From: Methylobacterium sp.
GTDB lineage: Bacteria; Pseudomonadota; Alphaproteobacteria; Rhizobiales; Beijerinckiaceae
DNA length: 64,000 bases
NCBI GenBank assembly: GCA_013823325.1
Contig: PNLY01000006.1
Span: 50,052 to 114,051, forward strand
Direction: 5' to 3'
Shown here: piece after piece, positions 1 through 64,000 of the stretch
Position numbering within the stretch: the stretch's first letter is position 1
How the letters are laid out: the number at the start of each line of letters is the position of its first letter
Made by a program: the position numbers and the translations under genes
Notes under the pieces: generated by a model
The model's input: the letters and a program-made list of their open reading frames with translations, nothing else
Database searches by the model: none
Told to the model about the DNA's origin: nothing

Positions 1-150
1 TTCTCCCGCCGTCAGGCTCTCGGGACGCGCGGCAAAGGCACGCAGGTCGCCGTCGCGCTCGTCGATTCGCCGCTCGCTGTCGGCAAGGGCAGCCTGAGCG
101 GAAACTTCGCCATTGGCGACGCGGCGAGCGATATCGCGAACCGAAAGCAT
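1..150 (-). CDS. Amidase family protein, N-terminal fragment cut by the window edge
   Basis: Reading leftwards from an ATG at 150 gives 50 residues with no stop before the window ends, starting MLSVRDIARRVANGEVSA and continuing with a helix rich in Glu and Arg (SERRIDERDGDLRAF). This layout, a short first helix and then 'E.RI...D..L.AF', is the usual start of amidase-signature enzymes (AtzF/GatA-like), which hydrolyse amide bonds with a Ser-Ser-Lys triad. The triad itself lies outside the window, so substrate and activity cannot be judged. A CAGG-type ribosome site lies just upstream. It follows the dehydrogenase and barrel-protein genes on the same strand after about 120 bases and may be co-transcribed with them. 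Confidence 0.6.
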   Translation of the reverse strand, partial: MLSVRDIARRVANGEVSAQAALADSERRIDERDGDLRAFAARPESLTAGE

Positions 151-270
151 GGACCTGTCCCTGGAATTCCGCGGCCGGGCCGCCGATGTGGCCATGCTGG
201 CATGAGGTCGGCGCCGGAAGAAAGCCGGGAACGGGCTCTTGCAGACAGGGTATGCAACCGGCGCGCTGGT

Positions 271-1050
271 TCAGTAGGTCGCGCGACCGCCCGAAAGATC
301 GAAGATGCCGCCGGTCGAGAACGAGCAATCGTCGCTGGAGAGCCAGAGCACGAGGCGCGCCACCTCCGCCACCTCGACGAAACGCCCCATCGGGATGCGC
401 GACAGGATGTCGGCGCGCCGCTCGGCCGAGATTTCCTGCGCCATCGCAGTCTCGGCAGCGGCGGGCGTCACCGCCGTGACGATGATGCCTTCCTTCGCCG
501 TCTCTTTGGCGACGCTCTTGGTCAACGCGATCAACCCTGCCTTCGAGGCGGAATAGGCGGCGGCCATCGCCATGCCCTCCTTGCCCTGGATCGAGGCGAT
601 GTTGACGACATGGCCGCGCAAGAGATGGCCGTCCGGCGAGCGCCGCGGCTCCTGGCGCAGCATCCGGCCGACCGCGGCGCGCGTCACCAGATAGGTGCCG
701 AACAGGTTGACCTGCAGCACGCGCTGGAAATTCTCCGGCGTCGTCTCCCAGATCGGCCTGACTTCGCCGAGCACGCCGGCATTGTTGACCAGGATGTCGA
801 TGCGGCCATGGTCAGAGATCGCGGCATCGGCCGCCGCCTCGACCGCGTTGACGTCGCGGATGTCGAGCTGACGCTGGCTCGCCCGGCGCCCCAGCTCGGC
901 GACGGCCTGTGCCAGGCTGTTCGCATTCTGGTCCCAGAGGGAGACACTCGCGCCGGCCTCGATCAGCGCGCGGGCGATGCCGCGACCGAGGCCGCCAGCA
1001 CCGCCGGTGACGACCGCATGCCGGCCGGAGAGATCATAGCGCGTGCTCAT
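271..1050 (-). CDS. Short-chain dehydrogenase/reductase (SDR) family oxidoreductase
   Basis: A 259-residue classical SDR, the normal length for the family. The NAD(P)-binding motif TGGAGGLG is near residues 15-22, the structural NNAG motif near 88-91, and the catalytic Ser, Tyr and Lys appear in NIAS and YSASK. The acidic end of the second strand (LWDQN) suggests NAD rather than NADP preference, which is an inference. It starts within the stop of the upstream barrel protein (TGATG, one-base overlap), so the two are translationally coupled. The likely role is oxidation or reduction of a hydroxyl/keto intermediate in the small catabolic cluster that also contains an amidase and is divergent from an IclR regulator. 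The substrate is unknown. Confidence 0.88.
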   Translation of the reverse strand: MSTRYDLSGRHAVVTGGAGGLGRGIARALIEAGASVSLWDQNANSLAQAVAELGRRASQRQLDIRDVNAVEAAADAAISDHGRIDILVNNAGVLGEVRPIWETTPENFQRVLQVNLFGTYLVTRAAVGRMLRQEPRRSPDGHLLRGHVVNIASIQGKEGMAMAAAYSASKAGLIALTKSVAKETAKEGIIVTAVTPAAAETAMAQEISAERRADILSRIPMGRFVEVAEVARLVLWLSSDDCSFSTGGIFDLSGGRATY

Positions 1051-1748
1051 CAGCCAGCACTCCAGGCGGTCTTGGTGCGGGTGATCTGATGGCGATAGAG
1101 GCCGAGCGAGAACGGCCCTTCGCCGCCGAGCGCCTGCAACGCCTCGGCCGCGAGCTGATCACGCGCCAGCGCGACGAACTCGGCCTCATCGCCCCAGCCC
1201 TCGACCAGCAGCACCCAGCGGGGCACGGCATTGTCGACACCGCGCGCCTTCTGCTCGGCGGTGGCGATACCGCTCGCCTGCGCATCTGCGGTCAGCAGAT
1301 GGACGCCGGCGACGCCGCGCGTGGCGAGGAGATCCGGCACCAGCCCGCGCAGCAACGCTGCCTTGTGGGCCGATGCGATATTGTCGGGCACGTCGTAGCG
1401 CAAGGTCGCAATCAGCCCGCCCTGGGCCGGACCGCTGGTATGGGACACGCGGCAGATCGCGCGCGCTACCGAGCGGAAATGCTTCACGGCCGAGAAGGTC
1501 CAGGGCGTCGGCGCATTCACCCTGGCGGCATAGTCCTGCCCCTTCAGCACCTCGACGCTCTGCGCCTCGTACAGATTGAAGAATTCGAGATCGGCGTCGA
1601 TGGCGACATAGCGGCGCCCGCGCAGGAAGCCGGGAATGCCGACCCGCTCCGGCATGTGCTCCTCGCCATGCCAGGCATAGAATTCCGCCCTGCCCTCCGG
1701 CGCGATGTCGTGCCAGATCGCGACCGCTCCCTCACCCGCCAGGCTCAT
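1050..1748 (-). CDS. Conserved hypothetical protein, probable dimeric alpha/beta barrel (EthD/DUF4286-like)
   Basis: A 232-residue soluble protein with no signal peptide or membrane segment. The N-terminal half has the pattern 'IWHDI.PEGRAEFYAWHGEEHMPERVGIPGF', and the second half repeats a ferredoxin-like strand-helix pattern, which suggests two fused dimeric alpha/beta barrel units. Such proteins often accompany dehydrogenases in catabolic operons as small-molecule lyases or ligand-binding proteins, but no catalytic residue can be assigned. I chose the ATG at 1748 because GGAGGGGACG sits immediately upstream; an in-frame start exists 12 bases earlier. It is the first gene of the leftward unit, coupled to the SDR gene, and faces the IclR gene across a shared control region. 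Confidence 0.62.
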   Translation of the reverse strand: MSLAGEGAVAIWHDIAPEGRAEFYAWHGEEHMPERVGIPGFLRGRRYVAIDADLEFFNLYEAQSVEVLKGQDYAARVNAPTPWTFSAVKHFRSVARAICRVSHTSGPAQGGLIATLRYDVPDNIASAHKAALLRGLVPDLLATRGVAGVHLLTADAQASGIATAEQKARGVDNAVPRWVLLVEGWGDEAEFVALARDQLAAEALQALGGEGPFSLGLYRHQITRTKTAWSAG

Positions 1749-1780
1749 CGTCCCCTCCACCGCTTACGCTGCGAGGCGCG

Positions 1781-1809
1781 TTGACTTGGCCTCGCCTCCT
1801 CTCTATACG
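1781..1809 (+). promoter_or_regulatory. Putative sigma70-type promoter of the IclR-ABC transporter operon
   Basis: TTGACT at 1781-1786 is followed after exactly 17 bases by TATACG at 1804-1809. That is close to the vegetative consensus and is the only such match I noticed in this divergent region. Transcription would start near 1816, which places the 9-3-9 palindrome just downstream of the start point and argues against the ATG at 1813 as translation start. Confidence 0.55.
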
Positions 1810-1822
1810 AAAATGAAATCCA

Positions 1823-1843
1823 AATTGGAAACAATTTCCAATT
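1823..1843. promoter_or_regulatory. Perfect 9-3-9 palindrome, probable IclR-family operator
   Basis: AATTGGAAA (1823-1831), spacer CAA, and TTTCCAATT (1835-1843) form a perfect inverted repeat. Its core TGGAAA-N3-TTTCCA closely resembles the known site of E. coli IclR. It lies about 7 bases after the predicted transcription start and 24 bases before the GTG start of the adjacent IclR-family gene. The simplest reading is autorepression by this regulator, with possible control of the divergent operon as well. Confidence 0.65.
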
Positions 1844-1866
1844 CTAATCGAGATGGGCGGGAACGG

Positions 1867-2715
1867 GTGACGATCGCGGCGGTCGAGCGTGCATTCAAGC
1901 TGCTGGAGGCGCTGGCAGGAGAGGCTGACGGCGCCGACCTGACCGTGCTCGCCGAGCGGCTCGAGCTGCCGGTCAGCGCGACCCATCGTTTGCTTGCAAG
2001 CCTGGCCGAGCGCGGCTTCGTCACGCAGGACCCGCAATCGGGCGCCTATGGGCTGACGCTGAAGCTGTCGCAGCTCGCCTTCCGTAATCTCGACCTGCGC
2101 GGCCTGCCCGATGCCGGCCAGATCGTGCTCGACGCCCTCGCCCGCGCCACCCGCGAATATTGCCGCCTCGCCGTGGTCGAGGGCGAAAGCCTGACCTGGA
2201 TCGCCCGTGCCCAGGGTGCGACCGCCGGCCTGCGTTACGAGCCACCGATGGGGATGGGGCCCGTCCTGCACGCCACCGCCACCGGCAAGGCCTGGCTCGC
2301 CTCCTTGCCGGAGCAGGAGGCGCTCCGCATCGTCTGCGCGCGCGGCTTCGACGGCGAGGGACGCACCGGCCCCAACGCGCTCGGCGATGTCGATGCCCTG
2401 CGCCAACATTTGGGCGAGACCCGCAGCCGTGGCTATGCGCTGGCGGTCGAAGAGGGCGAGATCGGCACCGTCGCCATGGCGACGACCTTCCGGGCCGGCC
2501 CTGATGCGGGCGCGCCGGTCGCCGGCACGCTCAGCGTCGCCGGGCCACTGCCGCGCATGAACGAAGCGCGTCGCGGCGAGATCGCGGCGGCACTCACCAC
2601 CGCCGCCCGGGACATGGCGGCGATCTGGCCGCTCAGGCGACGACAGATCGGCGCCCTCCCCACCGTTTCGAGCGAGGCGGCTCTAAGCCGGCTGCCGATA
2701 GAGACATCGACATGA
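1867..2715 (+). CDS. IclR family transcriptional regulator
   Basis: The protein has an N-terminal winged helix-turn-helix (VERAFKLLEALA ... LTVLAERLELPVSATHRLLASLAERGFV) followed by an IclR effector domain with the usual GPVLHATATGKAWLA stretch and a C-terminal MATTFRAGP...AGTLSVAGP motif. From the GTG at 1867 it is 282 residues. I prefer this start over the ATG at 1813 because the predicted promoter would begin transcription near 1816 and because GGGCGGGA precedes the GTG. The ATG would place the operator palindrome inside the coding region. The stop overlaps the ABC permease start (ATGA), so regulator and transporter form one operon. It probably senses the importer's substrate or a derivative. 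Confidence 0.85.
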   Translation: MTIAAVERAFKLLEALAGEADGADLTVLAERLELPVSATHRLLASLAERGFVTQDPQSGAYGLTLKLSQLAFRNLDLRGLPDAGQIVLDALARATREYCRLAVVEGESLTWIARAQGATAGLRYEPPMGMGPVLHATATGKAWLASLPEQEALRIVCARGFDGEGRTGPNALGDVDALRQHLGETRSRGYALAVEEGEIGTVAMATTFRAGPDAGAPVAGTLSVAGPLPRMNEARRGEIAAALTTAARDMAAIWPLRRRQIGALPTVSSEAALSRLPIETST

Positions 2716-3518
2716 GCAGCGACACCGCCACCACCGCGACCACGCCACAGGCTCCGGGCAAGGCCGCCGCCTGGGCCTCGGCGATCGCCTGGCCGCTGGC
2801 GAGCTTCGCCGTGCTGCTGGTCGCCTGGCAGCTGCTGGTGCCGATGGCAGGCATCCCCGAATACATCCTGCCGGTGCCGAGCGCCTTCTTCGAGCGGCTC
2901 TGGATCGATCGCGTCGACATCTTCAAGCACACGCTGGTGACGGCCAACGAGATCGTGCTCGGCTTCCTGATGGCAGCGGTGATCTCGATCCCGCTCGGCT
3001 ACGTCATCGTCTCGGTGAAGCTCTTGGAGAAGGCAGTCTATCCGGTGATCGTCTTCTTCCAGCTCGTACCGAAGATCGCGATCGCGCCGCTCTTCGTGGT
3101 CTGGTTCGGCTTCGGGCTGTTCCCGAAGGTGCTGCTGACCTTCCTGCTCTGCTTCTTCCCGACGCTGGTCGCGAGCATGACGGGTTTTCGGGCGCTGGAC
3201 GAGCGCGTGCTCTATCTGACCCGTTCTATGGGCGCGTCCGCCTGGCAGACCTTCCGCTATGTCCGGGTGCCGGCGGCGCTGACCTATATCTTCGCCGGGC
3301 TTAAGGTCTCGGCCGTGTTCGCGGCGACGGGCGCGATCGTTGGTGAATTCGTCGGCGCCAATGCCGGCCTCGGCTATCTCCTGCTGCGTGGCACGAGCTT
3401 CCTCGACATGCCGCTGATCTTCGCCTGCCTGGTGGCGCTGTCGGCCGTCGGCATCCTGTTCAGCTATCTCGTCGACTGGCTCGAAGTGCTGCTGATGCCC
3501 TGGCAACGCAAGGGCTGA
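2712..3518 (+). CDS. ABC transporter permease, SsuC/TauC type
   Basis: A 268-residue inner-membrane protein with about six hydrophobic segments. A cytoplasmic EAA-like loop, 'MGASAWQTFRYVRVPAAL' near residue 173, is where the ATPase docks. Its layout matches the single-permease family that imports taurine, alkanesulfonates, nitrate or pyrimidine precursors. It overlaps the IclR gene by four bases and precedes a matching binding protein and ATPase, so a complete importer is present. The substrate cannot be read from sequence. The neighbouring amidase and dehydrogenase hint at an amide or related organic compound, which is an inference. Confidence 0.9.
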   Translation: MSSDTATTATTPQAPGKAAAWASAIAWPLASFAVLLVAWQLLVPMAGIPEYILPVPSAFFERLWIDRVDIFKHTLVTANEIVLGFLMAAVISIPLGYVIVSVKLLEKAVYPVIVFFQLVPKIAIAPLFVVWFGFGLFPKVLLTFLLCFFPTLVASMTGFRALDERVLYLTRSMGASAWQTFRYVRVPAALTYIFAGLKVSAVFAATGAIVGEFVGANAGLGYLLLRGTSFLDMPLIFACLVALSAVGILFSYLVDWLEVLLMPWQRKG

Positions 3519-3572
3519 TCCGACGACATCGACCATCAATCCGGGCCAACCGGAACCACAGGGAGAACGACC

Positions 3573-4565
3573 ATGCTGAGACGGACATTGCTCACTGCCG
3601 CCGCCATGCTGGCGCTCGGCACCAGCGGCGCGCTCGCCCAGGCCGGCGGCAAGCCGATGAAGATCACGCTGAACTTCCTCGCCGCGGCGCCCAATGCCGG
3701 CTTCATGATGGCCAAGCAGATGGGCCTCTACGAGAAGGCCGGCATCAACCTGACGATCGAGGAGGGCAAGGGCTCGGGCACGACCGCGCAGATGGTTGCG
3801 ACCGGCCAGACCGATGTCGGCTTCGCCGATGCGCCAGCGGCGATGCAATTGCGGACCAAGGGCGCGCCGGTGAAGATCGTCGCCCCCGTGCTGCAGACCA
3901 ACGGCTTTGCCATCATCTCGCTCGAAGACAGCGCCATCGCCTCGCCGAAGGACCTCGTCGGCAAGAAGCTCGCGGTCCAGCCCGGCACCGCCCAGACGAC
4001 ACTGCTCGACGCCATCCTCGCCAGCAACGGCATCGACAAGGGCAAGGTCGACGTCATCAACATCGACCCCGGTGCCTTCGTCGGCGCGCTGCTGGAGAAG
4101 AAGGTCGACGCCATCCTCGGCGGCGCAGACTTCCACTCGGTGCAGATTCGCGAGCGCGGCTTCAAGGTCCGCGACATCTTCTACCGCGATGTCGGCGTGC
4201 CGACCGTGGGCTTGTCGATCATCGCCCGCGACGACAAGATCAAGGCCGATGCCGAGCTCTACAAGAAGTTCATCGAGGCGAGCCTGCAGGGCTGGGACGC
4301 CGCGCGGAAAAATCCTGATGCTGCCGCCGACGCGGTCGTCGCGCAGTTCCCCTCGGTGAAGAAGGCGCAGGTGCTGGCGCAGTTCGACGTCGTCAACAAG
4401 CTGCTCTGCGCCCCCGGCGCGACCTCGCTCGGCAAGGTGCCGGAGAAGAACTGGAGCGTGAGCTTCGACCTGCTGACGCAGTATCTCGGCCTGCCCAAGG
4501 AGAAGCCGATCAGCGACTACTACACGACCGAGCTGCTGCCGGCCTCGGCGCCGGCCTGCTCGTGA
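3573..4565 (+). CDS. ABC transporter substrate-binding protein, NMT1/THI5-like
   Basis: A 330-residue periplasmic protein with a clear signal peptide (MLRRTLLTAAAMLALG..., cleavage after ALA near residue 22). The mature part starts KITLNFLAAAPNAGFMMAKQMGLYEKAGI, the typical first lobe of NMT1/THI5 or SsuA-like binding proteins, and contains GSGTTAQMVATGQTDVGFAD, which lines the ligand cleft in this family. A single Cys near the C-terminus is unusual but not diagnostic. AGGGAGAACGACC precedes the ATG. It sits between the permease and ATPase genes and delivers substrate to them. Ligand unknown. Confidence 0.88.
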   Translation: MLRRTLLTAAAMLALGTSGALAQAGGKPMKITLNFLAAAPNAGFMMAKQMGLYEKAGINLTIEEGKGSGTTAQMVATGQTDVGFADAPAAMQLRTKGAPVKIVAPVLQTNGFAIISLEDSAIASPKDLVGKKLAVQPGTAQTTLLDAILASNGIDKGKVDVINIDPGAFVGALLEKKVDAILGGADFHSVQIRERGFKVRDIFYRDVGVPTVGLSIIARDDKIKADAELYKKFIEASLQGWDAARKNPDAAADAVVAQFPSVKKAQVLAQFDVVNKLLCAPGATSLGKVPEKNWSVSFDLLTQYLGLPKEKPISDYYTTELLPASAPACS

Positions 4566-5344
4566 GCGCCACGGCCGCCGGCGCCGCCGCCTCGATCGAG
4601 GGGCGCGGCATCGTCAAGACCTTCGGCGGCTTCACGGCCGTCGACGGGTTGACGCTCGACATCAGGAGCGGCGAGTTCGTCAGCCTGATCGGCCCCTCCG
4701 GCTGCGGCAAGAGCACCTTCATGCTGATGGCGGCCGGGTTGATCCCGACCAGCGGCGGCGAGCTCCTGGTCAACGGCAAGCTGCTCACCGAGCCGCTCAC
4801 CGATATCGGCATCGTCTTCCAGGACCATCTGCTGCTGGAGTTCCGGACGGCGCTCGAAAACGTCATGCTGCAGGCGGAAATCCGCGGCCTGCCGCTGGTG
4901 CCGGCCAAGGAGCGGGCGCTCGAGCTCTTCGCCAAGCTCGGCATCAGCCATGCTGCCGACCGCTATCCCAAGCAGCTCTCCGGCGGCATGCGCCAGCGCG
5001 TCTCGATCGCCCGCGCGCTGATCCACAATCCGTCTGTGCTGATGATGGACGAGCCCTTCGGGGCGCTCGATGCGATCACGCGCACACAGATCCGGCACGA
5101 TCTCGAAATGCTCTGGCTGGAGACGGCCAAGACCGTCGTCTTCATCACTCATTCGATCGAGGAGGCGATCGGCCTCTCCGACCGGGTGCTGGTGATGTCG
5201 CCGACTCCCGGCCGGGTCGTCGACGAGATCAGGATCGAACTGCCCCGGCCGCGCCCGGCCCATCTCGGCGACTATCCGAGCTTCAACGCCTATGCCGACC
5301 GCATCCATGATGCGTTCCGGCGGTTCGGGGTGATCAAGTATTGA
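4562..5344 (+). CDS. ABC transporter ATP-binding protein, SsuB/TauB type
   Basis: A 260-residue cytoplasmic ATPase. Walker A GPSGCGKST lies at residues 44-52, the Q-loop in VFQDHLLL, the signature LSGGMRQR near 140, Walker B VLMMDEPFGALD near 160, and the H-loop His in FITHS. It starts with GTG inside the stop codon of the binding-protein gene (GTGA overlap), which ties all components to one transcript. The C-terminal tail after the H-loop (VLVMSPTPGRVVDEIRIELPRPR) is typical of nitrate/sulfonate/taurine importers. It powers import through the permease encoded upstream. Confidence 0.92.
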   Translation: MSATAAGAAASIEGRGIVKTFGGFTAVDGLTLDIRSGEFVSLIGPSGCGKSTFMLMAAGLIPTSGGELLVNGKLLTEPLTDIGIVFQDHLLLEFRTALENVMLQAEIRGLPLVPAKERALELFAKLGISHAADRYPKQLSGGMRQRVSIARALIHNPSVLMMDEPFGALDAITRTQIRHDLEMLWLETAKTVVFITHSIEEAIGLSDRVLVMSPTPGRVVDEIRIELPRPRPAHLGDYPSFNAYADRIHDAFRRFGVIKY

Positions 5345-5356
5345 GGGCGCCCAACC

Positions 5357-5444
5357 GTCATTGCGAGCGAAGCGAAGCAATCCGGGGGGCGGCAGAGCTC
5401 GGCGTCCTCCTGGATTGCTTCGTCGCTACGCTCCTCGCAATGAC
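5357..5444. repeat. Palindromic intergenic repeat, family A
   Basis: GTCATTGCGAG at 5357 is mirrored by CTCGCAATGAC ending at 5444, and an inner pair GAAGCAATCC / GGATTGCTTC strengthens the stem. A shortened copy occurs at 52322-52391. It lies between convergent genes and can fold as a long hairpin on either strand, so it may end transcription from both sides. It resembles the dispersed repeats common in Hyphomicrobiales. Confidence 0.75.
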
Positions 5445-5457
5445 GAGGTAGCGCTCC

Positions 5458-6165
5458 TCAGCCCGGCCGCTTCGGGATCTCCAGCCCGCGCTGCACGGCC
5501 GGACGCCCCAGGCCGCGCTCCAGCCATTTCGGGACGAGCTTGAGCCTGTCGTACTCGACTAGTTCGCCAGCGCCGTAGAAGCCGACGAGGTTGCGGACCC
5601 AGCCGAGCGTCGCAATGTCGGCGATGGTGTACTCGTCGCCCATCAGCCAGTCGCGGCCGGCGAGCCGGGTTTCCAACACGCCGAGCAGGCGCTTGCTCTC
5701 ATTGGCGTAGCGGTCGCGCGGGCGCTTGTCCTCGTATTCACGGCCGGCGAACTTGTGGAAGAAGCCGAGCTGGCCGAACATCGGGCCGATCGCCGCCATC
5801 TGGAAGAAGACCCATTGCAGGGTCTCGTAGCGGCGGGCCGGGTCGGTGGGCAGGAACTTGCCGGCCTTGTCGGCGAGGTAGACCAGAATCGCGCCGGATT
5901 CGAACAGGGCGAACGGCTTGCCGCCGGGACCGTTTGGATCGAGGATCGACGGGATCTTGCCGTTCGGGTTGAGCGAGAGGAATTCCGGGGTCCAGGTCTC
6001 GTTCTTGCCGATGTCGATGGCGTGCGGCTCGTAGGGTATGCCGGTCTCCTCCAGCATGATCGAGACCTTCACGCCATTGGGCGTCGGCAGCGAGTAAAGT
6101 TGCAAGCGGTCGGGGTGCTGGGCCGGCCAGCGCTGCGTGATCGCGAAAGCGGAAAGATCGGACAT
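5458..6165 (-). CDS. Glutathione S-transferase family protein, YfcG/YghU type
   Basis: A 235-residue cytosolic protein. The thioredoxin-fold N-terminus reads LQLYSLPTPNGVKVSIMLEETGIPYE, and the glutathione-contact motif FESGAILVYLADKAG lies near residues 85-100. The all-helical C-terminal domain contains the N-capping motif 'EYTIADIATLGW'. The TPNG motif followed by KVSIMLEE and 'DIGKNETWTPEFLSLNPNGKIPSI' is typical of the YfcG/YghU group, which reduces disulfides and peroxides with glutathione. I chose the ATG at 6165 because AGGAAA lies at the right distance; a longer in-frame extension has no family resemblance. Confidence 0.88.
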   Translation of the reverse strand: MSDLSAFAITQRWPAQHPDRLQLYSLPTPNGVKVSIMLEETGIPYEPHAIDIGKNETWTPEFLSLNPNGKIPSILDPNGPGGKPFALFESGAILVYLADKAGKFLPTDPARRYETLQWVFFQMAAIGPMFGQLGFFHKFAGREYEDKRPRDRYANESKRLLGVLETRLAGRDWLMGDEYTIADIATLGWVRNLVGFYGAGELVEYDRLKLVPKWLERGLGRPAVQRGLEIPKRPG

Positions 6166-6475
6166 CGAGAGATTTCCTCGGATGGCGGGCGTGGCGCCGG
6201 CCTTGCCTGCGCGCCCTGTCGGCGGGACGCCAGTGGCGCAAGCCCTGACGTTGGGGGGTAACTTGGAGCGGCTCTCCGGGCTGCGCAACCGCTCGGGCCT
6301 TGCAGGGCCGCCGAACCATCCAGGCAAATCTGAAATGTGAAGGTTAAGACCAGAGCCGACCCGCGGAGCCGCATTAACCGCCGCTTAACGCCGTCGGCAA
6401 AGTTAATCCGCCCGTGGCTTCCAGGACGCAGCCGGTCAACAAACCGTTCACCCAACGCCTCGCATTTGATCGGTC
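6166..6475. other. 310-base divergent intergenic region with a CtrA-type box
   Basis: This gap separates the leftward glutathione transferase gene and the rightward extensin-like lipoprotein gene. It is clearly more AT-rich in its right half, where the CtrA-type motif and several further TTAA half-sites (near 6342 and 6402) occur. I see no coding frame with family resemblance and no RNA gene. Confidence 0.5.
6374..6389. promoter_or_regulatory. Putative CtrA binding site (TTAA-N7-TTAAC)
   Basis: TTAA at 6374-6377, seven bases, then TTAAC at 6385-6389 is an exact match to the full CtrA consensus of alphaproteobacteria. It is 87 bases upstream of the extensin-like lipoprotein start, a sensible position for cell-cycle control of an envelope gene. 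Chance occurrence is possible but less likely in GC-rich DNA. Confidence 0.5.
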
Positions 6476-7618
6476 ATGCGTCGCGTTCATCTCACTCTGC
6501 TCGCGCTCGGCGTCATCGGCGCCGGCCTTGCCGGCTGCGGCAAGTTCCAGAAGCCGCAGCGCGCGCCCTGGCGCGACCAGGCCGAGGCCCAGTGCCTGGC
6601 CTCGGGCCAGGTGCAGCTCTCGGCCTATGTCAGCCTGCGCGGCAAGGCGATCGACGGGCCCGGAACCTGCGGCATGGAAAAGCCGCTCAAGGTCGCGGCC
6701 TTCGCCAATGGCAGCGTCGCGCTGACCAGTAATGCGACCCTGGCCTGCCCGGTGGTCGCGACCACCGACAAATGGTTCGCCGAGGTGGTGCAGCCGGCGG
6801 CGATGAACGTGCTCGGCGCGCAGGTGATCGAGATCCGCGCCGGCTCCTATTCCTGCCGAGCCATGAACAACGGCACCGGCACGAGCCGCACCTCCGAGCA
6901 CGCTTTCGGCAATGCGGTCGACGTGTTCTCCTTCAGGCTGAGCGACAACCGCGTCGTCACCGTCAAGGATGGCTGGCGCGGCGCACCCGAGGAGCAGGCC
7001 TTCCTGCGCGAGATCTTCGTCGGCGCCTGCGAGCACTTCTCGACCGTGCTCGGCCCCGGCGCCGACGCCTTCCACTATGACCATTTCCACATTGACCTGG
7101 CGCGCCATGCCAAGGGCCGGCACATCTGCAAGCCGGTGATCAAATACGAGCCCAACTACAACCTGCCGCCACCGGACCCGGCGCGGCCGGACCGGATGGC
7201 GCTGCAACAGCAGCAGCCGGCGACGCGCCAGAGCCTGCCGCCGCCAATGGTGGCGAGCGGATCGGGCGGCCTGCTGCGCCAGCCGAGCGACGGCCTGCGT
7301 CCACCGGGCGCGGTCAACGGCGGCTACCCGGTCGCACATCAGCAGCATGGCGGGCTCGACGCGCAGCGGCGCTATATCGAGGAGGAGGCGCCGCAGATGA
7401 GCCAGCGCTACCAGCCGCAGCCGACGCCGAGCGAGATGCGCGGGCCGCTGCAGCTTCCGGGCTCGACGCCGCCGACCGAGGAGCTGATCGTCGGCGACGA
7501 GGAAGGCAACGGCATCGTCGACAGCGCCCAGCCGGGCGAGGAGCCGCCGATCAACCCGCGCAACGACCCGTTCGCCTATCGGCCGCAGGGGCAGCAGACT
7601 GGATCGTTGCGGCGGTAG
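6476..7618 (+). CDS. Extensin-like family lipoprotein, probable murein-associated peptidase fold
   Basis: A 380-residue exported protein with a lipobox (LAGC, Cys at residue 22), so it should be anchored in a membrane facing the periplasm. Residues about 35-225 form the bacterial 'extensin-like C-terminal' domain, containing SEHAFGNAVDVFSF and FHYDHFHIDLARH. The His...Asp and His-x-His placement resembles zinc LAS peptidases such as VanY and MepA, so peptidoglycan cleavage is plausible but unproven for the family. The C-terminal 150 residues are low-complexity, rich in Pro, Gln and Gly, and may thread through the cell wall. It faces mepA across a repeat and carries a CtrA-type box upstream. 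Confidence 0.82.
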   Translation: MRRVHLTLLALGVIGAGLAGCGKFQKPQRAPWRDQAEAQCLASGQVQLSAYVSLRGKAIDGPGTCGMEKPLKVAAFANGSVALTSNATLACPVVATTDKWFAEVVQPAAMNVLGAQVIEIRAGSYSCRAMNNGTGTSRTSEHAFGNAVDVFSFRLSDNRVVTVKDGWRGAPEEQAFLREIFVGACEHFSTVLGPGADAFHYDHFHIDLARHAKGRHICKPVIKYEPNYNLPPPDPARPDRMALQQQQPATRQSLPPPMVASGSGGLLRQPSDGLRPPGAVNGGYPVAHQQHGGLDAQRRYIEEEAPQMSQRYQPQPTPSEMRGPLQLPGSTPPTEELIVGDEEGNGIVDSAQPGEEPPINPRNDPFAYRPQGQQTGSLRR

Positions 7619-7623
7619 TCAGC

Positions 7624-7728
7624 GTCATTCTCGGGCGGAGCGTAGCGCAGACCCGAGAATCTCAGGACGGGATGGCGCTATCGAAGCCTCATCCGGCCTG
7701 AGATGCTCGGGCCAAGCCCGAGCATGAC
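7624..7728. repeat. Palindromic intergenic repeat, family B
   Basis: GTCATTCTCGGGC at the left is mirrored by the CCCGAGCATGAC end, with an inner CCCGAGAATCTCAGG / CCTGAGATGCTCGGG pair. Related copies are at 14376-14467 and, as a short form, 38620-38644. It separates two convergent genes and probably forms a strong hairpin in both transcripts. Confidence 0.7.
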
Positions 7729-7743
7729 GGGTGAACGCCTCAC

Positions 7744-8685
7744 CTACCGCGCCACCAGCACCTGCCTGCACTCGGCCGGCAGCGCGTCGAGCGACATGGG
7801 CGGCTTGGGCTTCGGCTTCGGGCCCGGCTTCGGCTTGGGCGGGTTGAAGATCGCCTGATACTGCTTCTCGATCCAGCCATCGAGCTCCGCGCCGCAGCCA
7901 TCGCCGAAATTGGGCGGCTCCTGGCCCTGGCAGCCCTCCATGCCGGCCGGGCAGCTGAGACGAATGTGGAAATGGTAATTGTGGCCCCAGATCGGCCGGA
8001 CCTTGTTCAGCCAGGCCTTGTCCGAGCCGGCCTCGCGGCAGAGCGCCACCTTCAGCGCCGGATTGACAAAGATGCGCTCGACCTTGGGCTCGCTCGCCGC
8101 CGCCTTGATCAGGCGGGTATGGGCCGGCGTCCAGTTCTTCGGGTTGACGTCGCGCCAGTCGGGACGCGCCATGTTGACCGCGGACATGTTCTCGCGATCG
8201 TCGCTGTCGAGCCGCTTCCTCGGCATCGGCGTCAGCCAGATATCGGCATCGAGCCCGATCTGGTGCGAGGCGTGGCCGGTGAGCATCGGCCCACCGCGCG
8301 GCTGCGAGATGTCGCCGACCAGGAGGCCCGGCCAGCCGGTGATCTTCGGCACCTCGCGAGCGAACTGCTCGAGGAAGGAGATCAGCTCGGGGTGGCCCCA
8401 GTTGCGGTTGCGAGCGAGGCGCATGACCTGCCAGTTCTCGCCATCGACCGGCAGCGCCGCCGCGCCGGCCAGGCAGCCGCGGGCATAGGAGCCGATGGCG
8501 CGCGCTCTCAGGGCGGCCGGAGTGGTCTTCTGGCCGAACAGAGCGCGCGCCGCATCGGGATAGGCCGCGATATTGGCGGCGCGGGTCTTCGCTTCCGCCT
8601 CGCCGGTGGACTGCGCGTGGGCAGCCCCGGCTGTGACGAGCATCGGCAAGAGAATCAGGCGGACGAAACGGCGAAGCGGCTGCAT
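7744..8685 (-). CDS. mepA: Penicillin-insensitive murein endopeptidase MepA
   Basis: A 313-residue periplasmic zinc peptidase with a signal peptide ending AHA near residue 24. The MepA hallmarks are present: YARGCLAGA near 67-75, GHASHQIGLDADIW at 137-150 with the first zinc His and Asp, and WGHNYHFHIRLSCP at 233-246 with the last His ligands. In E. coli MepA cleaves D-Ala-meso-DAP cross-links in peptidoglycan. The C-terminus carries a Pro/Lys repeat (PKPKPGPKPKPKP, about 275-290) that could bind negatively charged wall polymers. The gene is monocistronic, convergent with the extensin-like lipoprotein. Confidence 0.93.
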   Translation of the reverse strand: MQPLRRFVRLILLPMLVTAGAAHAQSTGEAEAKTRAANIAAYPDAARALFGQKTTPAALRARAIGSYARGCLAGAAALPVDGENWQVMRLARNRNWGHPELISFLEQFAREVPKITGWPGLLVGDISQPRGGPMLTGHASHQIGLDADIWLTPMPRKRLDSDDRENMSAVNMARPDWRDVNPKNWTPAHTRLIKAAASEPKVERIFVNPALKVALCREAGSDKAWLNKVRPIWGHNYHFHIRLSCPAGMEGCQGQEPPNFGDGCGAELDGWIEKQYQAIFNPPKPKPGPKPKPKPPMSLDALPAECRQVLVAR

Positions 8686-8833
8686 GGCCGCAGAATCGCA
8701 GGCGGTTCACCGGCAGGTCAAGCTCGCTGCGGCCCGTGGGCTGGACAAGCGCCGCACGAGCCGGCAGCGTCAGGGCAAGCCGAGCGAGCGGGCGCGACGT
8801 TCCGCAGGCGGCGGGACCGGAGGAGACGCCATC

Positions 8834-9817
8834 ATGACCAGCCCCCTGCTCGACCGCCGCACCGTGCTCGGCGGCCTCGGCGCCTCGCTCGCCTTGCCTG
8901 CGGCTGGCCGCGCACAGGGCGCCTGGCCGCAAGGGCGCACGCCGAAGCTGGTCGTGCCGTTCACGCCCGGCGGCGCCACCGATATCCTCGGACGGCTGAT
9001 CGCCGACAAGGTCGGCCAGGCTCTCGGGGCGACCTTCGTGGTCGAGAACCGGGCGGGTGCCGGCGGCAATATCGGGGTCGAGGCAGTGGCGCGCTCCGAG
9101 CCGAACGGCGACACATTCCTGATCGTCTCGGTCGGCCTCGTCGCCAATCCTGCACTCTACGCCAAGGTCAATTACGACCCGCTCACCGATTTCGCCCCGA
9201 TCACCATGGTGGCGCTGGTGCCGAACCTCCTCGTCGTCGGCCCGACACTCAAGGTCAAGGACACGGCCGAGCTGATCGCCTATGGCAAGGCCAATCCGGG
9301 CAAGCTGACCTATGCCTCCTCCGGCGTCGGCACCTCGATCCATCTTGCCGGCGAGCTCTTCCAGAAGCTGACTGGCATCAAGATGGTGCATGTGCCCTAT
9401 CGCGGCTCAGCCCAGGCGATGCAGGATCTGATCGGCGGGCGCGTCGACCTGATGTTCGACAACATCACCGCGGCGCTGCCGCAGGTCCGCGCCGGCACGG
9501 TGCGCGGCTTCGGCGTCACCACGGCGCAGCGTGCACCGACTGCCTCCGAATTTCCGCCGATCAACGATCTCGTGCCGGGCTTCGACGTCTCCTCCTGGTT
9601 CGCCCTGTTCGCGCCGGCGAAGACGCCGCAGGCGATCGTCGACCGGCTGCAGGCCGAGACCAAGGCGGCGATCGCCGACCCCGTCGTGCGCGGCAAGATG
9701 GACCAGCTCGCCGCACAGCCGGTCGGCAACACGCCGGCCGAGCTCGCCGCCTTCGTCCGCGCCGAGCAGGGCAAATGGGTCGGCCTGATCCGCGAGGTCG
9801 GCATCAAGGCGGAGTGA
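8834..9817 (+). CDS. Bug family (TctC-like) periplasmic substrate-binding protein
   Basis: A 327-residue protein with an N-terminal export signal containing twin arginines (LDRRTVLGGLGASLALPAAGRA), so Tat export is likely. The mature N-terminus KLVVPFTPGGATDILGRLIADKVG and VENRAGAGGNIGVEAVARSEPNGDT are diagnostic of Bug/TctC proteins, which capture carboxylates or similar solutes. GGAGGAGACGCC precedes the ATG at 8834, and the upstream in-frame extension has no family features. No TctA/TctB membrane genes lie nearby, which is common for this amplified family, so transport partner and ligand are unknown. Confidence 0.88.
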   Translation: MTSPLLDRRTVLGGLGASLALPAAGRAQGAWPQGRTPKLVVPFTPGGATDILGRLIADKVGQALGATFVVENRAGAGGNIGVEAVARSEPNGDTFLIVSVGLVANPALYAKVNYDPLTDFAPITMVALVPNLLVVGPTLKVKDTAELIAYGKANPGKLTYASSGVGTSIHLAGELFQKLTGIKMVHVPYRGSAQAMQDLIGGRVDLMFDNITAALPQVRAGTVRGFGVTTAQRAPTASEFPPINDLVPGFDVSSWFALFAPAKTPQAIVDRLQAETKAAIADPVVRGKMDQLAAQPVGNTPAELAAFVRAEQGKWVGLIREVGIKAE

Positions 9818-9842
9818 CCGCAAGCATTTTCGAGCGAATTGG

Positions 9843-9918
9843 GCACCGGTTCGCGTGAAGAAAATGCGATAAGACGAGAGTTGGAGCATTCCACGGTTCG
9901 GAGAGGCGCGGGAATGCT
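9843..9918. repeat. Intergenic repeat-like segment with AGCATTCC/GGAATGCT arms
   Basis: The 190-base gap after the Bug gene holds a GGCACCGGTTCGCGTGAAG segment followed by an inverted repeat, AGCATTCC at 9885-9892 and GGAATGCT at 9911-9918. The ACCGGTT core recurs near 11600 beside a similar run. These look like members of a dispersed family. I see no gene here. Confidence 0.4.
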
Positions 9919-10009
9919 TCAGGGAACCTACGGTTCTCGCCCGACGTTCTTTCAGCGCTCGCTCGCCGACAACTGACGAGGCGGGCGGACGGAACAAGGG
10001 GCGCGAACC

Positions 10010-10183
10010 ATGTCCACACTCCTCATCATCATCCTGCTGATCATCCTGCTCGGCGGCGGCGGGTACTACGGCCATCGCAGCTATGGCGGCGCCGGCCTCG
10101 GCGGCGTGGTCGGACTGGTACTAACCATCGTGATCGTGCTCTGGCTGCTCGGGGCCCTGGGCGGCCCGGCCGTCAGGGTCTAG
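10010..10183 (+). CDS. Small membrane protein, DUF3309-like
   Basis: A 57-residue frame from the ATG at 10010 to a TAG at 10181-10183. It encodes two hydrophobic helices (STLLIIILLIILLGGGG and VVGLVLTIVIVLWLLGALGG) separated by the glycine/tyrosine-rich YYGHRSYGGAGLGG. This is the pattern of the short DUF3309 proteins frequent in alphaproteobacteria, whose function is unknown. CAAGGGGCG lies upstream as a possible ribosome site. Composition and a clean hydrophobic pattern support a real gene, though homology was not tested. Confidence 0.68.
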   Translation: MSTLLIIILLIILLGGGGYYGHRSYGGAGLGGVVGLVLTIVIVLWLLGALGGPAVRV

Positions 10184-10214
10184 TTCCAGCAGGCGCGGAA
10201 CTGCTTGTCGCGCT

Positions 10215-11159
10215 TCAGTTCGCCAGCTTCCAGACCAGCATGGCGGCGGCGAGATCCTCGAGCGCGGTGCCGACCGACTTGAACAAGGTCACGTCATCGC
10301 GCTCGGCTGCGGCGTCATATTCGCCGCGGCAGAGGCCAGCCAGCGTTCCCGAAACCTGCTCAGCCTTATAGGCGCCCGCCTTGATCGCGACGGCGACGTC
10401 GCCGCCTTCGTGCAGCGCGGCCTGCGTATCGACGAAGACGTGGGCGCGCTGCAGCGCCTCGTCATCAGCCTCGCGCATCGACAGGTTGAAGGCGCCGACC
10501 AGATCGAGATGGGCGGTACGCTTCAGCCAGCGCCCCTGGATCAGCGGCTCGCGTGACAGCGTCGCACAGGAAATCAGGTCGGCCTGGCGCGCCTCGGCCT
10601 CCAGATTGTCAGCGACGCGCGCCTCGATCCCGTCGCGCGCCAGTTCCTCGACAATTTCGGCAGCAGCTTCCGGCCGCCGCGCCCAGATCGCGATGTCCTC
10701 GAAATGGCGGACGCTGCGATGCGCCTTGACCAGGAAGGTCGAGAGTGGGCCGGCCCCGACCATCAGCATTCGCTTGGTATCCGGACGCTCGAGCATGCGC
10801 GAGGCAAGCGCCGAGGCTGCTGCCGTGCGCCACAGCGTCAGGCGCGCGCCGTCGAACGCCGCGAGCGGCGCACCGGTCGCGCCGTCCATCAGCAGATAGC
10901 TGCCCATCACGCTCGGCAGGCTCACCGCAGCATTGCCCGGGAATACGGTGACGACCTTGGTGCCGAGGAAGGCAGGGCTCGCCTCCGGTGCCGTCCAGGC
11001 CGGCATCAGCAGGAGGGTCGCGGCCGCATCCGGCCGCTCGATCTCATGGTGATGGCGTACCGGCGTGACGATATCGCCGCGGAAGGCCTCGGCGAGCGCA
11101 TCGACCAGAGCGGGGAAATTCAAGAGGCCGTCGATCTCGGCGGCGGAGAAGAAGCGCAT
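10215..11159 (-). CDS. Ornithine cyclodeaminase / mu-crystallin family protein
   Basis: A 314-residue NAD(P)-binding enzyme. The family shows in LGTKVVTVFPGNAAVSLPSVMGSYLLMDGATGAPLA (residues about 65-100), the Rossmann start MLMVGAGPLSTFLVKAHRSV (about 131-150), and DLVGAFNLSMREADDEAL and 'VFVDTQAALHEGGDV' in the second half. Members include ornithine cyclodeaminase, alanine dehydrogenase and ketimine or pyrroline-carboxylate reductases. The conserved Lys of the first domain is visible (GTKVV). The reaction cannot be fixed from sequence, but reduction or deamination of an amino acid derivative is likely. It lies just upstream of the LapA gene end on the same strand. Confidence 0.85.
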   Translation of the reverse strand: MRFFSAAEIDGLLNFPALVDALAEAFRGDIVTPVRHHHEIERPDAAATLLLMPAWTAPEASPAFLGTKVVTVFPGNAAVSLPSVMGSYLLMDGATGAPLAAFDGARLTLWRTAAASALASRMLERPDTKRMLMVGAGPLSTFLVKAHRSVRHFEDIAIWARRPEAAAEIVEELARDGIEARVADNLEAEARQADLISCATLSREPLIQGRWLKRTAHLDLVGAFNLSMREADDEALQRAHVFVDTQAALHEGGDVAVAIKAGAYKAEQVSGTLAGLCRGEYDAAAERDDVTLFKSVGTALEDLAAAMLVWKLAN

Positions 11160-11169
11160 GATGGCAGCT

Positions 11170-11505
11170 TCAGACGCGGCTGGTCAGCGCCGGGAGCGCC
11201 GAATCCGGCACCGCGGCACGCAGCGACTGCGCCTCGTTGCGCAGCTTGTCAGCCTCGCGGCGATTGACCCGCGCCGCCTTGCGATGCTTGCCCTGCGCGA
11301 GCCAGGAGGCGAAGCCGCCAATCAGGATGCCGACGGCGATCGCGGCGAGGATCACGGCAAAGAGCGGCAGGTCGAGCGCCAAGGCCGGTGCATCGCGGCT
11401 GATCGGGTCGAGCGATACCCGCACCGGGGCGCGGTTCGCCACCGAGAACAGCACGACGATCAGCGCGACGGGAACGAGCACCAGCGCCTTGAAGAAAGCC
11501 TTCAT
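11170..11505 (-). CDS. LapA family inner-membrane protein (lipopolysaccharide assembly protein A domain)
   Basis: A 111-residue protein with two membrane segments (residues about 3-23 and 48-70) joined by a short periplasmic loop containing 'NRAPVRVSLDPI', then a cytoplasmic, Arg/Glu-rich helix (GKHRKAARVNRREADKLRNEA). This is the LapA domain layout. In E. coli LapA works with LapB to control LPS synthesis through LpxC turnover. It lies downstream of ihfB on the same strand, a neighbourhood seen in many proteobacteria, though a 41-base hairpin intervenes here. Confidence 0.8.
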   Translation of the reverse strand: MKAFFKALVLVPVALIVVLFSVANRAPVRVSLDPISRDAPALALDLPLFAVILAAIAVGILIGGFASWLAQGKHRKAARVNRREADKLRNEAQSLRAAVPDSALPALTSRV

Positions 11506-11519
11506 CTCGCTCTCCTAAA

Positions 11520-11560
11520 TCACATTGATCCGGGATCGCATCGATCCAGGATCAATGTGA
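11520..11560. repeat. Near-perfect 19-3-19 inverted repeat between ihfB and lapA
   Basis: TCACATTGATCCGGGATCG is followed by CAT and then its reverse complement with one mismatch, ending ATCAATGTGA at 11560. No T-run follows on either strand, so it is not a classical terminator. It could be an operator, an RNA-processing hairpin or part of a dispersed repeat; an ACCGGTTTCC segment like that near 9850 lies 40 bases away. Confidence 0.65.
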
Positions 11561-11634
11561 CCGCTTCCAAGAGTCCGGAGCGGGTTTCGTGCGAAAAACC
11601 GGTTTCCACTTTTCGCCCCGCTTCTCCAGCCCGT

Positions 11635-11919
11635 TCAGGCCTTGCCGTTCAGCCGCATGCGCAGCTCCTTGCCAGTCTTGAAGACCGGTACGAATTTCTG
11701 GTCGACCTTGACGGAATCGCCCGTGCGCGGGTTGCGGCCGACCCGCGCAGCGCGCTCCTTGGTCGAGAAGGCGCCGAAGCCGCGCAACTCGACCCGGTCG
11801 CCACGCGACAGAGCCTTGACGATCTCGTCAAGGATCGAGCCGACGATGTTCTCGATGTCGCGCTGATAGAGGTGGGTGTTGCGCTCGGCAATGCGCTGGA
11901 CGAGTTCTGATTTTATCAT
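11635..11919 (-). CDS. ihfB: Integration host factor subunit beta
   Basis: A 94-residue histone-like DNA-bending protein, the standard length. It starts [17 protein letters not shown] and contains the dimer core [31 protein letters not shown] and the DNA-inserting arm [11 protein letters not shown] with the conserved Pro that kinks the helix. It pairs with IhfA, not in this window, to bend DNA at promoters, origins and recombination sites. The gene follows sppA on the same strand with a 28-base gap, in the widely conserved rpsA-sppA-ihfB order. The ATG at 11919 gives the exact family start. Confidence 0.95.
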
Positions 11920-11947
11920 GGGTCCAATATAACCGCTTGTAACATCG

Positions 11948-12916
11948 TCACTTTTCGACGGCAGGCTGCCAGAGCGCCAAGGGCGCGTCAAGCCGTAGTC
12001 CAACCGGGGCATCGGCAGCACGCGCGAGCAGTGCCGCGAGCGCCTCCAGCCCGGCGGCGCGCGCCATTGCCTCGCTCGCGCTCCACAGTCCCAGGGACGA
12101 GGATTCGCTCCGGCGACGCCAGTCGCGCACCGGCAGATCCTTGCCGACGCCCTTCTCGCGCTCCAGCCAGGCAACCGCCTCCCGCTCGCTGCCGACCTCG
12201 TCGATGAGCTTGAGCTTGATCGCCTGGCGGCCGGAATGCACACGGCCGTCGGACACCGCGGCGATCTCGGGATCGGCGAGCTTGCGGCGCTCGCCGACCA
12301 GCCGCTTGAACCAGTCGTAATTGTCGGCGATCACGCGGGCGGTCTCGGCGGCCGCCTCCGGCGAGGTCGGCTCCAAACCGCTCGGCGCGGCCTTCAACGG
12401 GCTCGACCGGGTGATCTCGAACTTGACGCCGATCGTGTCGAGCAGCCTTGCGACATTGGGAATCTGGGCGATCACGCCGATCGAGCCGACCATCGAGGTC
12501 TGGCGCGCAACGATGCGCTCGCTGCCGAGCGCGACGATATAGCCGCCGGAGGCGGCCATGCCGTCCACGACCGCGACGACGGGTTTCTTGGCGGCGAGGC
12601 GGCGGACCGCATCATAGACCGCTTCCGAGCCCGTCACGGTGCCGCCGGGGCTGTCGATGCTGAGCAGCACGGCGCTGGCGCGGCTGTCCTCCAGCGACTT
12701 GATCAGGTCGAGCGTACGGCGGTCGCCGGAGATGAAGCCGGAAACGGTGACGCGGGCGATATGCGCCTGCGAAGTGCTGCCCGGCAGGCGGCCGCTCCAG
12801 GCCAAGGCACCGGCGACGACCATGACGACGACGCCGGCGAGCGCGAGCAGCCGCCAGAGCGAGAGCTTACGCCGCAGGCTGCGGCGATCGGCGAGCAGAT
12901 CGGCATCGGACGACAT
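11948..12916 (-). CDS. sppA: Signal peptide peptidase SppA, short (36 kDa) form
   Basis: A 322-residue inner-membrane serine protease. One membrane anchor lies at about residues 20-40. The protease domain begins [14 protein letters not shown] and includes [20 protein letters not shown]. The nucleophile is Ser123 in [12 protein letters not shown] and the general base Lys175 in [11 protein letters not shown]. Only one protease domain is present, as in Bacillus and alphaproteobacterial forms, so it must assemble into a ring. It cleaves leftover signal peptides in the membrane. The ATG at 12916 is preferred over a 20-residue extension that lacks family character. It is followed by ihfB. Confidence 0.92.
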
Positions 12917-13065
12917 GTCGGCGGCTCCGGCTCTCACTTTGCGACAGAGGCCACGCTCCGATCGCTTGCAGGGCAAGCAGGGCGGCGCGGGCTCCAGGGG
13001 CCCTGTGATGTAGCTCCCCGGTGCGGGACGGGCAAGGCAACAATCGATGCGACAGGATGCCCGGC

Positions 13066-14355
13066 TCAGGCCGCGGCGAGCGCCCGCTGCCGGTCGAGCG
13101 CGAGCAGGGCAAGGCCGCTCGCGACCGAGCGGAAGGCGTCGCCGATATGGATGCGCTGCGGGCTGAAGCGCCGGTCGAACAGAGCGCGCACCGCCGGCAC
13201 GTAGGAGGTGCCGCCGGTCATGAACACCGCCTCGATCTTGTCGCCGGCGACGCCGGCGGCCTCCAGCGCCTCGTCGAGCGCGCCCTCGATCGCCGCGACA
13301 TCCTCGGCGATCCAGCTATCGAACAGGGCCCGCGTCACCGTGCGGTCGATGCGCACGCCCATCTGATCGAAGCTGAGCTGTGCCTCCTCCTGCGAGGAGA
13401 GCGCGATCTTGGTGGCCGAGACGGCGCGGTAGAGCTCGTAGCCGAGATCATATTCGATCACCGTCATCAGGTCTTCCAGCCGCCCGGGCTCGACCGCGTC
13501 GCGGATGAGCGCCTTGAGCTCGGTCATGGTCTCCCTGCTCTTCATCAGCGAGAGCCGGTGCCATTGCGCGAAGGCGGCATGGTAATGCGCCGGGATGGGC
13601 AGGCGCTTGCCGAAGGAGAGGTAGTCCGAGCCCTTGCCGAGCAAAGGCGAGACCGCATGCTCGATGATGCGGTAGTCGAAGGTGTCGCCGGCGACGCCGA
13701 CGCCGGCATGCGAGAGCGGCACGGCCTGCAAGGTCCCGTTGCTGCCGGGCTCGAACCGCATCACCGAGAAGTCGCTGGTACCGCCGCCGAAATCCGCGAC
13801 CAGCATGGTCTGCGGCGTCTTCAATTCGCGGGCATACCAATAGGCGGCGCCGAGCGGCTCATAGGCGAAGTCGACCTTGTTCATGCCGGCCTTGCCATAG
13901 GCGGCGGAGAGGCGCGTGAGGGCCAGCGCCTCGTCGGGACGATCACCAGCAAAGACGACCGGGCGGCCGGAGAGGACGGCGCGCTCACCGAGACCGTCGA
14001 GGCCGGCGGAGAGGTCGCTCAGGAAGACCGCAATCAGATCCTCCAGCCGGAAGAGCTTGCCGAACAGGCGCGTCTCCTGGAAGGCGCGGCTCGACAGATG
14101 CGTCTTCAGCGATTGCAGGAAGCGGTGCTCGGTGGTCATGCCGAGCGCCATGTCGAGGGCATCGGGGCCGCTGACATGGGTGACATGGGCGTGGGGCGGC
14201 CGGCCCTCGCGCCAGAACATCAGGGCCGAGCGGTAGGCATCGACGGCGCCCTGCCTGGTGGCGAAGCTGCGGGTCGTCACCGAGCCGTCCGGACGTGCGA
14301 GCGCGACCACGCTGTTGGTGGTGCCGAAATCGATCCCGATCGCTGCGTCCTGCAT
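13066..14355 (-). CDS. Hsp70 family protein, YegD-like putative chaperone
   Basis: A 429-residue actin-fold ATPase shorter than DnaK. The phosphate-1 motif GIDFGTTNSVVAL is at residues 7-19, phosphate-2 LVADFGGGTSDFSVM near 195-209, and the adenosine motif VFMTGGTSYVPAVRALF near 380-396. The usual substrate-binding beta domain and lid are absent, as in E. coli YegD. It is therefore an Hsp70-type nucleotidase of uncertain client range, not a full chaperone. It sits between rpsA and sppA on the same strand, separated from rpsA by a terminator and a repeat, so it probably has its own promoter. Confidence 0.85.
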   Translation of the reverse strand: MQDAAIGIDFGTTNSVVALARPDGSVTTRSFATRQGAVDAYRSALMFWREGRPPHAHVTHVSGPDALDMALGMTTEHRFLQSLKTHLSSRAFQETRLFGKLFRLEDLIAVFLSDLSAGLDGLGERAVLSGRPVVFAGDRPDEALALTRLSAAYGKAGMNKVDFAYEPLGAAYWYARELKTPQTMLVADFGGGTSDFSVMRFEPGSNGTLQAVPLSHAGVGVAGDTFDYRIIEHAVSPLLGKGSDYLSFGKRLPIPAHYHAAFAQWHRLSLMKSRETMTELKALIRDAVEPGRLEDLMTVIEYDLGYELYRAVSATKIALSSQEEAQLSFDQMGVRIDRTVTRALFDSWIAEDVAAIEGALDEALEAAGVAGDKIEAVFMTGGTSYVPAVRALFDRRFSPQRIHIGDAFRSVASGLALLALDRQRALAAA

Positions 14356-14375
14356 GTCCGTCTCCAGCTCATCTC

Positions 14376-14467
14376 GTCATGGTCGGGCTTGATCCGACCA
14401 TCTCGGAAACCAGCGCTCTCTGGTCCTGAGATTCTCGGATCTACGCTTCGCTTCGTCCGAGAATGAC
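14376..14467. repeat. Palindromic intergenic repeat, family B
   Basis: GTCATGGTCGGGC at the left and a CCGAGAATGAC end at the right bracket an inner CCTGAGATTCTCGG segment. It shares its arms with the element at 7624-7728. It lies in the gap between the Hsp70-like gene and the rpsA terminator. Confidence 0.6.
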
Positions 14468-14482
14468 GACCTCGGCCGAAAC

Positions 14483-14512
14483 AAAAGCCCGCGCGGATTT
14501 CTCCGCGCGGGC
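14483..14512 (-). terminator. Rho-independent terminator of rpsA
   Basis: Read leftwards, an 11-base GC-rich stem (GCCCGCGCGGA / TCCGCGCGGGC) with a GAAA tetraloop ends in TTTTG. It begins 37 bases after the rpsA stop codon and fits an intrinsic terminator well. Confidence 0.85.
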
Positions 14513-14549
14513 CGATGGATTGGTCAGGCCGCGAGATGCGGCCTGATGA

Positions 14550-16256
14550 TCACTTCTTGTCGGTCGTCGCCTTCTTGAGGGCAGCGCCCAGGATGTCGCC
14601 GAGCGAAGCACCCGAGTCGGCCGAACCGTACTGGGCCATCGCCTCGCGCTCCTCGGCCACTTCCAGGGCCTTGATCGAGACCTGGATCTTGCGGGCCTTC
14701 TTGTCGAAGAGGATGACGCGAGCGTCGACCTTCTCGCCGGCCGCGAAGCGCTCTGGGCGCTGCTCGGCACGGTCACGCGCGATTTCGGCGCGCTTGATGA
14801 AGGTCGTCATGTCGGTGCCGGAGATCTTGACGTCGAGACCACCGTCCTTGACGTCGATGATCTCGCAGGTCACGACTTGGCCCTTCTTGAACTCGCCGGC
14901 ATCCACGAAGGGATCGCCGCCGAGCTGCTTCAGGCCTAGCGAGATGCGCTCCTTCTCGACGTCGACATCGAGGACGACCGCCTGGAGCATGTCGCCCTTC
15001 TTGTACTCCTCGATCACCTGCTCGCCCGGACGGTTCCAGTCCAGGTCCGACAGATGGATCATGCCGTCGATGTCGCCCTCGAGGCCGAGGAACAGACCGA
15101 ACTCGGTCTTGTTCTTGACCTCGCCCTCGACCACCGAACCGCTCGGATGCTGCTCGGCGAAGACTTCCCACGGGTTGCGCAGGGTCTGCTTGAGGCCGAG
15201 CGAGATGCGGCGCTTGACCTGATCGACCTCGAGGATCGCGACGTCGACTTCCTGCGAGGTCGAGACGATCTTGCCGGGGTGGACGTTCTTCTTGGTCCAG
15301 GACATCTCCGAGACGTGGATCAGGCCTTCGATGCCCGGCTCGACCTCGACGAACGCGCCGTAGTCCGTGATGTTGGTGACGCGACCCTTCAGGCGGGTAC
15401 CGACCGGGTAGCGGGCGGCGATGCCATCCCACGGATCGGCCAGCAGCTGCTTGATGCCCAGCGAGATGCGGTGCGTCTCCTGGTTGATCTTGATGATCTT
15501 GACCTTGACCGTCTGGCCGATGGTCACGACCTCGGACGGATGGTTGACACGGCGCCAGGCCATGTCGGTCACGTGCAGCAGGCCGTCAATGCCGCCGAGG
15601 TCGACGAACGCGCCGTACTCGGTGATGTTCTTGACGACGCCGTCGATGACCTGGCCCTCTTCGAGCGAGGCGACGAGCTCGGAGCGCGCCTCGGCGCGGG
15701 TCTCTTCGAGCACGGTGCGGCGCGAGACGACGATGTTGCCGCGGCGACGATCCATCTTGAGGATCTCGAAGGGCTGCGGCTGGCCCATCAGCGGGCCGAC
15801 GTCGCGGATCGGGCGGATGTCCACCTGCGAACGCGGCAGGAAGGCGACGGCGCCGTCGAGATCGACGGTATAGCCACCCTTCACCGTGTTGAAGATGTTG
15901 CCCATGACCTTCTCGCGGGCCTCGAACGCCTTCTCGAGCTTGACCCAGCTCTCTTCGCGGCGGGCCTTGTCGCGCGAGATGACGGCTTCGCCGAGCGCGT
16001 TCTCGATCCGGTCGAGATAGACCTCGACCTCGTCGCCGACCTTGAGCTCTTCGTCCCGGCCCGGGCCGGTGAATTCCTTAAGGGCGACGCGACCTTCGGT
16101 CTTCAGACCGACGTCGATGATCGCCATGTCCTTCTCAATGGCAACGACCTTGCCCTTGATGACGGTCCCTTCGAGGGCCTCGTTCCGGGTGAACGATTCC
16201 TCGAGCAGGGCGGCGAAATCCTCGCGACCCGCGCTATAGCTTTCGACAGCTGACAT
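14550..16256 (-). CDS. rpsA: 30S ribosomal protein S1
   Basis: A 568-residue protein with six S1 RNA-binding repeats at roughly 30-96, 115-180, 200-267, 288-354, 375-441 and 462-525. The middle repeats carry the typical '[21 protein letters not shown]' and 'RISLGIKQL' signatures. S1 binds mRNA leaders and delivers them to the 30S subunit. The start at 16256 ([13 protein letters not shown]) has AGGAG six bases upstream; a longer frame to 16481 is an artefact of the GC-rich leader. In many relatives cmk lies directly upstream, but here the upstream gene is a divergent oxidoreductase. A strong terminator follows. Confidence 0.96.
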
Positions 16257-16651
16257 ATATGCTCCTGAACGCCGGCCGCGTATCCCGCGGATGTCCGGCA
16301 TGGCGCCGATTGGGTTGGTGCTGCACACCGGATCGATCCGCACGGTGCTCCACTCGTGGAGCGAGCCATCCCTCGGGACGGCGGCGCCTGGCCGCAGGGG
16401 CCGATCCGCATCCGCCGGGCCGTTTTCCAAACACGAAACGGGAGCCGGCCATTTCGGCCGCCCCCGGCTGTGATCGATCACGGCCTTTCGGACGAGGCTG
16501 ACCTAGCGATTATCGACGCATTCTGCAAGCAGATTGCGGCGCGAAATGCCGGTCGCGCATGCGTGGAGCGGCCTTGCGAGCCGCCGGAAGGCTGCCGATC
16601 TTTCGCAGCGAAGCCCGGCGCCAAGCCGGAGCGATGCAAGGGAAGCCCCGC
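16257..16651. other. 395-base divergent region, rpsA leader
   Basis: The left part must contain the rpsA promoter and leader; r-protein S1 leaders often act in autogenous control, but I could not draw a convincing structure. A perfect 12-base palindrome GTGATCGATCAC lies at 16470-16481 and could be a regulator site. Frames crossing the region lack family resemblance and are extensions of the flanking genes. I see no other gene. Confidence 0.45.
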
Positions 16652-17659
16652 ATGTTCCCGCTCTCCATCCTCGACCTCGCCTTCATCGCCGAGGGTTCGA
16701 CCGCAGCAGACGCCCTCCACAACAGCCGCGACCTCGCCCGCCATGCCGAAAGGCTCGGCTACACCAGGTTCTGGCTGGCCGAGCACCACAACATGACCGG
16801 CATCGCCAGCGCCGCGACCTCGGTCGCGATCGGCTATGTCGCCGAAGGCACCAAGACGATCCGCGTCGGCGCCGGCGGGATCATGCTGCCGAACCATTCA
16901 CCGATCGTGATCGCTGAGCAGTTCGGCACGCTGGAGACGCTCTATCCCGGCCGCATCGACCTCGGGCTCGGGCGCGCGCCCGGCACCGATCAGCGCACCT
17001 GGCGGGCGCTGCGACGCGAGGCCGACGCCTCCGAGCGCTTCCCGCAGGACGTGCTCGAATTGCAGGCCCTGCTCGGCCCGTTGCAGCCCGACCAGGTGAT
17101 CCAGGCGGTGCCGGGCACCAACACCAATGTCCCGCTCTGGATTCTCGGCTCCAGCCTATTCGGCTCGCAGCTCGCCGCCGTGCTCGGACTGCCCTATGCC
17201 TTCGCCTCGCATTTCTCGCCGGATGCGCTGATGGACGCGCTTGCCGTCTATCGCGAGCGCTTCCAGCCTTCGGCCCAGCTCGACAAGCCCTATGCCATGG
17301 TCGGCTGCAACGTCGTCGCCGCCGACACGGACGCCGAGGCACAATACCTCTTCACCTCGGTGCAGCAGCGCTTCGCCGACATGCTGCGCGGCCGGCGCGG
17401 CCTGCTGCCGAGGCCGATCGACGACATCGAGGATTACTGGTCCGGCCCGGAGAAGGCGCAGGCGCAGCGCATGCTGGCCTGCTCCTTCGTCGGCTCGCGC
17501 GAGAGCGTGCGGGCGCAATTGCAGGCCTTCATCGAGAAGACCAAGGCGGACGAGCTGATCGTCGCCTCGGCGATCTTCGACCATGCGGCCCGCAAGCGTT
17601 CCTACGAATTGCTTGCCGAAATCCAGCCGGCGCTGGGACGGGCCGCGGTCGCAGCCTGA
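16652..17659 (+). CDS. Luciferase-like monooxygenase (LLM) class flavin-dependent oxidoreductase
   Basis: A 335-residue TIM-barrel protein of the bacterial luciferase superfamily. It begins [21 protein letters not shown] and shows the conserved [52 protein letters not shown] and VPLWILGSS stretches used by the YhbW-like subgroup. Such enzymes use reduced FMN or F420 on alkanes, thiols or unknown substrates; FMNH2 is likely here. The ATG at 16652 follows GGGAAG and gives the exact family start. It is monocistronic and divergent from rpsA. The physiological substrate is unknown. Confidence 0.9.
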
Positions 17660-17684
17660 CATAGGCCTCGCCTTTGCCGGGACG

Positions 17685-19109
17685 TCAGTTCAGTCCCGGC
17701 GCCGGCAGGTTGAGCCCGTCCAGGCCGGGCAGGCTCTGGAACTGGCGCTCTATCGCGGCCGGGTCGATCATCTTCGGCTTGTCGAGCCAGTAGGTCACCA
17801 TCTCCGGGAAGGCGATCATCAGCGCGACCAGGATGAGCTGCAGCACGATCCAGGGGATCGAGCCGAGATAGATGTCGCGGCTCTTCACCGTCGGCGGCGC
17901 GATACCACGCAGATAGAACAATGCGAAGCCGAAGGGCGGATGCATGAACGAGGTCTGGATGTTGGCGCAGATCAGCAGGCCGAACCAGATCAGGTTGATG
18001 TCGAGCTTCGCCGCCGCCGGGGTCAGCAGCGGGATGATGATGAAGGCGATCTCGAAGAAGTCGAGGAAGAAAGCAATGAAGAAGACGAACACCATGGTGA
18101 AGGCCAGGAAGCCGACCTGACCGCCGGGCAACCCGGTCAGCATGTGCTCGATCCAGAGTCCGCCGCCGACGCCCTGGAAGACCAGGCTGAAGACGCGTGC
18201 GCCAATCAGGATCATCGTCACCATGGCGGTGATGCGCATGGTCGAGGACATCGCCTGATAGGTCAGCTTCCAGCTCAACGTGCGGTAGAGCGCCGCCAGC
18301 GCCAGCGCGCCGACCGCGCCCATGGCGCCCGCTTCCGTCGGCGTCGCCAGACCCATGAAGATCGTGCCGAGCACGAGGAAGATCAGGGCCGCCGAGGGGA
18401 CGATGCCGCGGACGCATTTGATCGCCAGCGCCCAGCCCTTGAGCGTGCGCGCCTCGGGCGGCAGCGCCGGCACATGATGCGGCTTGATGATGCTGAGGAT
18501 CACGACCCAGATGCAGAACAGCGCGACCTGGACGATGCTGGGGCCGATCGCGCCGGCATACATGTCGCCGACCGACTTGCCCATCACGTCGGCGAGGACG
18601 ACGAGCACGAGCGAGGGCGGGATCAGCTGGGTGATGGTGCCGGACGCGGCGATGACGCCGGTGGCATGCTGCATGTTGTAGCCATAGCGCATCATCACCG
18701 GCAGCGAGATCACCCCCATGGCGATGACCGAGGCCGCGACCGTGCCGGTGATGGCGCCGAGGATCGCGCCGACGAAGATGACGGCATAGGACAGGCCGCC
18801 GCGCACGCTGCCGAAGAGCTGGCCGATCGAATCGAGCAGGTCCTCGGCCAGGCCGCAACGCTCCAGCACCGCGCCCATGAAGGTGAAGAACGGGATCGAG
18901 AGCAGAAGGTCGTTCGAGATGATCGAATAGAGCTGGAAGGTGAGATTGCCCATGTACTGGGGCGCGATCACCCCCATCTCGATCGCGATGAAGCTGAAGA
19001 ACAGCCCGACCGCCGCCAGCGAGAAGGCGGCGGGATAGCCGATCAGCAGGAAGACGATCAGGCCCCCGAACATCATGGGGCCGAGATTGGCGCGGATGGC
19101 GTCGATCAT
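17685..19109 (-). CDS. dctM: TRAP transporter large permease, DctM type
   Basis: A 474-residue integral membrane protein with about 12 hydrophobic segments. DctM features include LFFSFIAIEMGVIAP, SIPFFTFMGAVLERCGLAEDLL, VAASVIAMGVISLPVMMRYGY and the 'ATGVIAASGTITQLIPPSL' gate region. It forms the sodium-driven translocation unit of a tripartite TRAP importer, here for an unknown organic acid. It overlaps the small permease gene by four bases. No DctP binding protein gene is in the window's vicinity, so the ligand-binding partner must be encoded elsewhere. Confidence 0.93.
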   Translation of the reverse strand: MIDAIRANLGPMMFGGLIVFLLIGYPAAFSLAAVGLFFSFIAIEMGVIAPQYMGNLTFQLYSIISNDLLLSIPFFTFMGAVLERCGLAEDLLDSIGQLFGSVRGGLSYAVIFVGAILGAITGTVAASVIAMGVISLPVMMRYGYNMQHATGVIAASGTITQLIPPSLVLVVLADVMGKSVGDMYAGAIGPSIVQVALFCIWVVILSIIKPHHVPALPPEARTLKGWALAIKCVRGIVPSAALIFLVLGTIFMGLATPTEAGAMGAVGALALAALYRTLSWKLTYQAMSSTMRITAMVTMILIGARVFSLVFQGVGGGLWIEHMLTGLPGGQVGFLAFTMVFVFFIAFFLDFFEIAFIIIPLLTPAAAKLDINLIWFGLLICANIQTSFMHPPFGFALFYLRGIAPPTVKSRDIYLGSIPWIVLQLILVALMIAFPEMVTYWLDKPKMIDPAAIERQFQSLPGLDGLNLPAPGLN

Positions 19110-19717
19110 TGCAGCGGCTTCTCGTAAGCGTATTCGTGCTGATGGAAGCCGCGCAGCGCGGCGGCACGCTTGATCATCTCCGAGACGCCCTGGAGCAGGA
19201 TCAGGCTGAAGCCGACCGGCAGAAGCAGGATGACTGGCCAGCGGATCAGGCCGCCGGCATTGCTGGAGGATTCATTCAGCGTCCAGGACTGCACGAACCA
19301 GGGCCAGGTGAACCAGATCATCACCAGGCACATCGGCAGCAGGAACACGGCGCCGCCGATCAGGTCGATCCAGTGGCGGGCGCGGTCGGAGACGATGCCG
19401 TAGAACAGATCGACGCGGACATGCTCGTTGACCCGCAGCGTATAGGCCGAGCCGAGCAGCACCATGCCGGCGAACATGTACCATTGCAGCTCCAGCCAGG
19501 CATTGGAGCTGGTCGAGAAGAGATAGCGGATCGTGGCGTTGCCGGCGCTGATCAGGCAGGCGAGCAGAACGAGCCAGCTGGAGATGACGCCGAGCGAGCC
19601 GCCGAGCCTGTCGATCGCCCGGGCCAGGGGCATCAACTGGCGGCAGAAGGTCCAGGCCAGCCAGACCGTCGCGGCCATGCCGCCCACCGTGGCGAGCGCC
19701 AACCAGAGTTTGAACAT
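19106..19717 (-). CDS. dctQ: TRAP transporter small permease, DctQ type
   Basis: A 203-residue protein with four membrane segments. The DctQ signature region is LQWYMFAGMVLLGSAYTLRVNEHVRVDLFYGIVSDRARHWIDLIG, with the conserved Arg-x-Asp pair, and LILLQGVSEMIKR is near the C-terminus. It stabilises and docks the large permease encoded immediately downstream, with which it overlaps. I took the ATG at 19717; an ATG 33 bases earlier is also possible but adds a Pro-rich stretch not typical for the family. Substrate unknown. Confidence 0.88.
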   Translation of the reverse strand: MFKLWLALATVGGMAATVWLAWTFCRQLMPLARAIDRLGGSLGVISSWLVLLACLISAGNATIRYLFSTSSNAWLELQWYMFAGMVLLGSAYTLRVNEHVRVDLFYGIVSDRARHWIDLIGGAVFLLPMCLVMIWFTWPWFVQSWTLNESSSNAGGLIRWPVILLLPVGFSLILLQGVSEMIKRAAALRGFHQHEYAYEKPLQ

Positions 19718-19811
19718 ATAAGGCGTTCCCGGCTCCGGGCGCGTCCCCACGCGCTTCTCGGAGTCGGTGGCTAGCAGCTACGCGCTTAGCCGTTCCATGT
19801 CGGGAAGCGGC

Positions 19812-20561
19812 CTAGCGCATAGCTGACGCATAGCCGACGGCGTCGAGCTGCTCCTGCGTCCGCAGCCGGTAGCCGATGGCGAGCTCGGTCACGAGATAGG
19901 CCGGGCGGGCCGGATCGGGCTCGATCCTGTCGCGCAGCTTCTTCATCAGGATGCGCAGGTATTGCACGTCCTCGTCCGGGTCCTTTGGCCAGAGTTCCTT
20001 CATCAGCTGGCGATGGGTGAGCACTTTGCCGTGATGGGCACCGAGCACCCTGAGCAGAGCGAACTGCTTCGGCGACAGCACGACCGGAACGCCGTCGAGG
20101 CTGACCAGGCGCCGGGCGAGATCGACGCTCAGCCCGCCGACGCGCAGCATCGGCTCGGCCCCACCGGGCTGAACCACGCGCCGGAGCACGACCCGGGCAC
20201 GGGCCAGGAGCTCGGCCATGCCGAAGGGCTTCACCACATAATCGTCGGCGCCCTTCTCCAGCAGCGCGACCTTCTCCTCTTCCGAGCTGCGGACCGAGAG
20301 GACGATGACCGCGCCCTGGAACCAGCCGCGCAGCGCCTCCAGCACGCTCGCGCCGTCGGCATCGGGCAGGCCGAGATCGAGCATAACCAGGTCCGGCCGG
20401 CGCATCACCGCAAGCTCGAGCGCCTGCTTGGCGGTCTCGGCCTCGGCGATGCGGAAGCCCTGCATCTCGAAGCCGGTCTTGAGGAAACGCCGAATCTGCG
20501 GCTCGTCATCGACCACGAGGACTAAGGGGCCAGCGCCCTTCTGGCTCGTTTCAGTCATCAT
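19812..20561 (-). CDS. kdpE: KdpE-like response regulator
   Basis: A 249-residue OmpR/PhoB-class regulator. The receiver domain (about 10-125) has the acidic pair in VVDDEPQIRRFL, phospho-acceptor Asp in LVMLDLGLPDADG and Lys in VVKPFGM. The C-terminal winged helix (about 140-235) includes LSPKQFALLRVLGAHHGKVLTHRQLMKELW and VQYLRILMKKLRDRIEPDP, which is characteristic of KdpE. Its start lies inside the end of the kinase gene, so the pair is coupled. KdpE normally activates kdpFABC under potassium limitation, but no such genes are nearby, so the target here is uncertain. Confidence 0.85.
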   Translation of the reverse strand: MMTETSQKGAGPLVLVVDDEPQIRRFLKTGFEMQGFRIAEAETAKQALELAVMRRPDLVMLDLGLPDADGASVLEALRGWFQGAVIVLSVRSSEEEKVALLEKGADDYVVKPFGMAELLARARVVLRRVVQPGGAEPMLRVGGLSVDLARRLVSLDGVPVVLSPKQFALLRVLGAHHGKVLTHRQLMKELWPKDPDEDVQYLRILMKKLRDRIEPDPARPAYLVTELAIGYRLRTQEQLDAVGYASAMR

Positions 20562-22083
20562 CCCCTTCCCTGATGCGTCGCACAGGCGCGAGCGGCAACC
20601 AGATGCGCATCTTCGTGCCCTTGCCCGGCCCCTCGCTCAGCGGCTCGATGCTGCCGCCATTCGCCTCGACGAAGGTCCTGGCGATGCTGAGCCCGAGCCC
20701 GCTTCCACCTGCTATATCGGCATGGCGCTCGCCGCGATGGAAGCGCTCGAAGATCTGCTCCGCCTCGCGTTGGTCGAGCCCGGCCCCCTCGTCGCGCACC
20801 GCCAGTTCCAGCCTGCCTTCGACCACGCCGGCGCTGATCGTGATCGGCGTCGCTTCCGGCGCGAATTTGGCAGCGTTCTCTAGGATGTTGATCAGCGCCT
20901 GTTCGATCAGAATCGGATCGACCCGAACGAAAGGGTGTTCGCGCGCCAGCGCCAGCACGACCTTGCGGCCGCTCAGCCGCTCGGCGGCGCTATCGAGCGC
21001 GCCATTGACGATATCGGCCGGATCGATCTCGTCGAAGCGCGGCTGCAAGGCGCCGGCACGGATACGGGTGACGTCGAGCAGGTTCTGGATGCGCCGGTCG
21101 AGACGGCCGGCCTCGGAGGCGATGGCCTTCGACAGATCGGACAGGCGCGGCTCGGCCGACACCGCCGGCGCGGCCGAAAGGACGCTGGCCGAGCCGAGGA
21201 TGCTCGCCAGCGGCGTGCGCAATTCATGCGAGACCGATTCCATCAGGATGTCGCGCAGAGCATCGGTCCGCTGGCGCAATTGCCTCTCCTCGAGCGCTCG
21301 CGTCAATCCCAGCCGCTCGAGCGAACGGGCACCCTCCTCGAGGATGAAGCGAGCGCTGGCGACGATCTCGCCGCTCGGATCGTGACCATCACCGCCCATC
21401 GCGACCGCGAGCACCGCCTGGAGCGGCCCGGGCTTGCCCAGCCCGCAGAGCAGCCAGCGTCCTCGCGCCGGCAAGTCGGCAACCGAGACATCAGGGCTTT
21501 TAGCGTGGCTGCGGCTCTCGGCAAAGCTGCGGGCCGCCTCGGCGAGTTCGGCAGGATGCGGCGCCGCTGCCGGGCGGCCGATTGCCTGCCAAGACTGGCG
21601 GTCTCCGGCGGCGAACAGCACGACCTCGCGCTTCAGCGCCTCCGCCATATGGGCGGCGACGATGTCGTAGATCGCCGCGACGTCACCGGCCCCCGCGATC
21701 TCGCTGCTGAGGCCATAGAGCTGGCGCACCCGCCGCTCATCCTCGCGCACGCGGAGCATCTCGGCGCGCAAATGCCCGGCGAGCCGCCCGATCGTCAGGG
21801 CGACGACCAGCGAGATGACGAGATCGACGATTTGCGAGGGCCGCACGACCTCGATGCTGAAGAGCGGCGGGTAGAACAGCGAGGTCATCACCGCGCCGAG
21901 CAAGGCGGCGGCGACTGCGGGGCCGGTGCCACACCAGACCGCCGCAGCGAGCACCGGCAATATATAGACCGCCGCGACGCTCTCCAGCGGCGTCAGCGCG
22001 ACGAGGATGACGGCGGGCACCGTCGCGGCGGCGACAAGGGCTGCGGCCTTCAGATAGGCGAGTGGGTCGATATGCGAGATCAC
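20551..22083 (-). CDS. KdpD-like sensor histidine kinase lacking the N-terminal KdpD/USP domains
   Basis: A 510-residue membrane kinase. Four closely spaced hydrophobic segments at about 10-105 (DUF4118) correspond to the KdpD membrane domain. A GAF-like region follows at about 125-255, then HisKA with phospho-acceptor His286 in SVSHELRTPLAS, and a HATPase domain with N box NILENAAKFAP, G1 DEGAGLD and G2 GGSGLGLSIA. Full-length KdpD has an additional N-terminal Walker-containing KdpD domain and a universal-stress domain of about 380 residues; both are absent. The gene precedes and overlaps kdpE by 11 bases. The stimulus may differ from potassium. Confidence 0.85.
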   Translation of the reverse strand: MISHIDPLAYLKAAALVAAATVPAVILVALTPLESVAAVYILPVLAAAVWCGTGPAVAAALLGAVMTSLFYPPLFSIEVVRPSQIVDLVISLVVALTIGRLAGHLRAEMLRVREDERRVRQLYGLSSEIAGAGDVAAIYDIVAAHMAEALKREVVLFAAGDRQSWQAIGRPAAAPHPAELAEAARSFAESRSHAKSPDVSVADLPARGRWLLCGLGKPGPLQAVLAVAMGGDGHDPSGEIVASARFILEEGARSLERLGLTRALEERQLRQRTDALRDILMESVSHELRTPLASILGSASVLSAAPAVSAEPRLSDLSKAIASEAGRLDRRIQNLLDVTRIRAGALQPRFDEIDPADIVNGALDSAAERLSGRKVVLALAREHPFVRVDPILIEQALINILENAAKFAPEATPITISAGVVEGRLELAVRDEGAGLDQREAEQIFERFHRGERHADIAGGSGLGLSIARTFVEANGGSIEPLSEGPGKGTKMRIWLPLAPVRRIREGDDD

Positions 22084-22149
22084 GATGTGTGCGAGGCCCC
22101 CGCCGCATCTCTCTACAGATCGGGTCGCCGGTAAAGCCGTCGAATCTGC

Positions 22150-23181
22150 CTAGCCTCGCCGCACCTGCGAGGGCGAGCGGCCGAAGCGCTTGCGGAAGCT
22201 GCGGTTGAAATAGGAGAGATCGCCGAAGCCGACCTCGAAGGCGACGCTGCTGATCGTGATGGCGTCGTCCTCGGCCGACATCAGCTTGAGCCAGGCGCGC
22301 TCGAGCCGGCGCTCCAGCACATAGTCGGAGAAGGTGCGCCCTTCGGCGCCGAAGGCCTTCTGGATGGCGCGCGGGGTCACACCGTAGAGCCCGGCGATCA
22401 TGTCGATCGAGAGCTCGCGCCGCTCCAGCCTGGTCTCGATATCGGCCTTGATCGCGGCGAGCCGACCGCCGCGGCGCGGCGTCGCCGTCACCGGCGGCGC
22501 GCTGCGATCGGCCAGCATCACGCCGATCAGATCGTGGACATGGCCGATGGCGAGATCGCGCAGCGGCGCCGAATTCAGCGGGAACAGGCCGCGCAGCAGC
22601 AACGCCCCATAATGCGCCAACACCTGCAAGCCGCGATTGCCGCGCGGGATCGCCTGCATCAGCTCATCGGAAGCGAGCTCTTTCAGAGCCGGCAAGCGCG
22701 CCGGATCAAGCGCAATCAGGTCGATGCGGCCGAGCTCGACCAGAGTGAAACGTGTCTCCCTGGCGAGGTCGACGACCGCGGCATCGCGGGCCCGCAACGA
22801 GATGCGGCGGCCCGCCTGCTCGATGACGCAGCGGCCATCGGACGGGCGGACGAGGACATAGCGCGGCTCCTGCGCGCCCTGGCGCGCCGGCCAAATCCAG
22901 GGCGTCGCCGGAGAAAAGCAGGACATCAGCCCGATATCGGGCCGCGTCGTCAGCATGCTGCGGGCGGCAAAGGGCAAGGCGGCCTCGGCGCGGATGTCAT
23001 CGCCATCAGGTACGTGACCGAAGACCCTGTGCGCCATCGCCCGGACTTCCTCGGGCGCCGCTTCGCCCGAAACAAGCCAGAACGGCGCGAAGGTTTCGCC
23101 CTCGGCGACTTTCGCGCCGGCAGACCGTTGCAGCGCTGCCACAGCCACATCGTCGCGCATCGGAGTTCGCTTTTGTCCCAT
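22150..23181 (-). CDS. AraC family transcriptional regulator
   Basis: About 343 residues. The C-terminal 100 residues form the AraC double helix-turn-helix: LSIDMIAGLYGVTPRAIQKAFGAEGRTFSDYVLERRLERAW, then ISSVAFEVGFGDLSYFNRSFRKRFGRSPSQVRRG. The N-terminal part resembles the cupin-like ligand domain of AraC regulators that control siderophore uptake (PchR type) or catabolism, but no specific ligand motif is visible. I used the ATG at 23181; alternatives are a TTG at 23202 and an ATG at 23160, and none has a clear ribosome site. It is divergent from the TonB receptor gene, its probable target. Confidence 0.84.
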   Translation of the reverse strand: MGQKRTPMRDDVAVAALQRSAGAKVAEGETFAPFWLVSGEAAPEEVRAMAHRVFGHVPDGDDIRAEAALPFAARSMLTTRPDIGLMSCFSPATPWIWPARQGAQEPRYVLVRPSDGRCVIEQAGRRISLRARDAAVVDLARETRFTLVELGRIDLIALDPARLPALKELASDELMQAIPRGNRGLQVLAHYGALLLRGLFPLNSAPLRDLAIGHVHDLIGVMLADRSAPPVTATPRRGGRLAAIKADIETRLERRELSIDMIAGLYGVTPRAIQKAFGAEGRTFSDYVLERRLERAWLKLMSAEDDAITISSVAFEVGFGDLSYFNRSFRKRFGRSPSQVRRG

Positions 23182-23285
23182 GGCGCGTTCGCGCAAGTCC
23201 AAGATGATGCTTTCGATATAACTTTAGAGATCGCAAGAACACAATGCATCGAGAGCTTTTCGCCGCACAGATCAATGAATAAAGC

Positions 23286-23308
23286 TAGTTTATTCTAGTT
23301 CTAAACTA
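23286..23308. promoter_or_regulatory. TAGTTTA-N9-TAAACTA inverted repeat upstream of the TonB receptor
   Basis: A 7-9-7 perfect inverted repeat in a distinctly AT-rich patch of the 222-base divergent region, 95 bases before the receptor start. Position and symmetry suit an operator for the divergent AraC regulator or an iron-responsive repressor. It does not match the classical Fur box. Confidence 0.4.
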
Positions 23309-23403
23309 AGATCGAAACGGCACCACAACTTCAGATCGAAAGACCCCAGGCGATACGCTTTCGCTCGGGAAACCGATCCGGACCGACGACGACAGGTGTC
23401 TTC

Positions 23404-25632
23404 ATGAGCAAGCGCGCTTCCCTCGCCATCAGCCTGCCGGCTCTGCTTTGCGCTTCGGCGGCGGTGGCGCAATCGACGCCCTCGCCTGTGATCGATCTCG
23501 ACACGATCACCGTCACGGCGGCCCGCACCGAGCGCAGCACGGCCGAGACGCCGCAATCGATCCAGGTGCTCGACCGGGCGCAGATCGAGGAGCAGCTCAA
23601 GTTCAGCCCGAACGCCGCCGCCGCGCTCGGCAAGCTGGTGCCCGGCTATTCGATGTCGACGCAGACGGTGTCGAGCGCCTCTGAGAACTATCGCGGCCGC
23701 GACCTCTTGGTGCTGATCGACGGCGTGCCGATGAACACGCCGCTGCGCGACGTCTCGCGCATCCTTTCGCTGATCGACCTCAACACGGTCGAGCGCATCG
23801 AGATGGTCGCCGGTGCCTCAAGCCTCTACGGCGCCGGCGCGACCGGCGGCACGGTCAACTTCATCACCAAGAAGGCGGCCGACGGCAGCAAGCCGCGGGT
23901 GACGGTCAACACCGCTGTGCGTGGCTTCACCCAGGCTCTCGGCCGCTCGCTGGCGCCGGAAGCTTCGGTCACCGTCTCCGGCAAGATCCCGAACGGTTTT
24001 GACTACTTGATCTCCGGCAGCGCCCGCGGCGCCGGCCGCACCTATGACGGCAAGGGGCGCGAACTGCCCTCCGACGGCCTGCTCGGCCAAGGCGGCGGCG
24101 ACCGCTACAAGGCCGGCAACCTGCTCGCCAAGCTCGGCTACGACTTCGACGCCAGCAAGCGGATAGAGTTACAGGGCTCGCTGATCGCCTTCGACCAGGA
24201 CCCGAAATACCTGACCAACTACGCCGCGCCCTTCGCCCGGCCGGACCGGACACAGCTCTATACCGGCCAGAACGTCATCGAGGACACCAAGTCGATCTCG
24301 CTGCGCTACAGCGACAGCGACTTCGCCCTCGGCAAGCTCAGCTTGCTCGGCTACTACAACGACATCAAGAAGCGCTTCAATTACTCGACCTTCTCCTACC
24401 CCTATAATTCGCAGGTCTACTACTCCTTCAATCCGGCCTCGCCGACGAGCCCGGACAACCAGACCACGCTCTATTCGCAACGCGGCGGCGTGAACCTGAC
24501 GATCGACACCCCGCTCGATCGCATCCTGCCCGGCGCCAAGTTCACCTGGGGCGGCGACCTCAGCCAGGAGAAGACCTGGCAAACGCTGACGAGTGGCCAG
24601 GACGTGTTCACGCCACTGAAGCAGACAACGAGCGCCGCCTTCGGCCAGCTGCAGATCCCGGTCGGCGAGCGGATCACCCTACGCGGCGGCCTGCGCTACG
24701 AATATTTCTCGCTGGATGTCAGCGACTATGTCCGCCCGGCGGCCTATGCGGCGGTCGCCGCCAATAATGCGCAGGGCTATCAGAGCTTCGTGCTGCCGGC
24801 GCTCAACGTCACCGGCGGCAAGTTCGACTACAAGGCCTGGACCGGCAATCTCGGCGCCACGGTGAAACTCTCCGAGAGCAGCGAGATCTTCGGCGGCTTC
24901 TCGCAGGGCTTCGCATTGCCGGATGTCGGCGCCTTCACAAGGCGGGCCGGCATCTCCACCGCCTATGCCTGCCCGGTCACCAATGTGAACTGCCTGCCGG
25001 CCAGCCGGCGCAGCATCAGCTATGCCTCGATCGCGCCGGAAGCGCAGATCGTCAACAATTACGAGCTCGGCATCCGCGGCAGCCATGGCATCTTCAAGGG
25101 CTCGCTGACGGGCTTCATCAGCACCTCCAGCAAGGGCGTGACCTTCGACCAGGCGAGCAACACGATCTCTCAGCAGCGGGAGCGGATCTGGGGCGTCGAG
25201 GCGACCGGCGACGTCGCCGTCACCGAGCAGTTCACCCTCGGCACGGTCCTGTCCTATCGCGAAGGCCGCTACGACACCAATGGCGACCGCAAGCTCGACA
25301 GCGCCCTGCCGAACAACCGCATCGGCTCGCCCTATCGCGGCATGCTCTACGGCAGCTACCGCTTCACCAACGGCATGCAGCTCAGGCTCGAGGGCGAGGC
25401 CTTCTCCGACCGCGACGTCGCGACCGACCTGCGCGGCACCCGCAACAAGCTGAAGGGCGCCGCCACCATGAACGTCGCCTTCACTGCCCCGGTGCTCGAA
25501 GGCGAGGCCTATGTCGCGGTCAACAACCTGTTCGACCGCAACTACCAGAACCCGACCGCGACCTCAGTACGCAACCTCGCCAACTACGCTTGGGGCCGCA
25601 CCGTGACGCTCGGCTTCCGCAAGAGCTTCTGA
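23404..25632 (+). CDS. TonB-dependent siderophore-type receptor
   Basis: A 742-residue outer-membrane receptor with a signal peptide (MSKRASLAISLPALLCASAAVAQS) and a TonB box-like DTITVTAAR at the mature N-terminus. The plug domain spans about 50-160 and includes LVLIDGVPMNTPLRD and NTVERIEMVAGASSLYGAGATGGTVNFITKK. The C-terminal beta barrel has many alternating hydrophobic strands and ends with 'LFDRNYQNPTATS...GRTVTLGFRKSF', the terminal Phe expected for outer-membrane insertion. No FecA-type N-terminal signalling domain is present. It heads an operon with a small unknown gene and an RhtX/FptX-like exporter-family permease, which points to uptake of a ferric siderophore. Confidence 0.93.
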   Translation: MSKRASLAISLPALLCASAAVAQSTPSPVIDLDTITVTAARTERSTAETPQSIQVLDRAQIEEQLKFSPNAAAALGKLVPGYSMSTQTVSSASENYRGRDLLVLIDGVPMNTPLRDVSRILSLIDLNTVERIEMVAGASSLYGAGATGGTVNFITKKAADGSKPRVTVNTAVRGFTQALGRSLAPEASVTVSGKIPNGFDYLISGSARGAGRTYDGKGRELPSDGLLGQGGGDRYKAGNLLAKLGYDFDASKRIELQGSLIAFDQDPKYLTNYAAPFARPDRTQLYTGQNVIEDTKSISLRYSDSDFALGKLSLLGYYNDIKKRFNYSTFSYPYNSQVYYSFNPASPTSPDNQTTLYSQRGGVNLTIDTPLDRILPGAKFTWGGDLSQEKTWQTLTSGQDVFTPLKQTTSAAFGQLQIPVGERITLRGGLRYEYFSLDVSDYVRPAAYAAVAANNAQGYQSFVLPALNVTGGKFDYKAWTGNLGATVKLSESSEIFGGFSQGFALPDVGAFTRRAGISTAYACPVTNVNCLPASRRSISYASIAPEAQIVNNYELGIRGSHGIFKGSLTGFISTSSKGVTFDQASNTISQQRERIWGVEATGDVAVTEQFTLGTVLSYREGRYDTNGDRKLDSALPNNRIGSPYRGMLYGSYRFTNGMQLRLEGEAFSDRDVATDLRGTRNKLKGAATMNVAFTAPVLEGEAYVAVNNLFDRNYQNPTATSVRNLANYAWGRTVTLGFRKSF

Positions 25633-25634
25633 CC

Positions 25635-26006
25635 ATGGTCAGCCTCGACAGCGACGCCGACGGCATCGTCACCCTGCGCTTTGCGCCGCCCTATGCCGAC
25701 AATGACGAGCGTGCCTATCTCGACGCACTCGCCGAGCTCGGCCGGCGCGAAGAGCCATTCCTGCTGCTCACCGTGTTCGGCGGCGGCCGCAAGCTGTCGC
25801 AGGCCGGCGAACGCGAGCAGGCGATCTGGTTCAAGCGAACGCGGGCCCAGTTCGGCGCGCTGTGCGGCGCCTGCGCGATCGTACGCCCCGGCGCGACCGA
25901 GGCGATGGCCGACGTCTTCCGCCGGCTCTGGCCCTTTCCGATCAGCCTGGAGACCGACGAGGCAGCGGCCCGCGCCTTCCTGCTGAAGCACCGGAGAGCG
26001 GCATGA
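25635..26006 (+). CDS. Hypothetical protein in the siderophore-uptake operon
   Basis: A 123-residue soluble protein starting two bases after the receptor stop (ATG at 25635) and overlapping the transporter start by four bases, so it is clearly part of the operon. It has no signal peptide. The middle holds 'EPFLLLTVFGGGRKLSQAGEREQAIWFKRTRAQFGALCGACAIVRPG', a predicted strand-helix-strand pattern reminiscent of SpoIIAA/STAS-like folds, which is a weak guess. Related small genes often lie between a receptor and an RhtX permease in Hyphomicrobiales, but I know no function. Confidence 0.7.
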   Translation: MVSLDSDADGIVTLRFAPPYADNDERAYLDALAELGRREEPFLLLTVFGGGRKLSQAGEREQAIWFKRTRAQFGALCGACAIVRPGATEAMADVFRRLWPFPISLETDEAAARAFLLKHRRAA

Positions 26007-27244
26007 GCGCCGGCGAGGCCGCCGTCGGCGCAGCTCCGGCCAGCAATGCCGCACGCTACCGGCTCTTCGCCGTGCTCGGCGGGCTTTACCTCGCGCAGGC
26101 GATCCCGTCCTATCTCTTCGTCGCAGCCCTGCCGCCGATCATGCGCGAGGCCGGCGTTTCGCGCACAGCCATCGGCTCTATGAGCATCCTGCTCCTGCCG
26201 CTGGTGCTCAAATTCGCCTGGGCGCCGTGGATCGACCGGATCAGGCCGTTCGCGCGGGCACACCGGGCCGGCTGGGTCTTCCTCACCCAGACCGGCACGA
26301 TCCTGTGCATCCTCGCGCTGATCGCCGTCGGACCGCTCGATGTCACCAGGATCATAGCGATCGGCTTTGTCGCCTCGCTGCTGATCTCGACCCAGGATAT
26401 CGCAACCGACGGCTATGCCGCGAAATACCTGCCGGAAACCGACCGCGCCGTCGGCAACGCCATCCAGGGCGGCTCGATCGCCTTCGGCGTGGTGATCGGC
26501 GGCACGCTCGGGCTCGTCCTGCACCATTCCATCGGCTGGACCGGCATGCTGATCGCCATCGCCGCGATCTCGCTTTTGCCGCTCGTCGCGGCGGCGATGA
26601 TGCGCGAGGGCGATCCGACGCCAGCCGAAAAGGCGAAGCGCCCCTCGATCCGTGCCTTCCTGCGCCGGCCGGAAGCGCGCCAGATCCTCTGGATCGCGCT
26701 GATCTACCGGGCAAGCGAGGGGCTGGTGAAGGCGATGGAGGGCTCCTACCTCGTCGATGCCGGCGTGCCGCTCAACCAGATCGGCTATCTCTCCGGGATA
26801 TCGGCGACGACAGCGGGCCTCGCCGGCTCTGCGATCGCCGCCTGGCTGGTCAAGCGCCGGGGCATCGCCTTCGTGCTCGCGCTGCTCGGTGCGGCGCGCA
26901 CGCTCTGCTTCCTGCTCTTCGCCTGCCATGCGCTCGGAGCCGTCGTCGGTGCCTGGCCGCTCTTCGGCGCCGCCGGCTTTCAGACCCTGATCCGCTATAT
27001 GGAGATCGTCGCGCTCTATTCGCTGTTCATGGCGGTGACGACCTCGGAGCAGCCGGGCACCGACTTCACCATCCTCGCCTGCGCCCAATTGCTGGTCTAT
27101 CTCGCCGGCTCGATGCTGGCCGGCAAGCTCGCCGATACGCTGGGCTATGGCGCGCTGTTTTCGCTGGCGACGGCGATCTCGGCGGCCGCTGTGATCGCGA
27201 CGGTCAGGATGATCGCGCGCAGCAGCGTCGGAAAGCCGGCCTGA
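26003..27244 (+). CDS. MFS transporter, RhtX/FptX-like siderophore importer
   Basis: A 413-residue, 12-segment major facilitator protein. The first segment YRLFAVLGGLYLAQAIPSYLFVAALPPIMREAG and LLPLVLKFAWAPWIDRIRP match the AmpG/RhtX branch of the superfamily, and ISTQDIATDGYAAKYL is a family hallmark. RhtX (rhizobactin 1021) and FptX (pyochelin) move ferri-siderophores across the inner membrane as single polypeptides. Its coupling to a TonB receptor and a divergent AraC regulator strongly supports that role over muropeptide transport. The stop/start overlap with the preceding gene is ATGA. Confidence 0.82.
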   Translation: MSAGEAAVGAAPASNAARYRLFAVLGGLYLAQAIPSYLFVAALPPIMREAGVSRTAIGSMSILLLPLVLKFAWAPWIDRIRPFARAHRAGWVFLTQTGTILCILALIAVGPLDVTRIIAIGFVASLLISTQDIATDGYAAKYLPETDRAVGNAIQGGSIAFGVVIGGTLGLVLHHSIGWTGMLIAIAAISLLPLVAAAMMREGDPTPAEKAKRPSIRAFLRRPEARQILWIALIYRASEGLVKAMEGSYLVDAGVPLNQIGYLSGISATTAGLAGSAIAAWLVKRRGIAFVLALLGAARTLCFLLFACHALGAVVGAWPLFGAAGFQTLIRYMEIVALYSLFMAVTTSEQPGTDFTILACAQLLVYLAGSMLAGKLADTLGYGALFSLATAISAAAVIATVRMIARSSVGKPA

Positions 27245-27358
27245 CCAACGCAAAGCGCTGCTTGCGAGCGGCGACAGCTTCCCTAGCGTCGCCCTTCATG
27301 CGAGGTTGCCGGCGAGTTCGCCTGTGCCGCAAGATCGCCTGAGCCGAAGGAGAACACC

Positions 27359-27916
27359 ATGGGTTGGGTCGTCCTTGGACTGATCGTCGTCGTCGTGGTC
27401 TGGCTGATCATGACCTATAACGGCCTCGTCGCGATGCGCCAGCGCGTCAACCAAGCTTTTGCCGACATCGACGTGCAATTGAAGCAGCGCCACGACCTGA
27501 TCCCCAATCTCGTCGAGACCGTGAAGGGCTATGCCAGCCACGAGAAGGAGACCTTCGACGCGGTGATCAAGGCGCGCAACCAGGCGCAGTCCGCCAGCGG
27601 CCCGCACGACCAGGCCGTGGCCGAGCAGCAGCTCACCGGCGCGGTCGGGCGTCTTCTGGCGCTGGGCGAGGCCTATCCAGACCTCAAGGCGAGCGCGAAC
27701 TTCCAGCAGCTCCAGCAGGACCTCGGCAATGTCGAGGACAAGCTGGCGGCGGCGCGGCGCTTCTTCAACAATGCGGTCAGCGAGTTCAACGCTGCGATCC
27801 AGGCCTTCCCGGCGGTGTTCTTCGCGCCGCAGATGGGCTTCAGCCCGCGCGAGTTCTTCGATGTCGGCGAAGAGACGCGCAAGCAGATCGAAGTCGCGCC
27901 GACCGTGAAGTTCTAA
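27359..27916 (+). CDS. lemA: LemA family protein
   Basis: A 185-residue protein with one N-terminal membrane segment (residues 3-20) and a long helical body. The LemA signature starts YNGLVAMRQRVNQAFADIDVQLKQRHDLIPNLVETVKGYASHEKETFDAV and ends NNAVSEFNAAIQAFPAVFFAPQMGF. The function is not established. It is regularly paired with membrane metallopeptidases, as here with the M48 gene 33 bases downstream, suggesting a role in membrane-protein quality control. GGAG lies before the ATG. Confidence 0.92.
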   Translation: MGWVVLGLIVVVVVWLIMTYNGLVAMRQRVNQAFADIDVQLKQRHDLIPNLVETVKGYASHEKETFDAVIKARNQAQSASGPHDQAVAEQQLTGAVGRLLALGEAYPDLKASANFQQLQQDLGNVEDKLAAARRFFNNAVSEFNAAIQAFPAVFFAPQMGFSPREFFDVGEETRKQIEVAPTVKF

Positions 27917-27949
27917 GCGGCGCGGTAGCCTCACAGCGGAGCTGCGGCG

Positions 27950-29020
27950 ATGCCGGGGGAAGCCTTCGGGCTCTACACCCATCAGCGCAACAACCGGACC
28001 CGATCGGTCGCCCTGATCATCGGGCTCTTCCTGATGGTCTACCTGACCGTCTGGGGCGTCATGCTCGTCGGCTACGGCTATGTCGGCGTGCCACGCGGGC
28101 GCACGGTGCTGAGCTTCGTCGGCCAGCGCTTCTGGTCCTGGCTGCCCTTCATCACGCTGGGGACCGCAGCGTGGGTCTTCATCGGCTTCAAAATCAACGT
28201 CAAGCTGATCGAGGCTGTCTCGGGCGCCGAGGGCGTGACGCGGGAGGCCCAGCCCAAGCTCTACCGGATGCTGGAGAATCTCTGCATCTCGCGCGGCATG
28301 GTGACGCCGAAGCTCGCGATCATCCAGAGCGACGCGCTCAACGCCTTCGCCAGCGGCGTCAACGACAAGCAGTTCACGGTCACGCTGACCACCGGCTTGA
28401 TCGAACAGCTCAACGACGCCGAGATCGAGGCGGTGATCGCCCATGAGCTGACCCATATCCGCAATGGCGACGTCCGGCTGATGGTGATCGCGGTGGTGAT
28501 CGCCGGCATCATCTCCTTCGTCGGCGAGGTGCTGTTCCGCAATCTCGGCCGAGTGCGCATCTCCTCGGACGGTGACAAGAAGGGCAGCGGCTTTGCGATC
28601 ATCCTCGGCTTCGCGGTGATCGCCGTGGCCTGGCTGCTCGCCGTGCTGATCCGGCTGTCGCTGTCGCGGGCCCGCGAATATCTCGCCGATGCCGGGGCGG
28701 TCGAGCTGACCAAGAACCCGGACGCGATGATCTCGGCGCTGCTGAAGATCTCCGGACGCGCCGACATCGACAATGTGCCGTCAGGCGTGATGGACATGTG
28801 CTTCGAGAACGACCCGGACGATTTCGCCGACCTGTTCTCGACCCATCCTTCCGTCACCAAGCGCGTGCAGGCGCTGGTGCAGACGGCCGGCGGGCGCCTG
28901 CCGCCCCAGGCGCCGCCCGGCCCGCCGAAGATCAGCGAGAGGCAGCCCCTGCCGGAGATCGCCCAGACCTCGGCGACGCATGGGCCATGGTCGCGGCCGG
29001 CACCGCCGGCGGGCGGCTAG
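27950..29020 (+). CDS. M48 family membrane metallopeptidase (HtpX-like)
   Basis: A 356-residue inner-membrane zinc protease. Two membrane segments lie at about 20-45 and 62-82 and two more between about 177-192 and 215-236. The zinc site is HELTH at 165-169, with the third ligand Glu243 in SRAREYLADAGA. HtpX-type proteases digest misfolded membrane proteins. The C-terminal 50 residues are Pro-rich and unstructured. It follows lemA closely and probably shares its transcript. Its stop overlaps by four bases with the stop of the convergent isomerase gene. Confidence 0.9.
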   Translation: MPGEAFGLYTHQRNNRTRSVALIIGLFLMVYLTVWGVMLVGYGYVGVPRGRTVLSFVGQRFWSWLPFITLGTAAWVFIGFKINVKLIEAVSGAEGVTREAQPKLYRMLENLCISRGMVTPKLAIIQSDALNAFASGVNDKQFTVTLTTGLIEQLNDAEIEAVIAHELTHIRNGDVRLMVIAVVIAGIISFVGEVLFRNLGRVRISSDGDKKGSGFAIILGFAVIAVAWLLAVLIRLSLSRAREYLADAGAVELTKNPDAMISALLKISGRADIDNVPSGVMDMCFENDPDDFADLFSTHPSVTKRVQALVQTAGGRLPPQAPPGPPKISERQPLPEIAQTSATHGPWSRPAPPAGG

Positions 29021-29625
29021 CGACCGTCGCGGGCCCAGGCAAGCGCCTCTTCCAGCCGATCGTCGCCCCAGAACAGTTCGCCGTCGCCGGTGACGAAGGT
29101 CGGCGCCCCGAAGATCCCCAGCGATTTGGCAAGCTCGGTCTCGGCCTTGAGCCGCCCCTTGACCTCTTCGCTGCGCGACGCCGGAAAGGCGGCGGCCGGA
29201 TCGGCCCCGGCTTCGCGCAGCGCCGCATTCAACACCGCCTCCTCGGCGATGTTGCGCCCTTCGCAGAACTGCGCACGGAACAGCGCCTTGGAGAAGGCCG
29301 GCAGCCAGCCGGCCTCGCGCCCTGCCAAAGCGAGCCGCGCCGCGACGAGCGAGTTCTGCGGGAAGGTCTCGGGCCGCACGATGACGAATCCGTTGCGGGC
29401 GGCACGGCGCGCGGTGTCACGCCACATATAGCGGCCCTTGTTCGGGTAGAGATTGAAGGGCGAAGTCGCCCAGCCTTGCGCGGCGAAGATCGGGCCGAGC
29501 AGGAACGGCCGCCAGCGCACCGCCACTCCGGCGGCCTCCGCCAGGTCCTCGATCCGCAGTGCGCTCAGGCAGGAATAGGTCGACGCGAACTCGTACCAGA
29601 AATCCAGAACAGGACGATTCGGCAT
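29017..29625 (-). CDS. 2-hydroxychromene-2-carboxylate isomerase family (DsbA-fold, kappa-class GST-like)
   Basis: A 202-residue thioredoxin-fold protein starting MPNRPVLDFWYEFASTYSCLSALRIEDLA. The family catalytic Ser is in 'STYSCLSA', and GIFGAPTFVTGDGELFWGDDRLEEAL is the conserved C-terminal part that binds glutathione. Known members isomerise hydroxychromene carboxylate in naphthalene breakdown or act as kappa GSTs. No aromatic pathway genes are nearby, so the physiological substrate is open. The ATG at 29625 fits the family start; a longer frame adds an unrelated Cys-rich tail. It is convergent with the M48 gene. Confidence 0.86.
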   Translation of the reverse strand: MPNRPVLDFWYEFASTYSCLSALRIEDLAEAAGVAVRWRPFLLGPIFAAQGWATSPFNLYPNKGRYMWRDTARRAARNGFVIVRPETFPQNSLVAARLALAGREAGWLPAFSKALFRAQFCEGRNIAEEAVLNAALREAGADPAAAFPASRSEEVKGRLKAETELAKSLGIFGAPTFVTGDGELFWGDDRLEEALAWARDGR

Positions 29626-29827
29626 CTGACCCCCAAGCAACCCAGCGCTCCGCCCGCATTGCGGGCGGCAACCCATCAGCGGATGACGCCAGATCGATCA
29701 GAAGGTTCCGATTGCGTCGCCCCGAACCCTGCGATAGTGCCCGGTTACGTCCGAAATGCGGCCGGCCGGGCCGCGTTCTCTACTCCAGGCACGAGCCCTC
29801 GTGCCGCCATTGCAGGAAGACCAGTCC

Positions 29828-31060
29828 ATGGCCGACAAGCGCGTGAACAAGGTCGTGCTCGCCTATTCCGGCGGCCTCGACACCTCGATCATCCTGAAAT
29901 GGCTGCAGACCACCTATAACTGCGAGGTCGTGACCTTCACCGCCGATCTCGGCCAGGGCGAGGAACTGGAGCCCGCCCGCCAGAAGGCGCTGCTGCTCGG
30001 TATCAAGCCGGAGAACATCTTCATCGAGGACCTGCGCGAGGAGTTCGTGCGCGACTACGTATTCCCGATGTTCCGCGCCAACGCCACCTATGAGGGCGTC
30101 TACCTGCTGGGCACCTCGATCGCCCGCCCGCTGATCGGGAAGAAGCTGATCGAGATCGCCGAGAAGGTCGGCGCCGACGCGGTCTCGCATGGCGCGACCG
30201 GCAAGGGCAACGACCAGGTCCGCTTCGAACTGACCGCCTATGCGCTGAAGCCCGACGTCCATGTGATCGCGCCCTGGCGCGAATGGGACCTGCGCTCGCG
30301 CGAGCAGCTGATCGCCTTCGCCGAGCAGCACCAGATCCCGATCGCCAAGGACAAGCGCGGCGAGGCGCCGTTCTCGACCGATGCCAACCTGCTGCACGTC
30401 TCGTCGGAGGGCAAGGTGCTCGAGGACCCGGCGCAGGAGGTTCCGGACTACGTCTTCTCGCGCACCGTCTCGCCGGAAGAGGCGCCGGACACCCCGACCG
30501 TGATCTCGATCGATTTCGCCAAGGGCGATGCGGTCGCGATCGACGGCGTCCAGCTTTCGCCGGCCAAGCTGCTCGCCAGGCTCAACGAGCTCGGCCGCGA
30601 CAACGGCATCGGCCGGCTCGACCTGGTCGAGAACCGCTTCGTCGGCATGAAGAGCCGCGGCATGTACGAGACCCCGGGCGGCACGATCCTCGCCGTCGCG
30701 CATCGCGCCATCGAGTCGATCACGCTCGACCGCGGCGCCGCCCATCTCAAGGACCAGCTCATGCCGCAATACGCGGAGCTGATCTATAACGGCTTCTGGT
30801 TCTCGCCGGAGCGCGAGATGCTGCAGGCGCTGATCGACAAGAGCCAGGAGTTCGTCGCAGGCCAGGTGCGGCTCAAGCTCTATAAGGGCGGCGTCCACGT
30901 CATCGGCCGCTCCAGCCCGTACTCGCTCTACGATCAGGACCTCGTCACCTTCGAGGAAGGCGCGGTCGCATACGACCACCGCGACGCCGCCGGCTTCATC
31001 AAGCTCAACGCGCTGCGCTTGCGCACGCTCGGCCAGCGCAAGCGCAAGCTGGGGCTCTGA
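29828..31060 (+). CDS. argG: Argininosuccinate synthase
   Basis: A 410-residue cytosolic enzyme that ligates citrulline and aspartate using ATP in arginine synthesis. The nucleotide P-loop AYSGGLDTS is at residues 12-20. [41 protein letters not shown] and [25 protein letters not shown] are conserved blocks. The ATG at 29828 gives the standard start ([16 protein letters not shown]); a 24-residue upstream extension is spurious. It stands alone, ended by a strong terminator, as argG usually does in this group. Confidence 0.97.
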
Positions 31061-31081
31061 TATCACCCGATAGAATGACGC

Positions 31082-31116
31082 TGGTCATCCCGGTCACCCG
31101 GGATGACCATTTTTTT
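31082..31116 (+). terminator. Rho-independent terminator of argG
   Basis: A perfect 12-base stem (TGGTCATCCCGG / CCGGGATGACCA) with a TCAC loop is followed by seven T residues. It starts 22 bases after the argG stop codon. Confidence 0.95.
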
Positions 31117-31141
31117 GACCAGTGACGCCGCGCTACGGCGA

Positions 31142-33064
31142 TCAGATCTCGATCTCCACGCCGACCTCGACGACCTGCTTGGCAGGGATGTGGAAATGCG
31201 CAGCCGACCGCTCGGCGTTGCGCTGCATGAAGGCGAAAAGCGCTTCTCGCCACATCGCCATGCCCGCGATCTCCTCGCGCGGAATGACGGTCTCGCGACC
31301 GATATAATATGACATCGCGTCGAGATCGACGCCCGGCAGCAGGTCGTGCTCGACGCCGCAGCGCAAACCATTCGGGATATGCGGCGTCTCCATGAAGCCG
31401 AAATGCAGGATCACGCGCGTGACGCTGGGCGCGAGCTCGACCAGCTCCATCCGGTCTTCGTCTGACACGCGCGGAATCTCCTCGAGCTTGCCCGTCACCA
31501 GTAGGATGCGCTCGTGCAGCGCATGATTGTGGCGGACGAAATGCGTGAGCGAGAGCGGGAGGCCGCGCGCCGCCGAGGCCAGGAAGGCTGCCGTGCCCGG
31601 CAAGCGCAGCGGCGGATTCGTCGCCAGCATGTCCAGAAACTCCTTCTCCGGCTCGCGCTGGCGGCTGCGGGCTGCCTCGACCAGGGCTAGACCCCGTCGC
31701 CAGGTCAGCATGACCACTGTCAGGACAAGCGCCAGCAGCAGCGGATACCAGCCACCTTCGTGCAGCTTCGGCAGGTTCGCCGCGAAGAAGGTGAGGTCGA
31801 TCAGCAGGAAGAAGCCGTTGACCGCCACGACGAGAACCGGATTGAAGCCCCATTTCAACGCGATCAGCGCCGCCAGCCCGGTGGTGATCGCCATCAGCAA
31901 CGAGACCGCGATGCCGTAGGCGCCCGCCAGGGCTTCGGACGAGCGGAACGCGAAGACCGACGTCAGGGTCGCCAGGCAAATCAGCCAGTTGACGATCGGG
32001 ATGTAGATCTGCCCCTGCTGGTCATGGGCAGTATGCTTGATGCGGACGGCCGGGAACAATCCGAGCTGGACGGCCTGACGGGTCAGCGAAAAGGCGCCGG
32101 TCAGGATCGACTGCGAGGCGATGACGGCGGCTGCCGTCGCGAAGACGATCAGCGGATAATGCGCCCAGTTAGGAGCGAGCTGATAGAATGGATTCTCGAT
32201 CGCCTCCGGCTGGACCAGCAGCAGTGCGCCCTGGCCGAAATAGTTCAGCATCAACGCCGGCAGCACGACTGCGAACGAGGCGAGGCGGATCGTCTTCGGG
32301 CCGAAATGGCCCATATCCGCATACATGGCTTCTCCGCCGGTCACCGCCAGAAAGGTCGCGCCAAGGACGGCGAAGCCGACGAGCGGGGCGGTATGGGTGA
32401 TGAAATAGAGGGCGTTGAATGGATTGATCGCGGCCAGGATACCCGGCGCCATCAGGATGCCCCGGATGCCGAGCAGTGCCAGAGCGAGGAACCAGAGCAG
32501 CATGATCGGCCCGAACAGCCGGCCGATGAAGCCGGTCCCCTTGCTCTGAACCAGGAAGAGGCAGAACAGGATCGCAGCAGTCAGCGGAACGACCGCCGGC
32601 GCCAGGAACGGCGCGTCCACCTTGAGGCCTTCGATCGCGCTGAGCACGGAAATCGCCGGCGTAATGGCGCCATCGCCATAGAGCAGAGCAGCGCCGATGA
32701 GCCCGACCACCAGCACATAGGCGCGGGCCGATCCCGGCTTGGCATGGCGCGCCTTGAGCAGCGCCAGCATCGCCATGATGCCGCCCTCGCCGCGATTGTC
32801 GGCGCGCATGATCAACAGCGAATATTTGAGCGAAATGATCAGGATCAGCGCCCACAGGATCATCGAGACGCAGCCGATGACGGCTCCAGGCTGCAAGGCG
32901 CCGCCGGCACTCGCGGCGCGCGCGGCCTCCTTCAGCGCATAGAGCGGGCTGGTGCCGATATCGCCGTAGACGACCCCAAGAGCGCCGAGCGTCAAGGCCG
33001 GAAGCGGACCGTGCTGCTCGCCATGGGAGGGCGAACTGCTCTGTGACAGAACCCCTTGGGTCAT
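31142..33064 (-). CDS. kup: Kup-type low-affinity potassium uptake transporter
   Basis: A 640-residue membrane protein with about 12 membrane segments in the first 440 residues and a cytoplasmic C-terminal domain. The Kup/HAK signature LGALGVVYGDIGTSPLYALKEA is at about 26-47, and YGDGAITPAISVLSAIEGL and 'FGPIMLLWF' are also present. It imports K+ with protons. The start at 33064 follows GGGGAGGACGGCGC; a 45-residue extension is unsupported. It stands alone. A KdpDE-like pair lies 9 kb away but no KdpFABC pump is in the window, so Kup is the only potassium importer visible. Confidence 0.95.
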   Translation of the reverse strand: MTQGVLSQSSSPSHGEQHGPLPALTLGALGVVYGDIGTSPLYALKEAARAASAGGALQPGAVIGCVSMILWALILIISLKYSLLIMRADNRGEGGIMAMLALLKARHAKPGSARAYVLVVGLIGAALLYGDGAITPAISVLSAIEGLKVDAPFLAPAVVPLTAAILFCLFLVQSKGTGFIGRLFGPIMLLWFLALALLGIRGILMAPGILAAINPFNALYFITHTAPLVGFAVLGATFLAVTGGEAMYADMGHFGPKTIRLASFAVVLPALMLNYFGQGALLLVQPEAIENPFYQLAPNWAHYPLIVFATAAAVIASQSILTGAFSLTRQAVQLGLFPAVRIKHTAHDQQGQIYIPIVNWLICLATLTSVFAFRSSEALAGAYGIAVSLLMAITTGLAALIALKWGFNPVLVVAVNGFFLLIDLTFFAANLPKLHEGGWYPLLLALVLTVVMLTWRRGLALVEAARSRQREPEKEFLDMLATNPPLRLPGTAAFLASAARGLPLSLTHFVRHNHALHERILLVTGKLEEIPRVSDEDRMELVELAPSVTRVILHFGFMETPHIPNGLRCGVEHDLLPGVDLDAMSYYIGRETVIPREEIAGMAMWREALFAFMQRNAERSAAHFHIPAKQVVEVGVEIEI

Positions 33065-33208
33065 GCGCCGTCCTCCCCTTTTCCAGGAGTAGGGCACGCG
33101 GCGGCAATGACGGCAAGGCTGGAGCAGCGGGATTACGCTGCAAGGCGGAAATCCCCGAAGAGATCGACAGGCCGGCGAGAAGGCCTCGCCGGCCTCCAAT
33201 GTACCGTC

Positions 33209-35410
33209 TTACTTCGCGAGCTTGCCGAAGGCGAAGAACTGGGTCTCGCCGGAGGAATCGTCGACGCCGTCATTGTCGGTGACGACGAAGAGATCGCCGG
33301 CCTTGTCGACCGCCAGGCCCTCGACCTTGTCGAGGCCGTAGCCGCCGAGCTTCATCAGCTCCGGCGTCAGGTCGCGCAGCAGCTTCTTCTCGACCGTCGG
33401 GATCTCGGAGGCGCCGAACGGCGCCGGCGTCAGGCCCTTGACCGAGAAGGTCGTCAGCGTCTTCACCGCCTTGGCGCCGAACTGGTTGTCGCGCTCGATC
33501 ACCGCGAAGGTGTCGTCGCCAAGATAGGTCAGCTCGGAGAGGCCCATCCAGGCGCCGTCGGTCGGAGCGGTCAGCGGGTAGTGGAGGATGCCCCAGCTCT
33601 TGGTGAAGGGCTTGTAGGAGAGGATCTTCACCTTGCCCTTCGGGTCGTCCTTCCACTCGCGCTGGACCGCGATCCAGACCGTCTCGTCCTGGCCGGTGCC
33701 GGTGACGGCGACGCCCTCATAGCCCTGGTTGATCGCCTTGGCGGCGAACGCCTCCGGCAAAGCGATCTCCTCCTCGATCTCGCCCTTGGCCGAGGCACGC
33801 AGCAGCAGGTTCTGCGTCGGCTTCTCCTTGCGTTCCGGTGCGCCTTCCGAGGCCAGCCAGAAGCCACCGCCGGGACGCGTCGCGATCCCCTCGAGATCAT
33901 AGGAAGCCGGCTTGCCGTCCTTGGTCACGGTGATCGCGCCGGTGATCCTCGCCGGCTTCCTGGTCGCGTCGATCTCGAGGATGCGCGAGGGCGTATAGGC
34001 GCTGTCGGTGACGCTGAAGAGCCGGCCCGGCAAATCCGGATGGGCGGCGAGGCCCGAGAGCGCGCCCCAGCCCAGCGGCACGCCGTCGACATCGGCCGAG
34101 ACGATGGTCGGATAGGCGGCCGGCGCTTCGCTGCGCTCGTAGATGGTCACGGCCGAACGCGGCCCGCCCTTCTCGCCGAGATCGGCCTCGGAGGCGCTGA
34201 CGAAGAGGTTGCGCTGCGGGATGGCGAGCAGGCCTTCCGGCGCGATGCCACCCGGCAGGGCCTGCAGGAAGCGCGGGGCGCGGCCCGGCCCCTCGTCCTT
34301 GAAGACGAGCACGAGCGAGGCGCGTTCCAGCCCGACGAAGAACAGGCGCTCGCCATTATAGGTGCCGACCTCGATACCCTCCGGCTCGCTGCCCTTGGCG
34401 GCCGAGCGCTTCTCCGGATAGTGGCCGAGGCGGATGGCGATGTGGTCGACCATGTTGCCGGAATCGAACTCGACCGTGCCGTCTTTGCGAAGAATCGTGA
34501 AGCCGCGCGAGCCGCCCTTCCAATCGCCTTCATTGGCGGTGACGAAACGGTCATTGTCGAGCCAGCGCACCGCATCGGGCTCGCGGCGGACGCCCTTCAG
34601 TTCCTCGACCGGGTTGATCTGGCCATCGCGGGTCTTGTCGATGTTCGCAAGATCGACCGTGCCGGCCGGGAAATGCGCGACGAGCTTGCCGCTCTTCGTA
34701 TCGACCACGGCGATGTGGTTGTTCTCCTGCAACGTCACTACGGCGAGGCCGTCAAGGTTGACGTCGACGAATTCCGGCTCCGGATCGCTCGGCTCGACCG
34801 CGGCGATGCCGGTGAGATCGACGACCTGCTTCGTGTCGCAATCGGCCTGCCCATCCTTGATACCGATCAGCGTGAGGTTGCCGCCGGGAAGCTGCGGCAG
34901 GTCGCCCTTGTTGAGCTTCTCGTCGCGCTCGTTCTCGATGACAATGGCGAGCTTGCCCTTGTCCTTGGTCAGCGTGATCGAGTCGGGCTGGCCGCCGAGC
35001 TCGCATTTGGCCGTGACCTGCTTGGTCTTGAGGTCGATGGTGGCGAGATGGCCGGCAGGCTCCTTGAAGTTGTCGCCGGAGCTGACGACGACGGCGAAGG
35101 CGCGCTCGCCGAGGATCACGACTGAGGTCGGCTCGCCGCCGACCGGGATGAAACCGGCTGGCTTGGGCGCATTGGCCGTGGCGATGTCGATCAGGCCGAT
35201 CGCCTTCTGCTCGGCATCAGTATAGGCGAGCAGGGTTCCCGCCTCATTGGCAGCGATGATCTCCGCGACCGTCTTCTTTTTCGCGTCGCGATCAGCCGGC
35301 AGGTTCAGCGGCACCTGGAAGGTGGCGATGCGGTTGAAGGTTGGCTCGGCGAGCGCGGTTCCGCCGGCAAGGAGCGTCGCGAGAGCCGCAAGGACGAGGG
35401 ATTTGCGCAT
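33209..35410 (-). CDS. Periplasmic esterase-like-activity-of-phytase family protein
   Basis: A 733-residue exported protein with a signal peptide (MRKSLVLAALATLLAGGTALA). Residues about 30-430 form a beta-propeller-like 'choice-of-anchor I' region, with VNLDGLAVVTLQENNHIAVVDTKSG and GSEPEGIEVGTYNGERLFFVGLERAS. Residues about 440-725 contain the phytase-like domain with YDLEGIATRPGGGFWLASEGAPE and LGGYGLDKVEGLAVDKAGDLFVVTDNDGVDDSSGET. Acidic pairs suggest calcium binding. Phosphoester hydrolysis is inferred from the domain name only. It is monocistronic; kup lies downstream on the same strand after 144 bases. Confidence 0.82.
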   Translation of the reverse strand: MRKSLVLAALATLLAGGTALAEPTFNRIATFQVPLNLPADRDAKKKTVAEIIAANEAGTLLAYTDAEQKAIGLIDIATANAPKPAGFIPVGGEPTSVVILGERAFAVVVSSGDNFKEPAGHLATIDLKTKQVTAKCELGGQPDSITLTKDKGKLAIVIENERDEKLNKGDLPQLPGGNLTLIGIKDGQADCDTKQVVDLTGIAAVEPSDPEPEFVDVNLDGLAVVTLQENNHIAVVDTKSGKLVAHFPAGTVDLANIDKTRDGQINPVEELKGVRREPDAVRWLDNDRFVTANEGDWKGGSRGFTILRKDGTVEFDSGNMVDHIAIRLGHYPEKRSAAKGSEPEGIEVGTYNGERLFFVGLERASLVLVFKDEGPGRAPRFLQALPGGIAPEGLLAIPQRNLFVSASEADLGEKGGPRSAVTIYERSEAPAAYPTIVSADVDGVPLGWGALSGLAAHPDLPGRLFSVTDSAYTPSRILEIDATRKPARITGAITVTKDGKPASYDLEGIATRPGGGFWLASEGAPERKEKPTQNLLLRASAKGEIEEEIALPEAFAAKAINQGYEGVAVTGTGQDETVWIAVQREWKDDPKGKVKILSYKPFTKSWGILHYPLTAPTDGAWMGLSELTYLGDDTFAVIERDNQFGAKAVKTLTTFSVKGLTPAPFGASEIPTVEKKLLRDLTPELMKLGGYGLDKVEGLAVDKAGDLFVVTDNDGVDDSSGETQFFAFGKLAK

Positions 35411-35529
35411 GGGACGGTCCTGTTCCGCAGGGCGAGGAGGCAGGACCTCCGGCTAGTGAGCGGATACGACAGTTGCGTGACAGGCGGTCATAAATGAAGG
35501 CGATCGCGGCGACGATCAGGACGCGGGAT

Positions 35530-35673
35530 CCCCTCTCCCATGTGGGAGAGGGGTAGGGGTGAGGGATCGCCTGACCGCACAAGGCGGGTGGTATCCGTGG
35601 CGGCGGCAGGCGTTGTGCGTAGACGTCTTCCCGCGGGCCCTTACCCCTGCCCCTCTCCCATCCGGGAGAGGGG
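35530..35673. repeat. Two CCCCTCTCCC/GGGAGAGGGG hairpins, repeat family C
   Basis: Hairpins at 35530-35553 and 35650-35673 have nearly identical arms and are flanked by GGGGTGAGGG and its reverse-complement-like CCCTTACCCC, so the pair forms a larger inverted repeat. The 294-base gap between the phytase-like gene and the small membrane protein gene contains nothing else that I can support. This is a common dispersed intergenic element type in Hyphomicrobiales. Confidence 0.7.
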
Positions 35674-35704
35674 TTCCTCGCGCCCCTATCGTCTCCACTC
35701 GCGT

Positions 35705-36121
35705 TCAGAGAGCGGCCTTCATCTCCCCTGCCGAAACCGACTTCTTCAGGCCGACCACCTCGAGCTCGGTGACGATCGCGACCGCCGCGGCCTGGACGAG
35801 GACGAAGGCGATGCCGAGCGTGGTCGGCGCGAACCAGCCGGCGACCAGGATCAGCACGCTGTCGGCGATCCAGAGAATGTTGACGCCGATCACCGCATGG
35901 ACGGCTAGGCGCGGCAGGCGCGCCCGGCTGGCAAAGAAGGCCAGCGCAGCAGCGCAAGGCAGCAGCATGAGACCGGCGCCGCGCAGGAACTCCAGGGGGA
36001 AGCCGAGCAAGCCCGAGAGAGCGCCGGCGCCGAGGCTGAGCAGCAGGCCGGTCGCGGCGCAGGCGGCGGCGTCGAGGGCGAGGGCATTGCGCAGGAAACG
36101 CGAGGACTGGATGAAGGCCAT
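35705..36121 (-). CDS. Hypothetical four-segment membrane protein
   Basis: A 138-residue protein with four hydrophobic helices at about 12-35, 42-62, 70-90 and 97-120, and short polar ends. No catalytic motif is visible. It resembles small membrane proteins of unknown function in alphaproteobacteria. The start at 36121 (MAFIQSSRFLRNAL) has GGAGAAC upstream; an ATG 54 bases earlier is possible. It is divergent from the XRE regulator gene, which may control it. Confidence 0.72.
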   Translation of the reverse strand: MAFIQSSRFLRNALALDAAACAATGLLLSLGAGALSGLLGFPLEFLRGAGLMLLPCAAALAFFASRARLPRLAVHAVIGVNILWIADSVLILVAGWFAPTTLGIAFVLVQAAAVAIVTELEVVGLKKSVSAGEMKAAL

Positions 36122-36253
36122 GGCTGTTCTCCGATCGGCCCCGTTGCGTCCGGGGCGGTTGCTGATGGAGGCCATGCTGACGAAAGCCCGGCGGCGGGTC
36201 GATTAAGCCGGAGGTAATTGGATGACGGCGCGGCTACGGCTAGCTTGCCCAGC

Positions 36254-37084
36254 ATGAACAAGCACTCGCAGCCCGCGATCGGGCATCTCATCCGCGACTG
36301 GCGCCAGCTGCGCCGGCTCAGCCAGCTCGACCTGGCGCTCGAAGCCGAGATCTCGCAGAAGCATCTGAGCTTCGTCGAGAGCGGCCGCTCGATACCGAGC
36401 CGGGACATGGTCCTGCTGCTCGCCGAGCATCTCGGCGTGCCGCTGCGCGAGCGCAACGCGCTCCTGCTCTCGGCCGGCTATGCACCGGTCTATCTCGAAC
36501 GTTCGCTGGAGGATCCCAGTCTGCAGGCGGCGCGCAGCGCGATCGACCTGCTGCTCAAGGGGCACGAACCCTATCCGGCCGTGGCTGTCGATCGACACTG
36601 GACCCTGCTCGCGGCGAACGCGATGATCGCGCCGATGCTCGCGGTCGTCGAGGATGCCGATCTGCTGCGCCCGCCGGTCAATGTGCTCCGGCTCAGCCTA
36701 CATCCGCGCGGGCTCGCTCCGGCGATCATCAACCTCGCGGAGTGGCGCGGCCATCTCATCGCCCGGCTGCGCCAACAGATCCGCGCCACGGCCGATCCGC
36801 TGCTCGCCGAGCTCCTGACCGAACTGCTGAGCTATCCCGTCCCGGCCGCGCCGGTCGTCAAAGGCAGAGGGCAGGAGGAGGCGGAGCCACCGATCGTGCT
36901 GCCGCTGCACCTGCGGCTCGGTGACAACGTGCTCTCGCTGATCTCGACCACGACGGTGTTCGGCACGCCGGTCGACGTCACCCTGTCTGAGCTGGCGCTG
37001 GAGACGTTCTTCCCGGCCGACGAGGCGACGGGAGAAGTGCTGCGGGCGATCGCGGCGGATGTATCGAAAAGTGCGGGAACCTGA
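36254..37084 (+). CDS. XRE family regulator with MmyB-like ligand-binding domain
   Basis: A 276-residue DNA-binding protein. The helix-turn-helix is at about 10-65: LIRDWRQLRRLSQLDLALEAEISQKHLSFVESGRSIPSRDMVLLLAEHLGVPLRERNALLLSAGYAP. The rest (about 95-265) has 'AVAVDRHWTLLAANAMIAPML' and 'LRLSLHPRGLAPAIINLAEWRGHLIARLRQQIRATADPLL', the MmyB-like PAS-fold domain that binds fatty-acyl or similar ligands in related regulators. The ATG at 36254 gives the normal family start. It is divergent from a small membrane protein, a likely target, and followed by csbD. Confidence 0.88.
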   Translation: MNKHSQPAIGHLIRDWRQLRRLSQLDLALEAEISQKHLSFVESGRSIPSRDMVLLLAEHLGVPLRERNALLLSAGYAPVYLERSLEDPSLQAARSAIDLLLKGHEPYPAVAVDRHWTLLAANAMIAPMLAVVEDADLLRPPVNVLRLSLHPRGLAPAIINLAEWRGHLIARLRQQIRATADPLLAELLTELLSYPVPAAPVVKGRGQEEAEPPIVLPLHLRLGDNVLSLISTTTVFGTPVDVTLSELALETFFPADEATGEVLRAIAADVSKSAGT

Positions 37085-37154
37085 CTGGCCCGGCGACGTT
37101 GTCTTCCCGACCGGGCGCCGCGGCGCCCTCCCCTATCTGAAAGAGGAGCTCGCC

Positions 37155-37346
37155 ATGGGCAGCACGACCGACAAGATCAAGGGCTTGGCCAACGAAGCCG
37201 CCGGCAACGTCAAGCAGGCCGCCGGCAAGGCGCTGAACAAGCCCGGCCTCGAGGCCGAGGGCATCGCCCAGGAGCGCAAGGGTGAGGCCCAGCAGATGGT
37301 CGGCAAGGCCAAGGACGCCGTCAAGAAGGTGGTCGACAAGGCCTGA
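37155..37346 (+). CDS. CsbD family stress-response protein
   Basis: A 63-residue, highly charged helical protein: MGSTTDKIKGLANEAAGNVKQ..., then ...ERKGEAQQMVGKAKDAVKKVVDKA. The KIKG..NEAAGN.KQ pattern defines CsbD/YjbJ proteins, which are abundant under general stress in many bacteria and have no known biochemical activity. AGAGGAGCTCGCC provides a strong ribosome site for the ATG at 37155. A terminator follows, so it is expressed as a short transcript. Confidence 0.9.
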   Translation: MGSTTDKIKGLANEAAGNVKQAAGKALNKPGLEAEGIAQERKGEAQQMVGKAKDAVKKVVDKA

Positions 37347-37374
37347 CCTTCAGGCCGTCCACGATCGAAGAAGA

Positions 37375-37401
37375 ACGGGCGCCTCACGGCGCCCGTTTTT
37401 T
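37375..37401 (+). terminator. Rho-independent terminator after csbD
   Basis: ACGGGCGCC, loop TCAC, GGCGCCCGT and a run of six T residues. It stands between convergent csbD and dnaJ and is oriented to stop csbD transcription. Confidence 0.93.
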
Positions 37402-37404
37402 GTG

Positions 37405-38538
37405 TCAGGCGGAGCCGCCGAGCCCGCCGAGGAAATCCTTGACCCGGCCGAAGAAGCCAGCGGTCTCGGGATGGGTGGCGCCCGAGCTCTCGCGCTCGAA
37501 CTCCATCAGCAATTCGCGCTGGCGGGCGGTGAGCTTCTGCGGCGTCTCGACCAGGACCTGGATGTAGAGATCGCCCATCTCGCGGGAGCGCAGCACGCTC
37601 ATGCCCTTGCCCTTGAGGCGGAACTGCTTGCCGGTCTGGGTGCCTTCGGGAACCTTCACCCGAGCCTTGTCGCCGTTCAGGGTCGGCACTTCGATCTCGC
37701 CGCCGAGCGCCGCCGAGGTCAGGCCGATCGGCACGCGGCAGAACAGGTCGGCGCCGTCGCGCTGGAAGATGGCGTGCGGCTTGATCGAGAGGAAGATGTA
37801 GAGATCGCCCGCAGGGCCGCCACGCAAACCGGCCTCGCCCTCGCCGGCGAGGCGGATGCGGGTACCGTCCTCGACGCCGGCCGGGATGTTGACCGAGAGC
37901 GTGCGCTCGCGGGTGACGCGGCCGGCGCCCTGGCAGCCGGCGCAGGGATCGTCGATGATCTCGCCGCGGCCATTGCAGGTCGGGCACGTCCGCTCGACCG
38001 AGAAGAAACCCTGGCTGGCGCGCACGCGGCCATGGCCGCCGCAGGTTGGGCACTGGCGCGACTTCGAGCCGGCCTTCGCGCCGGTGCCGGAGCAGACCTC
38101 GCAGGTCACCGAGGTCGGGACGCGGATGGTCTCGTTCTTGCCGGCATAGGCCTCCTCGAGGCCAATCTCGAGATTGTAGCGCAGGTCGGCGCCACGCTCG
38201 CGGCCATTGGCGCCGCGCGGACCACCGCGGCCGCGGCCCTCGCCGAAGAAGGATTCGAAGATATCGGACATGAAGTCCGACATGTCGGCCGGGCCACCGC
38301 CCCCGCCGCCATTCTCGAAGGCCTGGTGGCCATAGCGGTCATAGGCCGCGCGCTTCTGGCCGTCGGAGAGGATCTGGTAGGCCTCGTTGATCTCCTTGAA
38401 CTTGATCTCGGCCTGCTTGTCGCCCGGATTCTTGTCCGGGTGATGCTGCATGGCGAGCTTGCGGAAGGAGCTCTTCAGCTCGACGTCCGTCACGGTCCGG
38501 GAGACCCCGAGGATTTCGTAATAGTCGCGCTTCGACAT
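37405..38538 (-). CDS. dnaJ: Chaperone DnaJ
   Basis: A 377-residue Hsp40. The J domain (1-70) carries the HPD motif in [11 protein letters not shown] that triggers DnaK ATPase. A Gly/Phe segment (about 75-125) follows, then four zinc-binding CxxCxGxG repeats ([32 protein letters not shown]) and the C-terminal peptide-binding domains. It lies 133 bases downstream of dnaK on the same strand, with a small palindrome between, and works with DnaK and GrpE in protein folding. Confidence 0.97.
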
Positions 38539-38619
38539 TCAACCAGCTGCCCCTGCGCCGCCCTGTCCCTATCCGCACAGGCCGGCGAGTCATATCCTGC
38601 GACGCAATCGCCCTAAGGG

Positions 38620-38644
38620 AATGGCCGGGTCAAGCCCGGCCATT
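38620..38644. repeat. Short palindrome between dnaK and dnaJ, family B-like
   Basis: AATGGCCGGG, TCAAG, CCCGGCCATT form a perfect 10-base stem. The arms resemble one half of the elements at 7624 and 14376. No T-run follows, so it may attenuate or stabilise transcript ends between dnaK and dnaJ rather than terminate. Confidence 0.6.
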
Positions 38645-38671
38645 CTCGTCACGGTCGACGACGAGCGCGTC

Positions 38672-40594
<1,923 letters not shown>

Positions 40595-41056
40595 GGATGG
40601 GATCCCTTTCGATTTAGCAGATCGCCGGAAGAGCGCGCGTAAGACGCCGCTCCCCGGCCCATGGCCCCGGATCGCCCCCACCTTCCGCGGCGAACGAACC
40701 CGGGATACCCACGTCTGGCGACCGAAGTGACGGAACGGAGCCTTGGCTCCCTTCCGGCTTCGCCCGCCGGTTACAACAAAGATCGACCGGCCCTGCGTTT
40801 CGGCGTCGGCATGTGAGTGCTGGCGCCTGGCGCAATCCGGCCCCGATGGCCCGTAAAAACCACCGCTTCGCGGCGTATATAGGGAGGGTGACGGGTTGCT
40901 TGCAAGGCGCGGAGCCGGATTAAGAATCGGCTTTGTGCAGTATCCCTCACAGAATTCGCGGGGCTGACCATTCCGGGTAAGTGTTGCGCGCATGCTCTTG
41001 CGCAGCGGGCGTAGCCATTCCATTCAGAACGGACCTTGCGCCATCAGGAAACAGCC
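40595..41056. other. 462-base region: dnaK leader and divergent promoter zone
   Basis: Between dnaK and a divergent hypothetical gene. If the predicted promoter at 40874-40906 is used, dnaK mRNA has a leader of about 270 bases, long enough to hold an RNA thermometer or other structure. Several GC-rich short hairpins can be drawn but none convincingly. I see no coding frame of its own. Confidence 0.45.
40874..40906 (-). promoter_or_regulatory. Putative heat-shock / housekeeping promoter of dnaK
   Basis: Read leftwards, CTTGCAAG at the right is followed by CCTATATACG, an exact match to the alphaproteobacterial RpoH minus-10 pattern (C-C/T-TAT-N-T-N-N-G). The gap from CTTG is 19 bases, one or two longer than the usual 17-18. 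The same bases read as TTGCAA, 18 bases, TATATA also suit sigma70, so the two sigma factors may share it. Confidence 0.5.
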
Positions 41057-41959
41057 GTGACGACGCTCCGCCGCCCGACTGCCCATCGCCTCGCTGCCGG
41101 TGCAGCCCTGGCCTGGCTCGGCCTTGCAGGTGCGGCCCTGGCGCAGCCGCTGCAGCTTCCGGGCGCGCAGCCCTTCAACCCGCCGGGCGCCCAGCAATCG
41201 GCGCCGGCCTCGGTCGGCGGCCCCACAACGCCGCGCCCGCGTACCATGCCGGCCATCAAGATCCCCGGCGAAGACTCGATTCTCGGCAAGACCTTGCGCC
41301 GCAATGGCAGCTTCGGCGAAGCAACGCTGGAGAAGACCGGCAGCGGCTACGGCCTGAAGCTGCGCGCCGAGGGCTTCCAGTCCAGCAACCTCGTCGAGCC
41401 CTGCGCCATCTCCTTCGGCGACGCGGCCGTGCCGGTGACCTCGCTCGGCAAGCCGGCGGGACTGCCGCGCTACAAGCTGGAAGCCGCGGCCTGCCCGATC
41501 GTCTTCGACGTGCTCGACGGCGCCTTCCTGGTGATCGAGCCGGAACAGCCCTGCGTCATCGAGGCCGCCGCCTGCCGCATCGATCCCCGCGGCGTCTGGG
41601 GACCGGATGCGCGCACTTTGCCCGCTCGCGCCAAGGAAACCGAGGCCGAACGCAGCAAGGCGGAGACGGCGGTCCGCGAGGGCTATCGCGCGCTCTCGGC
41701 CAAGGCCGACCTGACGGAGCAGCGCACGATCGCGCGCGAGCAGGCCGGGTTCTCGTCGGAGCGCGAGCAGATCTGCCGCGATTTCCAGCGCGAGGGCTCG
41801 CACGGCTTCTGCGGCGCCCGCATCACCGAGGCACGCGCCGCCTCGATCCGCTCCCGCCTCGGCCTGCCCGAGCCGAAGCCCGAGACGGCCAAGCCGCGCC
41901 CGGCCACGGCAAAGCGGACGCCCCCGCCTGCGGCGGCGCCCGCTCCGACGATCCAATAG
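41057..41959 (+). CDS. Exported hypothetical protein
   Basis: A 300-residue protein with a signal peptide (TTLRRPTAHRLAAGAALAWLGLAGAALAQP) and a Pro/Ala/Gln-rich linker. A central domain (about 60-185) contains four Cys, in 'EPCAISFG', 'AACPIVFD', 'QPCVIEAAACRID', and resembles alphaproteobacterial periplasmic proteins without known function. The C-terminal part is helical (EREQICRDFQREGSHGFCGARITEARA) and ends in Pro/Ala/Lys repeats. The GTG start at 41057 follows AGGAAACAGCC, an ideal ribosome site, better than the TTG 21 bases earlier. It is divergent from dnaK and convergent with the AraC-Ogt gene. Confidence 0.75.
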   Translation: MTTLRRPTAHRLAAGAALAWLGLAGAALAQPLQLPGAQPFNPPGAQQSAPASVGGPTTPRPRTMPAIKIPGEDSILGKTLRRNGSFGEATLEKTGSGYGLKLRAEGFQSSNLVEPCAISFGDAAVPVTSLGKPAGLPRYKLEAAACPIVFDVLDGAFLVIEPEQPCVIEAAACRIDPRGVWGPDARTLPARAKETEAERSKAETAVREGYRALSAKADLTEQRTIAREQAGFSSEREQICRDFQREGSHGFCGARITEARAASIRSRLGLPEPKPETAKPRPATAKRTPPPAAAPAPTIQ

Positions 41960-41968
41960 GCTTTCGGC

Positions 41969-42955
41969 TCAGGCCGCCTCGCCGCCTGCAACCTGCCCGG
42001 CCTCCCAGCCGAGGATGGCGCGCTTGCGCGTCAGTCCCCAATGATAGCCGGTGAGCGCGCCGGACTTGCCGATGACGCGGTGGCAGGGCACGACGAAGGA
42101 GATCGGGTTCTTGCCGACCGCCGCACCGACCGCACGGGCCGCCGAGGGCTTGCCGATATGGTCGGCGACGTCGCCATAAGTGGTGGCACAGCCGACCGGG
42201 ATGCGCAGCAGCGTCTCCCAGACCCGGACCTCGAAATCGGTGCCGATCAGCACGACGCGCAGCGGCGTCTGCGGTGACCAGTTGCCCGGCTCGAAGATGC
42301 GCGTCGCATAGGGCGCCGTCGCCTGCGGATCGAAGCGGTAATCCGCATGCGGCCAGCGCCGCATCATGTCGGCCAGCGCCTCGGCCCGGCCGCCGATGAC
42401 CTTGCCGCCGTCGAGCGTGTTCGAGACCCAGCCGAGGCCAGCGAGGCCGCGCTCGGTCACCACGACCAGCGCCTCGCCGAACGGAGACTGATGGAAGCCA
42501 TAGGACATGCGCAGGCCTTCGCCGCCGGTCTTCCATTCGCCCGGCGACATCGCCTCATGGGTGACGAAGAGGTCGTGCAGGCGGCCAGGGCCGGAGAGGC
42601 CGACCTCGAAGGAGGTGTCGAGGATGCTGGCGGAGGAGGCCAGCAGCCCCTTGGCGTTGTCGAGCGTGATCGCCTGCAGGAAGGCTTTCGGCGTCAACCC
42701 GCACCAGCGCCGGAACAGGTGGTGCACGTCGGTCGGGGTGGCGCCCGCCGCGTCGGCGATCGCCTCGATCGTCGGCTGCTGGCGCCAGTTGTTGGTGATG
42801 TAGGCCAGGATGCGGCGGACCGTATCGTAGTCCGAGCCGGGCGCGGCCACCGGGAAATCGGCTTCCGAGGGGATGGCCTCCGAGGCGCGGGCGAGCACGG
42901 CATTGGAGACGACTATCGGTTTCATCGCCGTCCTGAGACTGGAATGGGCGTTCAT
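41969..42955 (-). CDS. AraC-type DNA-binding domain fused to methylated-DNA-[protein]-cysteine S-methyltransferase
   Basis: A 328-residue Ada-like protein. The N-terminal part (about 40-140) is an AraC helix-turn-helix: TIEAIADAAGATPTDVHHLFRRWCGLTPKAFLQAITLDNAKGLL. The C-terminal part (about 240-325) is the Ogt/MGMT domain with IPVGCATTYGDVADHIGKPSAARAVGAAVGKNPISFVVPCHRVIGKSG; the Cys in PCHRV accepts alkyl groups from O6-alkylguanine. The zinc-binding phosphotriester domain of full-length Ada is missing, so it cannot sense methylphosphotriesters the classical way. It lies divergent from a SAM-dependent methyltransferase gene. Confidence 0.9.
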   Translation of the reverse strand: MNAHSSLRTAMKPIVVSNAVLARASEAIPSEADFPVAAPGSDYDTVRRILAYITNNWRQQPTIEAIADAAGATPTDVHHLFRRWCGLTPKAFLQAITLDNAKGLLASSASILDTSFEVGLSGPGRLHDLFVTHEAMSPGEWKTGGEGLRMSYGFHQSPFGEALVVVTERGLAGLGWVSNTLDGGKVIGGRAEALADMMRRWPHADYRFDPQATAPYATRIFEPGNWSPQTPLRVVLIGTDFEVRVWETLLRIPVGCATTYGDVADHIGKPSAARAVGAAVGKNPISFVVPCHRVIGKSGALTGYHWGLTRKRAILGWEAGQVAGGEAA

Positions 42956-43073
42956 CGGTCTATCCTCGCGATCTCAAATCTCATGCTCACGAAGCTAGTG
43001 ATCTCAGCATGCCTATCCCACCCGAAAGCTGGCAAGCTCGCCTTCACCGTGGGAGGCGCGTAGACGACCACAG

Positions 43074-43679
43074 ATGACCGACTCCGCCGACTCGATCGTT
43101 TCGCTCTACACCCGCCACGCCACCGCCTATGACCGACAGCGCGGCCGAAAACTGATGGAAGCGCGTTGGCTTGACCGCTTCCTCTCGTTGCTGCCGGCGA
43201 CGCCATCTGTCCTCGACATCGGCTGCGGCATGGGCGAACCGATCGCAAGGCATCTGATCGAGCGCAACTGCGTCGTGACCGGCATCGATTCGGCGGCACC
43301 GTTGATCGCGCTCTGCCGCGAGCGCTTTCCGGAGCACGACTGGCTGGCCGGCGACATGCGCGAGCTCGCGCTCGGCCGGCGCTTCAACGGGCTGATCGCC
43401 TGGGACAGCTTCTTCCATCTGACGCCCGACGACCAGCGCCGGATGTTCCCGCTCTTCCGCGAGCACGCAGCCGAAGGCGCGGCGCTGCTCTTCACCAGTG
43501 GTCCCGGCCATGGCGAGGCGATCGGCAGCTTCGAGGGCGAGCCGCTTTACCATGGCAGCCTAGATCCAGCCGAGTATCGCGCGCTGCTGGCCGCGAACGG
43601 CTTTGCCGTCCTCGAGCACATGGTCGAAGACCCCCATTGCGGCGGCCATACGATCTGGCTGTCGCACCGGACAACCTGA
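43074..43679 (+). CDS. Class I SAM-dependent methyltransferase
   Basis: A 201-residue protein of the methyltransferase 11/25 type. SAM-binding motif I is VLDIGCGMGEPIARHLI near residues 46-62, motif II includes GIDSAAPLIALCRERFP, and 'WDSFFHLTPDDQRRMF' corresponds to motif IV/post-motif. The N-terminus 'SIVSLYTRHATAYDRQRGRKLMEARWLD' is typical of small-molecule methylases. The acceptor cannot be inferred from sequence. It stands alone, divergent from the alkyltransferase gene; a direct link between the two is not implied. Confidence 0.88.
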   Translation: MTDSADSIVSLYTRHATAYDRQRGRKLMEARWLDRFLSLLPATPSVLDIGCGMGEPIARHLIERNCVVTGIDSAAPLIALCRERFPEHDWLAGDMRELALGRRFNGLIAWDSFFHLTPDDQRRMFPLFREHAAEGAALLFTSGPGHGEAIGSFEGEPLYHGSLDPAEYRALLAANGFAVLEHMVEDPHCGGHTIWLSHRTT

Positions 43680-43687
43680 GGCCTTCC

Positions 43688-44191
43688 TCAAACGAATCGC
43701 AGCAGCTTTGTGCGCGTCAGGCGCTGGTTGTTGCGATGCCATTCGTCGTCGGTGAAGAAGACCGGCGAGCCCTCGTCCCAGCCGCTGCAACTATAGTCCG
43801 ACTGCTCGGCGAAGAAGGCGACGAAGTCCTCGCGCGAGCGCCATTCGGCAATAGCTTGGCCAGGATGATGGCCATCGAGGATGTCGCAGAGCTTGATCCC
43901 CGCCTCTGTGCGGATCAGGCCGTGACCGCAGTAGTCGCGGTGGAATTCGTGGATCAGCCCCTCGCCGACCGGACGGGCCGTCACACGATCCCAGACCTGC
44001 CCTGCCAGCACCGGGCCGAACAAAGCGCGATCGAGCTTGTCGCGCAGGACGAGTGCATAGCAGCGGACAGCCGCCTCGCCGTCGTTCTCAGCGGGAGAAG
44101 GGCCGCGCCGAGTACGATTGGCCCGCACCGCCGCGATGACGACGACGATGATGGCCGCCCATGCGATCAGCGGGATGACCGTCGCGGCCAT
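43688..44191 (-). CDS. Hypothetical protein with one membrane anchor
   Basis: A 167-residue protein with an N-terminal hydrophobic segment (residues 3-23) and a soluble domain. Distinctive stretches are 'HEFHRDYCGHGLIRTEAGIKLCDILDGHHPGQAIAEWRSREDFVAFFAEQSDYSCSGWDE' and a basic C-terminus. I do not recognise the family. Conserved-looking Cys, His and Trp residues suggest a compact fold. It is directly downstream of the DUF2244 gene (2-base gap) and likely co-expressed, so a membrane-associated role is plausible. Confidence 0.65.
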   Translation of the reverse strand: MAATVIPLIAWAAIIVVVIAAVRANRTRRGPSPAENDGEAAVRCYALVLRDKLDRALFGPVLAGQVWDRVTARPVGEGLIHEFHRDYCGHGLIRTEAGIKLCDILDGHHPGQAIAEWRSREDFVAFFAEQSDYSCSGWDEGSPVFFTDDEWHRNNQRLTRTKLLRFV

Positions 44192-44193
44192 GC

Positions 44194-44721
44194 TCAGGCA
44201 GGCTCGAAATCCGGGCCGCGCTTGGCCTTGGCGAGTGCCGTTCCGAGCGCCTGCGCAAAACCCTCGCGCTCCTCCGGCGAGAGCGCCGAGGCGACCACGG
44301 TGCGTTGGCCGCGCGAAACCAGGGAGAGTTCGAGCAGGCCGTAATCCTCGTCATCCGCACGCTCAAGCTTGGTCCAGGCGGGATTGGAGCGCCAGATTTT
44401 CTCGCGGCCGTGATGCGAGACCTTGCGCAGCAGCACTTCGAGCGGCGTCACGACGATGCGCTCGAAGGCACGCGCCGCGTTGAAGTTGACCTTGAAGGCG
44501 ATGAAGAGCGCGATGATGTCGAGGCCGAAGAAGCCGGCGACCGGCCAGGCACCGAGCACCATGAAGGGAATCGAGGCGGCGATGCTGGTCAGGCAGACCA
44601 GGGTCATCACGATCCGGAAGCCGTCCTGGCCGAGCGAGCGGTGCGGCGTGATCGTCGCGTCGAAGACCGGCTTCTCGGCCGCTTCGGCGACATCGTCTGA
44701 ATTGGGCTTGCCCAAGGTCAT
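44194..44721 (-). CDS. DUF2244 domain membrane protein
   Basis: A 175-residue protein with two adjacent membrane helices (about 38-75) and a C-terminal cytoplasmic domain. The signature 'FDATITPHRSLGQDGFRIVMTLVCLTSIAASIPFMVLGAWPVAGFFGLDIIALFIAFKVNFNAARAFERIVV' defines DUF2244, common in alphaproteobacteria beside nth or cytochrome oxidase genes. Function unknown. It is divergent from nth by 20 bases and precedes the unknown anchored protein gene on the same strand. Confidence 0.85.
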   Translation of the reverse strand: MTLGKPNSDDVAEAAEKPVFDATITPHRSLGQDGFRIVMTLVCLTSIAASIPFMVLGAWPVAGFFGLDIIALFIAFKVNFNAARAFERIVVTPLEVLLRKVSHHGREKIWRSNPAWTKLERADDEDYGLLELSLVSRGQRTVVASALSPEEREGFAQALGTALAKAKRGPDFEPA

Positions 44722-44741
44722 CCGCGAATTATAACGCCGCG

Positions 44742-45443
44742 ATGCCCGCGCCGAACAGCCAAAAACGCCGCAGTCCTTCGCCGAAACGGATCACAAGTCT
44801 GAAGCCGCGCAGCGCCGCGGAGATCTACGAGATCTTCAGCCGCTTCCGGCAGCAAAGACCCGAGCCGAAGGGCGAGCTCGACTATGTCAACGCCTTCACG
44901 CTTCTGGTTGCCGTCGTGCTCTCGGCGCAGGCGACCGATGCTGGCGTCAACAAGGCGACGAAGAGGCTGTTCGAGCTCGCCGACACGCCGGAGAAGATGC
45001 TCGCCCTCGGCGAAGACCAGGTGCGCGAGCTGATCAAGACGATCGGGCTCTACCGCAACAAGGCCAGGAACGTCATCGCGCTCTCGGAGAAGCTGATCGC
45101 CGAATTCGGCAGCGAAGTCCCGACCGCACGCGAAGCGCTGGAGAGCCTGCCCGGCGTCGGCCGCAAGACCGCGAATGTCGTGCTCAACATCGCCTTCGGC
45201 GAAATCACCCACGCGGTCGACACCCATGTCTTCCGCGTCGCCAACCGCCTGCGCATCGCCCCCGGCAAGAACGTTCTGCAGGTCGAGTTCGGCCTGGAAA
45301 AGGCCGTGCCGGCCGAGTTCGGCCGGCACGCGCATCACTGGCTGATCCTGCACGGGCGCTACACCTGCAAGGCGCTGCGGCCGGCCTGCGAGACCTGCGT
45401 CGTCGCCGATCTCTGCGATTCGCCCGACAAACGGATCGCCTAG
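44742..45443 (+). CDS. nth: Endonuclease III (DNA glycosylase/AP lyase)
   Basis: A 233-residue base-excision repair enzyme. The helix-hairpin-helix LESLPGVGRKTANVVLN carries the catalytic Lys (GRKTAN), and the catalytic Asp is in VDTHVFRVANRL. The C-terminal 4Fe-4S cluster is formed by four Cys in CKALRPACETCVVADLC (C-x6-C-x2-C-x5-C). It removes oxidised pyrimidines and nicks the abasic site. The N-terminal 20 residues are basic and typical of this group. The alternative interpretation as MutY is excluded by the size and lack of the C-terminal domain. Confidence 0.96.
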   Translation: MPAPNSQKRRSPSPKRITSLKPRSAAEIYEIFSRFRQQRPEPKGELDYVNAFTLLVAVVLSAQATDAGVNKATKRLFELADTPEKMLALGEDQVRELIKTIGLYRNKARNVIALSEKLIAEFGSEVPTAREALESLPGVGRKTANVVLNIAFGEITHAVDTHVFRVANRLRIAPGKNVLQVEFGLEKAVPAEFGRHAHHWLILHGRYTCKALRPACETCVVADLCDSPDKRIA

Positions 45444-45450
45444 GACACCA

Positions 45451-46437
45451 TCAATTGATCGCCAGCCGAGCCTGCTTGATGATGCCGGCCCAGCGGCGCG
45501 ACTCGGCCTCCATCATCGCGGCGAACTCCTCGGGCTTGTTGCCGATCGGCTCGGCGCCTTCGTTTTGCAGGCGCTCGCGGATGAGCGGGCTGTTGATCGT
45601 CTCGACCGTCGCCTGGCGCAGCTTCGCCGCGACGTCCTTGGGCGTGCCCTTGGGCACGACGAAGCCGTACCAGGCCGTCGCCTCGTAATCCGGCCAGCCG
45701 CTCTCGGCCACCGAAGGCACCTCGGGGAAGAGCTTGGCGCGCGCCTTGCCGGTCACGGCCAGCGCCTTCACCTTGCCGCCCTCGATCAGGCCGAGCACGG
45801 AGGGCACGGTGGTGATCATGAAATCACTGTTGCCGGCGAGCAGGTCGGTCAGCGCCGGACCGGCGCCGCGATAGGGCACGTGCACCGCCTCGAACTGCGC
45901 GGTCTGCGCCAGCAGGATCGTCGCCAGATGGCTGGCGGAACCGTTGCCGGCCGAGCCATAGGTCAGCTTGCCCGGGTTCTTCTGGGCTTGGCCGACGAGC
46001 TCCGCCAGCGTCTTGTGCGGCGAGTTCGGCGCGACCACCACGACGAGCGGCGCCGCCGAGATCAGCGTCAGCGGGTCGAAGGCGGTCAGCGGGTCGACCC
46101 GGACATTCTTGAACAGGTGCGGATTGACCACCATCGGGCCCTGATTGGCCATCAGCACGGTATAGCCGTCGGGCGCGGCCGCAGCCGCCTGGGCGGTGGC
46201 GAGGTTGCCGCCGGCCGAGCCGTTGTTCTCGACCACGAGCGACTGGCCAAGCCTCTCGCCGACGCCCTGCGCGACGAGGCGCGCGATCGCATCCGTGCCG
46301 CCGCCGGCGGCGTAAGGCACCAGCAGCTTCATCGGCTTGTCCGGGAAGGCAGCCTGGGCTTGCGCGAGTTCAGGCAGGCAGGTGCTGGCCAGGGTGGCCG
46401 TGATCAGGCTGCAGAGATGGCGGCGCGTGATCGTCAT
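45451..46437 (-). CDS. Bug family (TctC-like) periplasmic substrate-binding protein
   Basis: A 328-residue exported protein with a signal peptide (ITRRHLCSLITATLASTCLPELAQA). The mature start KPMKLLVPYAAGGGTDAIARLVAQGVGE and VENNGSAGGNLATAQAAAAAPDGYT identify the Bug family. Its coding region begins 68 bases inside the preceding PrpF-like gene, an unusually long overlap, and the two are surely co-expressed. With a divergent LysR regulator this resembles tricarboxylate or aconitate-type uptake loci, where PrpF-like enzymes isomerise the imported compound. Ligand unknown; no TctAB genes follow. Confidence 0.87.
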   Translation of the reverse strand: MTITRRHLCSLITATLASTCLPELAQAQAAFPDKPMKLLVPYAAGGGTDAIARLVAQGVGERLGQSLVVENNGSAGGNLATAQAAAAAPDGYTVLMANQGPMVVNPHLFKNVRVDPLTAFDPLTLISAAPLVVVVAPNSPHKTLAELVGQAQKNPGKLTYGSAGNGSASHLATILLAQTAQFEAVHVPYRGAGPALTDLLAGNSDFMITTVPSVLGLIEGGKVKALAVTGKARAKLFPEVPSVAESGWPDYEATAWYGFVVPKGTPKDVAAKLRQATVETINSPLIRERLQNEGAEPIGNKPEEFAAMMEAESRRWAGIIKQARLAIN

Positions 46438-47581
46438 GGGTCAGTTCTCCTCCCGTTTCCGCCCTCTCTGCAAGCGCGAGGATCGCACTGGCGGGGACGA
46501 TGACGTTTCCTTCGAAGATGCGGCGCGCGGTGCGCACCAGGCTGGCTCGGGCCACCTGCCCGGCAGCATCGAGCGCAAGGTCGACCTGGATGGCGCCGCT
46601 CGGATGCTCGACCGTGACCAGCGATCCGGTCTCGGCGGCAAGCATCTCGGCGGCGACGCTGCCGGCGATACGGCTCGCCGCGGCGACGCAGAGCGCCCCG
46701 GTGACGGCATGGCTGCGATGGCAACGATCCGGGGTGAAATAGCGTGAGGTCAGGCTGCCGCCGTGACGCGCCGGCGAGAGCACACCGACCTTGGGAATGA
46801 CGCGTCCGGCGACATCGCCGAGGCCCATCCGGCGTCCGGCCTCGCGGCGAAGCTCTTCCAGGCGCGCCAGCACGGCAGCGTTGGCATCGAGCTCGGCCGG
46901 CGTCTCGTCGCCGGCGAGGTCGAGATCGCCGGCCCGCAGCAGCATCATCGGCGTGGCGTAGTCGACCAAGGTCACCGGGACGCCGTCGATCTCCTCGCAG
47001 GCGAAACCGGTCGGCAGCAGCGCGCCGGTCTTCGAGCCGATGGCTTCGAGAAAACCGAGCTTGATCGGGGCCGCCGTGCCGGCGACACCGTCGATCGCGG
47101 TGGCGCCGTCATAGGCGACGACGCCGCCCGGGGTCTGCACCGCCGCCTCGACCAGCGCGCCAGTGTTGCGGTTGTGGATGCGCACGATGGTTTCACCATC
47201 GACAGCCGGCACCAGGCCGGCCTCGATCGCGAAGGGACCGACGGCGGAGAGCATGTTGCCGCAGTTCGGGCTCAAATCGACATGAGCGCGCTCGACCGCG
47301 ACCTGGGCGAACAGATAATCGACATCGGCGTCGGGCCGGCTAGAGCGGCTGACGATCGCGACCTTGCTGGTCAGCGAGTTGCCGCCGCCGAGCCCGTCGA
47401 GCTGCAGCATGTGCGGCGAGCCCATCGCCGCGAGCAGGACCCGGTCGCGCGCCGCCGGATCGGCCGGCAGGTCGCGCTCCAGGAAGAACGGGCCGCGTGA
47501 GGTGCCGCCGCGCATCAGCACGCAGGGGATGCGCACGGCCTGGGCAAGCGGAAGCTGGAAGGGAGCGGACAAGGGCGTCAC
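46370..47581 (-). CDS. PrpF family protein (4-oxalomesaconate tautomerase / aconitate isomerase-like)
   Basis: About 403 residues of the diaminopimelate-epimerase-like fold. RIPCVLMRGGTSRGPFFLERDLP opens the domain. GGGNSLTSKVAIV, 'VDLSPNCGNMLSAVGPFAIEAGLV' with the active-site Cys, and KVGVLSPARHGGSLTSRYFTPDRCHRSHAVTGALCVAAA with the second Cys are family motifs. PrpF-type enzymes isomerise double bonds in aconitate or oxalomesaconate. I chose the GTG at 47581; the longer frame to 47725 would run into the LysR gene, and no ATG or clear ribosome site is available. A Bug protein gene overlaps its end. Confidence 0.82.
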   Translation of the reverse strand: MTPLSAPFQLPLAQAVRIPCVLMRGGTSRGPFFLERDLPADPAARDRVLLAAMGSPHMLQLDGLGGGNSLTSKVAIVSRSSRPDADVDYLFAQVAVERAHVDLSPNCGNMLSAVGPFAIEAGLVPAVDGETIVRIHNRNTGALVEAAVQTPGGVVAYDGATAIDGVAGTAAPIKLGFLEAIGSKTGALLPTGFACEEIDGVPVTLVDYATPMMLLRAGDLDLAGDETPAELDANAAVLARLEELRREAGRRMGLGDVAGRVIPKVGVLSPARHGGSLTSRYFTPDRCHRSHAVTGALCVAAASRIAGSVAAEMLAAETGSLVTVEHPSGAIQVDLALDAAGQVARASLVRTARRIFEGNVIVPASAILALAERAETGGELTHDDHAPPSLQPDHGHPGQHLPA

Positions 47582-47656
47582 CCGATTTGGCGATGCCCTT
47601 TCTTCCCAAATCGAATAACTGCTGTGAAATGCAGAGATCGGGGTTATTGATACGTC

Positions 47657-48571
47657 ATGAGCATCAATTTCGAAGCCCTTGATCTGCGCGCCTTCATCTC
47701 GGTCGTCGAACTCGGCGGCTTCCACCGCGCCGCCGAAGCGCTGAACATGTCGCAGCCGGCGCTGAGCCGCCGCATTCAGCGGCTGGAAGCCGCGGTCGGG
47801 GCGGCCCTGCTGGAGCGGACGACGCGCCGGGTCGCACTCACCATGGTCGGGCGCGAGATGCTGCCGCTGGTGCGGCGCATGCTCGACGAGTTCGACTCAT
47901 CGATCTTCGCCATGCGCGATCTCGGCAGCCGCCGCGCCGGGCTGATCGCGCTCGCCTGCGTGCCCACGGCCGCCTTCTACTTCCTGCCCTCGGTGATCGC
48001 GCGCTTCCAGGCGCAGTACCCGAACATCCGCTTCCGCATCCTCGACCTCTCGGCCAATGACGGACTGGAGGCGGTGGCGCGCGGCGAGGTCGAATTCGGC
48101 ATCAACCTGATCGGCGGCTCCGATGCCGAGCTGACCTTCGAGCCACTGATCGACGATCCCTTCGTGCTCGCCTGCCGGCACGATCATGCGCTGGCGCAGA
48201 AATCATCGCTGGGCTGGGCCGATCTCGAAGGCCATCCGCTGGTCACCGTCAGCCGCAGCAGCGGGAACCGCGCCATCCTCGATGCGGCTTTGGTCAAGAT
48301 CGGCGTCAGGCTCGACTGGTCGTTCGAGGTGACGCACCTCTCGACCTCGCTCGGGCTGGTCGAGGCGGGCCTCGGCATATCTGTGCTGCCGAAGCTGGCG
48401 ACGCCGGGCGCGGACCACCCGATCATCGTGACGCGGCCGATCCGCCATCCCGAAGTCTCGCGCACGATCGGCGTGGTCCGGCGCCGCGGCGTCAAGCTGG
48501 CGCCGGCGGCGGAGCGCTTCCTCGAGATGCTGCTCGGAACCTGGCGCGGGCCTTTGCCTACTCCGCAGTGA
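47657..48571 (+). CDS. LysR family transcriptional regulator
   Basis: A 304-residue regulator. The N-terminal winged helix (about 4-65) reads LDLRAFISVVELGGFHRAAEALNMSQPALSRRIQRLEAAVGAALLERTTRRVALT. The effector domain (about 92-295) begins IALACVPTAAFYFLPSVIARFQAQYPNIRFRI. It is divergent from the PrpF-like/Bug operon with a 75-base gap, the standard arrangement for LysR control of a neighbouring operon, and probably responds to the compound that operon takes up or converts. Confidence 0.92.
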   Translation: MSINFEALDLRAFISVVELGGFHRAAEALNMSQPALSRRIQRLEAAVGAALLERTTRRVALTMVGREMLPLVRRMLDEFDSSIFAMRDLGSRRAGLIALACVPTAAFYFLPSVIARFQAQYPNIRFRILDLSANDGLEAVARGEVEFGINLIGGSDAELTFEPLIDDPFVLACRHDHALAQKSSLGWADLEGHPLVTVSRSSGNRAILDAALVKIGVRLDWSFEVTHLSTSLGLVEAGLGISVLPKLATPGADHPIIVTRPIRHPEVSRTIGVVRRRGVKLAPAAERFLEMLLGTWRGPLPTPQ

Positions 48572-48574
48572 AGC

Positions 48575-49372
48575 TCAGCCGAAGACCCAGAGCCCGGCGA
48601 GGCCGGCCGAGCCGACGATGATCCGCCACCAGGCGAAGGGCGTGAAGCCGCGCTTCGAGACGAAATCGAGGAAGCTGCGGACGACGATCAGCGCCGAGAT
48701 GAAGGCGGTGACGAAGCCGATGCCGATCAGCGCGACATCATTCGTCGTCAGCTCCTTGTAGTTCTTGAGGAGATCATAGGCGAAGGCGCCGGCCATGGTC
48801 GGCATCGCCAGGAAGAAGGAGAACTCGGCAGCAGCCCGCTTGTCGGCGCCGAGCAGCATGGCGCCGACGATGGTCGAGCCGGAACGCGACACGCCGGGCA
48901 CCATCGCGAGGCACTGGATGAAGCCGATCTTGAGATACATCGGCAGCGGGAATTTGGTGGCGTCGTGATGCTTCACCTCGAGCTCAAGCTCGTCGATGAC
49001 AAGGAGGACGAGGCCGCCGGCGATCAGCGTGCAGCAGACCAGGAAGGGGTTGAACAGCACGCCTTTGATGAAGCCATGCGCGAGCGCGCCGATCATCGCC
49101 GCCGGCAGGAAAGCGACGAGCACGCCGATAACGAAGCGCCGCGCGGACGGGTCGGTTCGCAAGCGCAGGGCGATATCGAGCAAGCGGCGGAAATAGACCA
49201 GCAGGATCGCCAGGATTGCTCCGAGCTGGACCAGGATCTCGAAGGCCTTGCCCTTCGATTCGAAGCCGAGGAAATGCCCGAGCAACAACAAATGGCCGGT
49301 CGAGGACACCGGCAGGAATTCGGTCAGCCCCTCGACCACGCCGAGCACGGCGGCGACAAGAAGGTCATGCAT
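48575..49372 (-). CDS. uppP: Undecaprenyl-diphosphatase UppP (BacA)
   Basis: A 265-residue inner-membrane enzyme with about eight membrane segments. The two catalytic motifs are present: [17 protein letters not shown] near residues 17-33 and [33 protein letters not shown] near 165-195. It recycles the lipid carrier for peptidoglycan and O-antigen by removing one phosphate from undecaprenyl diphosphate. AAGGACCCTCCC precedes the start at 49372, where the invariant short N-terminus begins ([15 protein letters not shown]). It stands alone, divergent from the next GST gene. Confidence 0.95.
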
Positions 49373-49611
49373 GGGAGGGTCCTTCCGAGCCTTGCGAGTG
49401 CGGCGCAACAAAAGCGTGCCGAACGCGTTAAAGCTATCGCGCAGGGTCTTTGCAAATTGGTTACCAGATCGGCAAGGATTTCCGAGCAATCCGCCACTTC
49501 ACCCGGTCCCGGGTTGTGAGGCTTAGCCGGCAGGCCTATACGGGGGCGCTCTATCGCGCTGCATCACGCGCCGGCCTACCTCATCCTAACCGTCCTCAGT
49601 TCCAGCAATCG

Positions 49612-50304
49612 ATGGCCACGCTTCACCATTATCCGCTCTGTCCGCATTCGCGTTTCATCCGGCTCGCACTCGGCGAGTTCGGCCTCGATGCCACGCTGGT
49701 CGAAGAGCGCGTCTGGGAACGGCGGCGCGAGTTCCTCGAGCTCAATCCGGCCGGGACGACGCCGGTGCTGCGCGAAGATAGCGGCCTGGTCGTGCCCGGC
49801 CCCGGGCCGATCGCCGAATATCTCGACGAGACCCGCGGGCTTGCGCTGGCCGAGCGCCGCCTCCTGCCGGAAGGCCCGGGCGGGCGGATCGAGGTGCGCC
49901 GGCTGCTCGACTGGTTCAACATCAAGTTCAACGAAGAGATCACCGCTCCGCTCGTGCTGGAGAAGGTGATGAAGCGCTTCATGAGCCGCGACGAGGGCGG
50001 CGGCCCGCCGGAGATGAGCGCGATCCGCGCGGCGCGCGGCAATGTGCGCTATCATCTGCGCTACATCGCCTGGCTGACGGCGAAACGGAACTGGCTCGCC
50101 GGCGATAATCTGAGCTATGCCGATCTCGCCGCGGCGGCGCATCTCTCCTGCGTCGACTATCTCGGCGACGTACCCTGGGACGAGGACGAGGCTGCCCGCG
50201 CATGGTATGCGAGGATCAAGTCCAGACCGAGCTTCCGGCCGCTGCTGAGCGACCGGATTCCCGGCATGGCGCCCTCGGCCCATTACGACGACCTGGACTT
50301 CTGA
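49612..50304 (+). CDS. Glutathione S-transferase family protein
   Basis: A 230-residue protein with a thioredoxin-fold N-terminal domain ([30 protein letters not shown]; the CPHS motif occupies the catalytic loop) and [21 protein letters not shown] for glutathione contact. The helical C-terminal domain has [30 protein letters not shown] with the N-capping Asp. The Cys-Pro-His-Ser loop suggests thiol chemistry similar to beta/omega GSTs. The start at 49612 is the family start. The end of this gene overlaps queG, so the two are co-transcribed. Confidence 0.87.
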
Positions 50305-51440
50305 GCCCCGACAAGCTCAAGGCCGCGATCGCCACGCGCGCCAAGGCCGAAGGCTTCTCGGTGATGCGCGTGGCCAGCGTCGATGCCATTCCCGAAGCGC
50401 CGGCACGCCTCGCCGGCTGGCTTGATGCCGGCCATCACGGCGACATGACCTGGCTGACCGAGCGCACGGCCGAGCGCGCCGATCCTGCGACCCTGTGGCC
50501 GGCGGCGCGCTCCGTGGTCATGCTCGGCATGAGCTACGCGGGAGAAGGCGATCCGCTCGCCGTCCTCGAACAGCGCGACCGCGGCGCGATCTCGCTCTAT
50601 GCCCGCCGGCGCGACTATCACGACGTGATCAAGGGCAAGCTGAAGAGCGTCGCCTCGGTGCTGGCGGCGCGGGGCGAGGCCGAGGTCAAGGTCTTCGTCG
50701 ACACCGCCCCGGTGATGGAAAAGCCCCTGGCGCAGGCGGCCGGCCTCGGCTGGCAGGGCAAGCAGACCGTGCTGGTCTCGCGCCGGCATGGCGCCTGGCT
50801 CTTCCTCGGGGCGATCTACACCTCGGCCGAACTGCCGCCGGACGCGCCCGAACGCGACCATTGCGGCTCCTGCACGCGCTGCCTCGACATCTGCCCGACC
50901 AAGGCCTTTCCGGCGCCCTATCAGCTCGATTCGCGCCGCTGCATCGCCTATCTCACCATCGAGCACCAAGGCCATATCGACGCCGAATTCCGCGCCGGGA
51001 TCGGCAACCGCGTCTTCGGCTGCGACGATTGCCTCGCCGTCTGCCCCTGGAACAAGTTCGCGGAAGCCTCGCACGAGGCGCGCCTGGCGCTGAAGAGCGA
51101 GCTCGACGCGCTGCCGCTGGCCGATCTCGCTGCGCTGGATGACGCCGCCTTCCGGATGCTCTTCGCCGGCACGCCGGTGAAGCGCACCGGCCGCGACCGC
51201 TTCATCCGCAACGTGCTGATCGCGATCGGCAATAGCGGCGATCCGGCATTGGCCGCGAGCGCCGAGGCTCTGCTCGACGACCCCGCGCCCTTGGTGAGAG
51301 CCATGGCCGCCTGGGCGCTTTGGCAACTCGCGCCTGACCGTGCCGCTGACCTCGCGCCGGCAAGGCTCGCGCAGGAAACAGATCCCGACGTCAGGGCCGA
51401 ATGGACTCAGCCTTCGCCAAACCAACTGGAACCCGCATGA
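50301..51440 (+). CDS. queG: Epoxyqueuosine reductase QueG
   Basis: A protein of about 379 residues that makes the last step of queuosine synthesis on tRNA using cobalamin and two 4Fe-4S clusters. Cluster motifs are [17 protein letters not shown] and [37 protein letters not shown] carries the catalytic Asp region, and a C-terminal HEAT-like stretch is present. Start choice is difficult: homology suggests translation begins at [19 protein letters not shown], where only a CTG exists (50301), overlapping the GST stop as CTGA. The nearest ATG is 50202, 103 bases inside the GST gene. Function is secure, the N-terminus is not. Confidence 0.9.
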
Positions 51441-52303
51441 AGCTCGTCATCTTCGGCCTCGGCTATTCCGCCGGGTTCTTCGCGCGCGCCGCTTTGGCGA
51501 AGGGCTGGGAGGTCACCGGCACGGTGCGCTCGGCCGAGAAGGCGGGCGAACTCAGCAAACAAGGGCTGCATACACTGGTCTTCGGCGGCTTCGCGGTGTC
51601 GACGCCACTCGCCAAGCTCGTTGCGGATGCAGACGCGGTACTGGTCTCGGCCCAGCCCGACGAGAACGGCGATCCCGTGCTCGGCGCGCTCGCCGACAAG
51701 CTAGCGGCGGCCGAGAAGCTGCGCTGGATCGGCTATCTCTCGACCATCGGCGTCTATGGCGACCATGGCGGCGCCTGGATCGATGAGGCCGCCGAGTGCC
51801 GTCCGACCAGCCGACGCTCGCGGCAGCGTCTGGAGATCGAGCAGGACTGGCTCGCCTTCGGCGAGCGCAGCGACAAGCCGGTGCAGATCTTCCGCCTCTC
51901 CGGCATTTACGGCCCCGGCCGCAACCCGATCACCAAATTGCGGGCCGGCGCCGCCAACCGGCTGGTCAAGCCCGGCCAGGTCTTCAACCGCATCCATGTC
52001 GACGATATCGCCGGCGTCCTGATGGCCTCGATCGAAAAACCGCGCGCGGGTGCGCTCTACAACGTCACCGATGACGAGCCGGCGCCGCCGCAGGACGTCG
52101 TCAGCTTCGCCGCAGAGGTGTCCGGCCTCACGCCGCCGCCGGAGACGCCGTTCGACCCCGCCAAGCTCTCGCCGATGGCCGCGAGCTTCTATGGCGAGAA
52201 CAAGCGCGTCTCGAACGCGCTGGTGAAGCGCGAACTCGGCTATGCCTTCCGCTATCCGGAGTACCGGCAGGCGCTGCGCGACCTCGCCGCGGCGGGCGAA
52301 TAG
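51437..52303 (+). CDS. NAD-dependent epimerase/dehydratase-like SDR protein
   Basis: A 288-residue extended/atypical SDR. The glycine motif is compact, [20 protein letters not shown] (G-x-G-x-x-A-x-x-x), followed by '[14 protein letters not shown]'. '[18 protein letters not shown]' shows the Tyr region, and '[18 protein letters not shown]' and '[17 protein letters not shown]' are typical of YeeZ-like proteins. Substrate unknown. Its start overlaps the queG stop (ATGA), so GST, queG and this gene form one operon, a common grouping in alphaproteobacteria. Confidence 0.87.
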
Positions 52304-52321
52304 CCGAAGCCGACCGTTTTC

Positions 52322-52391
52322 GTCATTGCGAGCGCAGCGAAGCAATCCAGAGGGACTTGCTCTGCCCCCTGGATTGCTTCGTCGCTATGAC
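52322..52391. repeat. Palindromic intergenic repeat, family A (shortened)
   Basis: GTCATTGCGAGCGCAGCGAAGCAATCC at the left shares all but one base with the left arm of 5357-5444 (shown there in part). The right arm GGATTGCTTCGTCGCTATGAC lacks 12 inner bases present in that copy. It lies between the convergent SDR and OlsB genes. Confidence 0.75.
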
Positions 52392-52399
52392 GGGAAGCG

Positions 52400-53356
52400 T
52401 CAGGCGGCGTAGCGGCCGGCGTCGCCGTCGAGATACTCGATATAGCGCCGGTCGATAGCGGCGACCGGCAGGATGACAAGGACGTCGGTGGTGCCGAACT
52501 GCTTGTCGATCACCGCGCCGGAGCCGAATCGGGCACCCAGGCGCAGATAGCCCTTCACCAGCGGCGGCAGGCATTTCAGCGCGAGCTTGGCATCGACCAT
52601 GCCGGCCGGCAGGCGATCCATCGCCACATGCCGATCGGGCTGGGCCACGACGCGCCATTCGCCCTGGGCGGTGGCGTGGTGATGGATGAAGCTGAGCGGC
52701 AGCGCCAGCAGATCGGGATCGACGCCGTCGAAGCTGGCGCAACCGAACATCGCGTCGATGCGGTGATGGCGGCAATAGGCCCAGATGCCGTGCCAGAGCA
52801 GCTCGACCGTCTTCTTGGTGCGGTAGGGCTTCAGCACGCAGGAGCGGCCGAGCTCGAGGAAGCGCATGTCTGGGTGGCGTGCCAGCAGCGGCGCGATGTC
52901 GAATTCCGACTGGGTGTAAAAGCCGCCCAGCCTGGCGACGGCCTGCTCGCGCATCAGCCGGTAGGTGCCGACAACCTTCGGCTTGATCCCGCCGAAGCGG
53001 CCGCGCGCGGCGTGGTCGATCACCAGCAGATGATCGCAGACGGCATCGAACCGGTCGGCGTCACGCCGAAACATGCGCGAGACGACATCCGGCTTGGCCG
53101 ACATCTCCTGGTAGAACACGCGGTAGCGCAGGCGCTGCGCCCGCCAAATCTCGCGCGGGCCACGCGCCAGCCGGACCTCGAGCGTGCCCGAGCGGCCCAG
53201 CGTGCCGAAGAGGGCGTCAGGACCGGGAAAGGCGAAGCCGCCGAGCTGCTTGCCGGCGGCCAGCAGGTTCGACGGCGAAAAACGCTGCAACAGGGCCTGG
53301 CCAGCCAGCTTCTGCTTTGCCGGCTGACGGGAACCCTGAAAAACGTCGTGCGTCAT
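52400..53356 (-). CDS. olsB: GNAT family ornithine N-acyltransferase, OlsB type
   Basis: A 318-residue protein. The acyltransferase_5 domain spans about 65-290. LEVRLARGPREIWRAQRLRYRVFYQEM, FDAVCDHLLVIDH, VVGTYRLMREQAVARLGGFYTQSEFDI, LELGRSCVLKPYRTKKTVELLWHGIWAYC and MFGCASFDGVDPDLLALPLSF are all hallmark blocks of OlsB. OlsB attaches 3-hydroxyacyl chains to ornithine to make lyso-ornithine lipid, a phosphorus-free membrane lipid. OlsA, which completes the lipid, is not nearby. The N-terminal 60 residues are variable. The start at 53356 is the best supported. Confidence 0.83.
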   Translation of the reverse strand: MTHDVFQGSRQPAKQKLAGQALLQRFSPSNLLAAGKQLGGFAFPGPDALFGTLGRSGTLEVRLARGPREIWRAQRLRYRVFYQEMSAKPDVVSRMFRRDADRFDAVCDHLLVIDHAARGRFGGIKPKVVGTYRLMREQAVARLGGFYTQSEFDIAPLLARHPDMRFLELGRSCVLKPYRTKKTVELLWHGIWAYCRHHRIDAMFGCASFDGVDPDLLALPLSFIHHHATAQGEWRVVAQPDRHVAMDRLPAGMVDAKLALKCLPPLVKGYLRLGARFGSGAVIDKQFGTTDVLVILPVAAIDRRYIEYLDGDAGRYAA

Positions 53357-53481
53357 AGACGGTCTGGCCCCTGCGATCTCGGATCGGCGCATGACAGCTC
53401 TGCGCCGACCGTCTTACGGGATCGCGACAAAACTACGTCACTGTGATGACGAAGCCAACCGCCTGTGGAGCGAAACCAGGC

Positions 53482-55578
53482 TCAGGCCGACAGCATCTGC
53501 CCCGTTCGCAGCTGCGAAAGCCGCTCGATCCAGCCGCGCAGCTGCTCGCGCGAGAGCGGCTTAGCCAGGCAATCATCCATTCCGGCGGCGAGCGCCTGGC
53601 GCCGATCCTCCTCCGCAGTGTTGGCGCTGACGGCGACGATCGGCAGCCGGGCGAGGCCTTGCGCCATCTCGGCCGCGCGGATTCGGCGGGCGACGGCAAG
53701 TCCGTCCAGCACGGGCATGCGGACATCGAGCAGGGCCAGATCGAAACCTTGCGACCTGCCGGAACGGGCCTCTTCGGCCAGGCGGACAGCCTCGCCGCCA
53801 TCACGCGCCCAGACCGCGATGCAACCGAGCCGCTCCAGCGTGCGGGTCAGCAGCAGCGCATTGATCTCGTTGTCCTCGGCGACGAGGACCCGCAAGCCGG
53901 AGACAGGCTGCTCTGCCGAGACGTCGTCGGCTGGCCCTGTCTCGGCTGCGTGTTGCAACCGCTCGACCGGGTCGAGCCGGACCTGCAGCGAGCGCGCTCT
54001 GACCGGCTTGACGAGGAAGCCGGTGAAGCCGGCAGCATAGGGCGAGCCGAAGCTGCGGCGCTCAGCCGGGGCCAGCATGATCACGATGTCGGCGACGCCG
54101 GCGCGCCGCGCCGCTGTCGCCACGGCCTGGACCTCACCGCCCGGAAGATCGCGGTCGATCAGCACGGCGGACGGAGCCGAATCGCCGGCGAGCGCTGCGA
54201 GAACCTGTGCGTGATCGCCGGCCCGCAGGACCTGCGCACCCGTCCGTTCGAGGCAGGCGGCGATATGGCCGGCGCTGAACGGCGCCGAGGATGCGACCAG
54301 GATACGCCGACCCAGCCAGTTCGGAGAGGCCGGGGGCACGATTTCTGCTGTGCCTGCTCGTAACGGCAGAACCAGCCGGAACAATGCGCCGCCCTCCGCG
54401 CGATTGCTGGCTTCGATCTCACCGCCCATGGCGCGGGCGAGCCGGCGGGCGATGGCGAGGCCAAGACCGGTACCGGCCTGGTCGCGATGGCCGGTCATGC
54501 CGCCCTGCTCGAACTCCTCGAAGATCGTCGCGAGGCGCTCGGCCGGAATGCCCGGCCCGGTATCGGCGATGGCGACGACGAACTGCTCGGCCGCGATGTC
54601 CGCCTCGATGCCGACACCGCCGGCTTGCGTGAACTTAACGGCATTGCCGACAAGATTGAGCAGGATCTGGCGCAGGCGCTCGGCATCGCCCACGAGCCGC
54701 CCCGGCAGGGCCAGCCCGAGCAAAGTCGAGATCTCGATGCCCTTGGCCTGGGCGCGCGGCGCCATCAGCTCGGTGACATCCTCGATCAGCGCCGCAGGAT
54801 CAAACGGCGCATCCGCGAGTTCGAGCTTGCCGGCCTCGACCTTGGCGAAGTCGAGGATATCGTCGACGAGGCCGAGCAGCGCCTCGCCTGAACTCCTGAG
54901 CGCCTTGACATAGGTTGCCTGCTCCGGGTCGAGCCTGGTGTCGCCGAGCAGGTCTGCCATCCCGAGGATGCCGTTGAGCGGGGTGCGGAACTCGTGGCTG
55001 ACGGTCGCCAGGAAGCGCGACTTGGCGGCGCTCGCCTCCTCGGCCCGGCTGCGCGCCTCCTCCAGCGCCTTTTCGGTGGCGATCCGCCCGCTGATCTCGC
55101 GGCCGACGCGCTGCAGCACGGTCTTTCCCGCAGCGACCGGAACGACCGTCTCGACCCAGGAGAGCCAGCGCTCGCCGCCGTCGATCTCGATGCATTCGTC
55201 GACGACGCGGGCGCCACCCGGTAGCGCCTGGGCTGGCCGGGCGCTGCGGACACGCGGCTGCTCGATGCTACCCACAGCCTCGGTCTCGCTCATCCCGATC
55301 AGCGCCGCATAGGCCGCGTTGGCGTAGACGATCCGGCCTTCGCTGCGGCGCACGATCAGGTCGCCCTGCGCCTCGATCAGGCTGCGATAGCGCTCCTCGC
55401 TGTCGGCAAGCACCCAGAGCCGGTCGCTCAGCTTCTCGACATCAGCCGTCAGCGCCCTCGCCTGCCGTGTGATCTCGCGCCGCTCCCGCAGCAGCCGGAT
55501 CGCGACGATGGCACAGGCGATCGCCACGGCCATGGCGGCGCAGGTCAGCAGGATCAGAGGGGACGGCAGCTCGATCAT
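53482..55578 (-). CDS. Hybrid sensor histidine kinase with two receiver domains, one degenerate
   Basis: A 698-residue membrane-anchored kinase. One membrane segment lies at 6-28, a PAS domain at about 60-165, HisKA with His195 in SRFLATVSHEFRTPLNG, HATPase at about 300-420, then two receivers. Receiver 1 (about 440-545) begins RILVASSAPFSAGH and lacks the N-terminal acidic pair, although LIDRDLPGG and FLVKPV remain, so it is probably not phosphorylated. Receiver 2 (about 570-690) is canonical: VAEDNEINALLL, LLDVRMPVLDG, CLAKPL. The start is the ATG at 55578. It stands alone with no response regulator beside it; the target is unknown. Confidence 0.9.
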   Translation of the reverse strand: MIELPSPLILLTCAAMAVAIACAIVAIRLLRERREITRQARALTADVEKLSDRLWVLADSEERYRSLIEAQGDLIVRRSEGRIVYANAAYAALIGMSETEAVGSIEQPRVRSARPAQALPGGARVVDECIEIDGGERWLSWVETVVPVAAGKTVLQRVGREISGRIATEKALEEARSRAEEASAAKSRFLATVSHEFRTPLNGILGMADLLGDTRLDPEQATYVKALRSSGEALLGLVDDILDFAKVEAGKLELADAPFDPAALIEDVTELMAPRAQAKGIEISTLLGLALPGRLVGDAERLRQILLNLVGNAVKFTQAGGVGIEADIAAEQFVVAIADTGPGIPAERLATIFEEFEQGGMTGHRDQAGTGLGLAIARRLARAMGGEIEASNRAEGGALFRLVLPLRAGTAEIVPPASPNWLGRRILVASSAPFSAGHIAACLERTGAQVLRAGDHAQVLAALAGDSAPSAVLIDRDLPGGEVQAVATAARRAGVADIVIMLAPAERRSFGSPYAAGFTGFLVKPVRARSLQVRLDPVERLQHAAETGPADDVSAEQPVSGLRVLVAEDNEINALLLTRTLERLGCIAVWARDGGEAVRLAEEARSGRSQGFDLALLDVRMPVLDGLAVARRIRAAEMAQGLARLPIVAVSANTAEEDRRQALAAGMDDCLAKPLSREQLRGWIERLSQLRTGQMLSA

Positions 55579-55685
55579 GCCAATCCATCTATCACGCCCC
55601 CCTTGAGAAAGGGTTCGTCCCACCGGCGAGGATGCCGGATGGTTTGAATGGTTTCGTTAACCTTTCATCAGGCTGGAATCCTTCA

Positions 55686-57224
55686 TCAGGCCGCCTGTGC
55701 CGCCTGGTCGATGCGCGAGCGATAGGACAACGCCTCGGCGAGATGGATGCGCCCGAGCCTGTCCTCGCCGTCGAGATCGGCGAGCGTGCGGGCCACCTTG
55801 AGCACGCGATGATAGCCGCGCGCCGTCAATCGCATCGCCTCGGCGGCACTGCGCAGCAGCGCGAGCCCGGCCGCATCCGGCCGCGCGACATCGTCGAGCA
55901 GCGCGGCCGGGCAGCGAGCATTGGTCGTGGCTCCCGCCACGCCGAGCGCGGCATAGCGCGCCGACTGGCGGGCGCGGGCCGCGGCGACGCGGGCAGCGAC
56001 CTCGGCCGAGCCCTCCGCCGCGGCCGGCAGGATGAGATCGGCCGCCGTCAGCGCGGGCACGTCGATGGTGATGTCGATCCGGTCGAGCATCGGGCCGGAG
56101 ATCCGGGCCTGATAGCCGGCCATGCAGCGCTCGTTCGGCTGCCGGCGACAGGCATAGCCCGGCTCGGTCGCCTTGCCGCAGCGGCATGGATTCATCGCCG
56201 CGATCAGCTGGAACTTGGCGGGATAGACGGTGCGGTGATTGGCGCGCGAGATCAGCACCTCGCCGGTCTCCATCGGCTGGCGCAAGGCGTCGAGTGCCTG
56301 CGCCTGGAATTCCGGCAACTCGTCGAGGAAGAGTACACCGTGATGGGCGAGCGAGACCTCGCCGGGCCGGGCCTGCAGGCCGCCGCCGACCAAGGCCGCC
56401 ATCGAGGCCGAATGATGCGGGGCGCGGAAGGGGCGCCGGTCGGTCAATTCGCCGTTGGCGAGATGACCGGCGACCGAGAGCACCATCGAGACCTCCAGCA
56501 GCTCGCGCGGATCGAGCGGCGGCAGGATCGAGGACAGACGGCTCGCCAGCATCGACTTGCCGGCGCCGGGCGGGCCGTTCATCAGGAGATTGTGGCCGCC
56601 GGCGGCCGCGATCTCGAGGACGCGCTTGGCGCTCTCCTGGCCCTTGATGTCGCGCAGGTCGGGCAGCGGCCCGCTCTGGCGGGCGACGGCGGGCTGCGGC
56701 CGCGCCATCACCTGCGTGCCCTTGAAATGGTTGGCGAGCTGGATCAGCGAGCGGGGCGCCAGGATATCGAGATCGCCGGCAGCCCAGGCCGCTTCCGGCC
56801 CGCTCGCCGCCGGGCAGATCAGCCCTTGCCCTCTGCCATGGGCGGCGATCGCGGCCGGCAAGACACCCGCGACGGGCGCGATCGAGCCGTCGAGGGCGAG
56901 CTCGCCGAGCACGGTGTAGCCGGCGAGCGCATCGGCCGGAATCGCGCCGATCGCCGCCATGACGCCGAGCGCGATCGGCAGGTCGTAATGGCTGCCTTCC
57001 TTGGGCAGGTCAGCCGGAGCGAGGTTGACGGTGATGCGCTTGGCCGGCAGCGCCAGCCCCGAGGCGATCAGCGCGGCGCGCACCCGCTCCTTGCTCTCGC
57101 CGACAGCCTTGTCGGGCAGGCCGACGAGAATGAAGGCGACGCCGCCCGGCGTGACCTGGACCTGGACATCGACGGCGCGCGCCTCGATGCCTTCGAATGC
57201 CACCGTCGCGACCCGCGTCACCAT
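55686..57224 (-). CDS. comM: YifB/ComM family Mg-chelatase-like AAA ATPase
   Basis: A 512-residue protein. The N-terminal ChlI-like domain (about 20-145) starts VDVQVQVTPGGVAFILVGLPDKAVGESKERVRAAL. The AAA core has Walker A GPPGAGKS at 217-224 and Walker B VLFLDELPEF. A C-terminal chelatase domain has CRCG and 'NPCRCGKATEPGYACRRQPNERCMAGYQARISGPMLDRIDI'. In naturally competent bacteria ComM is a hexameric helicase that promotes branch migration during integration of incoming DNA. It is monocistronic, directly downstream of a small gap after the hybrid kinase on the same strand. Confidence 0.93.
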   Translation of the reverse strand: MVTRVATVAFEGIEARAVDVQVQVTPGGVAFILVGLPDKAVGESKERVRAALIASGLALPAKRITVNLAPADLPKEGSHYDLPIALGVMAAIGAIPADALAGYTVLGELALDGSIAPVAGVLPAAIAAHGRGQGLICPAASGPEAAWAAGDLDILAPRSLIQLANHFKGTQVMARPQPAVARQSGPLPDLRDIKGQESAKRVLEIAAAGGHNLLMNGPPGAGKSMLASRLSSILPPLDPRELLEVSMVLSVAGHLANGELTDRRPFRAPHHSASMAALVGGGLQARPGEVSLAHHGVLFLDELPEFQAQALDALRQPMETGEVLISRANHRTVYPAKFQLIAAMNPCRCGKATEPGYACRRQPNERCMAGYQARISGPMLDRIDITIDVPALTAADLILPAAAEGSAEVAARVAAARARQSARYAALGVAGATTNARCPAALLDDVARPDAAGLALLRSAAEAMRLTARGYHRVLKVARTLADLDGEDRLGRIHLAEALSYRSRIDQAAQAA

Positions 57225-57454
57225 TCCAGCGCACCCCGTCCCCGCGCAGTGACGCTAGCGGAAGCGCGTCAGGGTTGCAAGAACATATCAGGAACCGCTA
57301 GGCAGGCGCGACGACGGCCTTGCGCGCGGGCAACTGCCACAGGGTGGCCGGCCCGGCGAGGCTACGATCCAGAAGATCTGAAGCAGACGCCGCGCCAACA
57401 CCGATCGCATATTTGGCGCAAAGGCCGAAGGCGTCGATCATCCCAGCGAACCGT

Positions 57455-57787
57455 TCACCGCCGGGTGACGATGCCGATTACCGGCTTGGGTGCCGCACCG
57501 AGCCAGAGCAGCAGCAAGCCGAGCAGCAACCCGGCCGCAGCGGTCGGCACGTGGAGGAGGTTTACGAGGATAGGGTCCCAGAGCATGGGATGGAGGTTGC
57601 GCTCGACGGCGGGCTGCAGCAGCCGGAAGCGCTCGCCGACCAGCGTGATCAAGGTCTCCACGAGCGGCGTGAAGCGCAGAACCGAGTTGGCGATCGAGCG
57701 CGCGCCGTCGGTGAGCAATACGACGAAGCCGCCGGCAACGAGGAGATAACCCAGCATCCTGACGAGAAACCGCAAGCTTTCCCCCAT
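57455..57787 (-). CDS. Hypothetical two-segment membrane protein
   Basis: A 110-residue protein with an N-terminal membrane helix ([25 protein letters not shown]) and a second near the C-terminus ([22 protein letters not shown]), with a soluble linker '[39 protein letters not shown]'. Family members exist in alphaproteobacteria but have no known function. The start at 57787 has GGCGAGG upstream; a longer frame to 57874 has no membrane signal at its beginning. It lies next to the tRNA-Ser gene that marks the island boundary. Confidence 0.72.
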
Positions 57788-57955
57788 CCTCGCCACAGTC
57801 GGCACGGCGAGTGCCCGACAACCCTGCGCGGCGCGTCCGCATGTGTCCCCTCTCCCGCGAGTATGCAACGGCAAAGGACAATTGCACGCAACCCTGTGCG
57901 GCCCGCGGCTTTAGGTCTTGAAAGTCGCGCGCATGGACGCCATAAGCAGCGCGCC

Positions 57956-58045
57956 GGACAGGTGGCCGAGTGGTTGAAGGCGCACGCCTGGAAAGTGTGT
58001 ATACGGGAAACCGTATCGCGGGTTCGAATCCCGCCCTGTCCGCCA
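57956..58045 (+). tRNA. tRNA-Ser (anticodon GGA)
   Basis: A complete 90-base class II tRNA with encoded CCA. The acceptor stem is GGACAGG / CCTGTCC with discriminator G at 58042 and CCA at 58043-58045. The D arm has GGCCGAGTGGTTGAAGG. The anticodon stem CACGC / GTGTG encloses loop CTGGAAA with anticodon GGA, which reads UCC and UCU. A long variable arm (ATACGGGAAACCGTAT) and the T arm GCGGGTTCGAATCCCGC complete the cloverleaf. A tyrosine integrase gene begins 86 bases downstream, so this tRNA is the island's integration target. Confidence 0.97.
58020..58045 (+). other. Putative attL site at the tRNA-Ser 3' end
   Basis: Tyrosine integrases of this kind usually recombine in the T-arm/acceptor end of a tRNA gene, which leaves the gene intact and a direct repeat at the far end of the island. 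The second copy is not in the window, so the core boundaries cannot be set. Confidence 0.4.
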
Positions 58046-58130
58046 TCTTCGCGCTAACGCGCTGGAACGTCAGAACTTCTTCAATATCAGCCTCTTGCAG
58101 ATGGCCCCCTGGTACAAGCAGGAGGTACAA

Positions 58131-59663
58131 GTGGCACTGGGCATGTCGCGACCGTTCAAGCATCCCACGACCGGCGTCTACTACTTCCGCAAGGCCGTTC
58201 CCGAGGACCTGCGACCGCTCGTAGGCCGGCGGGAAGAGAAGCGGTCTCTCCGAACCAAAGACCCCAAAGAGGCGCGACTCATCTTCGCGGAGGTCGCCGC
58301 GGAGGTCTCGAAGGAATGGATTCGCCTGCGCTCAGAGCCCACGGCGCTCTCCCGCAGGGATGCAACCGCCTTGGCTGGCAGGTGGTACCGCTGGTTTACG
58401 GTCCAGCACGAAGACGCCCCAGGCGATACTGCCGAGGGCTGGGCCATGCTCTTTGAGCAGCTTCGAGATCTCGACAGGTTCGGCGTGGGACATCCCGACG
58501 AGCCGGACGAGTATGATAGGACGCCAGCCACGCAGGAACGAGTGAACGGGTTCCTTGCGACTCAGGGGCGGCTGGAGGAGTTCCTCGCTGGCGAAGGCGT
58601 CAAATTGTCCTCGTCGTCGCACGGCGTCTTCTACGAGGCCCTGGAGGCCGAGTTCGTGGCAGCTCTGCGGCTCTTTTCGAGGCGTGCCGAAGGCGACTAC
58701 GGCCGCGATAGGTGGTCGGAGCGGCATCCAGAATGGCGACCGGATAGGCACGCGGCAGTCAGCCTTGCATGCAGCCTCACGAACATCTTCGACGGCTGGG
58801 CGAGAGAGACGGAACCTGCCAGCAAGACCCTCTACTCGTTCCGCCGGATCAAGGACCAACTCGCCGCGCATCTCGGCCATGAAGACGCCTCTCGGATCAC
58901 CACCGAGGACCTGCTTGGCTGGAAGGACAAGCTAGTCGCTGACGGGAAGTCCAAGAAGACCATCCGGGATGCCCAGTTGGCACCGATCCGCGCGCTTCTG
59001 GGATGGGCCGTGAAGAACAAGAGGCTGTCGCAGAACCCGGCGACCGGCATAAAACTCGCCGACGACAAGGGCGGGCCAAGCCGACGCGGGTTCCGCGATG
59101 CTGAGGCACGGGCAATCCTCGAAGCGGCAAGGCGCGACACCCGCCTCCACTATCGGTGGGTTCCGTGGGTTTGCGCGCTCTCGGGGGCGCGCATCGCCGA
59201 GGTGTGCCAGCTACGCGCCGAAGATATCCGTGACGAAGACGGCGCGTGGATCATGCATTTCTCATGGGATGCTGGCCGGCTGAAGAACACGGGATCCGAC
59301 CGGCGCGTTCCGGTGCACTCAGCGCTGGTGACCGAGGGCTTTCTCGACTTTGTTCGGACGATCAAAGCGGGACCGCTCTTCAAGGAAATCAGCCCCGACC
59401 GGTTCGGTAGCCGTGGCGGCAACGGGACCAAGATACTGAGCCGCTGGGTCCGAGAGGTCGTGAAGATCACCGACGAGAACGTCGGACCGAATCATAGCTG
59501 GCGGCACCGCTTCAAATCCCTCTGCCGCGCGCATGGCATAGACAAGGAGTTCCATGACGCGCTGACAGGGCATCGACCTGGGGACGAGGGCAGCAACTAC
59601 GGCGAGGTCCCAATTCCAGCTCTGGCGCGCGAGATCGAGAAACTTCCCCATCCTCTAGCTTGA
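58131..59663 (+). CDS. Tyrosine-type site-specific integrase
   Basis: A 510-residue recombinase. The N-terminus (FKHPTTGVYYFRKAVPEDLRPLVG...RSLRTKDPKEAR) is the DUF6538-like arm-binding domain, the SAM-like core-binding domain lies at about 215-305, and the catalytic domain at about 320-495. Catalytic residues are Arg354 (SGARIAEVCQL), a Lys near 385, His455 and Arg458 (HSWRHRF), His481 (TGHRPGD) and nucleophile Tyr490 (SNYGEV), so the enzyme looks intact. The GTG at 58131 has AGGAGG five bases away and is preferred to ATGs at 58095 or 58143. It inserts and, with helpers, excises the island at tRNA-Ser. Confidence 0.92.
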   Translation: MALGMSRPFKHPTTGVYYFRKAVPEDLRPLVGRREEKRSLRTKDPKEARLIFAEVAAEVSKEWIRLRSEPTALSRRDATALAGRWYRWFTVQHEDAPGDTAEGWAMLFEQLRDLDRFGVGHPDEPDEYDRTPATQERVNGFLATQGRLEEFLAGEGVKLSSSSHGVFYEALEAEFVAALRLFSRRAEGDYGRDRWSERHPEWRPDRHAAVSLACSLTNIFDGWARETEPASKTLYSFRRIKDQLAAHLGHEDASRITTEDLLGWKDKLVADGKSKKTIRDAQLAPIRALLGWAVKNKRLSQNPATGIKLADDKGGPSRRGFRDAEARAILEAARRDTRLHYRWVPWVCALSGARIAEVCQLRAEDIRDEDGAWIMHFSWDAGRLKNTGSDRRVPVHSALVTEGFLDFVRTIKAGPLFKEISPDRFGSRGGNGTKILSRWVREVVKITDENVGPNHSWRHRFKSLCRAHGIDKEFHDALTGHRPGDEGSNYGEVPIPALAREIEKLPHPLA

Positions 59664-59801
59664 GCAAGTGAGACAGCGGGAGCGGCGTCCTGGGCAACGG
59701 CGGCGTATTTGACCTTGCGCTCCTGACAACCCGGCCGCCCCCATCAATGTCTGCGCTTATCTGTCCTATGGGTGGAGGGAGGGAGGAGCATGAGCTGCCC
59801 G

Positions 59802-61085
59802 CTACTCGCCTACAGCCTTCTGGTGGACAGGGATGCTGATGGAGCAGATGTCAGCCACGGCTTGCTCCATCACCTTCTTGGCCTCTTCAGCCTGAGAGCT
59901 ACGGACGAGCAGGCCGTCATGAAGGCCCAGCGCCACGATCCTCCGCGACCGCAGCTCATCGAGCACCGCGGCCATCACCTCGCTCTCCGTGTGCATCAGT
60001 GACAGACCAACTCCTCTTCCAAAGCTGTCCTTGATGGCGGGATGGAGGGCCAGCACGGCTCGGCGTAGCTCCGGGACCGTCACCCTATCGGGCTGCGGCG
60101 TCTCTGCATCCTTGGGCCAAGCCGTCCGGGTGTGCTGGTCGAAGAACATCGCGTTGACCAGGACCTTGACTGCGTCACGCGGGACCACGAGGCCGGGGAT
60201 GGCGTACAGATCACCCTCTGGCGGCTGAAGCCCTGCACGGGCATAGGCCAAGCGCGTGAACATCGACGCGTAGTCGAGAACGACCGGAGCCTCTCCCTCG
60301 ATCCTGATGGCCCCCCGCCGCTTGCGCGCAAGGTTCTGCCAGAAGCCCCCATACAGACGTCCCGACAGGTCGAAGCGTGTGCTGCTGTCGGGCGTCACGA
60401 AGTGGCGACGCATCCTCCTGTTCGCCGGGTCCACGGGCTCCTCGCCATCGTGCTCGAACGTGATGTCTGCTGCCGCGAGAAAGCTATTCAGGCCGCGTAG
60501 GCGGTCCCGCATTTCCATCGTAGGCGGGGTGTCGGGATAGTCGACCAGTACCCGTGAAACCGGAGCTGCGGATCCGCCGGACATCTGTCGACTGGTTAGC
60601 AGGATGACCTCTTCCCGTTCGTCTTGACCGATGTCGAGTTGCGTAACCCCACGGCTCGTCAATTCGGATCGGAGTGAACCTGTGGGTCGGATCGATGACG
60701 CCTCGCCTCGTTGGGCGCGAGGCCCTTGCCAATCCAACACGTCAAGTTCTGCCAGCTCGAAGAGCAAGTCGCGGAGCACCTTGCCTTTGGCTGGGCCGCT
60801 GTAGCGCGGGATTCGGCGGCCGTTGTTGCCGGTGAGGACGGCGAGACGACCGGAGGGACTGGGGGATAGGGTCTCGTACGCTAGGTTGGCTATGATGACA
60901 CCTAGCGCGGTCTCCCGGTCAGCTTCAGCCTGTCCCCGGCGCTTGCGGAGGCGCTTGTTGGTGGCCAGCTCACGCCGCTCCACCAGCGCCGCGTACGTGG
61001 CAGCTAGGCCGTGCAGCCGCACACCCACGGGGATGAGCCACGGGTCGAACCAGCGGTGGCGCTCGGGGATAGGCTTGATCTTCAT
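59802..61085 (-). CDS. Stand-alone protein with family-A DNA polymerase-like palm motifs
   Basis: A 427-residue protein found in mobile elements and usually annotated hypothetical. Residues 1-230 are unrecognised. From 238 onwards FDLSGRLYGGFWQNL leads to a polymerase-like core: motif A 'VVLDYASMFTRLAYARAG' with Asp271 (compare DYSQIELR of Pol I), 'GDLYAIPG' around 291-298, an R-x3-K-x3-N motif B at 303-311, and motif C LGLHDGLLV with His389-Asp390 (compare VHDELV). The closing IPVHQKAVGE matches the strand after motif C in Pol I. No exonuclease domain is present. Function is inferred: a minimal polymerase or a relic. No clear ribosome site precedes the ATG. Confidence 0.6.
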   Translation of the reverse strand: MKIKPIPERHRWFDPWLIPVGVRLHGLAATYAALVERRELATNKRLRKRRGQAEADRETALGVIIANLAYETLSPSPSGRLAVLTGNNGRRIPRYSGPAKGKVLRDLLFELAELDVLDWQGPRAQRGEASSIRPTGSLRSELTSRGVTQLDIGQDEREEVILLTSRQMSGGSAAPVSRVLVDYPDTPPTMEMRDRLRGLNSFLAAADITFEHDGEEPVDPANRRMRRHFVTPDSSTRFDLSGRLYGGFWQNLARKRRGAIRIEGEAPVVLDYASMFTRLAYARAGLQPPEGDLYAIPGLVVPRDAVKVLVNAMFFDQHTRTAWPKDAETPQPDRVTVPELRRAVLALHPAIKDSFGRGVGLSLMHTESEVMAAVLDELRSRRIVALGLHDGLLVRSSQAEEAKKVMEQAVADICSISIPVHQKAVGE

Positions 61086-61236
61086 GTCAGCTAGCGAGTT
61101 CGCGGAACGATAAACCGATGCAGACCCGGGCGGGGACAGGCAGTCGAAAGCTCGACTCTGAACGATGCCCGGCGCGCCGGTTTATTTCCTAGGGTGAGGG
61201 GTAATTGGAAAGAGCCGAGGAGCTGCACATCTTCTC

Positions 61237-61923
61237 CTAGTGTGGGTGGTAATCGGCGAGCCGCTCCAGCACGCGGGACACTTGCACAGGCGACCAAGCT
61301 CCGCCCCGAGAGGTCGGGATGCCCTTTTCGTTCAACGCGCGGGCAAGCGCGCCCAAGGAAGAAACCCCGGCCGCGGCTAGCTCCCGCAACATCGGTTCGA
61401 GATCAGCCGCTCTGGCCTGGGCTCTGGCGCTCTGGAAGGCCCGTCCTGCGTCCTGGGCGTTGCGTGACGGGGTAACTCCACGATGGCCGCCTAACACCGC
61501 TCCTCGCGCCTTTGCGGCGGCCAGCGCGGCCTTGGTGCGGGCAGAGATCATCTTACGCTCGGCCTGCGCCACGACCGCCATGATTCCGACCACCATCTCG
61601 TTCGCCTCAGGCATGTCGACCGCTGTGAAGCCGACGTCCGACTTCTGGAGGCCGAGGAGGAAATGCGCGTCGCGCGACAGGCGGTCGAGCTTGGCGATCA
61701 ACAGCCGAGCACCATGCAGCCGACATAGTCGCATAGCCTCGGCGAGCTTTGGGCGATCTGAATTGCTGCCGCTCTCGACCTCGATGACCTCGGCCACGAG
61801 TTCCCAGGCGCCGCCGTTCAGGAACGCTCTAACCGCCTCTTGCTGAGCCTCCAGACCCAACCCGGAGCGCCCCTGCTTCTGGGTCGATACCCGGTAGTAG
61901 GCGACGAACTTGCCCTCTGCCAT
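61237..61923 (-). CDS. Serine recombinase, resolvase/invertase family
   Basis: A 228-residue recombinase. The catalytic domain (about 6-140) has VAYYRVSTQKQGRSGLGLEAQ with nucleophile Ser13, LLIAKLDRLSRDAHFLLGLQ with the active-site Asp/Arg region, and 'AVVAQAERKMISARTKAALAAAKARG' for the long E helix. The C-terminal part (about 185-228) is a short helix-turn-helix (LGALARALNEKGIPTSRGGAWSPVQVSRVLERL). The size fits small resolvases and invertases rather than large phage serine integrases. It may resolve island dimers or invert a segment. A 13-10-13 inverted repeat, a plausible crossover site or operator, lies three bases upstream of the start. Confidence 0.9.
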   Translation of the reverse strand: MAEGKFVAYYRVSTQKQGRSGLGLEAQQEAVRAFLNGGAWELVAEVIEVESGSNSDRPKLAEAMRLCRLHGARLLIAKLDRLSRDAHFLLGLQKSDVGFTAVDMPEANEMVVGIMAVVAQAERKMISARTKAALAAAKARGAVLGGHRGVTPSRNAQDAGRAFQSARAQARAADLEPMLRELAAAGVSSLGALARALNEKGIPTSRGGAWSPVQVSRVLERLADYHPH

Positions 61924-61926
61924 GTC

Positions 61927-61962
61927 TTACATCCGTCTCGATGAGCGTTGAGACAGATGTAA
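61927..61962. promoter_or_regulatory. 13-10-13 inverted repeat upstream of the serine recombinase
   Basis: TTACATCCGTCTC (61927-61939), a ten-base spacer and GAGACAGATGTAA (61950-61962) pair with one mismatch. It lies directly in front of the recombinase start, where resolvases commonly bind both to recombine and to repress themselves. Only one copy is visible in the window. Confidence 0.6.
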
Positions 61963-61996
61963 AGACCGACCTGAGCTGGCGTCAATGCGGAGTGCA

Positions 61997-62749
61997 TCAG
62001 GCGGCCGGGAGCTTGTTGAGCTTCCCCAGGTTGCAGGGCCAGCAGATGATCCGCGCGTTCTCATAGGAGTTGTCCCCGCCGTGCTGCGGCGAGACATGAT
62101 GATCGAAGTGCCACGGCGTGTTCGGATGCTGCGCATGTGGTTTTATTTCCGACCACGCAGTGCTGCAGCGCGGGCACCGCTCCGGATGTTCGGCCACCAG
62201 CCGGCGTTTGACCTCGACGGAGAACCGCGGCGTCCGTGCGCTGTACTCCTTGCTCCGCTTGCGCTGGCAGACCATGCAGCGGTTGTGAGAGTTCCAAGGC
62301 GTCTCGGTGGCGCAGGCCGGGCAGTACTTGCGGGGGCGCTCGGCAAGCGAGATCCGCCGCCCGCCTTGGCCTTCTGATGGGGGCACGGGGGGAAGGTCGA
62401 TTGTCCCACCTTGTGGTAGCGACTCAGATTTTTCCGCCGAAACCAAGCGTCGATGAGGCGCTCTATCGGCCTGGGCTGTAAGTGCAGCACTGCCAGACGC
62501 GAGGGCCCAGATCCCTCTTGCCGGGCTTGCCACCTCACCACCGTCGAAGAGGTCCTTACGCGCCCAGCGGATCGCCTTCTCGAAGAGGGCATCCTTGCCG
62601 TCAGGGGTGACCGTGGCCAAGTCGGACGCAGGAACGGCCTCGTTGGCCCGCACCCAAGCGTACACCTGGCCGGGCGTTGAAGGGCCCAGCGCCTTGAGCG
62701 CGTTGATCACCCAGGCCCGATACAGCTCTCGGGAGGCTTCCGTCTCCAT
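61997..62749 (-). CDS. Winged-helix (Mrr N-terminal-like) / HNH endonuclease
   Basis: A 250-residue nuclease. Residues about 8-85 (YRAWVINALKALGPSTPGQVYAWVRAN ... KAIRWARKDLFDGGEVASPARGIWALA) look like the winged-helix domain at the N-terminus of Mrr restriction enzymes. A linker follows, then CPAC/CMVC zinc pairs at 143-161 and an HNH domain at about 190-250 with CPRC, HFDHHVSPQHGGDNSYENARIICWPCNLGKLNK; catalytic His is in FDHH and Asn in YENAR. It is last in a leftward operon with the NucS/EVE-like gene (TTGA overlap if TTG 62770 is used) and hsdS. I chose ATG 62749 because GAGG precedes it. The target is unknown. Confidence 0.8.
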   Translation of the reverse strand: METEASRELYRAWVINALKALGPSTPGQVYAWVRANEAVPASDLATVTPDGKDALFEKAIRWARKDLFDGGEVASPARGIWALASGSAALTAQADRAPHRRLVSAEKSESLPQGGTIDLPPVPPSEGQGGRRISLAERPRKYCPACATETPWNSHNRCMVCQRKRSKEYSARTPRFSVEVKRRLVAEHPERCPRCSTAWSEIKPHAQHPNTPWHFDHHVSPQHGGDNSYENARIICWPCNLGKLNKLPAA

Positions 62750-62766
62750 AGTCTCGCCTCTCCAGC

Positions 62767-63813
62767 TCAACCCAGCTCGACGCCGAGGCGGTCTCGCAGG
62801 ACGTCAAGCGTGCGGGGCTCGCGCAGTTTGCAGACGATGTTCTGGTTGGCGAACATGCCCTCGAACCTGACGGCGTCGGCGATAGGAACCGTCTTCACCC
62901 AGTCCACGGCCACCGCGTATTCGGCCACCTCCGGATCGTTCCGATCATGTGCCAGGTTGGGCTGGGCCAACGGCTGATCCAGCAAAGGGCCAGCCTCGGT
63001 GACGAAGTCGCGTGCCATCACCACGGGCGCGCTCACCTTGCCGTAGCCGACATAGCCCGCGCCCTTCTGATAAACCGCGATGGGGTCGCCAACGCTCAGA
63101 CGTCGTAGCGGGCCGGACCACTTCTCGCCGCCGCCTGCGGCTACGAACCCGTAACGGCGCATATCCTCCCAGGAGCGGGTGTCCCCGTCACCGGCGTTGA
63201 CATACCAGAGGCCTTGCCAAGGCGCCTGGACCTTGGCTTCAGACCTGACGGCCACCTCTTGCTGGTCAAGCAGCCAATCCGTCGTCAGCAGTGTCTGCCC
63301 GGCTTCCTGGAAGACGGTGAAGAACGCCGTGTTGATGGCGATGCCGTGCGTCTCGGACAGGTAGCGGACGATCCGCTGCGATGAAGGGTCCAGGGCGCTC
63401 GCCACGATGACCATGGAGTGGCTCTGATTGAGGCGCTCCGGCGGGCTCGAACCGAAGCGCTCTGCGAAGGCCGTTGCGAGATTTCGCCCAAGGTAGGTTT
63501 GGGCCCTCTCGTAGATCTGCGGCGTCGTCAGGGACTGGACCCAGCTCGCATAATCCAGCACCTGTGCGACGATCTCGCGGGGCGTGCGGTCCCGCTTCAG
63601 CTCGACGATGGAGAGGTTGCCGTCAGAATCGATCCCGAGGAGATCGATGCGGCCGCCGAAATCTGTGATGATCTGGCGGCCGATGATCAGGACATCGAGG
63701 CCTAGGAGGGACGGCTGGTCGGCCACCCACCCCTCGATCATGTCCTCACTGGCGAGCTGGCCTTGCGGAACGGGGACGAGCGCACCGTTAGTCAATTTGT
63801 AGAGGCGGGTCAC
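62767..63813 (-). CDS. NucS-like PD-(D/E)XK nuclease with EVE-like C-terminal domain
   Basis: A 348-residue protein in two parts. Residues about 15-130 form a NucS/DUF91-type nuclease: Glu27, GGRIDLLGID (Asp57), LSIVELKRDRTPREIVAQVLDYASWV with Glu71, Lys73 and Gln84, an intact PD-(D/E)XK set. Residues about 200-330 (GLWYVNAGDGDTRSWEDMRRYGFVAAGGGEKWSGPLRRLSVGDPIAVYQKGAGYVGYGKV) resemble EVE/PUA-like domains that read modified bases. A nuclease joined to a base reader suggests modification-dependent restriction, an inference. The GTG start overlaps hsdS (GTGA) and the stop overlaps the HNH gene. Confidence 0.75.
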   Translation of the reverse strand: MTRLYKLTNGALVPVPQGQLASEDMIEGWVADQPSLLGLDVLIIGRQIITDFGGRIDLLGIDSDGNLSIVELKRDRTPREIVAQVLDYASWVQSLTTPQIYERAQTYLGRNLATAFAERFGSSPPERLNQSHSMVIVASALDPSSQRIVRYLSETHGIAINTAFFTVFQEAGQTLLTTDWLLDQQEVAVRSEAKVQAPWQGLWYVNAGDGDTRSWEDMRRYGFVAAGGGEKWSGPLRRLSVGDPIAVYQKGAGYVGYGKVSAPVVMARDFVTEAGPLLDQPLAQPNLAHDRNDPEVAEYAVAVDWVKTVPIADAVRFEGMFANQNIVCKLREPRTLDVLRDRLGVELG

Positions 63814-64000
63814 GCGTCACCTGAGGCGGCTGACGACCGCCTTCCTCTGCGACGAGGAATTCCGCCAGCTGCCTCGCGCTCGGCTCGGATGCGGTCCAGC
63901 AGGGCGCTCGCCGGCTCGTCGTTCGGATCCTGGGGAACCAGCTCGCCGCGGAAAGCTTTGGCCAGGACGGCTTGATCGAGACGATCAAGAAGCACTAGCA
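63810..64000 (-). CDS. hsdS: Type I restriction enzyme specificity subunit HsdS, C-terminal fragment
   Basis: The last 63 residues of a protein that continues beyond the window, with no start before the edge. The sequence LLDRLDQAVLAKAFRGELVPQDPNDEPASALLDRIRAEREA is the near-invariant C-terminal end of many HsdS subunits, where the second conserved helical region pairs with HsdM. HsdS reads the DNA target for the type I methylase and translocase. The tail after it is basic and low in complexity. The stop overlaps the next gene's GTG, so the system and the two accessory nucleases share a transcript. hsdM and hsdR must lie to the right, outside the window. Confidence 0.82.
   Translation of the reverse strand, partial: LVLLDRLDQAVLAKAFRGELVPQDPNDEPASALLDRIRAEREAAGGIPRRRGRRSSAASGDA

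What the first reader, a model, noticed from the sequence alone, without database searches (positions are those of the whole stretch)
62000..64000. Overlapping operon joining HsdS, a NucS/EVE-like nuclease and an HNH nuclease
The sequence shows three leftward genes linked by GTGA and TTGA stop/start overlaps: the C-terminal end of a type I specificity subunit, a PD-(D/E)XK nuclease with an EVE-like reader domain (catalytic Asp57, Glu71, Lys73 intact), and a winged-helix/HNH nuclease with zinc pairs. HsdS marks and reads self DNA, EVE domains are known to recognise modified bases, and the HNH protein could cut. This suggests a composite system in which accessory nucleases extend a type I restriction system to modified or methylation-escaping phage DNA. 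I know of no described system with exactly this trio.
Basis: partly seen in the sequence, partly recalled or inferred. Interest (0 to 1): 0.78.

Follow-up and report, generated by a model that had tools for sequence, protein, structure and literature searches.

The report
Restriction operon with extra nuclease genes
A bacterial DNA-cutting immune system on a mobile island carries extra DNA-cutting enzymes, one of which is repeatedly found attached to such systems in many bacteria, so it may be a second line of defence against viruses with altered DNA.

Summary
The window ends inside hsdS; the rest of hsdS, then hsdM and hsdR, sit on another contig of the same genome that abuts in frame. The operon is hsdR-X(DUF429)-hsdM-hsdS-P1-P2, chained by short overlaps, on a ~13-kb integrative island at tRNA-Ser.

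P1 (348 aa) is a NucS-like PD-(D/E)XK nuclease (D57, E71, K73 invariant in 43 rows) with an EVE-like reader by fold: a catalogued, uncharacterised PADLOC candidate, PDC-S11. Of its 80 closest relatives, 22 have HsdS directly upstream, 42 have type I genes within 10 kb, 7 more follow an MmeI-like enzyme, 31 show neither. The linkage is recurrent and modular.

P2 (250 aa) joins an Mrr_N winged helix to a zinc/HNH nuclease. No full-length relative was found; the exact trio is a singleton.

Most likely: a type I operon with appended type IV-like, modification-dependent nucleases. Modification dependence is inferred, not shown. The principle is published (EVE with type I; TgvAB inside type I operons): new variant of a known kind.

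The parts
63810..64000 (-). C-terminal part of hsdS; the gene runs off the contig end (window 64000 = C6:114051) and continues on C37 (L030:1-1279, -); further upstream there: hsdM (L030:1276-2742, -), gene X/DUF429 (L030:2739-3587, -), hsdR (L030:3584-6970, -)
62767..63813 (-). P1: 348-aa NucS-like PD-(D/E)XK nuclease with C-terminal EVE-like domain; PADLOC candidate PDC-S11
63226..63813 (-). P1 residues 1-196: nuclease part (D57, E71, K73, Q84 invariant in 43 of 43 aligned rows)
62770..63219 (-). P1 residues 199-348: EVE/PUA-type putative modified-base reader
61997..62770 (-). P2: winged-helix (Mrr_N type) + zinc ribbon + HNH nuclease; 257 aa from TTG 62770, 250 aa from the likelier ATG 62749
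62495..62707 (-). P2 Mrr_N-like winged helix (residues 22-92)
   Evidence: PF14338, E 1.5e-7; same module before Mrr-type catalytic parts elsewhere
62021..62128 (-). P2 HNH core (residues 215-250)
   Evidence: PF01844; PHROG labels endonuclease VII, HNH endonuclease
61237..61923 (-). serine recombinase of the island, just downstream of P2
   Evidence: Resolvase E 2.6e-27
58095..59663 (+). tyrosine integrase next to tRNA-Ser
   Evidence: DUF6538; Phage_integrase just under its cut-off
57956..58045 (+). tRNA-Ser (GGA), likely integration target
58029..58047 (+). 19-bp direct repeat at the tRNA 3' end; second copy at L030:7155-7173 beyond hsdR; bounds an island of about 13.1 kb

Best explanation
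A mobile, integrase-borne type I restriction-modification operon whose 3' end carries two extra nucleases. P1 most likely acts as a modification-dependent (type IV-like) endonuclease: the EVE-like domain binds a modified base in incoming DNA and the NucS-like domain cuts. P2 most likely does a similar job, with an Mrr-type winged helix steering an HNH nuclease. Expression from one operon would let the cell cut unmodified foreign DNA (HsdRMS) and foreign DNA whose modification blocks HsdR (P1, P2). Shown: gene order and overlaps, domains, conserved catalytic residues, the island's parts, recurrent P1-RM linkage. Inferred: the contig join, modification dependence, which base is read, defence activity, co-transcription. 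The role of gene X is not explained. No physical contact with HsdS is claimed.
For: Contig ends abut in frame, and both HsdS pieces fit the same profiles in order: PDLC03127, positions 139-432 then 436-484; PDLC03162, 4-393 then 397-425. One PF02384 match and one hsdS with two target domains in the genome. Stop/start overlaps of 4 bp link hsdR/X, X/hsdM, hsdM/hsdS and hsdS/P1. Island: tRNA-Ser, integrase, 19-bp direct repeat, G+C 63-65% inside against 67-72% before it; P1 in 1 of 67 genus genomes, the window's own. P1: PDC-S11 E 1.5e-127; NucS/EndoMS, then 2p5d, THYN1 with 5mC DNA (5j3e), ASCH, 1zce and YTH structures among the matches (that 2p5d and 1zce are EVE proteins is recalled). Context: of 80 relatives 22 HsdS directly upstream, 42 type I within 10 kb, 7 MmeI-like, against about 0.3 of 80 expected near an hsdS (my arithmetic). 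At least 15 changes of the type I label on a 78-row tree. Precedents: PMC7641849, PMC11411939, PMC11037411.
Against: I saw no activity data for PDC-S11. 31 of 80 relatives show neither type I nor MmeI-like neighbours. Of 9 annotated plasmid loci 3 have type I genes near P1. P1's C-terminal part has no Pfam EVE match at E<=1; profile comparison with EVE gives 37% probability (three controls 0.6-3.2%); Foldseek E-values for the EVE-type hits are 9.7e-6, 2.7e-3 and 1.3e-2, with TM-scores to the target of 0.45-0.52 and rmsd 6.3-8.4, and DrmAB and SduA structures rank among them. In the repeat search the next-best match, 22 bp at 95% in an unrelated place, has E 0.001 against 2.6e-4 for the 19-bp repeat, so the repeat counts mainly for where it lies. 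Type I HsdM and three N6/N4-type methylase matches limit which 6mA contexts P2 could attack.
Confidence: 0.55

Rival explanations
1. Passive cargo: P1 and P2 are free-standing defence genes that settled at the 3' end of an operon, where insertion harms least. They may not need modified DNA and have no working relation to the type I enzyme.
For: 31 of 80 relatives without detected type I or MmeI-like neighbours; the place between hsdS and P1 holds unrelated defence-type genes elsewhere: Abi_2, PtuA- and Old-like ATPases, NYN-LOTUS, PtuB, Schlafen AlbA_2; P1 has no RM gene annotated near it on a Priestia plasmid.
Against: Position directly after hsdS or after an MmeI-like enzyme recurs in lineages that the tree keeps apart; in L104, L134 and L140 P1 lies directly between hsdS and hsdR, in L152 between them with one further ORF before hsdR (its P1 ORF is only 317 aa).
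Confidence: 0.25
2. P1 is a true subunit or effector of the type I enzyme, docked on HsdS, with the EVE-like domain giving the complex a second target class.
For: Repeated placement right behind the specificity gene, also behind specificity-bearing MmeI-like enzymes; Bell et al. predict that type I systems with EVE partners restrict modified DNA (PMC7641849).
Against: About half of the relatives have no detected HsdS nearby; no interface was modelled.
Confidence: 0.12
3. P1 or P2 is a backup effector set off when a phage blocks the type I enzyme, as PrrC is.
For: PrrC is embedded in a type IC locus and acts when EcoPrrI is inhibited (PMC12707154 passages); DarTG2 lies between hsdS and hsdR (PMC12255303 passages).
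Against: P1 has a reader-like domain and a DNA-nuclease fold; no sensor of the RM complex is visible; many relatives show no type I system.
Confidence: 0.06
4. P1 is a mismatch-repair endonuclease of the EndoMS/NucS family.
For: Nuclease domain matches NucS.
Against: Scores are far under the family cut-offs (34 bits against 216; 14.4 against 252), the match covers only the nuclease part, the second domain is EVE-like, and P1 is found in 1 of 67 genus genomes.
Confidence: 0.02

Closest known systems
PADLOC PDC-S11
   Same: P1 matches model PDLC04916 over residues 4-343 (E 1.5e-127)
   Different: Only a candidate label; other models under the same label cover a different kind of protein (DUF4268). 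Two papers in the library hold the name; I read passages of one (PMC12813430), which gives no function, and saw only the listing of the other (PMC10855318).
EVE-PD(D/E)XK putative type IV enzymes and EVE partners of type I systems (Bell et al. 2020, PMC7641849; section 9 and passages read)
   Same: Same two domain kinds; EVE with type I is stated there, with the prediction that such systems hit modified DNA
   Different: The type I partners there are stand-alone EVE proteins, mostly in archaea, and PIN-GNAT-EVE fusions; no NucS or DUF91 in the text
TgvAB in the Vibrio type I operon (PMC11411939; passages read)
   Same: Modification-dependent restriction embedded in a type I operon, both arms tested there
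   Different: GmrSD-type DUF262/DUF1524 proteins, unrelated domains
wH-HNH 6mA-dependent type IV enzymes (PMC11037411; abstract, sections 15 and 17 and passages read)
   Same: Winged helix then HNH, 224-283 aa there, 250 aa here
   Different: Domain here is Mrr_N by Pfam; the 6mA/GATC motif was not tested; P2 is in an operon with a methylase, while 87% of their wH fusions had none among the three genes on either side
EndoMS/NucS (2vld, 5gke)
   Same: Nuclease domain fold
   Different: EVE-like domain in place of the NucS N-terminal domain (that domain is recalled); family cut-offs not met
Mrr
   Same: N-terminal domain of P2
   Different: HNH in place of the PD-(D/E)XK Mrr catalytic part

Membership tests
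Type I restriction-modification system | hsdR, hsdM and hsdS with two target domains in one locus | tested here: met
   rests on the contig join, for which frame, profile positions and the flanking direct repeat agree but no read crosses
PDC-S11 | full-length match to a PDC-S11 model | tested here: met
   residues 4-343 on positions 7-354 of 358
PD-(D/E)XK nuclease (P1) | D...ExK residues in the fold | tested here: met
EVE domain (P1) | EVE/PUA fold | tested here: met
   2p5d E 9.7e-6, 5j3e E 2.7e-3, 1zce E 1.3e-2; model pLDDT 93; moderate TM-scores and no residue ranges given
EVE domain (P1) | sequence-profile match to PF01878 | tested here: not met
   not among Pfam hits at E<=1; profile-profile 37%. 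So EVE-like by fold, not a Pfam EVE member
EVE-type type IV enzyme (P1) | cleavage only of modified DNA | not testable with these tools
   needs biochemistry
EndoMS/NucS mismatch endonuclease | equivalog score over the whole protein | tested here: not met
   34 bits against a cut-off of 216; match limited to residues 22-93
wH-HNH 6mA-dependent type IV enzyme (P2) | winged helix plus HNH in 224-283 aa | tested here: met
wH-HNH 6mA-dependent type IV enzyme (P2) | DpnI-type 6mA-reading winged helix | tested here: inconclusive
   Pfam gives Mrr_N, nothing DpnI-like at E<=1; model too poor to compare
Mrr (P2) | Mrr catalytic domain | tested here: not met
   HNH instead; PADLOC mREase_IV only E 0.0069 over residues 48-99
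Conserved hsdS-P1-P2 trio | same three genes together in other genomes | tested here: not met
   P2 in 0 of 80 P1 loci; full-length P2 in no other searched genome

The most novel reading that the evidence does not exclude
P1 stands for a widespread class of restriction-coupled readers: an EVE-nuclease that rides with type I and MmeI-like enzymes because it uses or checks their methylation or specificity, so that one operon separates unmodified, self-modified and foreign-modified DNA. Winged-helix nucleases of changing catalytic type (HNH here, Mrr in L141) are added behind it as a third arm.
Probability: 0.15. Interest if true: 0.75.

Novelty: new variant of a known kind. Interest (0 to 1): 0.42.

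Why it matters
If P1 proves modification-dependent, many type I and MmeI-like operons would carry their own type IV arm, which would explain how they cope with phages whose DNA modification blocks ordinary restriction. I saw no functional work on the family; it is recurrent, and its single-gene size makes it easy to test. P2 suggests how new nucleases arise by joining an Mrr-type winged helix to an HNH module that stands alone in other genomes of the genus.

Tried and rejected
P2 relatives: viral contigs (19 pattern stretches, 0 confirmed), plasmids (E<=1e-5) and phages (E<=0.01) gave none; order and class genomes gave only domain-level hits. P2's model was too poor for a fold search, so none was run. 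My home-made HNH profile was badly aligned; I rely on the P2 profile and on a motif scan that found one HNH ORF, 2.7 kb from P1 and on the other strand, in 80 loci. A winged-helix profile hit 1 of 96 P1 loci, L141, which was itself one of its seeds. EVE by Pfam failed. A mismatch-repair reading of P1 was dropped on the scores. Promoter and terminator scans were uninformative. X has no match among the ORFs of the 96 P1 loci and none in the PDB sequences.

Counts: my HsdM/S/R profiles first gave 20 HsdS-adjacent and 40 type I of 80. Pfam and PADLOC then showed that L134 and L141, left as 'none', have HsdS directly upstream: 22 and 42, and 'none' falls from 33 to 31. Of those 31 only single neighbour genes of L075, L100, L128 and L147 were scanned, and 12 of the 80 loci had under 4 kb of upstream DNA, so 42 is a lower bound. 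The type IIG profile was built from five of the seven loci it reports. L101, L115 and L152 have incomplete P1 ORFs and stay in the counts but not in the tree, which used the first labels (L134 and L141 as 'none') and the quick method. PLSDB gene tables are incomplete, so the plasmid contexts may miss genes. That the PDC names come from a search for genes embedded in defence operons is a guess from citations of a preprint that is not held. DefensePredictor (PMC13092281; passages) has no NucS, DUF91 or EVE domain in its main text.
Full report
Where it lies. The genome has one match for the HsdM-type methylase family and one hsdS with two target domains, both on contig C37. C37 opens with an hsdS that runs off its first base, then hsdM and hsdR, all leftward. 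The two contig ends share no overlap of 9 bases or more, but laid end to end they continue hsdS in frame. Both HsdS pieces fit the same PADLOC specificity profiles in order: PDLC03127 at positions 139-432 and 436-484, PDLC03162 at 4-393 and 397-425. Between hsdR and hsdM lies gene X (L030:2739-3587), 282 aa, Pfam DUF429 at E 3.8e-9; it overlaps both neighbours by the four bases ATGA. DUF429 is held to be an RNase H-fold family (recalled). I take the operon to be hsdR-X-hsdM-hsdS-P1-P2. The join is inferred, not sequenced.

The island. tRNA-Ser(GGA) lies at 57956-58045, followed by a tyrosine integrase at 58095-59663. The last 17 bases of the tRNA plus two form a 19-bp direct repeat (58029-58047) with an exact second copy at L030:7155-7173, just beyond hsdR, in the same orientation. 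By score alone it is not far above chance (E 2.6e-4; the next match, elsewhere, E 0.001); its place at the tRNA end and just behind hsdR makes the case. It bounds about 13.1 kb and also supports the join. G+C is 63-65% inside against 67-72% in the 4 kb before it. P1 occurs in 1 of 67 genomes of the genus, the window's own.

P1. PADLOC calls it PDC-S11 (E 1.5e-127). Pfam sees only a sub-threshold NucS_C match and NCBIfam a match far under the NucS cut-off. In 43 aligned rows D57, E71, K73 and Q84 never vary. The model has mean pLDDT 93 and pTM 0.61, so the mutual placing of the domains is unsure. Foldseek puts EndoMS/NucS and 2p5d first (5gke E 1.7e-6, 2vld 6.4e-6, 2p5d 9.7e-6), then DrmAB and SduA, THYN1 bound to 5-methylcytosine DNA (5j3e, 2.7e-3), an ASCH protein, YTH domains and 1zce (1.3e-2). 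The PDB sequence search finds only NucS/EndoMS. Profile comparison of residues 197-348 with EVE proteins of related genomes gives 37% probability, against 0.6-3.2% for three controls. I conclude: catalytic residues intact, C-terminal domain EVE-like by fold, base specificity unknown.

P1's neighbours elsewhere. With profiles built from loci outside these 80, 20 of 80 had HsdS within 50 bp upstream on the same strand, 17 had type I genes upstream with something between, and 3 had them otherwise placed; 7 had an MmeI-like type IIG enzyme upstream (this profile was built from five of these seven), and 33 had none found. Pfam and PADLOC checks moved L134 and L141 from 'none' to HsdS directly upstream. 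Final count: 22 of 80 HsdS directly upstream, 42 of 80 type I within 10 kb, 7 of 80 MmeI-like, 31 of 80 none (recounted). The type IIG label was confirmed on three of the seven with PADLOC, on one of these also with Pfam. By chance, 113 hsdS domain matches in 150 order genomes would put about 0.3 of 80 loci within 10 kb, taking genomes of about 4.3 Mb; this is my arithmetic, the 80 come largely from other taxa, and clustering of defence genes would raise it. In the order sample, 22 of 297 genomes match P1, 8 of them strongly and over most of its length, the window's own included; of the other 7, two have type I genes next to it. Among plasmids 104 records match, 41 of them over at least 80% of P1; of 9 loci read, 3 have type I genes near P1 and 6 do not. 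One phage record matches weakly. On a 78-row tree the type I label needs at least 15 changes, and the HsdS-adjacent group 12, of which well-supported branches force 10. P1 has therefore moved in or out of such operons many times. In L104, L134 and L140 it sits directly between hsdS and hsdR.

P2. Pfam gives Mrr_N (E 1.5e-7) and HNH just over its cut-off; PHROGs label the C-terminal half endonuclease VII/HNH. No full-length relative appeared in 297 order, 385 class and 67 genus genomes, which overlap as samples, nor in plasmids, phages or viral contigs. The winged helix occurs elsewhere in ORFs that look Mrr-like by my reading. The zinc/HNH half occurs in stand-alone ORFs of 123 and 120 aa in two genomes of the genus, at 54% and 31% identity. 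P2 thus looks like a fusion of two modules that also occur apart. A parallel stands in L141 (a Dehalococcoidia bin): hsdM, a short hsdS, P1, then a 294-aa Mrr (Mrr_N plus Mrr_cat) overlapping P1 by 4 bp. It is 1 of 80.

What is known. Bell et al. (PMC7641849; section 9 and passages read) describe EVE-PD(D/E)XK putative type IV enzymes, stand-alone EVE proteins with type I systems, and predict that such systems hit modified DNA. TgvAB in a Vibrio type I operon is a tested case of modification-dependent restriction inside a type I cluster (PMC11411939; passages). DarTG2 between hsdS and hsdR (PMC12255303; passages) and PrrC (PMC12707154; passages) show other embedded effectors. Helbrecht et al. 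(PMC11037411; abstract, sections 15 and 17 and passages) show winged-helix nuclease fusions, wH-HNH among them, as 6mA-dependent. Lu et al. (PMC10101028; abstract and passages) show it for an SRA-wH-HNH enzyme. I found no functional paper on PDC-S11 or on NucS-EVE proteins with type I systems; this covers open-licence PMC papers only, and mostly their listings.

Self-conflict. The genome holds three matches of the N6/N4 methylase family and one C5-methylase match, over half of the profile and with a stop inside, beside the type I methylase. A reader of modified cytosine in P1 would therefore probably meet less self DNA than a general 6mA reader; this is a constraint, not evidence.

Verdict. 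Observation confirmed. A type I operon with appended nucleases on a mobile island is well supported. The composite idea is plausible as two lines of defence in one operon, untested as a joint machine, and the trio is not a conserved system.

Noticed in passing
L030:2739-3587 (-), off the window: Gene X, a 282-aa DUF429 protein between hsdR and hsdM with ATGA overlaps on both sides: a further accessory gene of this operon, role unknown; no relative among ORFs of 96 P1 loci.
   Followed up: partly
L141:1162-5130: hsdM-hsdS-P1-Mrr with overlaps of 4, 1 and 4 bp in a Dehalococcoidia bin: a parallel to the window with Mrr in place of the winged-helix HNH protein.
   Followed up: partly
L078, L080, L081, L087, L095 (gene just before P1): HsdR plus a fused HsdM-HsdS polypeptide is followed by a 248-259-aa gene and then P1. 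Only the L080 gene was scanned (weak HEPN_RiboL-PSP match, E 6e-4); whether the five are related was not tested.
   Followed up: partly
L117, L118, L119, L124, L132, L154 (genes between hsdS and P1): The slot between hsdS and P1 holds varied genes: Old/GajA-like and PtuA-like ATPases, Abi_2/AbiD, NYN-LOTUS, PtuB, a Schlafen AlbA_2 protein. The 3' end of type I operons looks like a cargo bay.
   Followed up: partly
L075:8919-9989: P1 of Celeribacter is preceded, 11 bp away, by a gene that PADLOC calls RmrA (E 5.6e-169; HTH plus M78 peptidase).
   Followed up: no
window 59802-61085 (-): 427-aa island protein with no Pfam match at E<=1 and a PHROG match of unknown function (phrog_4756, E 2e-23).
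   Followed up: no
L177:1492-1863 and L178:1483-1845: Stand-alone zinc/HNH ORFs like the second half of P2 in two genomes of the genus, each near an ORF that looks integrase-like to my eye, not searched.
   Followed up: partly
L071 (Pseudomonas plasmid), around 8000-9030: hsdM-hsdS followed by a P1 relative that lies in two pieces without annotation, then zorA of a Zorya system. Left as it is.
   Followed up: no
L179 (G000:C8:31773-32321): The genome's only C5-methylase family match covers half of the profile and holds a TAG stop.
   Followed up: no
L027:8186-11873: Halomontanus plasmid beside a BREX cluster: a DUF4268 protein that PADLOC also calls PDC-S11, then a P1 relative (not itself scanned with PADLOC), then an Mrr_cat protein. 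The PDC-S11 label thus covers unlike proteins.
   Followed up: partly
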